Assembly: GCA_013076295.1 (NCBI GenBank)
Contig: RQOL01000361.1
Location: 186,001-250,000 of the forward strand
DNA length: 64,000 bases
Reading direction: 5' to 3'
From: Sanderia malayensis
Taxonomy: Eukaryota; Cnidaria; Scyphozoa; Semaeostomeae; Pelagiidae
Position 1 is the first letter of the stretch, and every line of letters starts with the position of its first letter. Below the pieces are notes generated by a model that saw only the letters and a list, made by a program, of their open reading frames with translations, searched no databases and was not told where the DNA came from. This document shows, piece after piece, positions 1 through 64,000 of this stretch. A program made the position numbers and the translations under genes.

Positions 1-78
1 CATAGATACCTAAAAACCATGTCAAAGAGGTCCCTTAAATACAACGAAGGTTAAACTGGTGGTTGGATAATCTCATAC

Positions 79-1010
79 CTGGTTTTACGTTCGTCCATCT
101 GATTGAACTGCTTCCTGGTTGCCACGCCCATTTGTTTGCGAGTTTCTTTTGCTGACCTTTCTTCGCTTCAGGCTCAGATTCAGCTTCAGATTCGGGCGTG
201 TGAGTCTGGAATTCGTTCTCGCTTCCAAGCATCAAATTTGGCGATTCTGTCGGCCATATTGTTTCTTGGCTTGACCGCGATTCTCTGCCATTCAACATCT
301 TCAATTCATCATCATTATCATCACCATCACTATAATCATTATTAGCTTCTAGATCATCACGGCCAATAATTTCGTCTTCATTTTCAGCTATTGAACTTGT
401 TTGCTCTTCGGTTTTTCCATCTTCTCTCACTTCATGCATTGCTTTTTCTTCCTTCTCTTCCAGTCTCCTGCGCAATTCTTCTTCAAAGAAATCATGATAA
501 TATTGCCGAATTTTTTCTGGAATCTCTTCTTTTTTGTCATTCCTCGACATTTGCGAGTCGAGAGACGATGTCGTCCGTGAAGTCAAGCAGCTATCCCTTC
601 CCGTGTTTACAACCGACACTCCGCTATCACCAAACGACCATTCTCTCCCAATCTCTTCCAGAATCCTCTTGGAATTGTTTTTAAACAAACTATTAATACC
701 AGGTACGCTTTCATCCCCGCTGAAATCTCCGTCTTTCCTCTGCTCTTCAATTTTTTTCTCTCTTTCCCGCCTTCGTTGTCTCCCAAGAATAAGTCTTCTA
801 TTCTTACTTGGTTTTGTGCTCGGTGGACTTGGACTGTTATTTGTGCTCGGTGGACCAGGAGTTTTGAGCAGCCATTGCCAGCAGTATTTTTTCTTGTTTG
901 CTTTTGGCAATGACGTAAGGATGTTTTTTGTATCTCCTCGATCGAATACGACCACCGATGGATCTTCCATGCCTTCCAGTATTAGTTGGTTGTATTCTTC
1001 ATCTGAATCT
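79..1010 (-). CDS. Last visible exon of the charged-protein gene
   Basis: An open frame of roughly 310 residues with a proline/serine-rich start, a coiled-coil-like stretch around FFEEELRRRLEEKEEK, acidic Asp/Asn runs and a tail WAWQPGSSSIRWTNVKPG. In-frame coding appears to extend a little upstream of the first Met at 970. The exon ends at CCAG|GTATGAG (79/78), so the codons after it are intronic and the gene continues to the left of the window. The Trp-containing tail is the part most likely to identify the family in a profile search. Confidence 0.5.
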
Positions 1011-4000
1011 ATTATGTTTGATAATTGTTTATTTTGTTCACTGTTTTACTTGATTTATTATCTTTTGAATATTAATTTTGTTTCAGAATCTGTTACATCT
1101 GTCCCTTTTTTCTTTTTCTCTTCTTTCCTCTCTCCCACTTTTCCTTTTTCTTTTTTCTCTGTTTCTCCTTCTCCTTTCTTTCTTTTTCTTCTTTGCCTTC
1201 TTCTCCTTCTCTTTCTTCTTCCTCCTCCTTCAAATAATGATAGACAGGTTCTCTAAAGTTTGAATATCACAGACTCATCTTGTTTTCTTTCATGTTGTTT
1301 TTCTCTGATTCTGCTGTCATCAACTCTTTTTTTAAATTCTCATCTTTTGTTAGCCGCTGACTTTGCTCACACACCTTTCTTCTTTTCCATTTCCTTTCTC
1401 GCTTACCATCTTCTTCATTTCGAGCTGCACTCTTATCTTCTCCTTCTTTCGCTATGTCTGCATTTTCTTTCTCTACTCTTCTTTTTCCTTCGACCACACT
1501 CGTTTAACTTGCCTCATTTTCTGTTAAAAGCTTCTTCGTTCTTCCCCTTATCACACCTGACTCCTCTTCCTTCACTTCTTTCAACTTCGGATGCCTGCCC
1601 AACAAAAAATACGGCCTCGTTCCAACTAAGTCTCTCATTGAAACAAGCAAACTCGCTTTCACGATATCGCTTGATAAACTCTCCAGCAGTTCTTCTTCTC
1701 GTAACATGTTGCGCTCATCAACCCGACACTCCCACATATTGAGAACATCTTCAATTACGCGGCTCGCCATGTCGAAGCTTGGCTGTTGCGCCGCTTTGCG
1801 CTTTTTTCGACAAGGTCTTCAACCAGAAACAGCACTCGCTCTATTGTATAACTAACAGCAGCGAGTTTCGTTTGCTCTGCTTCGAGTTTTCGCTTTATAC
1901 GAGGTATTTCTGGATCTGGTTTCGGAGAGCTTCTGTGTTTTTTTACCTCGATATTTCTTATCATGGCATCTTTCAAACATCTCCTTTCGTTTTTTCTTCG
2001 TCAGCAATTTCTTATTTCTGTTACTTATGTTGAATCCCTCATTCCTATATCCAGTGCTATAATTAGTAAATGGATATATACAGCCCCTGCTATCGTTTGT
2101 TTTTGGTTTTTGATGCTGAGTGGCTGCATGATTCCCCACTGCTATCATTCATCGTAAACGTCTTTTCGTTGAATGGTGAGATGTGTTTGTTCAATTCATT
2201 GTTAGATTCAGATCTGAATTTGGATTCAAGTTTGTTTGTGTCTATTCACCAAGTTCGTCATTGTTTTTAACACCCCAACTCCGTCTCAAAATTGTTTTCT
2301 TCATCTTCCTTGTTTACCTCCTCAAACACCATTTGTTTTTCTCGAACATGCTCTTCCCAGACTGAGATTCATCCCCAGCTCCAGCTTTCTTGATTCATCC
2401 GCCTCGATTCCATCGAGTTTTGGCTGTTCAGCAGTGGCAACAACAGATATGCAAGCACCCCCGCTTCTTTAACTTTGGAATCGAATATCTACTATCTGCC
2501 ACACACTACAACAAGAACCACTCAACTCTCCACTTATTTCTCCATCCAAGGACACAGTTCCCTCCATGCCAGGCTCAAATACATCACTTTCATATTCCTC
2601 GAGCTTTGAAACGCATCTTGAGTAGATTATATCCGGAGAAGAAGATTTCATCTCTGACGATGACTCTTCCACCTCCGCAGCCTCTGCTATCATCTCCTGC
2701 ACAGTGTCTCTCTTGATGCTTTGATGTTTTCTCTGTCTGAAATTGTTGTTTCTGTTGCCGAGGCATTTTTTCGCCGTTGACTTAATCTGCTTCTCCTGCT
2801 ACTGTTCCTACTGATCCTGCTTCGTCGCTCCGAGGAGAACTTCGATTCTGTTTCCTCTGCCATCGATAAACCTAAGAAAGACAACATCGTTACCCCTTAA
2901 TTTTCAATTTGAAATGGGGCAGGGAGGGGATACGCTCTAACGGGGTTGGTAGGGAGAGAAAGGGGGCTACAAGAACTCCCCGAAAACAAGTCTATCAACG
3001 ACAATGTGCTAAAAAGATAGCGTCGATTTCAGTCCTGTCCCCTCTTGGCAGGTGAACGACTGTAATGTACTATTTTGTGCCTTGGTTGTTTTGAAGGCCA
3101 TTCCATCCATGATAATATGATATTTTCATCAACAAAGTAGAAATTTGACATGTAATGTGATGTGTTTTATATAAATAGCCTTGTTGAGCAATCCTATACT
3201 TATGAATCGTAATCATCTTCATTTACCTTCGAAGGTGAATCCATCCGAATCTTCTTCAATTTCCAGGTCCGAGTAATTGATATCTTCTTCCCAATCACCT
3301 ATTTGGGATTCTTCCTCGTCTGGTGCATCAAAATCATCTTCATCTGTTTCAATTATCTTATCCAGCTCTTCATCTGTTTCCTCTTCTTCTTCCGTCACCT
3401 CTTCACTTGATTCATCAACATCTTCGTCATCTTCTTTCATTGCTGCATTTTCCTTCAGCATATCTTCCAAATCAGAATCAATAGGAATGTTCGCATCTTC
3501 CGAGTTATTGTCAACGATTGATTTTTTTGCTGCTTTCTTTTCATTTTCTGCTCGCTCAACTTCGTCCTCATCTTCTGTGTCTTCATCCTCATCTTCTCTT
3601 TCATCATCTTCTTCTGTTTCCTGTTCTTCTTCTTCTTCAACAGCGCCCACACTTTCACATCGATCCAACTCATCATCACTCATTTCATACCTTCAGAAAA
3701 TTTATTCAAGCAATAACATGTCCACTCGTTGATTAATGGTTATTTTGTCTTGATATTTACCGTATTTCCTCGATTAAACGCCCTCCCTCGATTAAACGCC
3801 CCCCTCGAATAAACGCCCCCTTATGCTGCCAGCTTTTGTAATAAACACCCCCCTCGATTAAACGCCCCCTCTTTGTGCAAAACCATGGCGACTTTCATTT
3901 TCTACGTTGTTGCTCGATAAAACAAGGCTCAACTAAACCATTTTCTTTTTTTTGGACCAAGTGACAGGGCCTGTGATCTTGTACTTTCTAATAAACGTCC

Positions 4001-4601
4001 CCCTCGAATAATGGCCCCCTCGATTAGGCGCCCCCTCAAAAAGTGCCGAGATTAATAAACGCCCCGGGGCGTTTAATCGAGGAAATACGGTACCCGAAGA
4101 TACACATGAGTTGATGAGCGACATATATTGACGTAAATCTTTTAATAAGCCCCCATCTCTGAATAAACCTCAATCTATAACCCCCACCCTAATAATCATT
4201 TGCATGGGTATTGAACCAAAAAGTGTCATAACGTTGAAGTTTTTTAGTCAATGTATTGCAAATAACAGAAGCTTAAGCCAAGAATTTCATGAATTGACTG
4301 CATACTGTAGCTTTTATGAAGCATTGAATAAAACTCCAGCTAAAATTTATTTTTTGCATATCAGCCTCCAAAGGCTTATTCAAGGACTTAGGGAACCTTA
4401 CCTTGTATTGTACATTATTTTCAATTGTTTTTCTAATTCTTCGTCTTGTTCATATTTACTGTTTAAATCACCACCACCTTGTTTTCCAATATTTATCGAT
4501 TTTTTTCGTTCCTTAAAATCCGACTGCAGCTCGAATTTTTTTTTCTTTTCTGATTCCGCGAAGGTGATGGCCACTTTGGCCACTGCTTTAAACTTAGGCA
4601 T
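79..4601 (-). CDS. Unrecognised multi-exon gene for a highly charged protein (3' end outside window)
   Basis: I do not recognise the product. Exon 1 (4601-4402) starts with ATG and ends at AAG|GTAAGG in phase 2. Exon 2 (3690-3227) follows an AG and keeps the frame. It ends at GAAG|GTAAAT, and exon 3 starts at 2871 after TTTCTTAG, again in frame. Below 2871 the coding character continues on this strand through short open pieces in changing frames (near 2695, 2470, 2300, 2150, 1770, 1500 and 1260), as expected from several indels or unrecognised introns. The last piece (about 1010-79) ends at a good donor, CCAG|GTATGAG, so at least one more exon lies left of the window. The protein has a basic start, a strongly acidic stretch, Ser/Arg-rich parts, a Lys/Glu-rich (KEKE) stretch near 1080-1260 and a conserved-looking tail with WAWQPGSSSIRW. 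It could be a degraded copy, but three consistent splice joints favour a real gene. Confidence 0.55.
3227..3690 (-). CDS. Exon 2: acidic, Glu/Asp-rich segment
   Basis: About 154 residues dominated by Glu, Asp and Ser, beginning YEMSDDELDRCE after the splice and ending GDWEEDINYSDLEIEEDSDG. The acceptor is at 3691-3692 (CTGAAG). The donor GAAG|GTAAAT at 3227 leaves one base that completes a Gly codon with exon 3. The long antisense Ser-rich frame over the same bases is a shadow of this composition. Acidic stretches like this occur in many nuclear, centrosomal and ciliary proteins, so they do not identify the family. Confidence 0.5.
3758..4092. mobile_element. MITE with TACCGTATTTCCTCGATTAAACGCC termini
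   Basis: The left end reads TACCGTATTTCCTCGATTAA and the right end is its reverse complement, ending TCGAGGAAATACGGTA. The interior is built from repeats of the motif CTCGATTAAACGCCCC. There is no coding capacity. It sits in the first intron of the minus-strand charged-protein gene. The long terminal inverted repeats and short length are typical of a non-autonomous DNA transposon. The superfamily cannot be read from this copy. Confidence 0.8.
4402..4601 (-). CDS. Exon 1 of the charged-protein gene
   Basis: The exon opens with ATG at 4601-4599 and encodes a Lys-rich 66-residue N terminus starting MPKFKAVAKVAITFAESEKK. It ends in a strong donor (AAG|GTAAGG) in phase 2, which joins in frame to the acceptor at 3690. 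A long A run at about 4542-4550 (T run on +) could hide an indel. The function is unknown. Confidence 0.5.
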
Positions 4602-4835
4602 TTTATTTGGCTGTGTTTCAGTGCGTCTCTATCTCATCTTGCAACGTGGGTTGTTCATATTGTGCCTGAAATTTAATACAACTTAATTTGTAGTTGGTCA
4701 GAGAAGCTCCGCTTTATAACGGCTGATAAGAAAAATTGATAAGAAACTAAACCACCTTGACGATGTTTTCAAAGTTGAAAAGAGCCCCAGGAAACTTTAG
4801 TTAATTTAACGAACAAGCACTAGTCAAGACATTTA

Positions 4836-5304
4836 AGGCCCCGTTCACACGATGCCGGATTCACTTCGTTTCGGATTCCATAGGCAATCCGATACGAAAT
4901 TTTCTCCTGTTCACACGATGCCGGATTCACTTTCGTTTTCTGTTCACACGACTACGCTCCGCTCTGCGCGCCCCACAGGCCCACATCAATGCCTATTGTT
5001 AAAACAATTGCCACGTGACAGCTAAGCATCACTCACTCTTGAGAGTGTCGAATAGTTGGCGCCAATGCTTCAAATAGAGGTTCTGGAGCGCAAAGCGTAT
5101 CGGATTCATGCGTTCACACGAGCCCAAAAGCTATCCGATATGAAAAGCGATCCGAAACGTTTCACCTTCAGAGCGGAGTGATTTGACTCCGGAAAAGCGA
5201 TCCGAAACGTTTCGGATTGGCATGGTGTCGTGTGAACAGAAAGGCTATCCGATATGAAAAGCGATCCGAAACGATATGAATCCGGCATCGTGTGAACGGG
5301 GCCT
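4836..5304. mobile_element. MITE with GGCCCCGTTCACACGATGCC termini
   Basis: The ends are inverted copies: AGGCCCCGTTCACACGATGC at the left and its reverse complement ending GTGAACGGGGCCT at the right. Sub-terminal motifs related to CGGATTCACTTCG and TCCGATATGAAAAGCGATCC recur inside. Flanking TTA/TAA may be the target duplication. There is no ORF of its own; the small minus-strand ORF at 5106-5288 is repeat sequence. It is a non-autonomous DNA transposon lying upstream of exon 1 of the minus-strand gene. Confidence 0.8.
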
Positions 5305-6231
5305 AAATTGTTAGATTAGATTAATTGGTTTTGTCAATTAGTTGCACAAAAGTTAACTATACTGCAGAAATCGTTAAAAAATGTTGAAGTTACTTACCTC
5401 TTGTGATTGAGGAGAAAATGTTGGATTACTTATGTTTGTTATGTACAGCCGAGTATTGTTATTATTATCAACTTTGCTGGTACTAGTACCAAAATCCCCA
5501 AGCAGAATCTTTGACAAATTTCAGCGCAGGAAACACAAATAAGTATTCACATGAGCGTTTATTTCAAGGTGGACATCGACATGAAATAGCAGCACATGAA
5601 GACCTCGTTGTCCCCGTTTTATCACCAGTTCCCCACACGTTAGACACTACCAGCTGTAAACATTTATCTCTCCGGCTTGAATATATTAATTTCCAGTTGA
5701 TTACCAGTTCTATTTTATCAAAGTGTTATAATTATGAAAGTATCATTTCAGTTAGAACCGTCCAATTTTCGATAATTCTCTCAGTTCTAGCATTTCATCT
5801 TCTTGCTGAAAAATGGCAATGTGGGTGGTATGGAACATGTTACTTCTTAGCAACAAATTACAATGATGGTTCTTGAAAACCGAATGTTGCTATTCCCGTG
5901 GTTATTTAATGTTTATATATCGAATTTGTTAAACAACATTAAATGGAATAAATGTCGCTACCCGCTCACTATTCTTAAGGTACCAGCAATCCAGAGAGCC
6001 ACATACTATGACCCGTTTGCAATGCTTGCTGACAACATTTTTATACTGTATTAGCCTCTCGCTAGAGCAATCATGTTTACATTGGGAAGGCGGGGTGGGC
6101 GAGAAGTAAACAAAATTAGGAAAGATTATATTTATTATTAAGAAAGATTACAGCGGATCAAAACAAGTAATGTAACATGATTAATATAATTTTTTATATT
6201 TCATTATAGTTGGATAAACACTAAGCAAGTG
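5305..6231. other. Intergenic stretch, nothing recognised
   Basis: AT-rich sequence with only short ORFs and no domain I recognise. A minus-strand donor-like CAAGAG|GTAAGTAAC near 5393-5405 could end a 5' untranslated exon of the gene to the left, but nothing else supports it. Confidence 0.4.
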
Positions 6232-6644
6232 TACACGCTTTTTTTATAAGGAACCGTTTATAAGGAACCTACATGTAAAAGGTAAAAAAACTTAAGGAAC
6301 TTTTGCTACTAAAGGCCAAATCACTAAAGGAACTTTTTAATTTTGAATATATTTATATTTCCGCACAATTTACAATTAGGAAGCCGGTTCCATTGATTTT
6401 CAGTACTTTTACATTATATGAAGCTTCTTCATGTTTTTACCTGTTATCTTTTCACAAGTTTATAGCAAAACGTTGAATTTAAATGCTTTTCCTGCGTCTG
6501 TACTAATTATGTCCACTAAATGCGAACTTAAAATTAAGGAACTATTAAGGAACTTTTACAACTACAAAGTGGTCAAAACAGGTCTCAAAATAAGGAACTT
6601 AAAGAACTAGGCCCGAGCTAGGTTCCTTATAAAAAAAGCGTGTA
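6232..6644. mobile_element. MITE with TACACGCTTTTTTTATAAGGAACC termini
   Basis: The left end reads TACACGCTTTTTTTATAAGG and the right end is its perfect inverted copy. The motif TAAGGAACTTTT recurs inside. It is noncoding. A related inverted repeat (TTTTTTTATAAGAAACT) occurs at 49543-49708. Confidence 0.75.
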
Positions 6645-6691
6645 GCTTGACACGACTAGCATAGTCATAACAATCCTCTTATGACTATGTT

Positions 6692-6719
6692 CCTTATCTT
6701 ATCTTATCTTATCTTATCT
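6692..6719 (+). repeat. (TTATC)n microsatellite
   Basis: Five to six tandem copies of TTATC directly upstream of the GET1 gene. Confidence 0.9.
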
Positions 6720-6847
6720 CTACGAGCTCGGCCCACACAAACCTCTTTTTTTTGCTTCAAGATATAAAGTACGCACGCGTAAGTTCTTCCGACCTCAAAT
6801 ATTGTGGTTGCTGTTGCTATTATTTTTTGTTTAAAATTGTTTGGGTC

Positions 6848-8180
6848 ATGTTGTTCTTTGTTGCGATTTTAATATTATTTTTCGAAGTGTTTCTTGTTAG
6901 TTGCCATTTTGTAGCTTCGTTGGTGAGTTTAATTTTTAATGATATTTGCTAGATTCTAAGATTATTTGTTTTGCAATGGATGAAGCTATTATAATGGGTT
7001 TGATCAACGCACCACATAAAATACACAGGCCAGGTCAGTAAAGTGATGATGTGCCAAATCATATTGGTAAATTTCTGAAGTATTTTTTTCAGATCAGTAA
7101 TGTGAAGTGCAAAAGTTATCACAAGGTTTTTGGACTTGGAAATGAACTGAAGGAAAGCATCAGCGAGCTTAACAAAATAAATCCACAGGTAATAACGTGT
7201 TTTGTAGTTTTTGCTACCACTGTCCACTAACCTGGCCACTGTGCTGCTACTTTGCTACCACAATTGATTGAACAGTGGCAAACAACAGGGAAAATTGAGA
7301 CAGGCTGTCCCCAATTGGGGGCACCTACGGCCATCTCAAAGCTTATCTCTCTTCCCTCCCACCCACCAACATTCATTGGGAAATTTCCATATCACTCCTT
7401 GTGATTTTTTATAACAGAAAACGTTTGCAAAATTTGCCAGAGCCCAGAGGAAATGCAACAAACTGAAAGATGAATTAACAGGCATACGTTAGTACACCAT
7501 ACAAATCATCACAATAAACAACTTCTCATGATGATTGTCATTTGATGATAATGATGATGATAATAGTTGCAATATTCTTTCCAGTTAAAGAAAGAAATTA
7601 TCTACATGCAAATCTAAAGTATGGATTGAAGGTTGCTGTCTATGTACTTTATGTAAGCCATCTGAAATAGATATTTCACCACCAGATACTTGTATACTTG
7701 TGATCATCAGAATCATTATGCCTGAATATACACTGTTTTATTTTATAAAAAATAATGTTTATGAGAATGTTCAGGCTCTATTTAAGAATAAAAATGGAGT
7801 GTATCGAACCCCAATAAAAGTGAATGCATTCTTTTTAACAAATTTTGTACAGACTGTTAATTTAATTTTATCTCTGTTTGATTTCAGGCGATATGCTCCT
7901 TTTGTGTAATTGTTCTGTATAGAAATACACCATGTGCTAGCATACCAAGTCATTGGTTTACACCACTTGGAAAGATCCTATCATTTCCTCTGAATGAACC
8001 AGGTTTGTTAAGTGAGATTGTTGGTAATTTCTTTGCAACAGTCACAGTACTCGAATGCAGTATAATATGCAGTGTAATTGTCACGTTTCTTGCTTGTGTT
8101 ATGTTCTAGGTGTGATTAGTGTCCCTGTTTGGATGGCACTGTGCAGATTCGTTTTAAAGAGACTTGTGACCAGAATCTAG
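6848..8180 (+). CDS. GET1: GET1/WRB, tail-anchored protein insertion receptor subunit
   Basis: Six exons (6848-6922, 7093-7188, 7418-7487, 7585-7652, 7888-8002, 8110-8180) join without a break into a 164-residue protein, close to the 174 residues of human WRB. All borders are GT/AG. The layout matches the family: an N-terminal membrane segment (about residues 2-24), a cytosolic coiled coil with the family signature NPQKTFAKFARAQRKCNKL (about 54-72), a second membrane segment VAVYVLYAICSFCVIVLY, the extracytosolic SHWFTPLGKIL stretch, and a third membrane segment before the C terminus VTRI. With CAMLG/GET2 it forms the ER membrane receptor that takes tail-anchored proteins from the TRC40/GET3 ATPase. 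The Met at 6848 is chosen because it begins the first membrane segment. Upstream in-frame codons exist but have no counterpart in the family. Macoilin starts about 680 bp downstream on the same strand. Confidence 0.9.
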
Positions 8181-8859
8181 GATTTGCTGCAATATTTTCA
8201 CAGCAGAAGTTCTTCCCCAAAGAGGGCAGTTTACTTGGAGTCTGGCTGCTTTCTCCACAAATTTGTTTTATTAAATTCAAGAATGTATAAAGTAAAGCAA
8301 TTTTATTACAATGTGAAATCATTCTTTGAGTTAAAGTATTTCTGTATTTCGGTTTTTATTATAAGGCTGTAATGGCACGGTCGTATATAAAAAGGTTAGT
8401 GGATAAAACCTTGTTTATTCAGTAATTAACGTTTTGGCCATAATTGTTTATTTCTGTTGTGTTGATCAAATCAAAGCTGCGAAGGTAATGGACCTAGATT
8501 TGAGACAAGGCCGTTTGTCAAGGAAAACGCCTCAACCCCGCCCCACAACGACCCCCCCACAACAACCCATCCCATCCCACAAAACCCCCGGCAGTTAGAG
8601 ACCTTCATTTGCTTCCAAACTAGTGTGTTGACAAAACTCATTGTGTCCAGGAAGGGACCAATTATGCGCATGCGTAATGGCGATTCAGCAGATTGAACAA
8701 CAAAATCGATTTCGATAGACATTAGACAAGACAAGACAGCAGCCTTGTGTGGATTAATTTTTCCTCCTGTTTCACAATAGAAAGCCCAAAGAAGACTCGT
8801 TTGAATATTGATATACGTTGTGAAATATATGTAACAGAGAAAAGAGGAGCTTTTGCAGT

Positions 8860-11800
8860 ATGAAAAGAAGAACGCTCGACGCTTCGAAGTTGAGGAGGCC
8901 GATTAGAAGATCTCGAATTACTGACTCCGTTCACGGCAGGTGCGTGCATCTTATCATCATCTCGCCATTTCATCACTGCTAATTTATTTTCAAACTTCCT
9001 TTTAACGCTTTCAAAGTAATGTGCAACACATCAATATATTTGGTAGAAATGATAATAGTACTCAAATAATTCTAATAATAATAATAATAATAATATCAGC
9101 GTGAAGGTGGGTGAAATATTGAGACAAGTTGTTTCTTTCACTTTCCAAGCTCAACGGGCCTAGTCTTTCACCCTTTTCCCTTTCATGACGCTGCAAAATT
9201 GCCGATAGCTTTGGCTTTATATTTTGCAAAATGCCATTTTTCTCAAGGTTTCTACTGCAAATCTCCTAACAAAATAAGCCTTGACAGTTAGTAAATTATC
9301 AATAAACTTATTTGCAATTGATGAACCAAATTTAAGGGGTGGAGTTGGGCTTACCCCCAGACAAATATTGTCTCTGGAACATTATCTGATCTTGATAATA
9401 GAATTCTTTCTTCTCGAATAATTGCAGCTCTACCACTTCTTTAACAGGCAAACAAGGAGTGTTTCTTAATTGTTGATTTGTTTTTACTGGTGTATATTAT
9501 TTTATTAATATATACAAACATACACAGCATATTCATATTTTTTATTTTGTTCATTGATAATTTATTTGCTGTTTTTTTTTAGTTGGTTACTGTATTTGAG
9601 ATTCTTTATTGTTTGGCTCCTTGTCATCACAATGGATTTTCTTCTTGAGTTCAGATTTGAGTTTTTATGGCCATTTTGGCTGTTAATACGCAGTATCTAC
9701 GACTCTTTTCGATATCAAGGACTTGTAAGTTTTCATAAATCATTCATAGCAATTTTCTGCTCTTATTTTATTCAGCTGTTTGTCAATTACCACCAGAGGA
9801 TACATTTACTTTTTTAATAAGAAAGCATCTATAAAATACCAGCACCCAAACATCAGTAAAGGTTAAGAAACTGTATTATTTGAGGCACAAGACTTAAGAA
9901 AGTGATTTAATTTTCAAAATAAAGAAAAATCACGAATTCATATTTTTTCATTGAAACTTTTGGTTGGGTCACGTAAAAGTGAAAAAACTTGTGTTATGTT
10001 TTTGTTCACATGATGCTCTTGTTATCCTTTTATTCTCCAGGTAATATTTTTGAGAAATTAATAAAAATAGTCCCATGAAACTCTTAAAATAGAGTCCTAA
10101 AATTTTGTGATGCCTTAAGAAACTGAAGTACTGATTTTTGAGGTTGGCTTCTCATAAAAATGGGTGTATTCTCAATATTAAGACACATTTTTTAAACAGA
10201 GAACAAAATTCTTATTAACAATTTGGTGAGGAAATTAACAGCAGGTTTTGATCACCTTTGATCAACATCAATTTTATTGAAATCTAACAGCTACACATTT
10301 AAGCTATTAAGTGGTAGTTGGTCAAAACAAAGTGATAATTGCAGAAATATTTTGTTTCATTCCATCTTGACATTTCTTTTAAAGTAATTGGTGATTATAT
10401 CTTTGTTTCTACTGTCTAGCGCTTAATAGTTGAATTATATGCAGTTGTTAGATTTTAACCAAGTCAATGATGGCCTTTTTGATCAAAATATGTCTTGTTG
10501 AAAAGAATGTTGTGAAAATATAATTGCTGTCATAACAAGAATAGATTTTTATCATATCATGAACAGGAGTGGTTATGAGTGCGATGTTTTTAGAGATACG
10601 CCTCTCACGACATTTCTTATCTCTACCTGGATACATCAAAGTTGACTGTATAATTTTTTGCAATTTTTTATTTTCAGGGATTGACAATTCTATTTTTTGT
10701 TGTTACATTGTGTGCTGATCTACTGTGTCTGGTTGTGCTGCCCGTGCATTGGCTGTTTTTTGCTGCCAGCACTTATGTTTGGGTTCACTTTGTTTGGAAT
10801 ACAGGTACGCTATGCTTCCACATTGACATGTAATACATAATGCAATGATACTATTCTATAATGCCATGTGCAAAATTGTACATGTTCAGAGCTGAACTGA
10901 AAATTTGTTTGTACCTGTACTTTTTCGTACCTGTATTTGCAGAAACAAGCAAACAAGGCAGTATTTATTTGTTAACACAGGCTGGGGGTTGTGGCAGCTT
11001 ATACTAAGCTGATGTGGTTTTATAGCTTGTGTCCCCAAAGTTATACTCTTGAACAAATATCCTGGTTATTCATTTAACAACTTCGGAAGGATGGATAGCT
11101 AGTTCCGAGCATTCATTAATTCGAACCCATGAACGTCACCCTTCAAAGATACGAACCCCAGCACCTTTTCAACTATGCTGCACCACCTGCAAATTTCCAA
11201 ACAAAACAAATGTCTGTGATAGATATCTACACTGTTTGGAAACATTTTGCAAGATGTAAATTCTTAATAGCAACGATAGTTGTGTGAAAACATTGAATTA
11301 CTACAGTTGGGTTATATTGATGTTTGAAAGTCCACATGGGGGTAATCTCTTCATGAAATTGTTCTTCAACAATACTCCATCCATCTTTACAATATCTCAA
11401 CCACACATATCCAGTATTCTTTATATTAGTGCCAGTACTTATATATTGCTAAGTCTATTTGGATAAGTATAACACACAAAGAAGAACAATTGATTGGTAG
11501 TGATTCAGAGTTTAACGCTACCGGAACCTCAGACAAACTTGCTCTGCCACAGCAAAACCTTTGCCTCTCTACATTCTGATATTGCCAAGTCTATGCATGT
11601 AATGCTTTTGTATGTAGCTTTGCAATGTAATTTTTAATTGTTTATCCTTCATTGCAGACAGAGGTCTTGTTTACCGACGTTGTCGCTATGGTTATTATTT
11701 GTTTACGTTGAAGCCTCAGTGAGATTACGAGGAATCAAGACCATCCCTTTTCATTTGGATTTATGCAGGCCTTTTGCTGCACACTGGTATGTAGAAAACA

Positions 11801-14800
11801 CCCATTAATATCATCATCATCGCCATCTGTTTTTCAAGAATGTTTTACTAGCTAAGCTACGATTTTTCCAGCCTGTCTACAACTTCATGTATCTTGATTC
11901 TACTCCCTCAAATGCCCAAAATGTTGCAGATACAGTAAAAAACTCGCATATAAGAACCTGTAAATTTCCCTTCCAGCCTATTGTTCCAAGACAATAGGCT
12001 ATTGTTTTGTCTATTTTTTTTGAGCAGTAAAATCACCCTGAAGGTTCTTAATCCATTGGTTCTTATACGCGGCTTTTTACTGTACTAATGTTGCTCGAGA
12101 TAAACTGCACATGGTGCACTTATTGTAATGCTTCGTATAGCCACCTAGGCGTTTATTTGACTGTTAGAGTCTTAGACGGGGCGTTTAATGTTATGCATTA
12201 TCTAACCATACTCGAAATATCTAGTAGTGCTAATGACAGTAGAGTTGATCATTGATAGCATATGGGTTGGTGAAAGTACTGTGTTTATCCCCTCTTAGAC
12301 TATACAATACAGGTAGTGTAGTTTAAGGACACTGTTAGAGCACAGTTGGTATCACACAGTTTGAGCGGATCATTCCCATTCGTTCTAGCTGTGTTTAAGC
12401 TCTTCGTCCGATCTGAGTTGTTTTGATTTACGTCCAATTAATCTTTGTTCCTCCCTGCTTTTCAGTATTGGTTATCCAATGGTCAGTCTTGGCTATGGCT
12501 TTAAAAGCTACGTAGGATGTAGAATAAAACAGGTGAGGCTCTGTTTCCTATCGTCATCAACACAAGCAACGCGACCATGTGCAATGGGAGGCTGGGAACT
12601 ATCCAGCCGGAGAATTACGGCGCGAAATTCAAGATATCTCTTGCGCCATAGATGAGAAAAACTCTAGGTTCTCTTCATGCCCAGCTGGAAAGGAATCAAA
12701 ATGAGAAGGGGAAAGCTTGGGGGCTTTGTTGTGAAGGTCATTGTACCCCAGAGCTGTTTTTTTCAAAGGGGCAATCAATTTGTTTATTAATTATTCTTTA
12801 ATCATGTCGTTATTTTATTTTATTTTAGTATAAGCAAGAAGATGTGTCGAAAGAAAATGATTTTTATCACCAATTAATATCGTACGCACTGCCACTTGAA
12901 TTGCAAAAACAAACTAATGACAAAGGTATATTCTTATTATTTTATTAAATCTATTTCAAATATCCCTTTTGAAAGAGGAAAACTACGATTGAGATGATGT
13001 TTGGAGATTATGTTTGCCCACTATGTCAGGTATTGTAACGGAGGTTTTCAACTTTTGTTTTGCAGTTTTACCTGGCCGAACTTCGGATGATAGTTTGACG
13101 TTGATCAACAGAAAAGCCCAACCGCCGGTTCTAACCAATGGTATAAACACAAAAACGGATGTTGAAGCCCTGTTAGCACGGGAGGCCAGCAAACGAGGAC
13201 TGCGTCTGTCTGATTTGAAGGCGGACATTGAAGATAAACAGGGCGCACTGTCGCTCACAGATCTTGAATTAATATCGAACATTCCCGCGAAAACTATTTC
13301 CATCGATCGCAAAGCATTAGCGAATGGAGATTACGAGAACGGCGGTGTACGGTTGGCCGGGTCGAAAACAAAAACTGATTCAAGGAGAATTACATTTAAA
13401 ACAAATCAACGAGTGGTGAATAGTGAAATTATAGTGGATGATGATGATAATAATGAGTCGGATAGTTCAGAGTCGACGGCAAGTAGTGGCATACTGAAAA
13501 CAAGCTCTAACAACTCTCCGAAATCGGTTGGTTTTTATTTTCTCATGCTCTCATGTTCTTGTGCTGTTATGTTCTTATGCTGTCGTGCTCTTGTTTCTAT
13601 ACTCTTATGTTCTTGTGCTCTTATGCTTTTGTGCTCTTATGTTCTTGTGCTCTTATGCTTTTGTGCTCTTATGTTCTTGTACTCTTATGTTTTTGTACTG
13701 TCGTGCTGTCGTGCTCTTATGCTGTTGTGCTCTTATGTTCTGATTGTTTTGCGCTGTTTTATTATTATGCTGTTTTATTATATCTATTATTATTATCTTT
13801 TATCAGTTCTTGATTTTTTTTGCTGTTACAGTCCTATGTGATTGCATCTTGCTATTATTTTTCCTGCTTACTCTATATCATCATTTGCAGCTATAGGACT
13901 TCATACAGACGTGAAGCCCTGTTCAATTGATAAAGCTTGCAGATGCACAAGCACTCCTTTCTCTACCAGCCTGCATATTATTTAACCTACTGGACCCATC
14001 GGCAATTGATACCATTAGTTGGATTAGAGAGTCTGATTGAACGATTGTATGCATTCAGCTACACAAGATATCATTTTGTATCTGTTTGTTTACCATAGGC
14101 ACGAGACAGCAAAGCTATTGAAGCATCGCTACAAGCACGAATTCGTGATGAGAATCAAGCACGGTACGTTATGATTAAATGATTATAATCAACTAATCAA
14201 TGATTTGCGATCAGTTCATTGATTGTTTCTATGGTTAATGTGATATTTAACTTGATGGCTACGATTAGTAATAGCTCTCTTTTGAATTAACGAATTGATT
14301 CTTATGATTAATCATTTGATTGCCATGATTAATCATTTGATTGCCGTTATTAATCATTTGATTGCTATGATTAATCACTTGATTACCATGATTAATCATT
14401 TGATTGCTATGATTAATCATTTGATTGCCATTATTAATCATTTGATTGCTATGATTAATCACTTGATTACCATGATTAATCATTTGATTACCATGATTAA
14501 TCACTTGATTGCCATGATTAATCTCTTGATTACCATGATTAATGATTGACTGTTTTCAATTGATTATGTCACAGACGCAGATTAGAATCACAGACCAGTC
14601 AATTGGAATCTGATATGAAAAGACTTCGGTTTGAGTTGCATTCGAGCAGACAACAGGAGACAGAGCTGCGTGCTCAACTCAACACGAACTACGCCAACGA
14701 GAGATATCTCAAGTCGGAAATCTCCCGATTAAGGACAGAATGTGATGGATTCCAACAGAAGTATGCTTATATTACACTTTATTGAATCCAGACTTTGATT

Positions 14801-16218
14801 TTTTCGTTTTCTGCTTTTATGCTGCACCTTCGTGCACAGTAAAAACCCGCATATAAGAACCAATGGATTAAGAACCTTCACGGTGATTTTTCTGCTCAAA
14901 ACAATAGACGAAACAATGCCCTATTGTCTTGGAACAATAGGCTGGAAGGAAAATTTACAGGTTCTTATATGCGGGTTTTTACTGTATTGAGCACTGTCAT
15001 CACGAAAAGATCGAAGTACTAATTTCTACCTTGGAATCCTGTACAAAAACGACTCTTAGATTGTTCAAGTTTCAGTTTCATATAATTCAATCGTGTCAAT
15101 TCAATCGTATAGTTCAAATGTATATTGGAACCCCGGTATCACGATTCACGAACCTTGTAGGAAAACAACAATATTAAATTTATCAGTAGTTTATCAGATC
15201 TAGGGTGGGTTTTACCATCAAACCATTCAAGGGATATTCATGTGTTTAGTTTGTTGTTTGGCGTATGTTCGTCGCAATATGTCATTCGAATATACGTCAT
15301 ATTGTAGGGGGATGGGGTGGGGGTGGGGGTGGGGGGAGATTCCACTGTGCTTTCCAGCTGTTTGCTTACGACTTTGCTATCATATTTTACCAACCTATAT
15401 TTGATTGACGATAATAATTGTGACGAGGATTTGGAAGTTTTGCGGAAGTTTTTTCTTTTATGATGAAATTAACCATTAATTATCTTTTGTCATCCACGAG
15501 TTGTTGTCTGTTTTTTAAGGATAACCTCGCTTTCAAACACGAGTAAACAAGACAAGGTGAGCGTGACGTCATTGGAGAAGAAACTGAAGATTGAACGTGA
15601 GGCGAGGAATAACTTGGAGCAGCAGAAAGATCCAAACTTCAGCCAACGTGACAACCACGACACCTGCGTGGCCAAACGACAAGACCTTGAGCAGGAGCTC
15701 GTGCATATGCGTGGCAAAATGACGGACCAGGAAGAGCGGATCGCGGAACTGGATGCAGAGAACGAGGAATTGAAGCGCAAATCACAGGACAACGAGGGAT
15801 TGAAGCTGAAGAAAGAAACCGAGTTGTTGTACTCAGCTCTCACGGCAATGCAAGGAAAGAATACCATTTGGAGAACAGCCTGAGCTCTGAAACCCGTTTG
15901 AAACTGGACCTGTTTTCGGCCCTCGGCGACACTCGAAGACAACTGGAAGTCGTGCAAGGACAGCTGGCTGTGAAGGAGAAGGATCTCGAAGCTTTTAAAG
16001 CGAAGATTGCCGAAGTCATGGCTGTCATGCCGCAAAATTACAGCGACGGTTCATTGGCTGGATTCGTTTCTCATGGCAACCATGTTGATGCGTCTGGCGG
16101 AGGTCTGGTGAAGACATCGTCATACATGCCAACCACATCCTCCTATCTGCCAACCACATCGTCTTATATGCCCACCACATCCTCCTACAACCCCGTAACA
16201 AAGAATGGCATCCTCTAG
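8860..16218 (+). CDS. MACO1: Macoilin (transmembrane ER/neuronal protein), 10 exons, two 1-nt breaks
   Basis: Ten exons: 8860-8939, 9583-9724, 10678-10804, 11658-11786, 12466-12532, 12829-12925, 13066-13526, 14099-14163, 14575-14760, 15520-16218. The product starts MKRRTLDASKLRRPIRRSRI and has the macoilin membrane domain (LEFRFEFLWPFWLLIRSIYD, QGLGLTILFFVV, HWLFFAASTYVWV, CLPTLSLWLLFVYVEA, DLCRPFAAHCIGYP). A Ser/Asp-rich linker and C-terminal coiled coils follow, with SSETRLKLDLFSALGD and KIAEVMAVMP near the end. Two places lack one base: about 11661-11668 (between DRG and CLPT) and about 15851-15857 (between TAMQG and YHLENSL). Adding one base at each gives about 684 residues with every splice phase consistent (human 664). 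Macoilin is an ER/nuclear-envelope protein affecting neuronal excitability in worms and mice. The tail has a TTSSYMP/TTSSYLP repeat. Assembly error is likelier than pseudogenisation because all splice sites and the rest of the frame are intact. Confidence 0.9.
9073..9096 (+). repeat. (TAA)n microsatellite
   Basis: About eight TAA units in the first macoilin intron. Confidence 0.85.
11035..11195 (-). mobile_element. Degenerate copy of a tRNA-derived SINE
   Basis: The stretch from TATCCTGGTTATTCATTTAACAAC to CAACTATGCTGCACCACC matches, with many changes, the SINE at 61555-61814: shared blocks are CTTCGGAAGGATGGA, TTCGAACC, CAAAGATACGAACCC and GGCTRCACCACC-like. On the minus strand it reads from a tRNA-like head into a 3' body. 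It lies in macoilin intron 3. Confidence 0.5.
11931..12084. mobile_element. MITE, family with TACAGTAAAAA..CGCATATAAGAACC ends (copy 1)
   Basis: The left end TACAGTAAAAAACTCGCATA and the right end ...TTTTTACTGTA are inverted copies. The interior has the paired motifs CCTATTGTTCCAAGACAATAGG and GAAGGTTCTTAATCCATTGG. It is the same family as 14836-14985 but in the opposite orientation. It is inserted in macoilin intron 4 and is noncoding. Confidence 0.8.
13528..13770 (+). repeat. Intronic minisatellite, units related to TGCTCTTATGTTCTTG
   Basis: About fifteen imperfect 15-16-bp units in macoilin intron 7, directly after the donor at 13526. Several frames stay open through it and give false Cys/Leu/Ser-rich ORFs, including the apparent read-through of exon 7 past the splice site. 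Confidence 0.8.
14300..14548 (+). repeat. Intronic 21-bp minisatellite, unit ATGATTAATCATTTGATTGCC
   Basis: About eleven to twelve tandem 21-bp units in macoilin intron 8. Each unit contains the near-palindromes GATTAATC and AATCATTTGATT. Since 21 is a multiple of 3, frames on both strands stay open (MINHLI and INHGNQ repeats). These ORFs are artefacts of the repeat, not genes. Confidence 0.9.
14836..14985. mobile_element. MITE, TACAGTAAAAA family (copy 2)
   Basis: ACAGTAAAAACCCGCATATA at the left and its inverted copy ending GGGTTTTTACTGT at the right. The interior pairs AACAATAGACGAAACAATGCCC with CTATTGTCTTGGAACAATAG. It is the cleanest copy of the family, in macoilin intron 9. Confidence 0.85.
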
Positions 16219-16510
16219 AGAACACTATCGTAGTGGTAATTCTTTATCACATAAGGGTACGTATATTTATTGCTTTTCAATTTTATCCAGGTTACGTACG
16301 TGGCTTTCGTTTATTGGTGCGTCTGTTTTACTTTTGATTGATTGATTGGTTGGTTATTACGTTGATAGGATGGTGTTCATGCTGGTTTGGTGGGTCACCC
16401 CGGAATAATACGCTTGATGCATTTGGTAACAATGCAAGTTGATGAGTTTTCCGGGGTTTTAGTATATAATGTAAATCAGTGTGTTCAAACACGGTCTACA
16501 TTGGACGTTG

Positions 16511-16689
16511 TAAGCACCCGCGTAAAACACCCGGTAGATTAAGAACCTTCATGTTGATATTTCTGCTTGAAGCAATAGAAGAAGCAATAGTTTATTGTGT
16601 TTGAACAATGGTCTATTGTGTTTGAAGAATAGCCTATTGTGTTTGAAGAATAGGCCAGAACCATACGAAATACATGGGTGTTTACCGTA
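16511..16689. mobile_element. Degenerate MITE of the TACAGTAAAAA family (copy 3)
   Basis: The block AGATTAAGAACCTTCATGTTG plus repeated AATAG..CTATTGTGTTTGAA motifs match the interior of the two intronic copies, and the ends (CACCCGCGTAAAAC / GGGTGTTTACCGTA) are decayed. The motif TCTATTGTGTTTGAA is locally tandem. It lies about 300 bp after the macoilin stop. Confidence 0.5.
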
Positions 16690-19183
16690 CCGCTTTACTT
16701 TTTGTGATGAACCTCCGAACACATTTGATCCTTTCCTAATTTTTGGGAATTATTTTGGTTTCCACTGGTCCAGCAGAACACCAGTTCTATGATCGTAATA
16801 ATCCTGTTAAACTCTACTCTCTTTCTTGGTGTTGACTAAGGTTTCGCTTGATATTCCTGGGTCTATAATACCTTCCACTTGCCACGAAAGTACATAGTTT
16901 TATGCGACTACGGTTTACTTATTGACCGATTGTTACCGCAATGACCGAATTTCCCTTACAATCCTATAGGGAGCCTGGTAATCCAGGTTAATACGTGGCT
17001 AATGGAATCGTATTTAAATTGAACTTGAAACGAAGCAGCAGCTAGCCTGCGCTTTGTAGTAATTCATTTCAATAAAACCCATGTAGATCAAATGCAGCAC
17101 ATGTTCTTGTAAAATTACCGCATTCGTAAATTGCCTTTATTGTTAGTATCGTTATCGTTATAAACAAATAGTATAAAGATTCATCACCATCATACGACCC
17201 TTGGCTGATACCCACAGTGTCCTTGAATGCTGTTTAGGCAGTGGTATTACATAGCAGTTACTAGCAATGATATTATCTTCTGTGTCATTTGTATAAAAAG
17301 CCCCTTGTATTACACATCAATCTTTGGATTTAATTATACTACGTACTACTGTCTTTAGATGGTGCTGAGTTGTAATGTACGACATGTTGTTTGGCTGTAA
17401 TCTGGAGTAAGAATCAATTCTAATTGTATAGTTGTCTTTTAGCATCAATTTGGTTCATATTTGCTGACAATAATTGTTGTTGTTGTATGTTGTGTCAATC
17501 TTGTCTATACCCTCGTGGGCTGGGCATTTCGCGCGCTATGTCCTTGTGACGATACAGCGTTCGAGAAGAAGAAGCAGGGCTGGTCATTTTGTTTCATTGG
17601 TTTTGCGCGTCCGTGTTTAACTATGATGAAACACAACAGGTCATTCTCACATGGGGGCTTGCGTTTCGATAGAGCTCGCACTACGAATCTAAACTACATT
17701 GGAATCCTGATGTAATGTGCTTTGAAGGTAACCAAACAATGTCAAATACGTCGAGAGATCGATAGTTGACTGTAAAATGAAGCAGTTCAAGAAACAAGTT
17801 GTTTAGCTGAGCATACAGGGAAGCATAATAGATGTAGCAGCGTTTTATCCCGAGGTATATATCTACACACAAGATGTCGAGATTGCTCCATTATACCCCT
17901 CTTTGCGTGGTTCTTTTTGCAAATTCGTTCCATGGTAGACTAACAGCTTTTTTTCTCGATATGAATATCCTATGCTTGCCTTTAGCTGTTTTCATCCCAA
18001 CTTCCAATATTTTCAAACTGTCAAATTTAATGACTTCATTGTTGCTCTCTTCTCTTCTTATTCTATCAATGACGTCACCGGGCTTGATCTGCGGAGGAAA
18101 GCGAACAGAATTGACCTGTGAGCACAGCGGAAGAGATATTTGCTGGTATTATCATATTGACAATGTTTTGATATCGAAATATTGCAAATTATTATCCAAC
18201 CTGCGTGCTTTTCTTGTCTACAATATTTCCGTTCAGATAAAGTAGTTTTGAAAGAAAAAATAAGTCTGTATTCCTATAAAAAATCAAAATAGTTTCAGAA
18301 CGAATGGACGTGGAAAGGCTGTATGTTGCTGCGGTGGAGAGTGCTGCGGAGGTAAAGCAGAGCAGGGTGTAATCGTCAGGGTTGCCATATTGGCCTTTTT
18401 AAGGCCAAATTGCTCGATTTTGGCCTCTTTTCATGTTGATTTGCCTGAAAAAATAACATTTGGCCTGACACTAAAATTTGGCCTTTTTTGGCCTGTTTTC
18501 TGGAATATCTTGAAATTCTTGAAATTCTGTTTATCGTTGTTTATCGTTGATAATAATTCAGTTATTTTCGGTTCTTGAGGTTCACGTTCTTTCCTAAATA
18601 TACATCTACGCATGCGCAAAACGACATTTTATGACGTCAATTTAGTTTGGCCTATTTTTGACCACTTTGGCCTCTTTTTGAAGCTGGTTTGGCCTGCTCG
18701 GGCTATTCCTCGATGGCTCAGGCACGAAAATGCGCGAACCTCTGCCAATCTTTCACGCGTATGCGCATATGGCCTAAGCGCCAGCGCGAACCTGAGCCTA
18801 TCTTATAAACACATGGCCAGTATTCCTTTCACACGTTTTCATTCGCACTACTTCCATTATTTTGCGATCATTAACCTAAATATCCACAATATCAGTGGAA
18901 CGTCGTGGACACCTGTCATAATATGGGAGATGACAACAACATGTTTGCCACGGACTGGTGGTGAGTTGAGTTCTGGAATCTATTTTGCTTGCGGAGGTAA
19001 CAAGAAGTTCTATGGGCATGCAAGCAAGGACATCTATGAAATTAAGATAGAATACAAAATAAGAAGAAACAAGGACAGGGCTGGTGAGTATTCGTGTGGC
19101 CCAGGCCCTGGGCCTTTAAAGTTCTTATTTTTCCATGGCAATGTGGAAATGTGGGGAATATCATAGCATATAGGCAATGGAGT
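16690..19183. other. Noncoding stretch downstream of macoilin
   Basis: No gene recognised. The ORFs here are short and have no domain I know. From 18384 to 18710 the phrase TTTGGCCT and variants recur many times in both orientations, suggesting a decayed repeat. A tRNA, SINE or splice pattern was not found. Confidence 0.4.
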
Positions 19184-20008
19184 AACGTGGACAGTGTGGA
19201 GAGCGTGGAGAACGTGGACAGCATGGAGAACGTGGACAGTGTGGAGAACGTGGACAACGTGGACAGTGTGGAGAGCGTGGAGAACGTGGACAGGGTGGAG
19301 AGCGTGGACAGTGTGGAGAATGTGGACAACATGGAAAACGTGGACAGTGTGGAGAACGTGGACAACGTGGAGAACATGGACAGTGTGGAGAACGTGGACT
19401 GTGTGGAGAACGTTGACAGCATGGAGAACGTGGACAGCGTGGAGAACGTGGACAGTGTGGAGAACGTGGACAGTGTGGAGAACGTGGACAGTGTGGAGAA
19501 TGTGGACAGTGTGGAGAACGTGGACAGTGTGGAGAACGTGGACAGTGTGGAGAACGTGGACAGTGTGGAGAACGTGGACAGTGTGGAGAACGTGGACAGT
19601 GTGGAGAACGTGGACAGTGTGGAGAACGTGGACAGTGTGGAGAACGTGGACAGTGTGGAGAATGTGGACAGTGTGGAGAACGTGGACAGTGTGGAGAACG
19701 TGGACAGGGTGGAGAGCGTGGACAGTGTGGAGAATGTGGACAACATGGAAAACGTGGACAGTGTGGAGAATGTGGACAACATGGAAAACGTGGACAGTGT
19801 GGAGAACGTGGACAACGTGGAGAACATGGACAGTGTGGAGAACGTGGACTGTGTGGAGAACGTGGACAGTGTGGAGAACGTGGACAGCGTGGAGAACGTG
19901 GACAGCGTGGAGAACGTGGACAGTGTGGAGAATGTGGACAGTGTGGAGAACGTGGACAGTGTGGAGAACGTGGACAGTGAGGAGAACGTGGACAGTGTGG
20001 AGAACATA
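19184..20008 (+). repeat. 18-bp minisatellite, unit GTGGACAGTGTGGAGAAC
   Basis: More than forty tandem copies of an 18-bp unit with a few variant types (GACAACATGGAAAAC, GACAGCGTGGAGAAC, GACAGGGTGGAGAGC, GACTGTGTGGAGAAC). Variant units recur in the same order near 19290-19400 and 19700-19860, showing block duplication. Since 18 is divisible by 3, most frames on both strands stay open for 800-1000 bases (VDSVEN, VHVLHT, SPHCPR, TLSTFS repeats). No start context, splice site or conserved flank supports translation. Confidence 0.95.
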
Positions 20009-20870
20009 GATATATGCATGCCTTAAACAATGTAGCAGCAGAGACCATTGGGGCACAATAATCAAAAGTCTTAAGTTTTTCACAATTACCTGGTTTGTGG
20101 TATGGTTGGTAATTAAAACCAATTAACAAATTTTCTATCTTATGTAAGAGTAATGCCAGTATTAAGTATGCCCTTGGAAAACATTGAAGATGTTTTGAAA
20201 CATCCTTAATATGTTTTTTCCGAACTGAGGTTTCTTATAAAAGTATAACAGATAGCATATTTTCCTGATGCAAAGATGTAATAGACGCTACAATCTATTT
20301 GGTGCTTTAGTGCAGATTTTATAATTATTACAAAATACACTTACATACACTTACAAAAAATAACTATTTTCATAGTTATTTTTTGTAAGTGTAAATTATT
20401 GTACGTTTTGAAAATTCATGCTCTATGGCTTAAGAGCTTTGTTCAGAGCTTTTCTATTTGTTGTTCACCTATGTGTTTTTTTATATTGATGTATTTTCTA
20501 CCATTCTGCTGTTAAATTTGTTGGTAAATCTGCATAAACATGAGACCATTTATTTTTTAATAAGGTAGCGAAGATATGTTACCACTGAAAATGAATTGAA
20601 CTCACTTCACTTTTATTCTATTATAAAGTGGTACTTTATATTACAGTGATGTTAATACATGAGCTATACATTTGTAATTTAAAAAATAACGCTGTTACAT
20701 GGCGGCCAGATTGTGATTAGCTCTATAGGAGCTTATTTTTTGGAACCATTACTTCAAGTTAGTGAACTATTCAACAGCGTCCAAGTTCTTATTTATCAGG
20801 TTATCAACATGTAATTTTCAATACTACTAGCACGAGATGGAACGTATTTTATCAAATGAAATTTAGGCTA
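20009..20870. other. AT-rich noncoding stretch
   Basis: Apart from the hairpin at 20347-20392 nothing was recognised: no long ORF, no splice-consistent exons, no tandem repeat. Confidence 0.4.
20347..20392. repeat. Perfect 21-bp inverted repeat with 4-base loop
   Basis: ACACTTACAAAAAATAACTA(T) followed by TTTC and then the exact reverse complement. The transcript of either strand would fold into a perfect hairpin. It stands alone in AT-rich noncoding DNA; neighbouring copies were not seen. Confidence 0.85.
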
Positions 20871-20871
20871 A

Positions 20872-22190
20872 TTAAATAATTAGAATGAAATGAAGAATGA
20901 AATTAGCACCTCTTTTATCATCTGTTGCAATAGCGTAGAGGTAGTGCCATGGGTGTGTAACAGAGAAGGTAAGTGGTTCAAGATGCGCTTCTGTACGGAT
21001 GAATTTTAATACTTTTCAAGCTAATTAAATACTTAGAATAAAATTAGCACCTCTTTCATCATCTGCTGCAATAGCGTGGAGGTAGTGCCATGGGTGTGTA
21101 ACAGAGAAGGTAAGTGGTTCAAGATGCGCTTCTGTACGGATGAATTTTAATACTTTTCAAGCTAATTAAATACTTAGAATAAAATTAGCACCTCTTTCAT
21201 CATCTGTTGCAATAGCGTAGAGGTAGTGCCATGGGGTGTGCAACGGAGGAGGTAAGTGGTGCAAATTGCATTACTTGAAAAATGAATTTATTACATTTAA
21301 ATCAACTGAAGCATTTAGAATGGAATTACATTGACAGTTGCATCATTTCGATCATCGGTTGCAGTAGCGTGGAGGTAGTGCTACGGGGAGGGTAACCAAC
21401 AAGGTAAGTGGTGCAAAATGCGCTACTTGAGAAACGAATTTATTACATTTAAATCAACTGAAGCATTTAGAATGGAATGACATTGACATTTGCATCATTT
21501 CGATCATCGGTTGCAGTAGCGTGGAGGTAGTGCTACGGGGAGCGTAACCAACAAGGTAAGTGGTGCAAAATGCGCTACTTGAGAAATGAATTTATTACAT
21601 TTAAATCAACTGAAGCATTTAGAATGGAATGACATTGACATTTGCATCATTTCGATCATCGGTTGCAGTAGCGTGGAGGTAGTGCTACGGGGAGGGTAAC
21701 CAACAAGGTAAGTGGTGCAAAATGCGCTACTTGAGAAATGAATTTATTACATTTAAATCAACTGAAGCATTTAGAATGGAATGACATTGACATTTGCATC
21801 ATTTCGATCATCGGTTGCAGTAGCGTGGAGGTAGTGCTACGGGGAGGGTAATCAACAAGGTAAGTGGTGCAAAATGCGCTACTTGAGAAATGAATTTATT
21901 ACATTTAAATCAACTGAAGCATTTAGAATGGAATGACATTGACATTTGCATCATTTCGATCATCGGTTGCAGTAGCGTGGAGGTAGTGCTACGGGGAGGG
22001 TAACCAACAAGGTAAGTGGTGCAAATTGCATTACTTGAGAAACGAATTTATTACATTTAAATCAACTGAAGCATTTAGAATGGAATTACATTGACAGTTG
22101 CATCATTTCGATCATCGGTTGCAGTAGCGTGGAGGTAGTGCTACGGGGTGTGCACCGACCAGGTAAGTGGTTCAAGAGCCAGGTAAGTCA
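20872..22190 (+). repeat. Satellite array, left arm (nine monomers of 141 and 152 bp)
   Basis: Tandem monomers built around GCARTAGCGTGGAGGTAGTG followed by a CCATGGG or CTACGGGG variant, then GGTAAGTGG and an AT-rich spacer. The phrase GTAGTG recurs at 20941, 21082 and 21223 (141-bp period) and then at 21375, 21527, 21679, 21831, 21983 and 22135 (152-bp period), so two monomer types are arranged in blocks. The array reads in the opposite orientation to the one at 22741-25030. Confidence 0.95.
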
Positions 22191-22199
22191 TTTAAGTTG

Positions 22200-22740
22200 A
22201 TATATAATGTTAGCTGCACTGACTACCATAAAATAAATAATTAAATAGATTAGATAAATTAGATAAGTGATGATAGAGAGTGAAGTTTAGTTGTCGGATT
22301 GCGTAGTAAGAAGAGGTTCGAGCCAGAAAAATAGTTAGGAACAGTTTATCTACCAGAACGCTGATATTAGACTAGAAACATAGTGATAGAGGCGCATAAC
22401 AGTAATGGGACATCGCGCAAATGGCCTTACTTGCAAGGGGTCATACGCTGGCGCATAAAAATCTAAGGGGAGGCGGATCAACTTTTTGTTACAAGAAAAC
22501 ACCTCTAGAGAAAACGCAGAAGGAATTTATCCTCCCCTTGATTTTCACGCATCGAGCAACGTCCCCTTGCTCAATTCAACCACGTGCGCCATGCCTCCCT
22601 TGGTCTTCAACCTGTCTTTGTTGTGTTTTTGCGATAACTTACCATTTACTTTACGCGAGAATGATCGAAAGTAAGTTAAACATTTAGATATCAGAGTAAT
22701 CATGGATAAATGAGAATTATGCTTATACCAATGTAAATTG
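22200..22740. other. Unique spacer between the two inverted satellite arrays
   Basis: About 540 bp without the monomer. The frame at 22421-22687 is open on + (88 codons, starting MALLARGHTLAHK), but I recognise no family and see no splice or promoter support, so I do not call a gene. Confidence 0.4.
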
Positions 22741-25030
22741 ACTTACCTTCACTTCATACCCAACCACTTACCTTCTCTGTTGCACACCCAATGGCACTAC
22801 CTCTACGCCACTGCAACAGATGATGAAAGAGGTGCTAATTTCATTCTTATTTTATCCTAACTATTTAATTAGCTTGAAAAGTATGAAAATTCATCCGTAT
22901 ACAGAGTCGCATCTTGAACCACTTACCTTCTCCGTTGCACACCCCATGGCACTACCTCCACGCTATTGCAGCAGATGATGAAAGAGGTGCTAATTTCATT
23001 CTTATTTTATCCTAACTATTTAATTAGCTTGAAAAGTATGAAAATTCATCCGTACAGAGTCGCATCTTGAACCACTTACCTTCTCCGTTGCACACCCCAT
23101 GGCACTACCTCCACGCTATTGCAGCAGATGATGAAAGAGGTGCTAATTTCATTCTTAATTCATCCTAACTATTTAATTAGCTTGAAAAGTATTAAAATTC
23201 AGCCTTACAGAACCGCATCTTGAAACACTTACCTTCTCTGTTGCACAACCCATGGCACTACCTCCACGCTATTGCAGCAGATGATGAAAGAGGTGCTAAT
23301 TTCATTCTTATTTCATCCTAACTATTTAATTAGCTTGAAAAGTATTAAAATTCATCCGTACAGAGTCGCATCTTGAACCACTTACCTTCTCCGTTGCACA
23401 CCCCATGGCACTACCTCCACGCTATTGCAGCAGATGATGAAAGAGGTGCTAATTTCATTCTTATTTTATCCTAACTATTTAATTAGCTTGAAAAGTATGA
23501 AAATTCATCCGTACAGAGTCGCATCTTGAACCACTTACCTTCTCCGTTGCACACCCCATGGCACTACCTCCACGCTATTGCAGCAGATGATGAAAGAGGT
23601 GCTAATTTCATTCTTAATTCATCCTAACTATTTAATTAGCTTGAAAAGTATTAAAATTCAGCCTTACAGAACCGCATCTTGAAACACTTACCTTCTCTGT
23701 TGCACAACCCATGGCACTACCTCCACGCTATTGCAGCAGATGATGAAAGAGGTGCTAATTTCATTCTTATTTCATCCTAACTATTTAATTAGCTTGAAAA
23801 GTATTAAAATTCATCCGTACAGAGTCGCATCTTGAACCACTTACCTTCTCCGTTGCACACCCCATGGCACTACCTCCACGCTATTGCAGCAGATGATGAA
23901 AGAGGTGCTAATTTCATTCTTAATTCATCCTAACTATTTAATTAGCTTGAAAAGTATTAAAATTCAGCCTTACAGAACCGCATCTTGAAACACTTACCTT
24001 CTCTGTTGCACAACCCATGGCACTACCTCCACGCTATTGCAGCAGATGATGAAAGAGGTGCTAATTTCATTCTTAATTCATCCTAACTATTTAATTAGCT
24101 TGAAAAGTATTAAAATTCAGCCTTACAGAACCGCATCTTGAAACACTTACCTTCTCTGTTGCACAACCCATGGCACTACCTCCACGCTATTGCAGCAGAT
24201 GATGAAAGAGGTGCTAATTTCATTCTTATTTCATCCTAACTATTTAATTAGCTTGAAAAGTATTAAAATTCATCCGTACAGAGTCGCATCTTGAACCACT
24301 TACCTTCTCCGTTGCACACCCCATGGCACTACCTCCACGCTATTGCAGCAGATGATGAAAGAGGTGCTAATTTCATTCTTAATTCATCCTAACTATTTAA
24401 TTAGCTTGAAAAGTATTAAAATTCAGCCTTACAGAACCGCATCTTGAAACACTTACCTTCTCTGTTGCACAACCCATGGCACTACCTCCACGCTATTGCA
24501 GCAGATGATGAAAGAGGTGCTAATTTCATTCTTAATTCATCCTAACTATTTAATTAGCTTGAAAAGTATTAAAATTCAGCCTTACAGAACCGCATCTTGA
24601 ACCATTTACCTTCTCCGTTGCAAACCCCATGGCACTACCTCCACGCTATTGCAGCAGATGATGAAAGAGGTGCTAATTTCATTCTTATTTCATCCTAACT
24701 ATTTAATTAGCTTGAAAAATATTAAAATTCATCCGTACAGAACCGCATCTTGAACCACTTACCTTCTCTGTTGCACACCCCATGGCACTACCTCCACGCT
24801 ATTGCAGCAGATGATGAAAGAGGTGCTAATTTCATTCTTATTTCATCCTAACTATTTAATTAGCTTGAAAAATATTAAAATTCATCCGTACAGAACCGCA
24901 TCTTGAACCACTTACCTTCTCTGTTGCACACCCCATGGCACTACCTCTACGCTATTGCAGCAGATGATGAAAGAAGTGCTAATTTCATTCTTCATTTCAT
25001 TCGCATCTTCAACCACTTACCTTCTCTGTA
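22741..25030 (-). repeat. Satellite array, right arm (about fifteen 153-bp monomers, inverted)
   Basis: The same monomer core as the left arm but on the opposite strand: CCATGGCACTACCTCCACGC followed by TATTGCAGCAGATGATGAAA. CCATGG recurs every 153 bp exactly (22944, 23097, 23250, 23403, 23556 ... 24933). Two sub-types differ at CCGTTGCACACCCCATGG versus CTGTTGCACAACCCATGG and recur in a partly alternating order, indicating recent expansion by multi-monomer blocks. Confidence 0.95.
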
Positions 25031-25892
25031 GCACTACCCTTCTTTTTACTTGTTTGGGTGAAAACCAATGTTAGAACGGCCAATAAGAACGACAGAAATT
25101 GAAGGAACATTTAAATAAGGGAAGACATTGTTGAATTAATGAATTCATTTCGAGTCCTCAATTATTACAACAAAAGAGCCTACTGCTATAATACTGAGAT
25201 ATATTACGTATTGTGTTAATCACTCTTCATTTAGTAAACGAACAACTGTTAAAAACATATCTACATGTAATCGCCACTAAAAGGCTAGGCTAGAATAGTT
25301 CTGACATCAAGTAATGCAGAAAAATGGTTACAATATTGTAACTACTAATCGGGCAATAAGTATAAAAATGTAATTTTGTATTAAATGAATGCTGTAAGAA
25401 ATTATAACCAGAAATGCTGTTAAAAATTGTTATATAAAGGCCATTGAGGATTTGTTTGTAGAATCTCTCCTTAGCTCGTAATGTTATATATTCAATCCTT
25501 TCTTGGAGCTAATAAATATTATAACGAATATTAGATTGCATGTTTTAAAACTATATCTCATTACTTGCCAGATATTAAAAGTCATAAGATAATTAAAGCT
25601 ATTGCAAAATAAAACTAATGAATTACTTTTGGGTCCCGCAAGTAAGAAACTTCTCGTGACTATGTTCTGAGTTGTGTGTCCAATTGGAACGACATGACAT
25701 AATAACGTAACCTTATTGAAACTTTTTGTGAAAAACATAGTTGTTATTCTCAAATTAACAGAAAACAATTGGAAATCATCGTAAACAATGGCGTCCATTC
25801 TAAAAAGACTGTTTCCTAACTGCGAGATCATGCTGAATTACAATAATAAAAAGTTAATTAACCCGTAAACCACACAATTGTATACTCTAGAG
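25031..25892. other. AT-rich noncoding stretch
   Basis: No recognised gene. A 115-codon minus-strand ORF (25484-25831) has no family I know and an AT-rich, noncoding-like composition. Confidence 0.4.
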
Positions 25893-26569
25893 TTAGATGT
25901 TGTTTTCTGTAGATGTATGCACATCCATACTTGCGACCGACGCTGCAGGCTGTTCCATTGCAATATACACCTGAGAATACCAGATTTGCTGTAATTCTTT
26001 CAAGTTACGCAATTTTCCTTCCACTTGTCTTTGACTTTTTTCTTCTATCAGAAGACTCGAGTCCGTATTAGCTCTAGCTATCTTACAGAATAATTTGCAA
26101 ATGTTAACATTGTCTCCAGCTCCACCAAATTCTTCCATTAAGCTCAGAAGCAATATCGTTTCATCGATGTTCCATCTTGTAGAGGTACTCGGTTCGCCTT
26201 CGTCTTTCAAAAACTGGCTTCCTTTCTTTGCACATGGTCTGAGGTGTGTCAATGCAGCTTTGGCTTTGCTGCTTTCAATTTTACGTTTAGGTCCGTTGCC
26301 TTTCGATATTCCAAAGGGATTCATGCAGCCTTTGCAATTGCAGTTCGCACATGACTGTTGAAACTTAAAGCATGGGCATTTGCAGGAGTACTTGGAACCT
26401 TCGACCATCGTACATTTCGGAAGACGATTTTTGTCATTTTTCCCACACATGCAACCTTTTCGACTGCTTACATCTTTCTTATCTTTATTTTGCAGCACTA
26501 ATAGATCTTTGCTCAGCAACTCGAAGCTTACTTTTCCAGAAAAGTTGATGGCCATGAAAAGACAATCTG
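25893..26569 (-). CDS. Cys-rich (CXC-like) and Myb/SANT-like protein, N terminus lost in the gap
   Basis: The minus frame from the gap down to the stop at 25893 encodes about 225 residues. It carries a Cys cluster (CMCGKNDKNRLPKCT, then SCKCPCFKFQQSCANCNCK and GCMNPFG) of the kind seen in tesmin/TSO1-like CXC regions. A C-terminal helix-rich part follows, beginning RWNIDETILLLSLMEEFG, which resembles a Myb/SANT-like DNA-binding unit. The combination suggests a DNA-binding protein, host or transposon-derived; I cannot tell which. The upstream part runs into the 100-N gap. The sequence beyond the gap differs in composition, so the apparent 300-residue ORF across the Ns is not real evidence of linkage. 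Confidence 0.55.
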
Positions 26570-26669
26570 NNNNNNNNNNNNNNNNNNNNNNNNNNNNNNN
26601 NNNNNNNNNNNNNNNNNNNNNNNNNNNNNNNNNNNNNNNNNNNNNNNNNNNNNNNNNNNNNNNNNNNNN
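26570..26669. other. Assembly gap (100 N)
   Basis: Exactly 100 Ns, the usual placeholder for a gap of unknown size between contigs. Base composition changes sharply across it (AT-rich Cys-rich gene to the left, GC-rich low-complexity ORF to the right). Confidence 0.98.
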
Positions 26670-26670
26670 T

Positions 26671-27631
26671 GTCTGTCGGAAAGCCTGAAACTGTTCAACG
26701 CGCACTGCAATCGCACCGGCTGCATCCTCGACACTTACCGATCGACGAACTGTTCGCCGCCACCGCCGCCACTCTATCCAACACAACTTCGGCACCGACT
26801 GCCGCTGCCGTTAGTCCTCCTCCCATCCCTCTCTCCACAACCGCAGCAGCAGCAGCAACAGCATCGAGACCATTTGCCGCTCCTGGCAACAGCGGCGGTG
26901 GTGGCAAAACTAACGGAGACGGTACCGTTGCCGGTATCGGCATGCCAACCGAACGCCAAAAAGACGCCACTTCCTCTGACATTGCCGGCGGTGCTGCCAT
27001 ACTGTCGCCGTCGTCGTCGTCTACAAAAGATCAGAAAAAAAAACACCACGATTATCTGCTGTTCACGTCGTTCATGCACTACGGTCAGTGTCAAAAACCC
27101 TTCATCGACATCTACTGTCACGAAACGCACCAACCTGCCGGCGCCGATCTTGTACACCACATCGTACTCGACGAACACACTAACAAACACAAAGACATTC
27201 ACTTTGTCGTCTCCCACCGCAACAGCCACCATCAGTCCTCACAACAACAACAACAACAAAATAACACAATAAAAACAAAAAAAAAGAAATCGCCTGTTAA
27301 AAAACGCAAACGTACCTCTTTGTCGTCGTCGTCGTTAACAGCAAAAACGAAACGAAAAAAACCACCGACAACAACAGTCAATGATGATGATGATGATGAT
27401 GATGACAACAATGCAAAGAATGCCGAATACTTTTCGTGCGATTCCTGCTCCTCGTCGTCGGCGTCAGTGTCGGTGTCGGTGTCGTCGGCGTCGGCCTCTT
27501 CAGACGAAGAACCAGAAAAAAAAGAACAAAACAAAAAACACAAAAGAACAAAGAAAATACCTTCACGTACTAAAAACACTACTAGCAGTATCATTAATAA
27601 CAACAGCAGCGGTGACACTAATGTCGTTTAA
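26671..27631 (+). CDS. Unrecognised low-complexity protein (5' end in gap), poly-Asp and Ser-rich tail
   Basis: The frame is open from the gap to TAA at 27629-27631, about 320 codons. An Ala/Pro/Thr-rich part is followed by a non-repetitive core with DYLLFTSFMHYGQCQKPFID and HHIVLDEHTNKHKDIHFVVS. After that come poly-Gln, Lys-rich (nuclear-localisation-like), poly-Asp and Ser/Ala stretches. The first Met inside is at 26942, but codons 5' of it look coding, so the true start may be lost. There are no introns. Trinucleotide runs (AAC, GTC, GAT) dominate the DNA. I do not recognise the core. Composition and gene density resemble large DNA virus or mobile-element genes more than the host genes in this window. 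Confidence 0.45.
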
Positions 27632-27747
27632 CAAAAACCAACTCGTATTTATATATCATTTTTCATGCATTGTTCTATAGATGTATAAGCACATTATCAT
27701 CTTTTCTTTCCACACCTGCCTCACACACACACACACGCGCGCGCAAA

Positions 27748-27893
27748 CAATGATACAACAAAAAATTCAATGATACAACAAAAAATTCAATGATACAACA
27801 AAAAAATTCAATGATACAACAAAAAATTCAATGATACAACAAAAAAATTCAATGATACAACAAAAAAATTCAATGATACAACAAAAAATTCAA
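27748..27893 (+). repeat. Tandem repeat, unit AATGATACAACAAAAAATTC
   Basis: About eight near-identical copies of a 20-21-bp unit, preceded by a (CA)n(CG)n dinucleotide tract at 27721-27744. It lies between two + strand ORFs. Confidence 0.9.
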
Positions 27894-27947
27894 TGGAGTA
27901 AAATAGCATCTATTGAATACGCCCACTTCTTTTGTTCGTCTCGCGTA

Positions 27948-27985
27948 GATAAAAAGAGCGCAACAGAAGACGAAAATCAGTCAGT
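27948..27985 (+). promoter_or_regulatory. Probable core promoter: TATA-like GATAAAAAG and TCAGT initiator
   Basis: GATAAAAAG at 27948-27956 lies 30 bases before TCAGTCAGTT at 27977-27985, the spacing of a TATA box and a TCAGT initiator. The next Met (28052) opens the 249-codon ORF. This is inferred from motif and spacing only. Confidence 0.4.
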
Positions 27986-28051
27986 TCTCACTCACTCACT
28001 CACAAGTCACAAGTCGCAAGTCACAAGAAGTCAAGAAGACAAGAAGACAAG

Positions 28052-28801
28052 ATGATCTGCAATGATGATAATGATGAAGACACTGCGACCACTGTTGCTA
28101 ATAGTACTAACCGTACTACTGCTACTGTCACCAAGAGCAGTTCTAAATCCAATACTATGGCTACTGTGGCTACTGCTACTGCTACTCGTTCGGTTTACAA
28201 GATAAAAAGACTCAACAAACAGCTGCAAGCAGCAACCGCCAACACTCGTCGTGTGAAACAAACTCTACGACAAATGCTACAGCTTTTCATTCGCCACAGC
28301 AACCAGAGTGCCGAACTTCTCAAACGAGCAGAAGACAAAAACAAAATTCTCTACTCAACAGTAGCAACACAGATAGAGGTCAACGCAAGACTCAGAGAAC
28401 AGCTCGAACAGCAACCATCACCACCAACAACAGCCACCGACCTCTCACAGAAGTGCTGCTGTTGCTGTCGTCTTCATTCTCACAACAACACCACTGCTGA
28501 TCGTCGTCATCATGTTAGCGGCGGCGGCGGCGACGGCGGCGACGACAAAGACGAAGCAATCAGCATCACATCGTCCGTCGACGATTTCCTCGAAAGCAAC
28601 AACAGCAGCAACAGTGACGACGACGACGACAACATCGAAACATACAATCCTCCCAGCGACGGCTTCTCTCAGAAAATCATGTTCAACATCCCCGCCCGCC
28701 ACGACGACGACGACGACGACAGCCTGATGAAGAAAAGAAAATCTGACAACGATGATTCAATCACTGAAGCACTTCACCAACTTACAGAGAACAACAAGTA
28801 A
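28052..28801 (+). CDS. Unrecognised intact 249-aa coiled-coil protein with low-complexity ends
   Basis: A single uninterrupted ORF from ATG (first Met after the probable promoter) to TAA. Residues about 1-45 are Thr/Ala/Ser-rich. About 46-110 form a predicted coiled coil (KIKRLNKQLQAA, VKQTLRQMLQLFIRHS, EVNARLREQLEQQ). A KCCCCCR cluster and a His-rich patch follow, then Gly- and Asp-rich tracts and a Lys-rich end. A basic-then-heptad pattern is loosely bZIP-like but lacks the family's basic signature. Codons are GC-rich and NNC-biased like the ORFs at 26671 and 33187, suggesting these three share one origin. Function unknown. Confidence 0.5.
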   Translation: MICNDDNDEDTATTVANSTNRTTATVTKSSSKSNTMATVATATATRSVYKIKRLNKQLQAATANTRRVKQTLRQMLQLFIRHSNQSAELLKRAEDKNKILYSTVATQIEVNARLREQLEQQPSPPTTATDLSQKCCCCCRLHSHNNTTADRRHHVSGGGGDGGDDKDEAISITSSVDDFLESNNSSNSDDDDDNIETYNPPSDGFSQKIMFNIPARHDDDDDDSLMKKRKSDNDDSITEALHQLTENNK

Positions 28802-29997
28802 TTACATTTTTTTTCTCCATTCGCATGTTGTAACATTTGCTTTGCATCCTTCGTTTTCTTTGTTCTTGTCTTCAAATTTCTTGACGACATCATACTTAAC
28901 TGTCGATCTTCTTCTTCTTCTTCTTTCTTCTCTTTTTCAACAACTTCAATTGATGGTTTTGCAATTTTTTTTCTTCACGTTGATTTCGCATTCGTTCAAG
29001 CGTCAACAATGAAACATCGCATGACAATTCACGTTCAAACACGTAACTACGGTTTGAACATCCCTAGTTAGGTGTTTGAACATGAATTCGAAAAAGTGTA
29101 TTAATTCACTGTTGGTCTTGTGTGTATTATATTTTTGTTAACTTGCATTTGCGCATCTTCAACTGGTTGCGCTACCAAAAACAATTCACGCTGTTGTGGT
29201 CCATCAATAGCTGTGTCTTGAACGCGCTCAAAAAAAAAAAGTGGTGTCTCATTGTTTATGTTAAGAAACATCTATTTTTTAGAATTGTAGCATAAAAAGC
29301 ATCGGTATCTTTTTTGGCATCAATTCAATTGTTCGTGTTATGCTTTCGTGACTCTTCTATTTGCTTTGTCTTGGTTTTTTGGATCGATTATTTTCATTGG
29401 GGCCAATGCATTGGCATCGATTGTCAATGCATCGACCCCAATGGAAATAACTTGCAAAGTGCTTTTTGTAGCATTTCATTTATGCCCAGTTTGTTTTTAT
29501 TATAAGCAATCGAATTCAGTAATGGTATTCACTTTTGTGTCTTCTTTCGAAAGCCGAAACTTGAGAGAACATTTGAATCTTTTTTCAACAGTGTTTCCTT
29601 TGCTCGTTTCTTTGAATTGATAAAGCATTCTATTGACGCGTTTATGACAGTCTTCTAAATACGTGAATAGGATGCTTTACCAATTTGATGTTAATGCAAC
29701 CTCTACACTGTCAAACACTAGATGATTCGGCATGGAAAAAAATCAGAAAACTATAAGCTTTCTATGGGTTTTTTATTGGCTTTTAGTTCTCTAAATATCG
29801 GCACTTCTTTTCATTTGTTGTTCCATTCGAACCGCGCTTTCACATGACCGCATAGTCTAAATTTATTTGAACAATGCGATCTTTGTCCTGGATGGGTTTT
29901 TTCTCCATTTGCCTGATGGATGATGGGTTTTGTTGTACGAATGGCACTGTTGACATATAATTGAGCCTTCTTCCTGTTCCACTTGCGCTATTTTGAT

Positions 29998-30220
29998 TCA
30001 ACTAGTGTGAGTGATAATTTTTTTTGCCTCTGCGGTACGCTTCCTGATGAAATATCTTACTGCAGTAGCGTCAATTTCGTATGTCGAAAGATACAACCGG
30101 GATTTATTTGTAAATGTCTGACTTGCTTGAACGTCATTATTGTTTACTGCGGATGCATTTGACTTGTCTTTTCCGCAATTCCTTTTCCTCTTATTGTTGT
30201 CATTGGTGAATTCATTAATT
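29998..30220 (-). pseudogene. Coding-like fragment, unrecognised
   Basis: A minus-strand open piece of about 70 codons, hydrophilic at first (EFTNDNNKRKRNCGKDK) and then with a more ordinary stretch (SRLYLSTYEIDATAVRYFI), ending at TGA 29998-30000. Coding-like sequence continues in another frame below 29990, including a CQQCHSYNKTHH motif. No family recognised. Confidence 0.3.
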
Positions 30221-31531
30221 AGGCAATCCTCTACAATTGTTGTCTTCTTTTATCTACATCAGAGTCTTTTTTGGACGGAAAAAACCTTTCGTCTGTTTTC
30301 CCACGTTGTTTTCGCCGAACTTAACAAACAAGCCAAACGGATAGAAAGTGCCTGTACGTCTTATTTTACTTTCCTTGTCAACAATAGCTCTCTATCATTT
30401 GTTAATGGAAAAAGAACTGATAAACAATTCTGTCAATTCATTCAACTTCATCATCTTCATAAGATGTTTACCTGAATAGCAAATCTATACAGCATTCATG
30501 TAGTACTCTTGCGCGCGTTAACTTGTCAATCTGTAAACCTTCATTAGCGTTGATATTTTCCGAGAACATCGCAACATTGTCTCATTTCATTTTTGAAAAT
30601 CATCTTCAAGTTTGACGACTCGCTCTTTTGAAACTCTTGAAAAAACTGTCATCTTTGGTAAATAAGTTAGTAATTGTGATTAAAACTTTTATCATTTTTG
30701 ATAAATAATAGCTCGTTTATCATTATTATTATTATTATGGTAAACCCTTTGCGTAATGCTAACGAATCACTTGTAACGAATCATTGGAAATCCCGCATGT
30801 CTTGAAAGAATCGCGAGGTGAAGCATTTTGATTAGCATCTTCAAAAAAACTCAACATCCATCCACCTTTTCGTATCCTGAGTTTTGTGTGCTACTAGTGG
30901 TTTTTTTCTTTTTTTCCTTTTTTCTTTTGTCGTCACAACGACGTCATATCTGTGCAGCTTTTCTTTGCCCAGTTTATTTGCCAAAGCAATTGTCCACAAA
31001 GACAGACTTGTAAGACGTGTGAACTTGTTGCTTTCACTTGTGTAGTTAAAATAGTATTGAGCTTGTTTTCCAGCATTTCCAAAATTCTTGCATCCAGTAT
31101 GTGCCTGAGTGTGTTTGTTCTCTTCTTGAATGTTGTATTGCATTCACCAATTGGGATTAGTTGCACTATATATATATATGCATCAGTTACATAAGTCAGT
31201 TTTTCATGCTGAACAATACTAGTCCTTTGAATGTTGAAATATGAAAATCCTATCGCCAATTTTCGCTAAGAAACATTGTGACATGATCATCTCCGTTCCT
31301 CATTGTCGTATCTTTGATCGTCTTCCGGGCGAACTTCCTGAGGAAATATTAACGGGCAGGTTAGTTCAAACTCAACCGCAATATTCCTCCTCTTCTTTTA
31401 GATCATTCAGCATTTTGCGTAAATCTTCTTCATTGTTCATTGTTTTTGTTTTTGTAGACGAGCGTTTGCTGATGTGAATAGCGTTTTTGCGATTACTTTC
31501 TTCTTCTTCTTCGGATAATAAAACCATGTTT

Positions 31532-31822
31532 CTACCCAACCGCATCCAATCTGAATGCAAAACAATAAACCTTACCAAAACTTCCATGATCGATAAGTTC
31601 TTGCTTGAACATCGAGTCATTGTCTATAGATTCCGGGTTAGCATCCGATTTTCTGTATACTTTGCCATAACTTCCATGGCCAATAGGTTCTTGTTTGAAA
31701 AAAATCGAATCTGTTGTTATCAGGTTACTCGTTATTTCTTGCAATTTGCCTCTCTTTTGAAAGCTGTCTCTCTCTTTTCGAGAGAGTTCGTTGCATTTAT
31801 TATCGCGTTGTATTATTATCAT
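31532..31822 (-). pseudogene. Fragment with duplicated protein-kinase glycine loop
   Basis: The minus frame contains FFKQEPIGHGSYGKVYRKSD and, about 30 codons later, FKQELIDHGSFGKVYCF. Both match the glycine-rich ATP loop of Ser/Thr kinases (GxGxxGKV). The second copy has Asp in place of the first Gly. The rest of a kinase fold (VAIK lysine, HRD, DFG) is not visible in any nearby frame. It appears to be a broken or rearranged kinase gene, or a short tandem duplication inside one. Confidence 0.4.
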
Positions 31823-33186
31823 TACACATGTCTTCGCATTGCCGACCCGAAACCGTCTTGTCTAATTGACAAACTCTGGTTCTCGCTGCATCGGCATTGA
31901 CTGTGTGTAGTACTTACCTGTCTATCTGTGACCTCTAAATGTTTCAGATGAGTTTTTTCTTCGACATTGTCGTCATCTGTAACTTCCAAGTGTTTCAGAT
32001 TAGTTTTCTTCAAAATCGTCATCATTAGCAGAGCAATGGTGATTGTTTTTCTCCTTCTTCACTACCACCACTATCATCATTATCGTTAGGGCAACGGTGA
32101 TATCCTTCATCATGATTATCGTTAGGACAACGGTGATTCTTCTTTTAGCTTTGTTTTCACTCACAAAAGTTGCTGTAAGCAAGTCGACTTCCTTGTCGTC
32201 CTTTACTCACGGGCAAAAAATCGTATTGTTCACACATCACTTTTTTGTTGATGAAATGTTCAATTGTTCGCATTTTTTCAACTTGCTCTTCCAGCAAATT
32301 CTTTCCTCAATTGATTCTTTAATCATTTACTTAGAGCTCACGCATCTGAGCTTGCATGCGCTTCCAATCCAATCCAATGTTCGTTTCAACCAATCAATCA
32401 ACATTGCATAATTGTCAACAATTGTCAACTTATTTGCAAGTATTCTTCAGGAAATTAGTGAGATCATTTCTTTATTCTGATATTTTCTTGAAACAATCGT
32501 ATACTCTTTTCGCAATAATGGCCTCATTTTGATGAAACATGTGCCAGATTGCTCAGCTGATTTACATTTTACTGCTCGGCAACGGCATCAGTATCGTTCA
32601 CCATCACGAGAAAGGCACTCGTCGTTTACCTAATTCATCACCTATCCTTTGCCGTTTTTTTCTTTTTTTGAAAACAGAAAAATGACAAAATTCAAACCCC
32701 CGCTCTGTCAAAAAAATTTTTTTGACGAAGAACTATTCGATGGCATTTTCACATATCAAATACATCGTTTCAAAACCCATATGCGTATAATGTTTCATTG
32801 TTGGCACTCGAACGAATGTGAAATCAACATCATCATTATCCTAATCACGTTAACTGTTGCAATACTACTACCATCAAAATTAGACTCGCACCTCGGACTG
32901 ACTACTCCACTCTACTCTACTCTACTCTACTCTACTCCCTCCTCCTCCTCATCCTCCTATCATGAATTATTGTAATCATGGTTATTATTGTTGTTGTTGT
33001 TGTGATAATAATAATGCTTATAATGATCATGCAAAAAACAGAACAAAAAACCATTGTCTTTTTTTTTAATCTCTTCCTCCCGCACGCACGCGCACACAAT
33101 AACTCATTGTTCTAATACGACGTAAATAAACCCGTAGGCCACAGTCGCCCATCACACAACAACAACTCGACGACGACAACGACAAG

Positions 33187-34526
33187 ATGCTAACAACAAC
33201 CGCCGCCACCGCACACTCGCGTCTCAGAAAACGTCGACTTTCGTCGTCGACAAAAAAATTCTACTGCCTCAAACCGTTTCGTCACACACTCGACGACTAC
33301 TTGCAAGAATTCGTCACCACGCGCCAAGCCAAACAGGCAACCAAATGGAACATCGTCTCCTACTCGTGGCTGCAACGACACGACCAACTGCTTCCTCTGG
33401 CGCACAGTCGTCGCTTCTGGCACGATCGTCACATCGTCATCGATCCACCACCGCCACCCGCACACGATCAGTGCATACGAGAATACTTCAACGCCTGCTA
33501 CACACAACTTCAACACCAGGTGACGTTCGCCTCCTCGCAGCAGCCTTTCGAGTCGGACTTCACCCGGGCTCTCCTCAAACACGACATCGGCAATCCCCAA
33601 ACTACAGACGACAGCAAAAAGAGAGACGACACATTTTGGCCCTCCATCCAAGAAGAGATACAGTACATGATGCTCCACACGTCACGCGAACGCTACAACA
33701 ACGACTACGAACCGGTTCTCCTCACTCGCAGCCAAGCCTACGTGGAAACAAGCTCTGACGCAGTAGTACTGCATCCGATAATACCGTACGATCTCTCCAA
33801 GATCAGCATCGTCGAATTCAGCAACTGCGTCTGCTTCGTAAAACGCGACACCCCCCTGCAACGAAAGGAATTCAGCCAGCGATCCCGTTGGTTCGCCCAA
33901 CTCGAAGACGACGACGACGACGACGACGACGACAACAAAAACGACGACAAGAACGATGACGAGACGACGATAACAAAAACGCCGGTGTCCGCACTCGAAA
34001 CGTCCGGCTTCGTGACGCCGATGCCGACACTCGAGAGGACTTTGCCGACTTTCGCGTCTGGCTTCGTCTACTCAACCACGCGTACATAGAAATCGAGCAC
34101 AGTTTCCCTTCGCAGAAACACTACCTGAACAAAGACTACATCAGCCCACACTTTCAGCACTACGAATTCCGCTTCTACGGCTTTGAACCCGAACTTTGCA
34201 TACAACTTGCCACCTACTTACAACTACTACCCTTACAAGACAAAGCCTGGTGCAGGATGGACTACTACATCCGCTTTTATCGACCCTACACCAGCTGGAA
34301 ATGTATGCCCACCTTGGAACAAGGCTGCTGCTGCTGCGTCGATTTGGACGCCTGGGGCAACTACACGGTCGACGACATCGATGCCCAATACTTCGTTCGA
34401 GAATGCCTCGAACTCGTGCTGCCCTTCAGAACGCTGCAGGTAAAACAGCCGCCGCCGTTCGCAGCCGCCGCCGCCGCCGCAAACAAACGGAAACAACCTA
34501 GGGCAGATACGGCAAACAAACAATAA
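33187..34526 (+). CDS. Unrecognised protein of about 445 aa, one frameshift near 34000
   Basis: ATG at 33187 follows a CAACAACAACTCGACGACGA-type leader. The first frame stays open to 34089. From about 34000 a second frame carries coding-like sequence to TAA at 34524-34526, so one indel near 33990-34030 (in the GAC-repeat area) probably splits one gene. The N-terminal two thirds is globular-looking (KPFRHTLDDYLQEFV, WNIVSYSWLQRHDQLLPLAH, ILPYDLSKISIVEF-like). A run of nine Asp follows, then a conserved-looking C-terminal part with YEFRFYGFEPELCIQLATYL and MDYYIRFYRPYTSW, ending in poly-Ala and a basic tail. I do not recognise the family. Codon bias matches 26671 and 28052. Confidence 0.45.
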
Positions 34527-34639
34527 CTTTAACTTTTTGCTATATTGTTTTATTATACTACAATAGCTACTGTCATTTTTTTTTTATACTATACCAACAA
34601 TAAAAAACATCATTCGTCTTCCTCTCTCTACGTCTCGTC

Positions 34640-34714
34640 GCCTTGTTAGCTCAGTTGGTAGAGAGCGTCAGTGTCATAGTCTGAAGGTCGTGAGTTCAAT
34701 CCTCACACAAGGTA
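34640..34714 (+). tRNA. tRNA-Met (anticodon CAT, elongator type)
   Basis: The full cloverleaf is readable: acceptor GCCTTGT pairing with ACAAGGT, D stem GCTC/GAGC, anticodon stem TCAGT/TCTGA around the loop GTCATAG (anticodon CAT), variable AGGTC, T arm GTGAG-TTCAATC-CTCAC, discriminator A. The bases from TCAGT to CTCACAC closely match animal elongator tRNA-Met. The only stem defect is a T-T pair at the base of the anticodon loop. A run of eight T's starts at 34718, a normal Pol III terminator. No CCA is encoded. Confidence 0.9.
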
Positions 34715-34768
34715 GGATTTTTTTTCTTTTTCTTATTCCTCGGGACTTTCCCTCGGCACATCGATCGT

Positions 34769-34832
34769 CCTCCTTTTTCTTGCTCCTTTCCAATTAACTT
34801 TGATTAATTGGAAATTAGCAAGGAAAAAGAGG
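34769..34832. ncRNA. Hairpin H1 (pre-miRNA-like, family A)
   Basis: A 64-nt inverted repeat. Arm CCTCCTTTTTCTTGCTCCTT continues into CCAATTAA and pairs over about 29 bases with TTAATTGGAAATTAGCAAGG-AAAAAGAGG, leaving a loop of about six bases. It shares arm sequence with H2 and H3. Confidence 0.7.
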
Positions 34833-34883
34833 CGCCAACAGAAGTACTGCCTGCCTCGTCGTCATCATGCTCGTCATCACATT

Positions 34884-34949
34884 CCCCTCTTATCCCTTGT
34901 TAATTTCGGCCAACTTTGCTTGAACGAAATTTACAAGGGAAAAGAGGCG
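34884..34949. ncRNA. Hairpin H2 (pre-miRNA-like, family A)
   Basis: A 66-nt inverted repeat. Arm CCCCTCTTATCCCTTGTTAA plus TTTCGGCCAA pairs with TTGAACGAAATTTACAAGGG plus AAAAGAGGCG with a few mismatches. Size and arm sequence match H1 and H3. Read on the minus strand, its first arm contains TTTT, a possible Pol III stop. Confidence 0.7.
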
Positions 34950-34998
34950 CCTGCCAGAAGTACTACTACATCATGCTCGTCGTCGTCGTCGTCACATT

Positions 34999-35061
34999 CC
35001 TCTTATCTCTTGTGAAATTTGTACAACTTAGATTGTACGACATTTTACAAGAGATAAGAGG
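34999..35061 (-). ncRNA. Hairpin H3 (pre-miRNA-like, family A), directly 3' of a tRNA-like gene
   Basis: A 63-nt inverted repeat with arms CCTCTTATCTCTTGTRAAAT of about 28 bases and a short loop. On the minus strand it begins at 35061, the base right after the last base (35062) of the tRNA-like gene, with no spacer. It has no run of four T's on that strand, so a Pol III transcript starting in the tRNA-like gene would include the whole hairpin. Confidence 0.7.
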
Positions 35062-35146
35062 TGCCAGAAGTGGGATTCGAACCCACGCATGCTTACGCAC
35101 AGAAGACGAATATCGCCCAACGCCTTAACCACTCGGCCATTCTAAC
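35062..35146 (-). tRNA. Class II tRNA-like gene (Leu/Ser type) with abnormal anticodon arm
   Basis: On the minus strand: acceptor GTTAGAA pairing with TTCTGGC (two G-T pairs), TG, D arm GCC-GAGTGGTTAA-GGC (good A box), a long variable arm near GTGCGTAAGCATGC, and a perfect T arm GTGGG-TTCGAAT-CCCAC (good B box). The anticodon region GGGCGATATTCGTCT does not form a five-pair stem with a seven-base loop and U33. It folds more easily into a tight GGCGA/TCGTC stem. The internal Pol III promoter is intact, but decoding is doubtful. Its 3' end abuts hairpin H3. A pseudogene or a true tRNA with an assembly indel are alternatives. Confidence 0.65.
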
Positions 35147-35152
35147 ACCATC

Positions 35153-35218
35153 CTACCTGTTTGAGAGAATGAAAATCATTCTCTTTAGAAAATGATCTTC
35201 AGTCTCTCAAACAAGTAG
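35153..35218. ncRNA. Hairpin H4 (pre-miRNA-like, family B)
   Basis: A 66-nt inverted repeat. Arm CTACCTGTTTGAGAGAATGA pairs with the downstream TCTCTCAAACAAGTAG over about 30 bases with a few mismatches; the loop is about four to six bases. It shares arm sequence with H5 but not with H1-H3. It lies seven bases upstream (minus-strand sense) of the tRNA-like gene. Confidence 0.7.
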
Positions 35219-35240
35219 CAACACTGATCGTCGAAAAATT

Positions 35241-35306
35241 CCTACCTGTTCGGGAGAATGAATATTACCCTTTGAGAGGTAATTTTCACTCTCTTGAACA
35301 GGCAGG
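35241..35306. ncRNA. Hairpin H5 (pre-miRNA-like, family B)
   Basis: A 66-nt inverted repeat. Arm CCTACCTGTTCGGGAGAATG pairs with CTCTCTTGAACAGGCAGG over about 29 bases. It has the same length and arm motif as H4, so it is probably a duplicate. Confidence 0.7.
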
Positions 35307-35655
35307 AGGGACATTCCCTCTGGTTATTCCCCCGATTTCCCAGCATTCCTTGCGCCTGCGCCCACCTAGCGATGTGCCTCGCAGTGGCACATTCCATTGC
35401 ACCACCATGATGTCATCTCCAACTTTTCCCGCCAATATGACGTCAATTTCCCGCTAACCTCTCTCCCATGCAGCCTCGATACCATCCCAATTAGTGTGCA
35501 CTCAACCTTGGACGAGTGGACCTAAACAGCACCATGTATATATACTACTTTGGTGCAGCTGATTCATCGCGAAAGATGGAATGGCAGCCCATGTAATACA
35601 AGCGAAAGAAGGAGCACGCACGACTACGCATAAGTAAGAGACGTATGTTCATTTT
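35307..35655. other. Intergenic, between the RNA cluster and the viral block
   Basis: No ORF worth calling. TGACGTCAATTTCCCGC at 35440-35456 and a TATA-like GTATATATACTAC near 35535-35547 could belong to a promoter, orientation unknown. Confidence 0.3.
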
Positions 35656-36300
35656 CTATATCGATTTTGGGATGATAGATTTTACACCTTTATAATTATA
35701 ATGTCTTTCTCCCCAATCCTTTACAAACTGGTCATTGATATAGTATTGTCCATAATTTCCAAATTTATCTCGACGACTAGCATGTTGTCCTTCTGTTATT
35801 ACTTTCGGAAATGTTTCTTCTAAAACATAGAATACCTGTCCTGGCCATTTACACGTACTAATTGCATGTAAGAAGTAAATACAATATTCTCCACACACAT
35901 CTGTATCCCGTGCTTGAATTTCTCTCTCTATTTCATTTATTTCATATTTCTTCTGTATTTTTGGAATTTGATGTTGAGCTTGTTGCATCATTCGAAAACA
36001 AAATCGTTGAAATGTGACGTGTGGTTTAAATCCGTATGAATAAAAAAAATAGCAGTGACCTATAACATCAAAATACACCACCAACCAATGTCCAACCCCT
36101 TTTATTGCACTATCTCAATCTTGTGAAAACAGAATAAACGACATAGGAAAATCGCAGTGTAGTACATTTTCAAACCAATCATGAAATAATTTAGTATCTG
36201 CGATAAGTATATTGATTTCCTTTTCTGTTAAAATTTCTTTAAAACTTTCATTTATATCCGGATCTTTTTTACAAATGTTACATATCTCCTCCCCGTTCAT
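35656..36300 (-). pseudogene. Adenain-like cysteine protease of a Polinton/adintovirus, one in-frame TGA
   Basis: One frame from ATG at 36300 to TAA at 35656 reads as a single protein of about 214 codons, interrupted only by TGA at 36115-36117. The catalytic layout of adenovirus-type maturation proteases is visible: GHW with the His just after the stop, an acidic/aromatic YSYGFKPH segment, then QARDTDVCGEYCIYFL, which carries the conserved Gln and the active-site Cys in a CGxYCxxF setting. Such proteases process capsid precursors in adenoviruses, adintoviruses and Polintons. The gene lies just downstream of the major capsid gene on the same strand. Upstream and downstream parts are both coding-like, so the stop is a recent lesion (C to T in a CGA codon would explain it) or an assembly error. 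Confidence 0.75.
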
Positions 36301-36392
36301 GATTAGCTAACCTATGGGTTCCTATTTTTTATCCCAATATAATTATAAACTTTTTTTTTTCTTTTTTCTTTATGGAATATAATCCAATGTGA

Positions 36393-37817
36393 TCATCGCA
36401 TTTTTTTAATTCCAACATGATTACTGCAATACATCAAGCCAAACGCGACCAATTTTTTCTTCAATGTCTTGGGAACTTTCAATTCCATGGTGACTTGGGA
36501 CTGTTTTACATCCACCACCTTGATTTGCTTTTCAATTCTTGTATTTGTTAAATTAAATGCATAGAATGCATACCCTTGCGCTAACCTTCCCATGTCCCCA
36601 TTAAATTGTAGGCAGGGAACTTCTAGCACACGGTACATTCCATTCAATGATTCTGTGCAATTTTCGTACTTATCTCTGTACAATTGATTTGTGTAATTTG
36701 TTTGAATAGTCAATTCAAAGGAATCTGCCCCTGTTTGCGGTAGATGTTGGAAATTGAAGGAGTTTTTTTGTGTATTTCCTGCCCAAATTTCATAATCTAC
36801 AAACCCAAGAATCAGTACGTCTGGAACTGCACCACGTACTAATTCGACGGTGAATCTCGCCAGATTATCTTGCAGGGTCCATGAATTGATCAAAAGTCTC
36901 TCCAGCCCGTAATTTACTGTGGGAGACACTTGCAATCTGCTAAGATATTCTGTGTAGCGCGGTGCAGTAAGCGTTATGGTTTTCAAACACAATTCTATGT
37001 GTTGATTGTCCCAATCAAAGGTATCTTTTTCATCTTCCGGACAAAGCACTGCATATTTTTGATCAACACGTTGGAACACAAGCTTTAATGGAAAGTTTGC
37101 GTCTGTGTAGTGGGTGGATTTAAATAAATTCAATTTGGGTGTGAATTCAAAATGTTGTGTTTGACTTTTGTTACACAACCTATTTCGTTTAACCCCTTCA
37201 GTATTTGAATTTTTGATGTCTTGTTTTTGCTCATCCCAGTATTCTACTTGATACTCATCTAATACTTGAGCATTCCAATCTGGCACACGAGCTCCTTTTT
37301 TCATTCGAGTAATATTATTATCTAAATAATACCCATCCTCTGTCTCCAACCTACTCCCCAGTGCTGTTACCGGTTGCTCAAACAAATTGGCAGCAAATGC
37401 CTGTTGCGGATAGTGTCCGTTTTGTGATTCAATGATTGCTTGACCGATTTGCAAAATTACGTTTTTAAACATCGAATGAGGAGTATTATTGAGTGGAATA
37501 AACTTATCTGCTTTGTCAGCAGGAATTGCTGCTCCTGTCGCCGCCTGAACTAATCTCACACTCATTTTTATGTAGCTCTTACTAAAATCATAGAAATTTC
37601 CGATTTGCGCTGGGACAGAAAAATTAATATCCGAATTACTTCGACCTGGTTGATCATTCATTGGGGTTATTCGATGAAAATTTTGTGCTTGAATATCGGT
37701 ATCGATATATTCTCTCGTATCGAACGCCAATTTTTCATCCACGCCATCTTCTTCTGTTCCTTTAAGTACATCACTCACTCCTTCTGGTTCGTTAGACCCC
37801 ATTTTGATGTTTACCAT
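36393..37817 (-). CDS. Polinton/adintovirus major capsid protein (hexon-like, double jelly roll)
   Basis: An intact 474-residue ORF. The N-terminal half carries the pattern typical of Polinton capsid proteins: a short acidic leader, then INFSVPAQIGNFYDFSKSYI, a PLNNTPHSMFKNVILQIGQ stretch and NGHYPQQAFAANLF. Long beta-rich segments such as PLKLVFQRVDQKYAVL follow. This is the family often annotated in invertebrate genomes as F54H12.2-like, and it corresponds to the double jelly-roll capsid protein inferred for Polintons. It assembles the icosahedral shell and works with the protease next to it and the probable minor capsid genes upstream. The Met at 37817 follows a TATA-like element by about 30 bases; a second Met six codons in is an alternative start. 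There are no introns and the ORF is uninterrupted, unlike several of its neighbours. Confidence 0.8.
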   Translation of the reverse strand: MVNIKMGSNEPEGVSDVLKGTEEDGVDEKLAFDTREYIDTDIQAQNFHRITPMNDQPGRSNSDINFSVPAQIGNFYDFSKSYIKMSVRLVQAATGAAIPADKADKFIPLNNTPHSMFKNVILQIGQAIIESQNGHYPQQAFAANLFEQPVTALGSRLETEDGYYLDNNITRMKKGARVPDWNAQVLDEYQVEYWDEQKQDIKNSNTEGVKRNRLCNKSQTQHFEFTPKLNLFKSTHYTDANFPLKLVFQRVDQKYAVLCPEDEKDTFDWDNQHIELCLKTITLTAPRYTEYLSRLQVSPTVNYGLERLLINSWTLQDNLARFTVELVRGAVPDVLILGFVDYEIWAGNTQKNSFNFQHLPQTGADSFELTIQTNYTNQLYRDKYENCTESLNGMYRVLEVPCLQFNGDMGRLAQGYAFYAFNLTNTRIEKQIKVVDVKQSQVTMELKVPKTLKKKLVAFGLMYCSNHVGIKKMR

Positions 37818-37847
37818 TCAACTTGTGTTTTATTTTTTTTATCGGGA

Positions 37848-37859
37848 CTTTATATAAAA
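37848..37859 (-). promoter_or_regulatory. TATA-like element upstream of the major capsid gene
   Basis: On the minus strand TTTTATATAAAG lies about 30-40 bases before the capsid Met. This is a motif-based inference. Confidence 0.35.
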
Positions 37860-37888
37860 CCTTTCTCATCTAAATTTCAAAAAACTGT

Positions 37889-38568
37889 TTAAAATTTATA
37901 ATTTGCTAGTTTATCCCGATTTAAAAAATTGTGTGCTGTCGCGTACATTGCTTGATATCGCTTGAGAATTTTACTTATTTTCTTTTTAACTGGCTTCTTC
38001 AATTTTTTCTTTGGAATTTTTAGTAATTTATTCACTTTCGCATGCACTTAAGCCACGTTCAAATTTGAAACTTTTACACTCAAATGTCTCGGTTTTAACG
38101 CGTGTTTTACATGCGTAATTGCCTTTGGAAGAATAATTTCTGGTTTTTTATTCTCTTCTCTTGGTGTTTTTATTACTTTATTTATTTGTTGCATTGAAAT
38201 GTATTGTTTCTTTGCTGGAGTACCAGATGACTTTGATTTAGAACGCTTTCTTTTTTTCCCAACACTCTCCAATTCCCGTATTGCTTTCTTTTTCGCTTGC
38301 GTTACCAAATTATTTAACCCTTTCCTCGCATGCTGAACTGTTTTTCGTTTTGCTTTCGTTAATAACGACTTACCTGCACTGGTAATTGCACCTTTTGCTT
38401 TTTTCGAACAGCACTTGTTACAGTCGATAAAATTCCCTTCCCCTGTAATTTACTTAATATTCCACCGTTATACCATTCAAATCCATTATTTGATGGAGTC
38501 GGTCCAGTTAAGCTGGGAATTTTTGGATGAGAATAAATACCCGGTGATACAATTCCTCCAGAATACAT
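37889..38568 (-). pseudogene. Basic, Lys-rich virion protein (core/pVI-like?), frameshift and in-frame TAA
   Basis: Starts at ATG 38568 with a Gly/Pro-rich segment (MYSGGIVSPGIYSHPKIPSL, then GFEWYNGGILSKLQGKGI) and turns very Lys/Arg-rich. The first frame breaks in an A6/T6 run near 38395. Coding continues in another frame through the Lys-rich part to TAA at 38048-38050, and beyond that stop in the same frame to TAA at 37889-37891. The total is about 225 codons. A short Gly-Gly-containing N terminus followed by a basic body is reminiscent of adenovirus core and pVI-type proteins that the maturation protease cleaves. That parallel is only an inference from composition and position next to capsid genes. 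Confidence 0.5.
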
Positions 38569-38645
38569 TTTTTATGTAATATTCATGATTTCTTGTATCA
38601 ATACCATTTATATTCATTTATTAATGTTTTTTTTCTTTTTATAAG

Positions 38646-39902
38646 TTATATTAAGCGAAATAGTACATCCACATGTGCTTTTACAACAATTTTCCGCCCT
38701 TTCGAATCCAATATTGTACAATGAAAACGAGTTACCTGCTGATCTTTTAAATCGCAAAATTGTAATGTTTCTGGTTCATATGATACATAATCCTGACGAA
38801 TGTTTCGAGTTAAACGAATCCCTAGGATTATATCTAACAATGGAATCGATTCATCTCCTACAAATTGTCCTTGTACATTATTACTATATATAAAATATTG
38901 GTCGGCATGTATTACACTATCATTTTTTGACATTGTCTTTACTACTTTTGAATAGGGTTCTCCTGTCTTTGTGGAACAGCCTTCCGGGAACCAAAATAAT
39001 TGATCTACTTTACCTACAACAGCTCCTTTATTAAAGCAGGCTTGTTCATATCGTTTCCAAATTATAGCCTTCTGTTCATCCAATGATACATCTAACACAT
39101 CAAATCCGCAGAACGGAAGCATCTGTGACCCAATCGCGATGTGTATACAATATGGTGGGATATTACTAATTTCCACCCGTTCTGTTCCCTCTTTCGTATT
39201 CCTCACAAGTTTCCAGTCTATTGCAAACGATTGTTTCCATAGGTCATCCGGAAAATATGTGCTTAATAATTTTTTGGATTGCACATCTGGAAATTGTTTA
39301 AATGCAAATTTTATAGCTTCTGTAAATGTGTATGTCTTTCCGGTTGACATTTCTTTGGTTGTTTTATATTCATTGTAATCACGGATTTCATTCAGTAAAT
39401 TCTGAATTGTAATTGTTTTTCCTTCCCCAAATCTCTTTTGTAAATTTTTTGCTATATCAATACGCATTATCGGTGCCATTGGTTTCGCAAAATTCATTTC
39501 ATATTTCACATGCTTTTTCACATCTATATTAGTAACCGCATTATAATAATGATTTACATAACTACTATCATTTGCATTTCTTGTTTCAAACATAACCTGC
39601 TCCCGTATTAAGTTCGCTGACCGATCATTGTTGTAACTCTTCCATGCACCTAGATATATTTCTACTATCCAATCTTCTACATTATAATTTTCACCAATTG
39701 GAGTACGCAGACTTTTCAACTCTTGTTGATCTTTAAAATCATATACAATTTTTTTCAAAGCAACTTGCCAACCATCATACACATCAATGTTTAATTCATT
39801 ATTAGCAGTTTGAATATGTTCATTAAATGTGAAATTGGAATTTGGATTTTCACTGTCATAATATCCTTGTAAAATAAATGTATTTTCACTAGCTAATGGC
39901 AT
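38646..39902 (-). CDS. Probable Polinton structural (minor capsid-like) protein, 418 aa
   Basis: An intact ORF, starting MPLASENTFILQGYYDSENP. The N-terminal part has the pattern common in Polinton structural proteins: a short Asn/Phe-rich strand region followed by VYDGWQVALKKIVYDF, a W-x-VAL segment. The rest alternates beta-like strands with polar loops and includes LPFCGFDVLDVSLDEQ. I cannot assign it to a named Polinton gene (PW, PX, PC) with certainty. Position among capsid genes and the shared WxVAL/WxICC-type motif with the ORF at 41023-41697 suggest a minor capsid or capsid-associated protein. It is followed after 12 bases by the next viral gene upstream on the same strand. Confidence 0.55.
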   Translation of the reverse strand: MPLASENTFILQGYYDSENPNSNFTFNEHIQTANNELNIDVYDGWQVALKKIVYDFKDQQELKSLRTPIGENYNVEDWIVEIYLGAWKSYNNDRSANLIREQVMFETRNANDSSYVNHYYNAVTNIDVKKHVKYEMNFAKPMAPIMRIDIAKNLQKRFGEGKTITIQNLLNEIRDYNEYKTTKEMSTGKTYTFTEAIKFAFKQFPDVQSKKLLSTYFPDDLWKQSFAIDWKLVRNTKEGTERVEISNIPPYCIHIAIGSQMLPFCGFDVLDVSLDEQKAIIWKRYEQACFNKGAVVGKVDQLFWFPEGCSTKTGEPYSKVVKTMSKNDSVIHADQYFIYSNNVQGQFVGDESIPLLDIILGIRLTRNIRQDYVSYEPETLQFCDLKDQQVTRFHCTILDSKGRKIVVKAHVDVLFRLI

Positions 39903-39914
39903 TGTTACAAACGT

Positions 39915-40409
39915 TCAAATAAACATATCGACAAATGTACTCGTATTATCAGCAAATATAAGTTCTACAGCAAAACAATTAGGTTGAAATATAATATTAT
40001 TAGCAATATCTCTTAAATATATCGTACATTTAAGTTCATTGACATAATTACACTCTTTAAAATCTAAATGCGTCAGTTGATATATATAAACACTTTTTTG
40101 ATCTCCAAATTTATGTACATAATCACAATGGTTAAAATGAATATTCGTTAACAATGATACTAAATTCACTTCTTGTTTTCCGTTAATCAAACAATCACTC
40201 CATTCCCAAGGAAAATGTATTAAATTTCGTGTCACTAATTCCTTGCTTGAAATATCCAACAATCTATTAAAGCAGTCACGTGAAAAATATATTTTTTCTA
40301 CAGCGACTTTCAATTTTCCATTGAAGTTATGTGTAAACATCACCTCATCATTCTTCTTACACAATTTAATTTGCTTATTTATTACTTGAATCAACCTTCG
40401 CTTAAACAT
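39915..40409 (-). CDS. Viral-block protein of unknown function, 164 aa
   Basis: An intact ORF beginning MFKRRLIQVINKQIKLCKKN, rich in Phe, Tyr, Asn and Cys, with a beta-rich pattern (FTHNFNGKLKVAVEKIYF, LIHFPWEWSDC). No family recognised. Its start overlaps the stop of the ORF at 40409-41050, a compact arrangement typical of virus gene blocks. Confidence 0.5.
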   Translation of the reverse strand: MFKRRLIQVINKQIKLCKKNDEVMFTHNFNGKLKVAVEKIYFSRDCFNRLLDISSKELVTRNLIHFPWEWSDCLINGKQEVNLVSLLTNIHFNHCDYVHKFGDQKSVYIYQLTHLDFKECNYVNELKCTIYLRDIANNIIFQPNCFAVELIFADNTSTFVDMFI

Positions 40410-41050
40410 TATACTTCACTAGTAATATATAGACAAATAATACTTGTCCCATCTAACTTTCTGCGACAGTGTGCAATAATTATCTTCTTTGAATCATCCT
40501 CCTGTTCATCTGCTCGATTTGGAGTTATTCCCAACCAAAACGTTTGAAATTCTCGTTGTTGAACTAGTGAGAACGCTAACTGCTTAAACTCAAATAGTTG
40601 ATTTTTATACGTCGTTTTATTATTCGCTTTAAATTTGATAAATATATTTGCCAATGATCGAGCTGATATACCAGCTGCATAATTGTATGTAATTAAATCA
40701 CAATTTAATGAAAATGGTTCTGCATGTTTATTAAATAAACGCGATGCGACCGAAAATGGAATTCCACGTGAACATCCTTTATATGCTGGGGCTGGATATC
40801 CTTCATTATACAGATCTATACTATTTTCATTATGTTTCAAATTTGCCCAAAACAAGATATCTAGATAATCGTTAACGAAGTTTATATCCGATCCCTTTAC
40901 ATAATTCCGATGTAAGACATAATATGCATATCGTGTATTTGGTGCATGTTGCGTTATATACTTTAGAAAATCATGTGGTGTATTTCCATAGATAGAAACA
41001 AATTTGTCATGGTATTCCTGAATCACTTCGGAAAATAGTCTGACGTCCAA
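40409..41050 (-). CDS. Viral-block protein of unknown function, 213 aa
   Basis: An intact ORF beginning MDVRLFSEVIQEYHDKFVSI. It contains GYPAPAYKGCSRGIPFSVAS and a basic C-terminal part. There is no Walker A motif, so it is not the packaging ATPase. It overlaps the end of the 224-aa ORF upstream by 28 bases and the start of the 164-aa ORF downstream. Structural or assembly function is possible from position only. Confidence 0.5.
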   Translation of the reverse strand: MDVRLFSEVIQEYHDKFVSIYGNTPHDFLKYITQHAPNTRYAYYVLHRNYVKGSDINFVNDYLDILFWANLKHNENSIDLYNEGYPAPAYKGCSRGIPFSVASRLFNKHAEPFSLNCDLITYNYAAGISARSLANIFIKFKANNKTTYKNQLFEFKQLAFSLVQQREFQTFWLGITPNRADEQEDDSKKIIIAHCRRKLDGTSIICLYITSEV

Positions 41051-41697
41051 TTATCCATTCCCAATAGTTCCACCAACATTCTATTCATTCTACATGTCAT
41101 AAATTGTTGCTTCGAATTAAACCCCATTTCATTTTGAATGTTCATTCCTTTAAATCCCAAATCAAAAATATCAGGGGAACCCGTTATGGTTTTGATAAAT
41201 ATTATGGATTCTTGTTCCCATACACCTTTTCCATCTTTCCAACTGACAAAATCAAAATCAATATTTATCGGTCTATTTAAAAACGTATTTAGATCGGCAA
41301 ATGACCAATTTTTTCCATCATTATTCCATTGTAATGCTTTATCTCTTTCTAGATGGATACGCGGCAATTGATTCCCAATCCAACCGTTTCCTGACCCATC
41401 CGTATTAAATACCAAATTATACTTATGCTTATTTTTAAGTACATCCACATTAAGATTATTCTTAAACACATTACTTGTTGATTGAAATGGTAAACTTATT
41501 CTTTGGACCCATATATGTCGCGCATAGTCCACTTGTTCATATCCTGGCAATATACATTTAATACAACATATTTTCCAATCTTTTGTTGCATCCAATGATA
41601 GTTTTTTATTTAATGTCACGCGAAATTTGAAATTTTTATCCTTCGCTGATGCAGCTGCTGACGAAATGGCAACTATTTTTTGTGGCTTACTTGTCAT
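41023..41697 (-). CDS. Probable Polinton structural protein, 224 aa (penton/minor capsid-like)
   Basis: An intact ORF, starting MTSKPQKIVAISSAAASAKD. It has a pattern seen in single-domain beta proteins of Polintons: NFKFRVTLNKKLSLDA, then DWKICCIKCILPGYEQVDYA, then NTDGSGNGWIGNQLPRIHLE. Length is right for a single jelly-roll minor capsid (penton-type) protein. Direct neighbours are the integrase upstream and another small viral ORF downstream. The assignment is an inference from pattern and position. Confidence 0.5.
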   Translation of the reverse strand: MTSKPQKIVAISSAAASAKDKNFKFRVTLNKKLSLDATKDWKICCIKCILPGYEQVDYARHIWVQRISLPFQSTSNVFKNNLNVDVLKNKHKYNLVFNTDGSGNGWIGNQLPRIHLERDKALQWNNDGKNWSFADLNTFLNRPINIDFDFVSWKDGKGVWEQESIIFIKTITGSPDIFDLGFKGMNIQNEMGFNSKQQFMTCRMNRMLVELLGMDNWTSDYFPK

Positions 41698-41781
41698 TCT
41701 TTATCGATATCATCTCTATCACGTCCTACCTCATCATTTTCTCTCCTTTCTTTCTCATTTATCCTATTCTCTTCTTTTAAA

Positions 41782-42981
41782 CTATCTAAAAACGTTTTTT
41801 GATATAAAATCACTATTTTTTAACATGTTCAATCTAGTCACTTTTGAATGATGTATATCTTTTGTTAACACCCATACAGCTTTCCAATATATCGGGGTTG
41901 ATATTAATGACCAGTCTTTTTCTCTTTTAACTATGTCCTCTATTTTTACAATTTCCGGAAATACTACTTCTTGTAATTGATCCATAAAAAATTTTCCGTC
42001 TACTGGTAACCCACCTAAATCATTCAATGAATATGCAAATGGTGTATATGTCAAATCAACTTTATCTATGATAAATATTTCATCCGTCCATTGTTTATGG
42101 AAACCTCTTTTAAACACTTGTACATATGCCCCTTTTTTATATTTCGACGTTATTTTTCTCTTTTTCCCTCTCTTCACTTCTTCTGCATTTCTCGGTTTAC
42201 GCGACTCTGGAATTTTGTCCTCTTGTTGTTTCCAGTATTTTTGTAACTTCTGCCTTACTTCTGCATAATTATTTACATTTACTTCATTAGGCGCCATTCC
42301 TATTATTCCATGGTAGGAATTATTCACACTTTCTACTATTTCATCCAACACATCCAAATAATTCTTAGAATTCTTCGCTTGCATATAGCGCACTAGTTTC
42401 AACTTCAACGTTCTATTATATCTTTCCACTATAGCACATTTTGCATCATCATTCGAAAATATTAATTTCACATTGTTCTTTGTCATCAATGTTTTAAAGG
42501 ATGCAGTAATAAATTCCGACCCTCTATCCGCACGTATCAACTTGGGGCAACGTTCTGTTGAATCAAATATACTTTGCATAGCTAACACACTAGATGGACC
42601 GGACTTATTCACCATCGGTCTTACCCATGCATATTTATCAAATTGATCTACACAACAAAATAGATATTTAATTCCTTTGTTAAAGTCAGGATGAAATATA
42701 TAATCGCTTTGAACATCCATTAAATCAATTTCCCAGCAATAATCCTGTCGACCTGATTTTATTGGTGGGTGCACAAACTGCTTCTTTATTGGTTTATAAT
42801 CTCCATGTGTAATATTCGACTTTCACCATTCTATTACCTGCGTTCTTGTTAATTTCGGTATTTCCTTCTTTGCATACGTATAAAACTTATTGAAGCCAGA
42901 AAATGAACCAGGAAAACTCGGGGTATTATATAATTCAGATAATTTTTCATTTACGATTCTCTGCTCATTAATTTTATTCAT
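41782..42981 (-). pseudogene. Polinton (retroviral-type) integrase with one in-frame TGA
   Basis: The frame runs from ATG 42981 to the stop at 41782, about 399 codons, broken once by TGA at 42823-42825 (after Trp, before Lys). The catalytic DDE set is visible: D in WEIDLMDVQSDY, D in LIRADRGSEFITASF, E in AIVERYNRTLKLK, with spacing normal for the retroviral/Polinton integrase core. The C-terminal part (KYKKGAYVQVFKRGFHKQW, FIIDKVDL) is the chromodomain/SH3-like end usual in these integrases. The enzyme would insert linear element DNA into the chromosome. The part after the stop is a nearly complete core. A CGA-to-TGA change, or another point change, explains the stop. The start codon overlaps the stop of the upstream ORF (ATGAATAA). 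Confidence 0.85.
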
Positions 42982-44628
42982 TTTTTTCCTCTGCTATTTT
43001 ATACTCATTAAATAATCGTTCAATGTCTGCAATCATTTTCTCCTGAGCTTTCTTATACTTCCTCAATCCACCTTTCTTCTCCGCTTTTAACATCAATTTA
43101 AGTGCTTTTTTTCAAAAACACACACTTTTGTCATCCTCACTCGACTCTGTTTCCGATTCACTTTCACTACCTGACGTATTTTCCTCACTGGAACTGTCCC
43201 ATGTAAGTTTTTTCTTTTTCCTTGTTTCTTCTTCTATGTTTTACTCAACTCTTTGGCTACTTTCTGTGCAATTCCATTTTCATCCACTCTCACTTTTGTC
43301 GGTGGCGCGTACAACACCTCCCTCTCCATTTGTCTCGGACGTTTTACTGCTACTATTCGCGAAAGACGAGAATTCTCTCTATCTCTCATATCGTTCTCTT
43401 CATCCTCATAGACCGAATCATCTGAATACGCTGATGATGGTTGGTACCTTCCTCTCATTAATATTTTTTTCAGTGATTGCTCCACTTGCCGTTCTACCAT
43501 TTTTGAAATATTACTATAACCTAGACCTTCCAAATCTTTATCTAACCTTCTCTTTAAACGTTGATTTGCTCTTGTACGCGTTGCAATAGGTGAATGGGTA
43601 GGACCCTCTGAATCACTATCACCTTCTAAATTCCGGCTTGCTGTATTAATTCTCTCTAATTTTGCTAACCGTTGCGAACTTCAAATTGATGATGGCGTTT
43701 CTTTTTCCTTTCGTCTAGCTCCTTCTGACCTTCGTTTTGATGAATAAAATCGCGCCAATCTTGATGCATGTCTCGCAATGCGAGCTGACGATGGTTTTTT
43801 ACTTTCTATTGCAATTCTTCTTTGTAATTCATGAGGTAATACATTTATATTCATTCCCTCCGCTACTAATTTTTTAGCTACCGAAATCAAACCAACTGGA
43901 ATATTCATAAATTTGTGCGGGTTATTAATATATTCCACAAATTTTTCCGTTTTTCCGACATCCGGAATAAATTCATCTCCTATATGAAGCGTACTATCTT
44001 CTTTATCAAACTTTATATCTTTAGTTTGTCTCAACGCTTTCACAAATTGTAAACCGTGAGGTTTTAGTTGATTTACTACCTTTACATTTACATCTGTCAC
44101 ATCATCCCCATTCAATATTTCTTTCAAACATCTTTCTTTCTTTTCTTGGAACACATTTCTTAATAATTGCACTTGTTGAATAAGCCTTTTAATTTTCTCT
44201 CCTTTTTCCCCCGCCAAAATGTTCTTATTGTTCCTTATTTGTTTTATCTGTTGATTTAATTCTTCAATTCTTTGACTTTGCACATTTGTGTCAAGCATTT
44301 CATTCTTTTGCCTTCCTGAATTTTGTGTTTCCAACCCTGATTCTACATACACTGATTTTAACACTTCATCTAATTGATTTGCTTTATTTAACAACGCAAC
44401 TCTTTCCACTGGGTTCTCCACTGTTAACGCTCTCTCGCGTAACTCTTTAATTTTTTGTTCATAATTATTCGGGACATCTAATGCTTTAATTTCTTGCAAT
44501 TTTTTGTAATCTCGTAATGGAATCAATACATGTTTATTATTAATTCCTACCTCCCCATCTTTCCTTCCGTTTTCTACTTCATTCTCTTTATGTTGTGTTA
44601 ACAAAGGTCTGTTCTCATTTCCTTCCAT
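42974..44628 (-). pseudogene. Charged coiled-coil viral-block protein, two in-frame TGA and one frameshift
   Basis: Starts at ATG 44628. The first 315 codons give a coiled-coil protein (IPLRDYKKLQEIKALD, RIEELNQQIKQIRNNKN, LIQQVQLLRNVFQEKK) with a basic Ser/Arg-rich end (RIARHASRLARFYSSKRR). After TGA at 43681-43683 the same frame stays open to about 43234. One shift there leads into an acidic Ser/Glu stretch, TGA at 43112-43114, and a Lys-rich tail ending at TAA 42974-42976, which overlaps the integrase start. I read this as one gene of roughly 550 codons, or two adjacent genes, with lesions. No family recognised; the coiled coil and basic tail would suit a DNA-binding or scaffold role, but that is a guess. 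Confidence 0.45.
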
Positions 44629-44632
44629 TTAC

Positions 44633-44926
44633 TTATATTAGAATTATTCCACCAACAACTAACCCATTATTCGATGGAATCATCACCAATCTTCTTCTAT
44701 TCCTCTTTTTATATTTCAAAATCGCCTTTAAATTATTTTTCAACACTTTTTCTCTTAAATCCGCCGGAGTGACCTTTTTTTTCTGAAACTCCAAATGTCT
44801 TATTGATAAATCCTGTCTATTCATCGCATACTTATTTTTCATTAACAAATTATACATGCCCTGATTAGAAAGATACAAAGAATTCGCACCTGTTACAAAT
44901 TTCACCATCCTGTTTTTTTTAAACAA
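44633..44926 (-). CDS. Small basic viral-block protein, 97 aa
   Basis: An intact ORF beginning MFKKNRMVKFVTGANSLYLS with a Lys/Arg-rich middle (LKYKKRNRRRLV) and a hydrophobic end (NNGLVVGGIILI). It ends just before the Met of the coiled-coil gene. The hydrophobic C terminus could be membrane-associated. No family recognised. Confidence 0.45.
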   Translation of the reverse strand: MFKKNRMVKFVTGANSLYLSNQGMYNLLMKNKYAMNRQDLSIRHLEFQKKKVTPADLREKVLKNNLKAILKYKKRNRRRLVMIPSNNGLVVGGIILI

Positions 44927-44988
44927 CTCTCTTTTTAACTTCTTTTATCTACTATTATTTCTCATTATTTACAAAAAAATATTCACCT

Positions 44989-45099
44989 TCACACAGGCTC
45001 ACTTTCTTGTTCTTTGCCTTCATCATCTGCTTCTTTTTTCTTCATCTTCTTCTCTCGTTTTACATTAGGTCCCAATAACATTCGCTTTCTTCCAGCCAT
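44989..45099 (-). CDS. Very small Lys-rich ORF, 36 aa
   Basis: ATG 45099 to TGA 44989-44991: MAGRKRMLLGPNVKREKKMK followed by an acidic end. It fits the compact spacing of the block but is too short to judge by itself. It may be the tail of the 45118-45429 gene or noise. Confidence 0.25.
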   Translation of the reverse strand: MAGRKRMLLGPNVKREKKMKKKEADDEGKEQESEPV

Positions 45100-45117
45100 C
45101 AGAGTAACCACAGAAAC

Positions 45118-45429
45118 CTATTCTTCATCTTTATCTGTTTTCGCTATGGGACTTTCAAATATCACTTTTTTCATCTTTTCCAATCTCCCTCCCTCAAATT
45201 CTTTTACATATTGCAACCACTCCAATTCCTTCTTTCCCACATCTCCCTCCGTTCTTACACACACTCTTGATTTTATCAAGACTTCACCCATCCCAATTTT
45301 GCAACCCACATACAACAACTGTTTCACAATATCTGCTTCTGGCAATTTCTTCAAGTATTCATATAACTTATAAATTGCCTCATTACTTGTGGCTGAGCAC
45401 ATAAAATCATACATATATTCTACTACCAT
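45118..45429 (-). CDS. Viral-block protein of unknown function, 103 aa
   Basis: An intact ORF beginning MVVEYMYDFMCSATSNEAIY, helix-rich with an acidic C terminus. It lies directly downstream of the Bcl-2-like gene. No family recognised. Confidence 0.4.
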   Translation of the reverse strand: MVVEYMYDFMCSATSNEAIYKLYEYLKKLPEADIVKQLLYVGCKIGMGEVLIKSRVCVRTEGDVGKKELEWLQYVKEFEGGRLEKMKKVIFESPIAKTDKDEE

Positions 45430-45490
45430 CTTTATTTGCTTCTTTCAACATAATGCTGACTCCTACTTTTTCCAACGATTAAATATTATT

Positions 45491-45946
45491 TTATTTTATC
45501 CTTTTTTTAAATAAAAACTCGATTATATTTTCCACAACTTTCATTACACCCCATCCTTCATCTTTTGCAAATAAATTCATAAACTGTTCCCAATCTTGTT
45601 CTACTGTTCGCATAAATTCGATCAAACATTCTCTCGCCATTTTCAACTTTTCCTTCTTTTCCTCTACTATTTTAGAATACAACATAAAAATACCAACCAC
45701 TCTTCCCCAATTTGTTCCATCAACATTTATTTCAGCTATAATTTCCCTAATCCATTTCTTATCTATCATTCTCCTATCATCCAAATTTTTATACATTGAT
45801 CTTACAAATTGTTCGTTTTTCTCTTTCATTTCATCAACTAATCTCAATAACACTTTAGTTTTCCGATCTAATTCTTCTACTTTCATTTCATTTATTTTAC
45901 ATGCAATTACCTCATCTATCACTATTAAGCTTTGTGCTCGTAACAT
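45491..45946 (-). CDS. Bcl-2-like protein encoded in the viral block, 151 aa
   Basis: An intact all-helical 151-residue ORF. A BH1-type motif is clear at about residues 76-88 (DGTNWGRVVGIF, compare NWGR in cellular Bcl-2 proteins). A BH2-like segment follows at about 118-133 (DWEQFMNLFAKDEGWG). A hydrophobic/basic tail (IIEFLFKKRIK) could associate with membranes but is short for a classic anchor. Length is close to viral Bcl-2 homologues. Bcl-2 homologues block mitochondrial apoptosis by binding pro-death relatives and are known from several DNA virus groups, including some adintoviruses. Activity here is not proven; BH3 and BH4 are not obvious. The two ORFs upstream on the same strand may be diverged relatives. 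Confidence 0.65.
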   Translation of the reverse strand: MLRAQSLIVIDEVIACKINEMKVEELDRKTKVLLRLVDEMKEKNEQFVRSMYKNLDDRRMIDKKWIREIIAEINVDGTNWGRVVGIFMLYSKIVEEKKEKLKMARECLIEFMRTVEQDWEQFMNLFAKDEGWGVMKVVENIIEFLFKKRIK

Positions 45947-46946
45947 TGTTCCAATATCTTATCTCGCGAAATCGAATACATGTTAATGATATCAAAATGT
46001 AACTACAAAATAATTTTTCTAGTCCCTCTTCTTCTCCCATTTGTCTTAACATCTCCATTATAGAGCTCACTCTTGCTTCGTCTTTTTTCTTCCTCATCGA
46101 ACTATCGATCACATCGACCATCATGTTAGAACATTTTACTCCACCATCTTTTCCTTCATTCTGTTTCTCCAAGAGTTGCAAATACATGTCAACTCCCATT
46201 CCAAACTCTTCAACAAATTCTTCTCCCATCATCTTTTTCGCAAATAATTTAACTTTATCCACATCACGGTCTCCCCAACACATTATCAACGAGAGGTATA
46301 TGCGGAACCAGTAGGAAAACGACATCATCCCTTCTTCTTTCTTCACACATTCATTTATGATATGAGCAACATCATCTCGTCCTATCTTTCTCACCTACTC
46401 CAATATTTTCTCCCACGTCAAAATCGGTGTGACAAAATCCCACACCGTAATCAACCACCATACTTGTCTCCAACATTCTCCCCCACCACTATTTCTAATG
46501 TGCGGCAATGATTTATACACCCCATCCATTTTCGTTGTCAATTCTTCAAACAGATCATCAATATCATCTTCAAGCATCTTTATCATCTTTATATATACTT
46601 TATACCATTTACTAAATTCTCCTTTTAACAATCTTGCATCTTCGAACCCCGCCGTTTCTTCGACCCTCAACATCATCTCTGTAACCTCTTCAAACATCTT
46701 TCCCTTTTTCAACACAATCATCATTTATCTCAGTCACTTTTTCCACAAATTCCTCCACTTCCGTATGCAAGTCTTTGGATATTACACTCGCATACAACAA
46801 ATCAATTTCCAATGCGTTTTTTTCGACTATCGCTGCACAATCAGCATCCACTTTGGATAATTTTTTCATCAACAACGCGTTTTTTATTTGTTTCTTCAAC
46901 AGTGCATTATTTTCTCTTTGTAATTCCCATAGTTTCTCAATTTTAG
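45912..46946 (-). pseudogene. Helix-rich viral-block gene(s), broken by frameshifts and an in-frame TAG
   Basis: Coding-like sequence runs from about 46946 to 45912. It starts with a coiled coil (LWELQRENNALLKK), shifts frame near 46700, stays open to TAG at 46395-46397, and continues in the same frame (no other stop) to about 46000, where another shift occurs before the Bcl-2-like start. A segment before the TAG (GGGECWRQVWWLITVWDFV) has a weak resemblance to a BH1 surround. The segment after it (FSYWFRIYLSLIMCWGDRD) is amphipathic helix-like. It could be two or three small genes, possibly diverged Bcl-2-like copies. The assignment is weak. Confidence 0.35.
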
Positions 46947-47052
46947 ATTACTTTCTCCCTCTCCTTCCATTTCAAATAATACATACACCTTCCCTGTTCC
47001 TTATATACACAAGTAAATCTAACTGTCAATCATTCACCTGTCCAGCAATCAA

Positions 47053-47244
47053 TCATTCTTCTTTCATTACTTCTTGTAATCGCTTTTCTCTCAGACACTC
47101 CAGCTTTGCAATTTCATCTTCTATTTCACTCAACTTTTCTCCATCTCCTTCAAAATACGTAACCTTCACATTTTCTATCTCCCGTCACCATTTCAACTTG
47201 GCTAACTTCACATTCATATCTCGTATGCTCTCCTCAATTTCCAT
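47053..47244 (-). pseudogene. Small coiled-coil ORF with in-frame TGA
   Basis: ATG 47244 to TGA 47053, 63 codons, interrupted once by TGA at 47185-47187 after Trp. Heptad-like sequence before (IEESIRDMNVKLAKLK) and after (KLSEIEDEIAKLECLREKR) the stop supports one coiled-coil protein. No family recognised. Confidence 0.35.
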
Positions 47245-47320
47245 CGTATCTGACTAACTCTCTTCTCTTTTTTTCTCCCTTTTACATATTTCTTTTCTTT
47301 GCTTTTTTTCATTTTCATTT

Positions 47321-47505
47321 CTAAATTCTCTCAGCTGGCAATTTCTCTCTTTTATCTTTTTTCTTCTCCATCCGTATTTCGTTCATTTCAATCCTCATTT
47401 TTTCCAATACTTGAAATCCATCCATGCACATTCTGCTTGATCAATTTCGTCTTCCTCGAAGCCGCTTACTCCTTCAACACATTCACTTGCACTTAATTCC
47501 TCCAT
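47321..47505 (-). pseudogene. Small charged ORF with a frameshift
   Basis: ATG 47505 opens an acidic start (MEELSASECVEGVSGFEEDE). Near 47405 the coding frame appears to change by one base, and a Lys/Glu-rich coiled coil (IEMNEIRMEKKKDKREK) runs to TAG at 47321-47323. No family recognised. Confidence 0.3.
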
Positions 47506-47521
47506 CCTAACACTTTACAAT

Positions 47522-47731
47522 TCAAATTTCATGTGCATCTAATCGTTCTCTTTCTTCCCAATAACGCTCATTCAATTCCGCCCAAGATCTTGCTAAAACA
47601 AAATAACCATGCGCTCCAAACACAAACGTGAACAATAAAGTGAACAAAGTCATCATAAACAATACACCATGATGATATTCTATTACATCCATCAACTTTT
47701 CTACACCACAATCATACTTTGTTCCATTCAT
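47522..47731 (-). CDS. Small single-pass membrane protein, 69 aa
   Basis: An intact ORF with one strong membrane segment (about residues 22-44, GVLFMMTLFTLLFTFVFGAH) and a charged tail (WAELNERYWEERERLD). It is the first gene seen on the right side of the viral block. No family recognised. Confidence 0.4.
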   Translation of the reverse strand: MNGTKYDCGVEKLMDVIEYHHGVLFMMTLFTLLFTFVFGAHGYFVLARSWAELNERYWEERERLDAHEI

Positions 47732-48101
47732 GATTTCTCACATTTTAATTTTATTTTAACTCGCGTCTGCTTATATCATCCAAAACATTTCATTTATTTT
47801 ATTTTAATTCAATTTTTTCTTTACATCAATCTAAAATTCACTATCCATTTTAATCCACAATCCTTTCTTTAAACATTTAACAAACCGTTCACCCTTCCGA
47901 CCTTTTTTTTTTCATTTAACTTTTTCAACCTTTTTTTACAATCCAAATCAACCCATCCATTTTCATCCGCCGGTCGCTTCTTAAACATTTAACCAACAAC
48001 CTGCGCGATCTTTGCCCTTTCCTTAAACATTAAAAAAAGCGGCTGCTCGTTAGCATACATATACTACTGGTATAGTTTGTTGGTATAGTATTTAGGTATA
48101 G

Positions 48102-48106
<5 letters not shown>
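47732..48106. other. AT-rich right border of the viral block
   Basis: No gene seen. A motif like AAACATTTAACMAACMRYYYRC recurs (near 47870, 47985 and 48020), possibly remnants of a terminal repeat, but I cannot define an element end or a target duplication. Confidence 0.3.
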
Positions 48107-48135
<29 letters not shown>

Positions 48136-48178
48136 TGTATGTATGTATGTATGTATCTATGTATGTATGTATGTATGG
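48107..48178 (+). repeat. (TATG)n microsatellite
   Basis: About seventeen TATG units. It is followed by the same GGGCATGAGCGG sequence that follows the second TATG tract at 60200-60256, so the tract is part of a dispersed element. Confidence 0.95.
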
Positions 48179-48290
48179 GCATGAGCGGTAGTGAATGCAG
48201 CACGCGAAGTGCGCCAACCACATTAGGCTTTTGTTATTTGACGGGATCTGGGCAGGGAGCGAAGCGATCGCACCCGGATAGTCTCTATAC
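48178..48290 (+). repeat. Dispersed repeat R1, copy 1
   Basis: GGGCATGAGCGGTAGTGAAT through AGCGAAGCGATCGCACCCGG. A near-identical copy follows the TATG tract at 60257-60360. The tetranucleotide tract at one end looks like the tail of a retroposed element. Identity unknown. Confidence 0.7.
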
Positions 48291-48985
48291 ACTAATCTAC
48301 GTCGACACATGATCTGCGGGCACTCAACAATGGGCCATTGTTTCTTGAACAATTCATGTTCGACCAAACCATGGGATCAAAGGAGCGGGGCTGTGAACAT
48401 AAAGGCTTTTTTGTGGGGTGCAAATAAGGGTGCAAATTGGTATAGAAATGATCGTTGCATTGCGCTGGTGATTTTCTACTATTTGGCTAATTTCTACTGC
48501 AAGCGGTTCAGGAGTTATGGCCCATTTTGTGTTCCGCCTTTCAAGAAAGTTCCCCGGACCAAGTTAATGAGATGCAAAACGAGCCTGGAGAAACACCTGT
48601 TTAAAGGTTTGTTTAAACAACGGGCCGCAAGTTGCTCAGGTTTAAGCATGAATACGTGTCGGAAATCAATTGTAAAGACATGTCAATTGTTGTCAGGACC
48701 TGTGGAGACAATGTGTTGACAAGTTTTTTGGTGAAAATACCGCGAGTTTTGTTTTGTTTCACCTCGCGTTTTTTCTGTTGATCGAGCGACCTAACAAAAA
48801 CACGCTGACAATTTGGATTATCTTGGGTCGTTCTGGGCCAATTTTGTCCATTTAAACTTTCGATAACTGTTTATTTACACGAGAACTAAAGTTATCTGGG
48901 GTTGTTTTTTATGTTGATTTTCTTCTGTTTTTGGAAAGTTTTAGCCCAGTTTGGGTTTGACTGGAAAACTCGAAAATTTCAGGCA
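48290..48985 (+). repeat. Dispersed repeat R2, copy 1 (about 690 bp)
   Basis: Begins ACTAATCTACGTCGACACAT and ends near GACTGGAAAACTCGAA. It is nearly identical to 62427-63115 in the same orientation. It contains a frame starting within TTCTACTATTTGGCTAATTT that stays open for over 100 codons in both copies, with a Lys/Arg/Cys-rich product fragment (KVPRTKLMRCKTSLEKHL). This suggests a decayed coding repeat, family unknown. Confidence 0.75.
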
Positions 48986-49542
48986 AAACCTGTGTGTTTT
49001 TCTTTTGCGAAAATTTGATTTTAACTTGCAAAAACTTTGTTTTTTTCACCCAAATACTTTTGATAAATGTTCTACAAGCTATTAGCTTCATGTTGATATT
49101 TTTTTGGAGTGTGTAGGACAAATTTTCGCCAAGCTAATTGAATTTGAACGTTTTAGTGTCTCTAAAGTAGCCTTTTTTCACAGCTTTTGTGTTTGGCTGC
49201 AGTAAATACTCCGTTAAAGTTCAAAACACCACTGTTAAGAAATGTCAATATTTTTATCGGATTCGCTGTTTCCTTAGCTACAGTTTGATATATTTGTTAT
49301 TACAGATTGAGTTTACATTTTCCAGGATGGATTATTATAGTCCATGAGATTGACCCCCAAAATATCGATTTTATTCTCATTTCAAGGGACAAATCATGCC
49401 CTACATCAAATGAAAGCTTATTGTCTGTAGATTACGAAAAACTATGATAGCACTTGATTTTCGGTAGCTTTGTTGTAAAAATCCGCCATTTTTAAGGGGG
49501 GCATATCAATTTTTAGGAAAATATTTTACTGAAAGACTACTC

Positions 49543-49708
49543 GTATTTTTTTATAAGAAACTAAAAAGTTGGCCCAGCACTAGATGTTTCTTAAATTTTC
49601 TTATGTTTCTATTGTTAAAGAAAACAATAAAACAAAATAATCTATTGCTCTTTGCAAGAAATTCCAGTACTGAGTTTCTTATAAACGAGTTTCTTATAAA
49701 AAAAATAT
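49543..49708. mobile_element. Inverted-repeat element related to the 6232-6644 MITE
   Basis: TTTTTTTATAAGAAACT at the left and AGTTTCTTATAAAAAAA at the right are inverted copies; the same phrase is partly repeated at 49674-49690. The end sequence resembles the TTTTTTTATAAGGAACC ends at 6232-6644. It is nested inside the left part of the Academ-like element. Confidence 0.5.
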
Positions 49709-50056
49709 GTGTAGGTTCTTGAAAAAGCATTGTGCAGTCCCTAAAACCATCAAATGTCAATGAGAGTAATATGATAAGTGAATATTTCTTCTATTTTAAT
49801 AATATTTTTTTCCATTTCCATAATATTTTCGTATATTTCAATAATATTTTTGGGACACAGAGCATAATTACAGTTATCGTTTGACTGTCTGGAGAATTGA
49901 TTTCCATAATTTGAGCAGCACTTGCAGGGTTTCAACCAAGCTTTTAATCTCATTCTGATTTAACCACATGCAATCATGGCCAGAGAATCAAAAATAAAGT
50001 TTGCGAAGCTCCTTGGTCTCAGATTTAAACAGTAGGCTTAGCCTAGAGACAAAATC

Positions 50057-53000
50057 ATGGAAACTGAAGCATGTATTATTAAATGGAACTCTTGTGCCAA
50101 TGATGATAGTGGCCTGGTGAAGTTGAAGGACAAACGTTCTTGGGACAGCTTAGTAAATGCTGCAAGACTCAGAAATCATAACGATATTCTTGAAATTGAT
50201 CGGGCACAAGAGCCAAATCAGTTCCCCGAACATGTGAGATATCATCGGTATTGCCGCCAAATGTTCACAATGAGGAGGGATCTTGAATCTTTGAAGGCTA
50301 TGGGTACTCAAGAAGAGGAGCGTGTTGAAGTTCGCTCAAGCCGCAGATTGTCAACTGAAGAGAGACGTGAGTTCGGAAAATTACCAAAAACGTGTATTTT
50401 CTGCAAAAAAGACAAGTTCGTCAAGAACAGTAAAACACGGGAGAAGCTTAGATTGTGTCAGGAGTTTAGGGCAGATGACACCATGAGAAAAGCAGCAATG
50501 ATGCGTGAAGATACGGATTTGTTAGCCATTTGTAGCGATGAACTAATTGCAAAAGAAGCAATGTATCACCACACGTGCTACAAAAGCTATGTCAAAGTAA
50601 CACAGACTCAAGTGAATAAACCTTTGCCAGTGCAAAGCCAGCCTGATGACCCAGACCCAGGTTCTCGAATTCACAGCATTGACCGAAATTCTTCAGACGA
50701 ATTTTGTTGAAGGGGGATTAACTGACCACCAGGTCATAAAGTCGGCCAAAAAGAATCTTAGAAGGAAACTTGAAAATATGCTTGACGGATTTACTTACAT
50801 AAATGTTGGTAATAAGTTATATGTGTTCCCGCAGACTTTGCTACTAGAAGACATTGTGTCCAATTATGTTGAAATGAGAAACGAACTAGAAAACATGAGA
50901 GCTGTGTCGGAGGAAAGTAAATGCATCGTCCAATGCGCAACTATTATCAAGAAAGAGATTAAAGAAATGAAAGATGAAATGCCGTGGCCACCAAGCTATA
51001 CAGATCTAACTTTTGAGAATATCAGAGTCGGTAACCACCTTGATGCGTTTTAGAGCACTTGCTAAAATCTTCCTATGAGAAAGATTTGAGCGCTCGTGCT
51101 TTTCGCTTAAAATACTCTTTCGCGCAAGATATAATTTATGCAGTATCGAATGGGAAAGTAAAAACACCGAAAAGTATCTTATTTCCCTACTGCATTAAAT
51201 CACTGACTAATAATACAGAGCTTATAAACATAACCTCAAAATTAGGTCATGGCATAAGTTATTCGATGATAGAAGAGCTTGACACTGAAAATGCATATCT
51301 TTGCATCGATGAACATTCTCAAGATGGAGTCCGAATACCGAAGAATACAAGAGAAGGAGAACATACCATGGTTATTTTTGACAACATCGATCGTCGAGAG
51401 GAAACATTGTCTGGTGCTGGGACGACTCATAAAACAAATGGAGTAATTACTCAATGCGTGAGCAACGGCCACCATCCTGACTATCTTATCAAGAAAATGA
51501 AAATTCTGCTACTTTATTTCAACAAATGAAATTGGTCAACTACTCATGGCTGCTAGCAAGATACGCAAGTCTGCCAGAGCAAGTGCCAAGCTGGACGGGT
51601 TATAACATCAGGATTCGATCCGAAGAATGTATAGTCTTAAACAGCATTGGATACTTAGATTGTATTGATCTACCAGCAACAGAGATTTCGACAATTTATG
51701 AAGTTCTTCAATGATCAGTTCAAATCAAAGAAAAGCTCAATTTGAAATACATAGTATGCGTATTTGACCAAGCCATATACGCCAAGGCTACCAAAATAAA
51801 ATGGAAGCGAAAAGAAGAATTTAAAGACTGTATCCTGGTTATGGGAATTTTCCATACATTAATGATGTTTCTTGGCACTATCGGAAAACGCTTTGGTGAT
51901 GCAGGATTGAAAGGTATACTAGTGCAGAGTGGTGTTTTGGCGGAGGGATCCGCAGACAAAGCTCTCCAGGGATCCATGTACAACAGAGCCGTGTGATGTT
52001 TCAAGCTTACTTACGAAGCACTGAACCGGTTGCTGCTGAAGAAGGCGAAGGATTGGTTTGAAGAATGTTAAACTCCAAAGGGAGTATTGGAGAAGGCAGT
52101 GTACGACATTAGAAGTCTCGCAGATGACCTTTGCCAAGACACATTCAATAAAGTAATTGCTGAAGGATCTCTTACTGAGTTTTCCAAATTGTTTGATCAA
52201 TTTGTCAGTTGCCAGATTAAAGGAGATTTATCGCGTTTTTGGCTAAGTTTTCTGGAAATGGTTGAACTTCTCCTTGCAACAATTTACTCGACAAGATCTG
52301 GCAATTGGTTCCTGCACATTGAATGCCTTCGAAACATCACTCCATGGGCATTTGCGTATGATAGGCAAAACTATTCCAGGTATATGACAGCTTACATCGG
52401 AGAAATGCTAAACTTGCAAGAGAGCCACCCAGAAGCATACAAAGAGTTTGTTGACGGAAAGTTTTCAGTTCCACTAATATCAGGAAACACATTTGGACGC
52501 AATGAGCCAGACAAAATAATCGAAGACACTATTAATAGAGATTCAAAAGTTGCAGGTATATTTGCAGTCTTTATACTCTTATCAGTGATAGTTATAGGAG
52601 GAAGTCAAGTGGGCGGGCCATGGCCCCAGAAACCGCGCTTTTGAGCTTTGCTGCGTTAAGTCGTTTTCTTAAAAAACTTTCCTCACCGTAGGTGGAATAA
52701 GTGGGTTCAGTACAAACCATCCTGCTGTGCAAAGATGGAATATCAATGCTAGTTATAGAGCATCGTTGAGGAGATGTCTGCAAGAAACATTACAATACGA
52801 ACCGCAGAAACATATCCATCCAGATTTACGTCCATGAAGCATTGCCAGAGATGAGGAAGATGTACAAGCCATCATGAACGTAATAGAGAATTCATTTATT
52901 GATCCATTCGGCGACAAGGCAGAAAAGCTACAGATGCTTTTGTCTTGGAGCGGTTAAGTGAAGGTCAGATGAAAGACTTTTATGATCCTATCTCGAGGAT

Positions 53001-54537
53001 GAAGCTCAAGACATTTGCCAACATGAAAAAGTCAGTGAAAATCGCAACAAAAAATAAGCTTGTTGTCGTCAAGGCTGATAGAAATCTATTTAGCCCCATA
53101 GCATTAGTAAGCCAAAGAAGAAACCTTCGTCTAGAAAATGTTTTTAGCTTTCCACTGGGTCCATTTCCATGGTCACTTGCAGGATCAGCTGGGGAGCTTC
53201 AGAAAACAAATAAAGCTGCTCTTCTTCATGCTTTAGAAAAGGATGTCCTCCCATGTGAATCGTATCCTGATCATGCATGCACCATATTAGACGGAATGGC
53301 ACTTGTCCAAAAGGCAAAAGTTTCAGGCTACACGTTTCAGAAGTTCGCTTCAGAGCTATTTGAATCGGTACTAGCAGCTGGTGCTAAGTCAGATAGAATC
53401 GACGTAGTCTTCGATGTTTACAGGGATGTTTCCATTAAAAATGCCGAAAGGCTGAAATGAAATACCGTCCCCGTGGTGTTCAAGCAAATTATGCCAAATC
53501 AACCAATAAAGCAGTGGAGCTCTTTCCTTTCTTCCATTGAAAACAAGAAAGAGCTTATCAAGTTTTTAGTGTCTAAGTGGAAGAACCAAAACTATAGGAA
53601 ATCACTAGGCTCCAAAACGGTACTGGTGACTTTGGGAGAGAAATGTTTTCAATTGAAAACACACTCCGTTATTGATATCGAAGAGCTGCATTCTACCCAG
53701 GAAGAAGCAGATACAAGGCTTTTGCTAAATGCCAAGCATGCAAATAGTAATCAATTTGAGCGACCAGTGATACACACACCTGATACAGATGTGATCTGCC
53801 TTTGCATCAGCCACTCAACATACATACAAGGCGAGCTATTTGTGAAAACAGGTGTAAAGAATAAGGCAAGGATAATAAGTATACCGAGAGTTAGAAGCAA
53901 GTTAATCCAGCAAAATGTCACCACAGCATCAGAAAGTGAAATCTCTGGCTGCGATTCTGTGAGCTCATTCAACGGAAAAGGAAAAATAAAGGCCTTGAAG
54001 CTTATGTACAGTAAAGCAGAGTATACAAACGCATTTAAGCAGCTTGGAACAACAATACCAGTTACAGAGGAATTGCACAGTCGCCTAGAAAGATTTACCC
54101 GCGCTTTATATAACTGTGATGAAGGATCGATAAATTCCGCAAGGTATAAGATCTACTGCAGTAAAGATGGAAAAGCTGGTGGTGAGCTACTTCCCCCGTG
54201 TCAAAACAGCCTGAGGCAGCACTGCTTACGTGCAAATTATCAAGCTTATATATGGAGACAAGCTTTGACTCCCAGTATCGACATTGCTCCGCCGGAACAA
54301 AATGGTTGGCAGATAATGGAAGATGGTCTTTTGGCAATTAGATGGATGACATGCAAGCCTGCCCCGGAAGAAGTTCTCGAGCTTTTATCGTGTGATTGCC
54401 GCCGCAAATGCGTAAGAGGGTCGTGTGAGTGCATAGACAATGGATTGAAGTGTACAGAAGCATGTCGTTTAAGTGACTGTGGCAACTTTACTGATGATGT
54501 TGATGTTTTAGAGAGTAATGACTCAGATGAAGAATAA
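50057..54537 (+). pseudogene. Academ-like transposase with XPG/PIN-type nuclease core, broken frames
   Basis: The coding sequence is split by frameshifts and stops into pieces at 50057-50710, 50646-51053, 51059-51529, 51526-51714, 51742-51996, 52087-52644, 52945-53460 and 53473-54537. The first piece has paired Cys/His sites (IIKWNSCAND, YHRYCRQMFT, CIFCKKDKFVK, YHHTCYKSY). The last piece has HSTQEEADTRLLLNAKHA, then IHTPDTDVICLCI and SGCDSVSSFNGKGKIKALK, an arrangement of acidic residues like XPG/FEN nucleases (EAD, DTD, GCD). It ends with a Cys-rich tail (LSCDCRRKCVRGSCECIDNG). An XPG-like nuclease plus a Cys8 zinc region is the published description of Academ transposases. The family call rests on memory of those features. 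Confidence 0.5.
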
Positions 54538-55149
54538 CAGTTTCAGAAAAAGGATTTGTATTTCTAAAGGATGTTTCGTTCATGTACTTTTAAGTGTTAA
54601 TAAATCATAATCTCTCGTTACAGTTGATACAAATGTTTTCCCACAAGCCAAAAAATGTTACATTTTCCGGTTTTATTTATTTCAAGGGTGATTGACTATA
54701 GCGCCCCTCTATAGTCACAGCAGCCCCTGGAAAATCTCAAATGCATTTCAAAGTTATATTGATGCATTTTTGTGCTAAATTACCACCTTACATTCTGAAA
54801 AGATAGGTGGAAAGTGACTTTGCCATTTCTAGGTTATGATGATCATGATGATTTTCAGAAAACGCCCATATCTTATAGAAGGCTACCAAACCTAGATTGC
54901 TATCATGCTTTTCTTGTTAAGTAGCCTCATATCCACCATTTAAACACTGCCATAATTTGTCCCTCGAGGTGAGAATGCTTTCTGCCCTATCTCATGGACT
55001 ATTAGGTTTTTGAGGTCAACTAAAATTCTTTTCAAACTTCACACTGAAATGATCAATTTTCAGAAAGGGCTTTCAGGGGGCAGCGTGGGCGTGGGGCGGT
55101 CGCTTGCCCGGGGGGGAGATTCCACCTCCCACCTTTACTTTTTTTAGAA

Positions 55150-55312
55150 ATGTCACCTCGTAGTATGTATTGTAGGGTTTGTATTGTAGGCTATGTAAGG
55201 TTTGTATTGTAGGGTATGTATTGTAGGGTATGTAGGGTATGTATGTAGGGTATGTATTGTAGGGTATGTAGGGTATGTATTGTAGGGTATGTATGTATGT
55301 ATGTAGGTACAA
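55150..55312 (+). repeat. Minisatellite, units related to GGGTATGTATTGTA
   Basis: Imperfect tandem copies of GTATGTATTGTAGG, ending in a short (TATG)n. It lies between the Academ-like end and the Penelope remnant. Confidence 0.85.
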
Positions 55313-55344
55313 CAATACGAGAGCCCAATTTCCTAAGTTCATAA

Positions 55345-55375
55345 AACGTTTCGATTTAATAATCTTCATCAGTAT
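55345..55375 (-). ncRNA. Hammerhead ribozyme-like core in a Penelope remnant
   Basis: On the minus strand CTGATGA is followed by AGATTATTAAATC and then GAAACG. The two conserved hammerhead blocks (CTGATGA and GAAA) have a short helix II possible between them (GATT/AATC). Penelope-like elements are known to carry hammerhead motifs. Stems I and III and the cleavage site were not confirmed. Confidence 0.45.
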
Positions 55376-55862
55376 AACTATTCTAACAACGATTTGGGGA
55401 TCTACTTATACACCTAATTAACAAAAACATAGGGTAACAAAGGAAAAAACTTAAACCAAGGACCTACTAAATACAATAGTGGTAATGCCAAAATAAAACA
55501 AAGGGTGGGCTGAGAGTACAAAGAGAAGCTATTAGGTCTAGAAAAGTGACAAATATGGAAATCGGATTAGGGAAATGCGGCTGTTGCCCCTTGGAAATAA
55601 AAATAGCGAGAAAAACAAATAAAATAACAATAGGAAAGACACCGCCCATAACAGAGGCACGGCCAAAATAGACCCATAAAACTAAATAAAGAATAAGATC
55701 GAAGAAGAAAAGGATAAAAGAAAACACATGTAGACAAAAGAAAAAATAAAGTAAGAAATGCAAAGATAAAGAATCCACAAGTCCGACATTGAGTCCCTTC
55801 GGTGCAAAACTATCTAACTTAAATTGCCAAAAACCTTCCCTAACTCTAGACTCACTAAACAA
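55376..55862 (-). mobile_element. Penelope-like element remnant (C-terminal end and 3' region)
   Basis: The minus frame starting at 55862 reads SESRVREGFWQFKLDSFAPK then GLN. This is the sequence typical of the end of the GIY-YIG endonuclease part of Penelope-like reverse transcriptases (R-E-x-FW/YW..L.TL.P.GLN). The rest down to 55376 is noncoding 3' region and leads into the hammerhead-like core. The reverse transcriptase itself is absent, as expected for a 5'-truncated copy. Confidence 0.6.
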
Positions 55863-55922
55863 GCTATCGATAACCTAAACCTTAATATCCTCAATAACCT
55901 TAATATCCTTAACATCCTTGGA

Positions 55923-56110
55923 TGTAATGGTGGTTAAGAAGGGGTGTATTTTGGAAACTGATCTCTACTGCGAACCCACTGATACACAACATACTTGTTA
56001 CCAGACCCCTATGTGCGTATTGTAAGTTAGATAGTTCAGTTATGTTGTGTGCAAATAATGGAATGCTGTGATTCCTTGCTTCGATTCTAACTAACATATG
56101 AGATATAACA
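55923..56110 (+). mobile_element. Probable 5' LTR of the Ty3/gypsy element
   Basis: 188 bp from TGTAATGG to ATAACA (TG...CA borders). It is followed directly by TTGGCGACGAGTGATAAAC, which looks like a primer-binding site beginning TGG. The matching 3' LTR was not found before the window end, so the call rests on borders and position only. Confidence 0.4.
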
Positions 56111-56153
56111 TTGGCGACGAGTGATAAACATGGCCAATCACCTCAATCTCTAA

Positions 56154-57140
56154 ATGCCGCCCTTCGATCCAGATGTGGATGTCGGAGCGAGTGTTGCGCC
56201 CAAGTGGAAGCTCTGGGTTGCCTATTTTACAACTTTCCTCATGGCAAACGATATCACTGATACAAAACGCCAGCGAGCCATGCTGCTTTTCATGTCTGGA
56301 CCTCGCGTTCGAGATATATTTCGACAATTGCCCGATACGGGAGATGATGACGATTTTGATACTGCTTTAGAAAAACTGAATGCCCATTTCGAGCCTCAGA
56401 AAAATCATATCTACGATGTTTATAAATTTCGTCAAACCAAACAGCAGCCCCACAAGACTATCGATAACTATCATACATGCCTTCGAGCCCTGGGGGCACC
56501 TTGAGAATTTCACAATCTAGACTTTGAAATACTGCTACAAATTGTTCTAAATGGCTCATCCAGTTTACTTCGAAAACAAGCCTTGCGGGATAATAACATG
56601 ATGTTGCAGAATTTGCTTCTAGCTGGTCAACAGGAAGAAATCAGTCAATTTAAAGCAGCTGATATTGAAAGAAAAGAGAAAGACGAAACAAGCTATGTCA
56701 AGAGACGGGATCATAATAATCATACACAAAGAAAACCCCAGCCTAGATCTGCCAGAAAAACCTGCTACTGCTGTGGAGGGGAATGGCCTCATCAAAACGG
56801 AAAATGTCAAGCAACAGGTCAAACATGCAGGAAATGTAACAAGCTTAATCATTTTGCGAAACAATGTCATATGAAACAAGGAAAAATGAACAACACAGCA
56901 AGAAGAAACGCCGTTATACGCCCATTGGACATTTCAGATAATAGCAGTGCTTCAGATAGTGACCCTGATTATTGTTATGCAATCAGTACAAAAGTTAGGA
57001 AGTCCAAGCCTGAGATGAATATCACTATAAATGGTCAAGTTGTCAAGTTTACAATAGACACTGGATCCTCCATAAATGTAATCAGCCATACGGTTTTCAA
57101 AAAAGCTCCAAAATATCAATTTACCGAAAACAACAATTAA
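56154..57140 (+). pseudogene. Ty3/gypsy Gag, nucleocapsid and protease region
   Basis: Gag starts at MPPFDPDVDVGASVAPKWKL (56154) and is cut by TGA at 56502-56504. The same protein continues in another piece (56583-57140) with two zinc knuckles (CYCCGGEWPHQNGKC and CRKCNKLNHFAKQC). The retroviral-type aspartic protease follows, with its active site FTIDTGSSINVIS. The frame closes at 57138, short of the normal protease end, so another shift is needed to reach the polymerase. Confidence 0.85.
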
Positions 57141-57243
57141 AGCATTTCCTTTCAACTCTGCAACACCCATCCAGATAAAAGGGAAATTTGATACAACACT
57201 GGAAACTAAACCTTAATTCACTGTTGCCACAATCAATGTCACA

Positions 57244-58891
57244 GTGGATGACGGAGGTTTTGTTCTCAGTTCAACAACTGCGCAAGAGTTGGAAATTGTG
57301 CGTCTCAACCTACATTCTGTTCAGACTCCTAAACCAGATACCACGGAATTGCTGGAACTGGAACGTGTACAAGACCCTGGATTAAAAGAAATTTGGCCCA
57401 AAAACACAGCACTCTTCGGTGGGATTGGAAAATTAAAAGATAAACAGATTCAGCTCAAAATAGATCCAGATGTCCAACCTGTAGCACAACAAGAATGTCG
57501 GATTTCTTTCCAATTAAGACAAAAGGTGGAACAAGAATTACAGAAACTTGAATCTCAAAACATAACTGAAAAAGTACCCGATACTGAATCTACAGACTGG
57601 GTCTCACCAATAGTGGGGGTACCAAAGAAAGATGATAAAATATGTGTGTGTGTGTGGATATGCGAGCTGTAAACACTGCCATCAAGCGAATAAGGCACCT
57701 TATCCCGACCGTTGAAGTTATATCATTGAATCTGAATGGTTCCAAATACTTTTCCAAGTTGGATATGTCACAGGCCTATCAACAGTTGGAACTTTCACCA
57801 GGCAGTCGCACTATAACTACTTTCACTACTCACGCTGGTCTGTACTGATACAAACGTCTAAACTACGGAACAAATTCTGCAGCAGAAATATTCCAGCATA
57901 CTCTTACACAAGTACTACAAGGCCTCAAAGGAGTTATAAACATTGCAGATGACATTCTGGTCTTTGCACCTACAAAGGAAGAACATAATGAAGCTCTGCA
58001 TGCTTGTCTTCAACAACTTCGAGAACACAACTTGAAACTAAACCTAAGTAAGTGCAAATTTCAGAAACGTAATCTCGAATTCTTTGGTTTGATTTTCTCC
58101 GACAAAGGCAAACAGCCAGATCCAAAGAAGATTTCAGCATTTGTAAACAGCGAACAGCCAAAAACAGCAAGTGAAGTGAGAAGCCTTCTCGGAATGGCAA
58201 ACTACAGTGCACATTTCATCAAAGACTGTGCTACGATTACAGAGCCATTGCGTCAACTAACTAGAAAAGATGCCCACTTCGCAAGGACAGAAGCGCACCA
58301 AGAAGCCTACAACAAGCTAAAAACTACATTGATCAACAGTCCCGTCATGACGTACTTTGACATTTCAAAAGAAACGAGTATCCTTGTCAATGCAAGCCCT
58401 GTTGGATTATCCGCCATCTTAGTCACAGTGAGTGACTAAGATGGCGGATAATCAGTGAGTCACAGATCATTGCCTATGCTAGTAAAGCATTGACTGACAC
58501 AGAGAAAAGGTATTCTCAGACTGAGAAGGAGGCCCTTGCTATAGTATGGGGAATTGAACATTTCCATATATATATATATGGTGCTCCATTTGAGTTGTAC
58601 ATGGACCACAAACCACTAGAATTCATCTACGAAAACCCGTTGTCGAAGCCAGCTGCCAGGATTGAACGGCGGATGTTACGGCTGCAGCAATACAACTTTT
58701 CAGTCGTATACAAATCCGGTACAGATAATCCCGCCGATTATTTGTCGCGTCATCCTAGCAACATGAAATACAAACGAAATGACATTGCAGAAGAATACGT
58801 GAATTTTATTGCAAACGCTGCAGTACCAGAAGCCTTAACAATGAAGGATATAAAGAAGCTACTCAACAAGACAACACCCTTCGTGCATTGA
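57244..58891 (+). pseudogene. Ty3/gypsy reverse transcriptase and RNase H
   Basis: Pieces in several frames give a full gypsy polymerase order. RT begins with DWVSPIVGVPKKD. A (TG)n expansion at 57641-57656 shifts the frame, then SKYFSKLDMSQAYQQLEL follows. TGA sits at 57846-57848 (LY-stop-YKRL), then INIADDILVF (catalytic DD), LNLSKCKFQ and LGMANYSAHFI. RNase H follows with TSILVNASPVGLSAIL and YSQTEKEALAIVWGIEHF, then the connection LSRHPSNM. The RNase H position usually held by Asp (DASPxGL) is Asn here. A palindrome at 58406-58453 interrupts the frame between NASP and the next RNase H motif. The copy is inactive. Confidence 0.85.
58406..58453. repeat. Perfect 21-22-bp palindrome inside the gypsy RNase H region
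   Basis: GATTATCCGCCATCTTAGTC(AC) then AGTGA then the exact reverse complement. It breaks the RNase H frame with an in-frame TAA and looks like a local inverted duplication, biological or arising in assembly. Confidence 0.85.
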
Positions 58892-58989
58892 GAGCTGCAG
58901 TTCAAACAGGACATTGGAATGTTGATAATTTGAAGCATTACCAACAGATCAACCATGAAATCACGGTTGATCACACTTCTCCATATCAC

Positions 58990-60090
58990 ATAATATACTT
59001 CTCCACGGTACGAAAATAATTCTACCAGCATCGTTACAAGACCGTGTAGTCAAACTGGCCCACGAAGGACACCAGGGACACTCGAAAACTACAGCTCTTC
59101 TACGAGAATATGTCTGGTTTCCATACCTCGGAAAGTTAGTTAAGGTAGACATTGACCGCTGCCTGGCATGTCAATCATTGTCATAGCCCAATCCACCAGA
59201 ACCACTACTGTCAACACCTATGCCCGATCGTCCATGGCAAGATATAAACATTGATTTCTGTGGACCTTTTCCATCAGGCCACTACATCTTGGTAGTCACC
59301 GACCGCTACTCCCGTTTTCCAGAAGTGGAGATATTAACATCAACATCTGCAAAGAAAGTTATTCCGAAACTGGACACTATCTTCGCCCGTCATGGTTTAC
59401 CCTCAACGTTAACATCAGATAACGGCCCACCCTTTCAAAGCGAAGAGTTCAAACGCTATCTACAACGCCTTGGAATAAAGCATACCCCATCAACACCTTT
59501 ATGGCCTCAAGGAAATTCGGAGGTAGAGGCATTTAATAAGCCCTTGGAAAAAGCTATACAAGCAGCACACGTCGAATGTCGCCTATGGCAGCAAGAATTT
59601 TCCAAATTTCTGCTAAATTATCGCTCAACACCTCATTCTACTACTCGTATACCTCCAGCACAGCTACTATACAATCGTAAGATACAAAGCAAGTTACCAA
59701 CTCTGCACAAAAACTCAGTAGTAAACAGACATAAAGAGGCAAAAGATAATCAAAACCTCAACAAAGAAAAGGCAAGAAAATACGCTAACGAGCGTCGAGG
59801 AGCGAAATAAAATCATCTTCAAATCGGCGATAGAGTGCTAATAAAACCAACAAAAACAAACAAGCTCAGCACAAACTTCGGCACAACTCCGTACACTGTA
59901 ATTTCTGTAAAGGGATCAAGAATAACAGCAGAACGTAATGGTCACAAGATCACCAGAAACACGTCATTTTTCAAACGGATTAACGAGAACATTGTTGATG
60001 ACGAATCTGATATTGACTGTGAAATAGAGAGAAATCACAAAGATAATAGCACACGTGAACAACCAGAATTACGAAAGCTTAATGTGGTTG
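58990..60090 (+). pseudogene. Ty3/gypsy integrase and C-terminal end
   Basis: The zinc-binding HHCC part is visible (LAHEGHQGHSKTTALL ... DIDRCLACQSLS), followed by TAG at 59184-59186 where other copies would continue. The core at 59220-59810 has the DDE residues: D in WQDINIDFCGPFPSGH, D in TLTSDNGPPFQSEEF and E in GNSEVEAFNKPL. A further frame (59835-60080) carries the C-terminal GPY/chromodomain-like stretch (TNFGTTPYTVISVKG). The element stops at about 60090, where a GGTTGGTTGGTTGG tract begins; no 3' LTR follows. Confidence 0.85.
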
Positions 60091-60199
60091 GTTGGTTGGT
60101 TGGCACGTTAATTTTGTTTTTGTTGTTAGAATAGCTATACTGGTGAAGATTATTAAATTGAAACGTTTAAAGCTGAAGTTTATTTTTGTTATTACCTTT

Positions 60200-60256
60200 G
60201 TATGTATGTATGTATGTATGTATGTATGTATGTATGTATGTATGTATGTATGTATG
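60200..60256 (+). repeat. (TATG)n microsatellite
   Basis: About fourteen units, attached to the second copy of repeat R1. Confidence 0.95.
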
Positions 60257-60360
60257 GGCATGAGCGGCAGCGAATGCAGTGCGCGAAGCGTGCCAACCAC
60301 ATTAAGCTTTTGTTACTTGACAGGATCCAGGGAGGAAGCGAAGCGACCGCGCCAGCTAGT
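60257..60360 (+). repeat. Dispersed repeat R1, copy 2
   Basis: GGGCATGAGCGGCAGCGAAT to GGAAGCGAAGCGACCGCGCC, nearly identical to 48178-48290 and likewise preceded by (TATG)n. Confidence 0.7.
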
Positions 60361-61552
60361 CTCTACATATATTACGTGAGCGGTGACGAAAACAACGCTC
60401 AAAGCCCACCAACTGACCAACTTTGTACAAACTACTTCGAAAATTCCTCTGATCTGTTCTTTTTGAAAACTACCCATAATTCTTCCCACTGACGTCTATA
60501 CTACTAATATGTATTTTGTTTTTCGAAATTTGTTTTCCTTTTCCAGATATTTTCAAGTTTCTACCTCGAAAATTTTTCCGCCCTTTGTTTTCTTCTCATC
60601 TGTGCTTTGTGTACTTTGTCAGATCCTGCCGTGCCAAGCCTCTTGTTTTGTGTGCGAGGGGGAGATGCCTGAGCTTCGATGTGTACCAAAGCATTGAGCC
60701 GAGCAAAACATGTTGTGCTCAGCGACCCCCTGGCTAAAAGCATTTGAAATCACATCATGATTCTGGAAAGGTCAATCGTGCGTTGTTTACAGTTTTCGAA
60801 ACAATGAATCCCTGTTGCGTTTGACACAAATCCGACAGCATCTTTTGTTACTGTGGCCTTTGATTGACGAGGAAGTTGCTTCCTTCCTTGAGCGAGTGTG
60901 CACGTGCACTCAAGCATGCAATCCGAATGAATTCGTTTGCCTGGCTGGCTGCATTTTATTTTTGTTGCCGTTTTACTCGAGATTTCCAACTTTAGACGCA
61001 GTTGTCAAAAGCTATTCTGCCTTTCCTTGCAATCAACTGGAATTTTACTTGGAGCTCCCTATTCAGAACTGTTTCCCAAAGAACTTCATAGGTAAGTGGC
61101 TACGTTTTTTCTTTATTTTTCCCCTCAGTTGTATTGATTTATTCACCTCAGATTCCGTGATCAAAAACTCGCTTTTCAAATTCATCCAGCCGTGCAATAA
61201 ATTTTCAAAGTTTCACTCATATTCTCTATAAATTGACTCTGATTTGTTTGAAACAGCTCTGATCAATCAATACTAAAACTCTAATTCGATTTTTGCAGAT
61301 ATGGATGTGAAACTCTAACTCGGCAGGCTGGAAAACAGCTATTTTCATATTCCATTGAAGCAGGCGGTGCGGAGAAGCATGCAAATCCTCCGAAACGGTT
61401 TCTCCTTGGCATGCACAGAATTAATGTTCACCACTGACCATCGGAAGGCTAAAGTAGTGGATTTCAATCACGTCATTTTCGTGACGTCTCGATAACATAA
61501 ACGTGTACTCGAGCTGGAAACAATTTCTTCAACTTCACCTGGGATCTAAACT
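60361..61552. other. No recognised gene; several medium ORFs of repeat-like character
   Basis: Minus-strand frames at 60561-60743 and 60750-60989, and a + frame at 60815-61231 that could end at a donor-like CATAG|GTAAGTGG (61091), were examined. None has a family I know and none joins to another exon convincingly. Confidence 0.35.
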
Positions 61553-61577
61553 GTAAGTAAGTAAGTAAGTAAGTACG
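61553..61577 (+). repeat. (GTAA)n microsatellite, tail of the SINE
   Basis: Six GTAA units at the 3' end (minus-strand sense) of the SINE. Confidence 0.9.
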
Positions 61578-61814
61578 AATATTTATACTGGATAGCCACT
61601 TCAACTATGATAGCTGTTATCAATGTGGGTCCAGTTGGTATAAACCCTTACCCCCAGAAATTCTGGGTACTCATTTACCGACCTCGGAAGGATGGACAGC
61701 TGAGTTGGCTGACGGCTTGTAGTTCGTGGTTCCGGCCATACGTGGATTTGAACCAGTGAAGGCATTACCTCTAAAGGATCAAACCCAGCGCCTTAACCAC
61801 TAGGCTACACCACC
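61578..61814 (-). mobile_element. tRNA-derived SINE
   Basis: On the minus strand the head reads GTGGTGTAGCCTAGTGGTTA AGGCGCTGGG, with an A-box-like TAGCCTAGTGG. A B-box-like GGTTCAAATCC follows about 55 bases later. A non-tRNA body then runs down to the (GTAA)n tail. It has SINE structure: Pol III tRNA-like head, body, short simple tail. A diverged relative lies at 11035-11195. Confidence 0.75.
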
Positions 61815-62241
61815 GTGTAAGCCTAGTGGAAATGTGCCCACCATTCAGTTCCAATTCAAGACCCCAAAGTTGTGTATGTGGTCGGTGAAATATGTGAGTG
61901 AATGAATTAAAAACTTTCATGATCTGCTTTATTTAAAACCCTTTTATGTATATCATTAAATTTTGACTGCGTGTTTAGATGCATCTAACTTTGGGACCCC
62001 TCTAAAATTTTCGCAATGCGCTTTTGTATTGCTTTCATGGAATTCGTGTAGTTGTAAATATGTTTTTACCAATTTGATCTCTATTTTTAATATTGTATAT
62101 TCTCTAATCGAAATTTCGAATTAAATGGATCCAATTATGTTTTCTGATATACAATTCAATCCCAACAATTCTCTCCATTCGGTTTAAATCCAGACGTTTC
62201 TGGCACGCTCAGAAGTGCACGAACATTTGCATCACGGAAAA

Positions 62242-62423
62242 AATGGACCTAGAACAACATTGGAATGGAATCAGACCTCGGGGTTTCAATGGCGGAAAGG
62301 ATGGAAATATGAGGATCAGAATCATTTCAAATAAAATCATGGGAGAAAACATGGACCCAGAACAACCTTGGAATGGAAGTTGGATCGGGGATTCCATGGA
62401 CCATGCTGTGGTCCATGGAATAT
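62242..62423 (+). repeat. Imperfect direct repeat plus CCATGGACC palindrome
   Basis: ATGGACCTAGAACAACATTGGAATGGA recurs about 110 bases later as ATGGACCCAGAACAACCTTGGAATGGA. It is followed by the palindrome TTCCATGGACCATGCTGTGGTCCATGGAA. It lies directly upstream of repeat R2 copy 2. Confidence 0.75.
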
Positions 62424-62426
62424 ACT

Positions 62427-63115
62427 AATCTATGTCGACACGTGACCTGCGGGCACTCAACAATAGGCCTCTGTTTCTTGAACAATTGACGTTCGACCAA
62501 ACAATGGGATCAAAGGAGCGGGGCTGTGAACATATTGGCTTTTTTGTTGGATGCGAATAAGGGTGCAAATTAGTATAGAAATGATTGTTGCATTGCGCTG
62601 ATGATTCTCTACTATTTGGCTAATTTCTACTCCAAGCGGTTTGGGAGTTATGGCCCATTTTGTGTTCCGACTTTCTTGAAAGTTCCGCGGACCAAGTTAA
62701 TGAGATGCAAAACGAGCCTGGAAAAACACCTGTTTAAAGGTTTGTTTAAACAACGGGCCGCAAGTTGCTCGGGTTTAAGCATGAATACATGTCGGAAATC
62801 AATTGTAAAGACATGTCAATTGTTGTCAGGACCTGCGGAGACAATGTGTGGACAAGTTTTTGGGTGAAAATAGCGCGAGTTTTGTTTTGTTTCACCTGAC
62901 GTTTTTTCTGTTGATCCAAGGGCCTAACAAAAACACGATGAGAATTTGGATTATCTTGGGTCGTTCTGGGACAATTTTGTCCATTGAAACTTTCGAAAAC
63001 TGTTTATTTACACGAGAACTAAAGTTATCTGGGGTTGTTTTTTTTGTTTTGTTGATTTTCTTCTGTTTTTGGACAGTTTTAGCCAAGTTTGGGTTTGACT
63101 GGAAAACTCGAATTT
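62427..63115 (+). repeat. Dispersed repeat R2, copy 2 (about 690 bp)
   Basis: Begins ACTAATCTATGTCGACACGT and matches 48290-48985 along its length in the same orientation, with scattered substitutions. The two copies flank the 48.9-62.4 kb cluster of nested transposable elements. Confidence 0.75.
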
Positions 63116-64000
63116 TTAAAGGGCTACTCCCACCATATTTTTTTATTCCATTTCTGGGTAGTTTTTGGCGTAAAAACAAGTACTGCAGTTTTTAAATTTT
63201 TAAATTCGCTCATTAACACCCTTTTTTACGCCTCCAAACATGCACATTCCAGAAAAAAGTCGGGCAAAAAGAAAACTGGGGCGAGGCCGGTGTGACGCAG
63301 ATGCCGGAACGCAGAAAATTTACTTTATTGTGTTCAGTACCAAAGCTCGCACGAAAACGTTTATTTGTGAGCTCTTATCTACGCATTTATAAGATTTAAA
63401 CCAAATCGGGTCAGTCAAAAATTTGCAAAATCGCTAGGCCGAGCAGGTCCTGGCACGGGTAAAGTAGAATAATGCTATTTTGGACTAATAATGAATGCAA
63501 ATAACCTCATTTGTTTTATCTGGTGTGTATTTGAAGCAGCAGCTCATATTTTGGTAATATTTCAAGTGTAGTTATGGTCATAACTGTGTGGAAAAATTCG
63601 AAAATCCCTTCCAGGAGTGTAAACATTAATGCCCAGAGATCGAAGATTTCACAAGTTCAATGTGAATTCGAAGAAAAACTTTCCAGCACAATGTTGGGCT
63701 TCATACTGGTGTGCTGGTTTTGGTTATATTGTCTGACTTTGTCAACAATATACACCTTTACTTTGCCTTAGGTTTCAATGTAATCACCAAGATATATATA
63801 TAATTTATAACAAGAACTCCATGGATATGTCAGCCAAACAATTTCAATTTGAGCAACTTTTTAACAGCGCATATCACTTTAGCATTTCAATATCTTTGAC
63901 AAAAACCCAAGTAGTAAATACAAAAATAATCCATAATTATCTTGCTAAAACCAAGCACACGGCAAAACTTGATAAAATAGAGTATAGAACTGATGGAAAC
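63116..64000. other. Noncoding to the window end, nothing recognised
   Basis: AT-rich sequence with short ORFs only and no repeat shared with the rest of the window. Confidence 0.4.

Follow-up and report, generated by a model that had tools for sequence, protein, structure and literature searches.

Positions 34640-35307 of the analysed window (64,000 nt of the scyphozoan Sanderia malayensis, G000:C289:186001-250000, where C289 is the contig label) hold two tRNA-like genes and five strong hairpins (H1-H5; Table 1), and this compact cassette raises the question of what it does and to what kind of element it belongs. The original prediction had taken it for a candidate small-RNA locus beside an endogenous DNA virus, built like the tRNA-microRNA units of murine gammaherpesvirus 68 (MHV68). 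Searches across 184 Mb of host genome uphold a conserved tRNA-plus-hairpin locus of a virus-like element, but not an MHV68-type mechanism as its general mode of action. Instead, part of hairpin H5 recurs in a host TRIM-type gene, and we consider it probable that H5 is a fold-back of this shared sequence within a likely viral element, whose RNA would be diced and would silence the TRIM mRNA. This match is the new result of our analysis and a stronger finding than the tRNA-microRNA layout.

The individual parts of the cassette were all found as originally predicted. ARAGORN and a local Rfam search (57.0 bits) bear out the tRNA-Met-like gene, which aligns with host tRNA-Met copies at C613 and C829 and is not listed by a whole-window Rfam search at the gathering threshold. 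Rfam likewise recovers the class II tRNA-like gene on the minus strand (hereafter tRNA-Leu-like), and all five inverted repeats are present: in each of 10 folds (five hairpins on both strands), none of 200 shuffles folded as well as the real hairpin, with z-scores of -6.2 to -8.8 for the plus strand and -6.6 to -10.0 for the minus strand. Known miRNA families of Rfam stay below their cut-off in the cassette, the best scoring 29.3 bits against a gathering cut-off of 130. Two motifs that we take to be kappaB-like, with a candidate function only, lie within a conserved regulatory region: GGGACTTTCC at 34742-34751 on the plus strand, intact in six of seven aligned copies and one base short in the seventh, and GGGACATTCCC at 35308-35318. 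The former motif also occurs in C787 and, slightly altered, twice in C637.

Table 1. Features of the cassette and of the element that carries it, in window positions.
Feature	Position	Strand	Evidence or remark
Visible part of element	26670-35549		Left side cut by assembly gap (N 26570-26669)
Conserved element ORF (ORF33k)	33187-34526	+	Two frames in window copy; single open frame in L010
tRNA-Met-like gene	34640-34714	+	ARAGORN; Rfam tRNA 57.0 bits; near host tRNA-Met; followed by T8 (34718-34725)
H1 hairpin	34769-34832		Fold; relatives in C101 (L052) and C637 (L055/L056)
H2 hairpin	34886-34947		Fold; resembles H1 and H3; direct repeats at 113-115 nt spacing
TTTT	34940-34943	-	Inside H2; first Pol III-type stop downstream of tRNA-like gene and H3
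H3 hairpin	34999-35061		Fold; adjoins minus-strand tRNA-like gene
Class II tRNA-like gene	35062-35146	-	Rfam 40.4 bits; near host tRNA-Leu(UAA)
H4 hairpin	35153-35218		Fold; resembles H5
H5 hairpin	35240-35307		Loop and plus-strand 3' arm match host TRIM-type gene
Predicted guide, exactly antisense to host TRIM mRNA	35280-35302 (23 nt)	+	Sequence match
Terminal block (214 bp)	35336-35549		Repeated; ends ...GTATATATACTACT

Compared with host tRNA-Leu(UAA), the tRNA-Leu-like gene largely keeps its acceptor and T-arm. Its anticodon arm is replaced by a new stem, which in the predicted fold of the window copy carries a 3-nt UAU triloop and in C686 a longer loop, so that this gene is unlikely to read codons. 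ARAGORN calls a form of it 'tRNA-Arg' at 35060-35138. The version in C624 (L016 27-135) has a 24-bp hairpin in place of the anticodon and variable arms, between the D and T arms, and the window version looks like a shortened form of it. The host's own tRNA-Leu(UAA) and tRNA-Met genes (L009, L031) form tandem arrays that repeat every 162-172 nt or so.

The cassette is common, in whole or in part, to seven aligned genome copies, four of which retain the full order of tRNA-Met-like gene, H1, H2, H3, tRNA-Leu-like gene, H4 and H5; in the 170k copy the tRNA-Leu-like gene is incomplete, and two C686 copies are without the H4/H5 hairpins. Partial relatives occur in C624, C101 and C637, and C787 holds a related ORF followed by a tRNA-like gene and no hairpins. 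Similarity to the window ends at 35549-35550 in seven of the eight loci compared (the eighth, C787, aligns within the ORF only), the flanks diverge past the element end (...GTATATATACTACT, 35549), and the copies occupy distinct insertion sites. Two pairs share their flanks (C886 130k/159k and C686 5059k/5082k) and therefore look like one duplicated insertion each. More generally, assembly or segmental duplication may account for some copies, since the window copy is cut by a gap and C289 also holds a palindromic pair of element copies, head-to-head at 152927-170778 (L012, L072, L013) and meeting at N gaps, which may itself be an assembly artefact. An ordinary, genome-wide MITE family was considered for the hairpins and dropped: among the best candidates scored, H5 has 8 matches and H1-H3 have 20, every one of which lies within an element copy or in C101.

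The terminal block recurs, over more than 200 of its bases, at 18 genome places. At the 10 of these that were fetched the interior differs from that of the window, so the block has two kinds of interior. Eight places with the other interior were translated; most encode very basic proteins, and six encode a protein with a hydrophobic N-terminus. Arginine/histidine-rich, very basic proteins beside the terminal block mark ten loci (L044-L051, L053, L054) as the opposite element end. In C101, the terminal block and a piece of the cassette lie 7 kb apart and face away from each other, an arrangement expected of the two ends of a single element. A second lineage (C637 L055/L056; C607, C608) comprises five near-identical copies, each with a single H1-like hairpin in the corresponding position, and its ORF resembles by eye the protein P0006, which is 44% identical to ORF33k. 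Searches with ORF33k itself gave six relatives, all in EukProt, and its predicted structure was unusable (pLDDT 32.7). The viral contigs hold no relative of ORF33k, no relative of the protein from the other element end and no copy of the element's terminal 21-mer; the visible stretch of the element showed neither a capsid nor a polymerase gene, and the tested element ORFs had no Pfam match to a polymerase. We read the element as virus-like or transposon-like, with terminal repeats, and as likely viral.

Next to the cassette, the original prediction had placed a Polinton/adintovirus-type gene block. Its viral genes are real, including an integrase (rve, 1.4e-7, just below the Pfam cut-off), but the capsid/integrase block runs from 35656 onward and thus lies outside the element, which ends at 35549. 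With compared copies ending at 35549-35550 and the capsid-side ORFs beginning at 35656, we dropped Polinton membership of the cassette, judged on the element part to the right of the gap at 26570. For the major capsid protein (MCP), no relatives were found at E 0.001 among 4187 candidates and none in the viral contigs, and a PDB search gave one chance-level match (E 0.56). The same block carries a minus-strand ORF of the Bcl-2 family (45494-45946; PF00452, 5.5e-10), likely a viral apoptosis regulator, while its four neighbouring ORFs gave no match. PMC11244446 reports endogenous adintoviruses in an animal relative, and the term 'tRNA' occurs nowhere in its text.

What the cassette may do is suggested by H5. 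Its C624 copy matches a host exon (C777:2598637-2598671) in 34 of 35 positions (E 7.2e-7 in the 184 Mb searched), and this shared 35-nt stretch spans the H5 loop and one arm. The window's H5 matches C777 in 31 of 33 positions, 23 nt of which are exact, and a second site in the same exon, 138 nt away, matches it exactly over 22 nt; the C777 site fell short of E 0.001 when the search started from the H5 of the window. Taking a near-exact stretch of at least 21 nt as the mark of a virus-derived RNA that targets a host gene, the first site thus offers 23 nt and the second 22 nt. The gene in question encodes, in this order, a RING domain (1.2e-10), a B-box (4e-6) and a C-terminal internal repeat that contains both sites; the two lie within a 682-aa predicted protein (P0007, EukProt), of which a relative is 39% identical. 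A genome-wide search for the pattern RATTTTCAYTCTCTYRAACAGG with up to two mismatches found 27 places, namely 18 in element copies, two exact ones at C777, one in C655 with one mismatch and six with two mismatches that all carry one identical sequence; the reversed pattern, used as control, had 0 matches. Eleven places match without mismatch, nine in the element and two at C777, which are the sole ones outside it. When 12 hairpin and tRNA sequences were compared with those fetched loci that have no cassette copy, the yield beyond tRNA matches was the H5-TRIM match and 20 nt of tRNA in C787 (E 0.05).

As an RNA, the predicted plus-strand guide would pair with the two TRIM sites at -36.0 and -35.9 kcal/mol, compared to -21.2 kcal/mol for the best of 100 shuffled guides and -15.2 for the best position elsewhere in the TRIM mRNA. 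The guide 23-mer is absent from the viral contigs. It seems likely that H5 RNA would be cut into TRIM-silencing small RNAs because H5 holds a near-exact antisense copy of TRIM sequence. A comparable host source for H1-H3 was sought and rejected: a pattern search with up to one mismatch gave 36 matches, 24 in element copies or relatives and 12 elsewhere, versus 17 for the reversed control, and these 12 non-element places give a longest exact match of 18 nt and another of 19 nt with one mismatch.

Mobile elements are known to capture pieces of genes, and the element might have taken up part of the TRIM gene and folded it back with no function at the RNA level. All eight copies tested hold the TRIM fragment, including the C686 pair, which retains it at 27 of 28 positions without a hairpin, as such neutral capture would allow. 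Yet the 22-nt stretch is preserved at 21-22 of 22 positions in six copies even though C624 is overall just 77% like the window from the tRNA-like gene to H5, and neither the five adjacent hairpins nor the paired changes between hairpin arms fit a functionless fold-back well, so that we judge neutral capture to be unlikely.

These paired changes were scored in two alignments. The one for H4/H5 (A2, 11 rows) omits H4 of 153k, whose letters equal those of the window, and both C686 copies, which have no H4/H5 hairpin; the one for H1-H3 (A3, 13 rows, with H1_130 and H3_153 short at one end) omits several near-duplicates of H1-H3 and the 5059k copy. Among the 11 H4/H5 variants, standard pairs make up 98.2% of pair cells, and 12 cells are changed on both sides, compared to a mean of 4.5 in shuffles (0 of 500 reached 12), and slid controls gave no more than 4. 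Two other counts stand out less clearly than these cells: 14 of 500 shuffles reach the 5 pairs that carry double changes, and 61 of 500 reach the 17 pair types. Examples are GG/CC in the window versus AA/TT in C624 and the host, or A-U in 170k versus G-C in others. The 13 variants of H1-H3 have 17 double-change cells against 7.9 in shuffles, with double-change pairs and pair types not above shuffles (392 and 497 of 500, respectively). Paired changes of this kind could also stem from gene conversion between arms or from relatedness of the copies.

The evidence on the coding strand of the cassette points both ways. On the plus strand, the H5 3' arm is an exact antisense of the TRIM mRNA. Read from the minus strand, the 3' arm pairs with TRIM less perfectly: C886 and C624 show a single mismatch plus one G-U pair, the window shows more, and its minus-strand guide binds TRIM less well (-23.4 kcal/mol). 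The minus strand folds better in 11 of 11 H4/H5 variants and has more wobbles there (27 versus 13 on the plus strand). For H1-H3, the minus strand folds better in 9 of 13 variants, with 9 wobbles versus 10.

The mechanism of the original prediction has RNA polymerase III start in the minus-strand tRNA-like gene and run into H3, with tRNase Z freeing the hairpin. In the window copy, it is favoured by a host-like tRNA gene with the T-arm GGTTCGAATCC, which we take to be a B-box motif, and by two claimed features that hold up in full: there is no spacer between the discriminator base (35062) and the start of H3 (35061), and the minus strand of H3 has no TTTT, the first one downstream being met at 34943. 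The layout also agrees with the excerpted description of the MHV68 TMERs (PMC11499242), in which a tRNA-like gene is followed directly by a pre-miRNA-like stem-loop and clusters comprise several hairpins. However, a minus-strand transcript would take in H3 only because the TTTT at 34940-34943 stops it within H2. Minus-strand runs of TTTT or longer lie within H1 and H2 in seven of seven aligned copies, and H4 and H5 are located upstream of the promoter of the tRNA-like gene. Even the path to H3 is free in just three of nine copies (window, 153k and 130k). It is blocked or absent in the other six: part of the gene is missing in 170k, 159k has a TTTT within the gene, the two C686 copies and C624 have one at most 10 nt past its end, and the C787 gene ends in T5 without a hairpin. 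Zero-spacer abutment and a stop-free H3 thus survive from this proposal, while its reach shrinks to a single hairpin in a minority of copies, and as an account of the cassette we consider it distinctly unlikely. Measured against the same excerpted description, the cassette shares with MHV68 TMERs the tRNA-like gene that directly abuts a hairpin and the clustering of hairpins. Unlike there, read-through would serve one hairpin in three of nine copies, the predicted fold has no normal anticodon loop, the element is of a different kind and one of the hairpins has sequence in common with a host gene.

The hairpins could also act as DNA, in the form of cruciforms close to the end of the element that serve a replication origin or a packaging site; they do lie less than 0.8 kb from the terminus, but this idea leaves the match of H5 to the host and the tRNA-like genes unexplained, two C686 copies do without the H4/H5 hairpins, and we regard it as very unlikely. 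Transfer in the reverse direction, with the host TRIM gene having acquired viral DNA, is most improbable. The match by itself shows no direction, but the host stretch is coding in frame and sits within a longer internal repeat, of which just some 35 nt recur in the element.

We therefore return to H5 as a probable source of small RNAs against the TRIM-type gene. The host gene would have supplied the H5 sequence, and the cassette would be transcribed by RNA polymerase II, although in some copies H3 could instead depend on RNA polymerase III starting at the tRNA-like gene. The Dicer of the host would then cut H5 RNA to small RNAs of about 22 nt, which, once loaded into Argonaute, would pair with the TRIM mRNA and direct its cleavage at two sites, and the virus would gain from this silencing. 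H4, which resembles H5, may be a weaker second copy, and H1-H3 may act on other targets. The host genome has two Dicer-type genes (each with two RNase III domains and PAZ, one also with the Dicer platform) and several Piwi-domain loci. No Drosha-like RNase III pair was seen beyond the two Dicer-type loci in a search that could miss an intron-split gene, and direct dicing of short hairpins would therefore be favoured.

Several known systems share parts of this arrangement. Some plant MIRNA genes arose by inverted duplication of their targets, and as in these genes the similarity of H5 to its putative target exceeds one mature small RNA and runs through the loop; those are host genes, whereas H5 belongs to a parasitic element. 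Adenovirus VA RNA and EBV EBER are short structured non-coding RNAs of DNA viruses, as is predicted for the cassette; neither has an Rfam match in it, and we know of no host-gene copy in either of them.

Reports of viral small RNAs that match a host gene near-exactly are rare according to the excerpted text of PMC4637412, which describes how a small RNA from the Y-satellite RNA of cucumber mosaic virus matches a 22-nt target in CHLI. As in the portrayal given there, a small RNA of a parasite (here predicted) would match about 22 nt of one host mRNA; differences are that the Y-satellite is a plant RNA satellite, while here a DNA element carries a hairpin with two sites in one TRIM-type gene and silencing is predicted. 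In tomato yellow leaf curl virus, an intergenic siRNA silences the lncRNA SlLNR1 through a 25-nt near-exact match (PMC6366713, in excerpt). Common to both cases, within the compass of that excerpt, are a DNA virus (here likely), a non-coding region and a near-exact host match, and they differ in that the plant virus addresses a non-coding target with one 25-nt segment whereas the jellyfish element has a hairpin cluster. Titles and abstract openings of the papers listed, from a literature collection without most subscription papers, name no Polinton or adintovirus locus of tRNA genes and hairpins and no viral hairpin copied from a TRIM gene.

Taken as a whole, the proposal that a lineage of DNA viruses turned a host TRIM gene into a weapon of RNA interference, in the form of a fold-back set among tRNA-like genes and hairpins whose small RNAs would address two TRIM sites, has in our view about even chances of being right. 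If H5 both came from and acts on one and the same gene of the host, the locus would show how such small RNAs can arise in a virus, with the target named outright by the sequence of the hairpin. Going by its family membership, our guess is that the TRIM-type gene is antiviral, and if so, the cassette would speak of an arms race between host and virus at the level of RNA.
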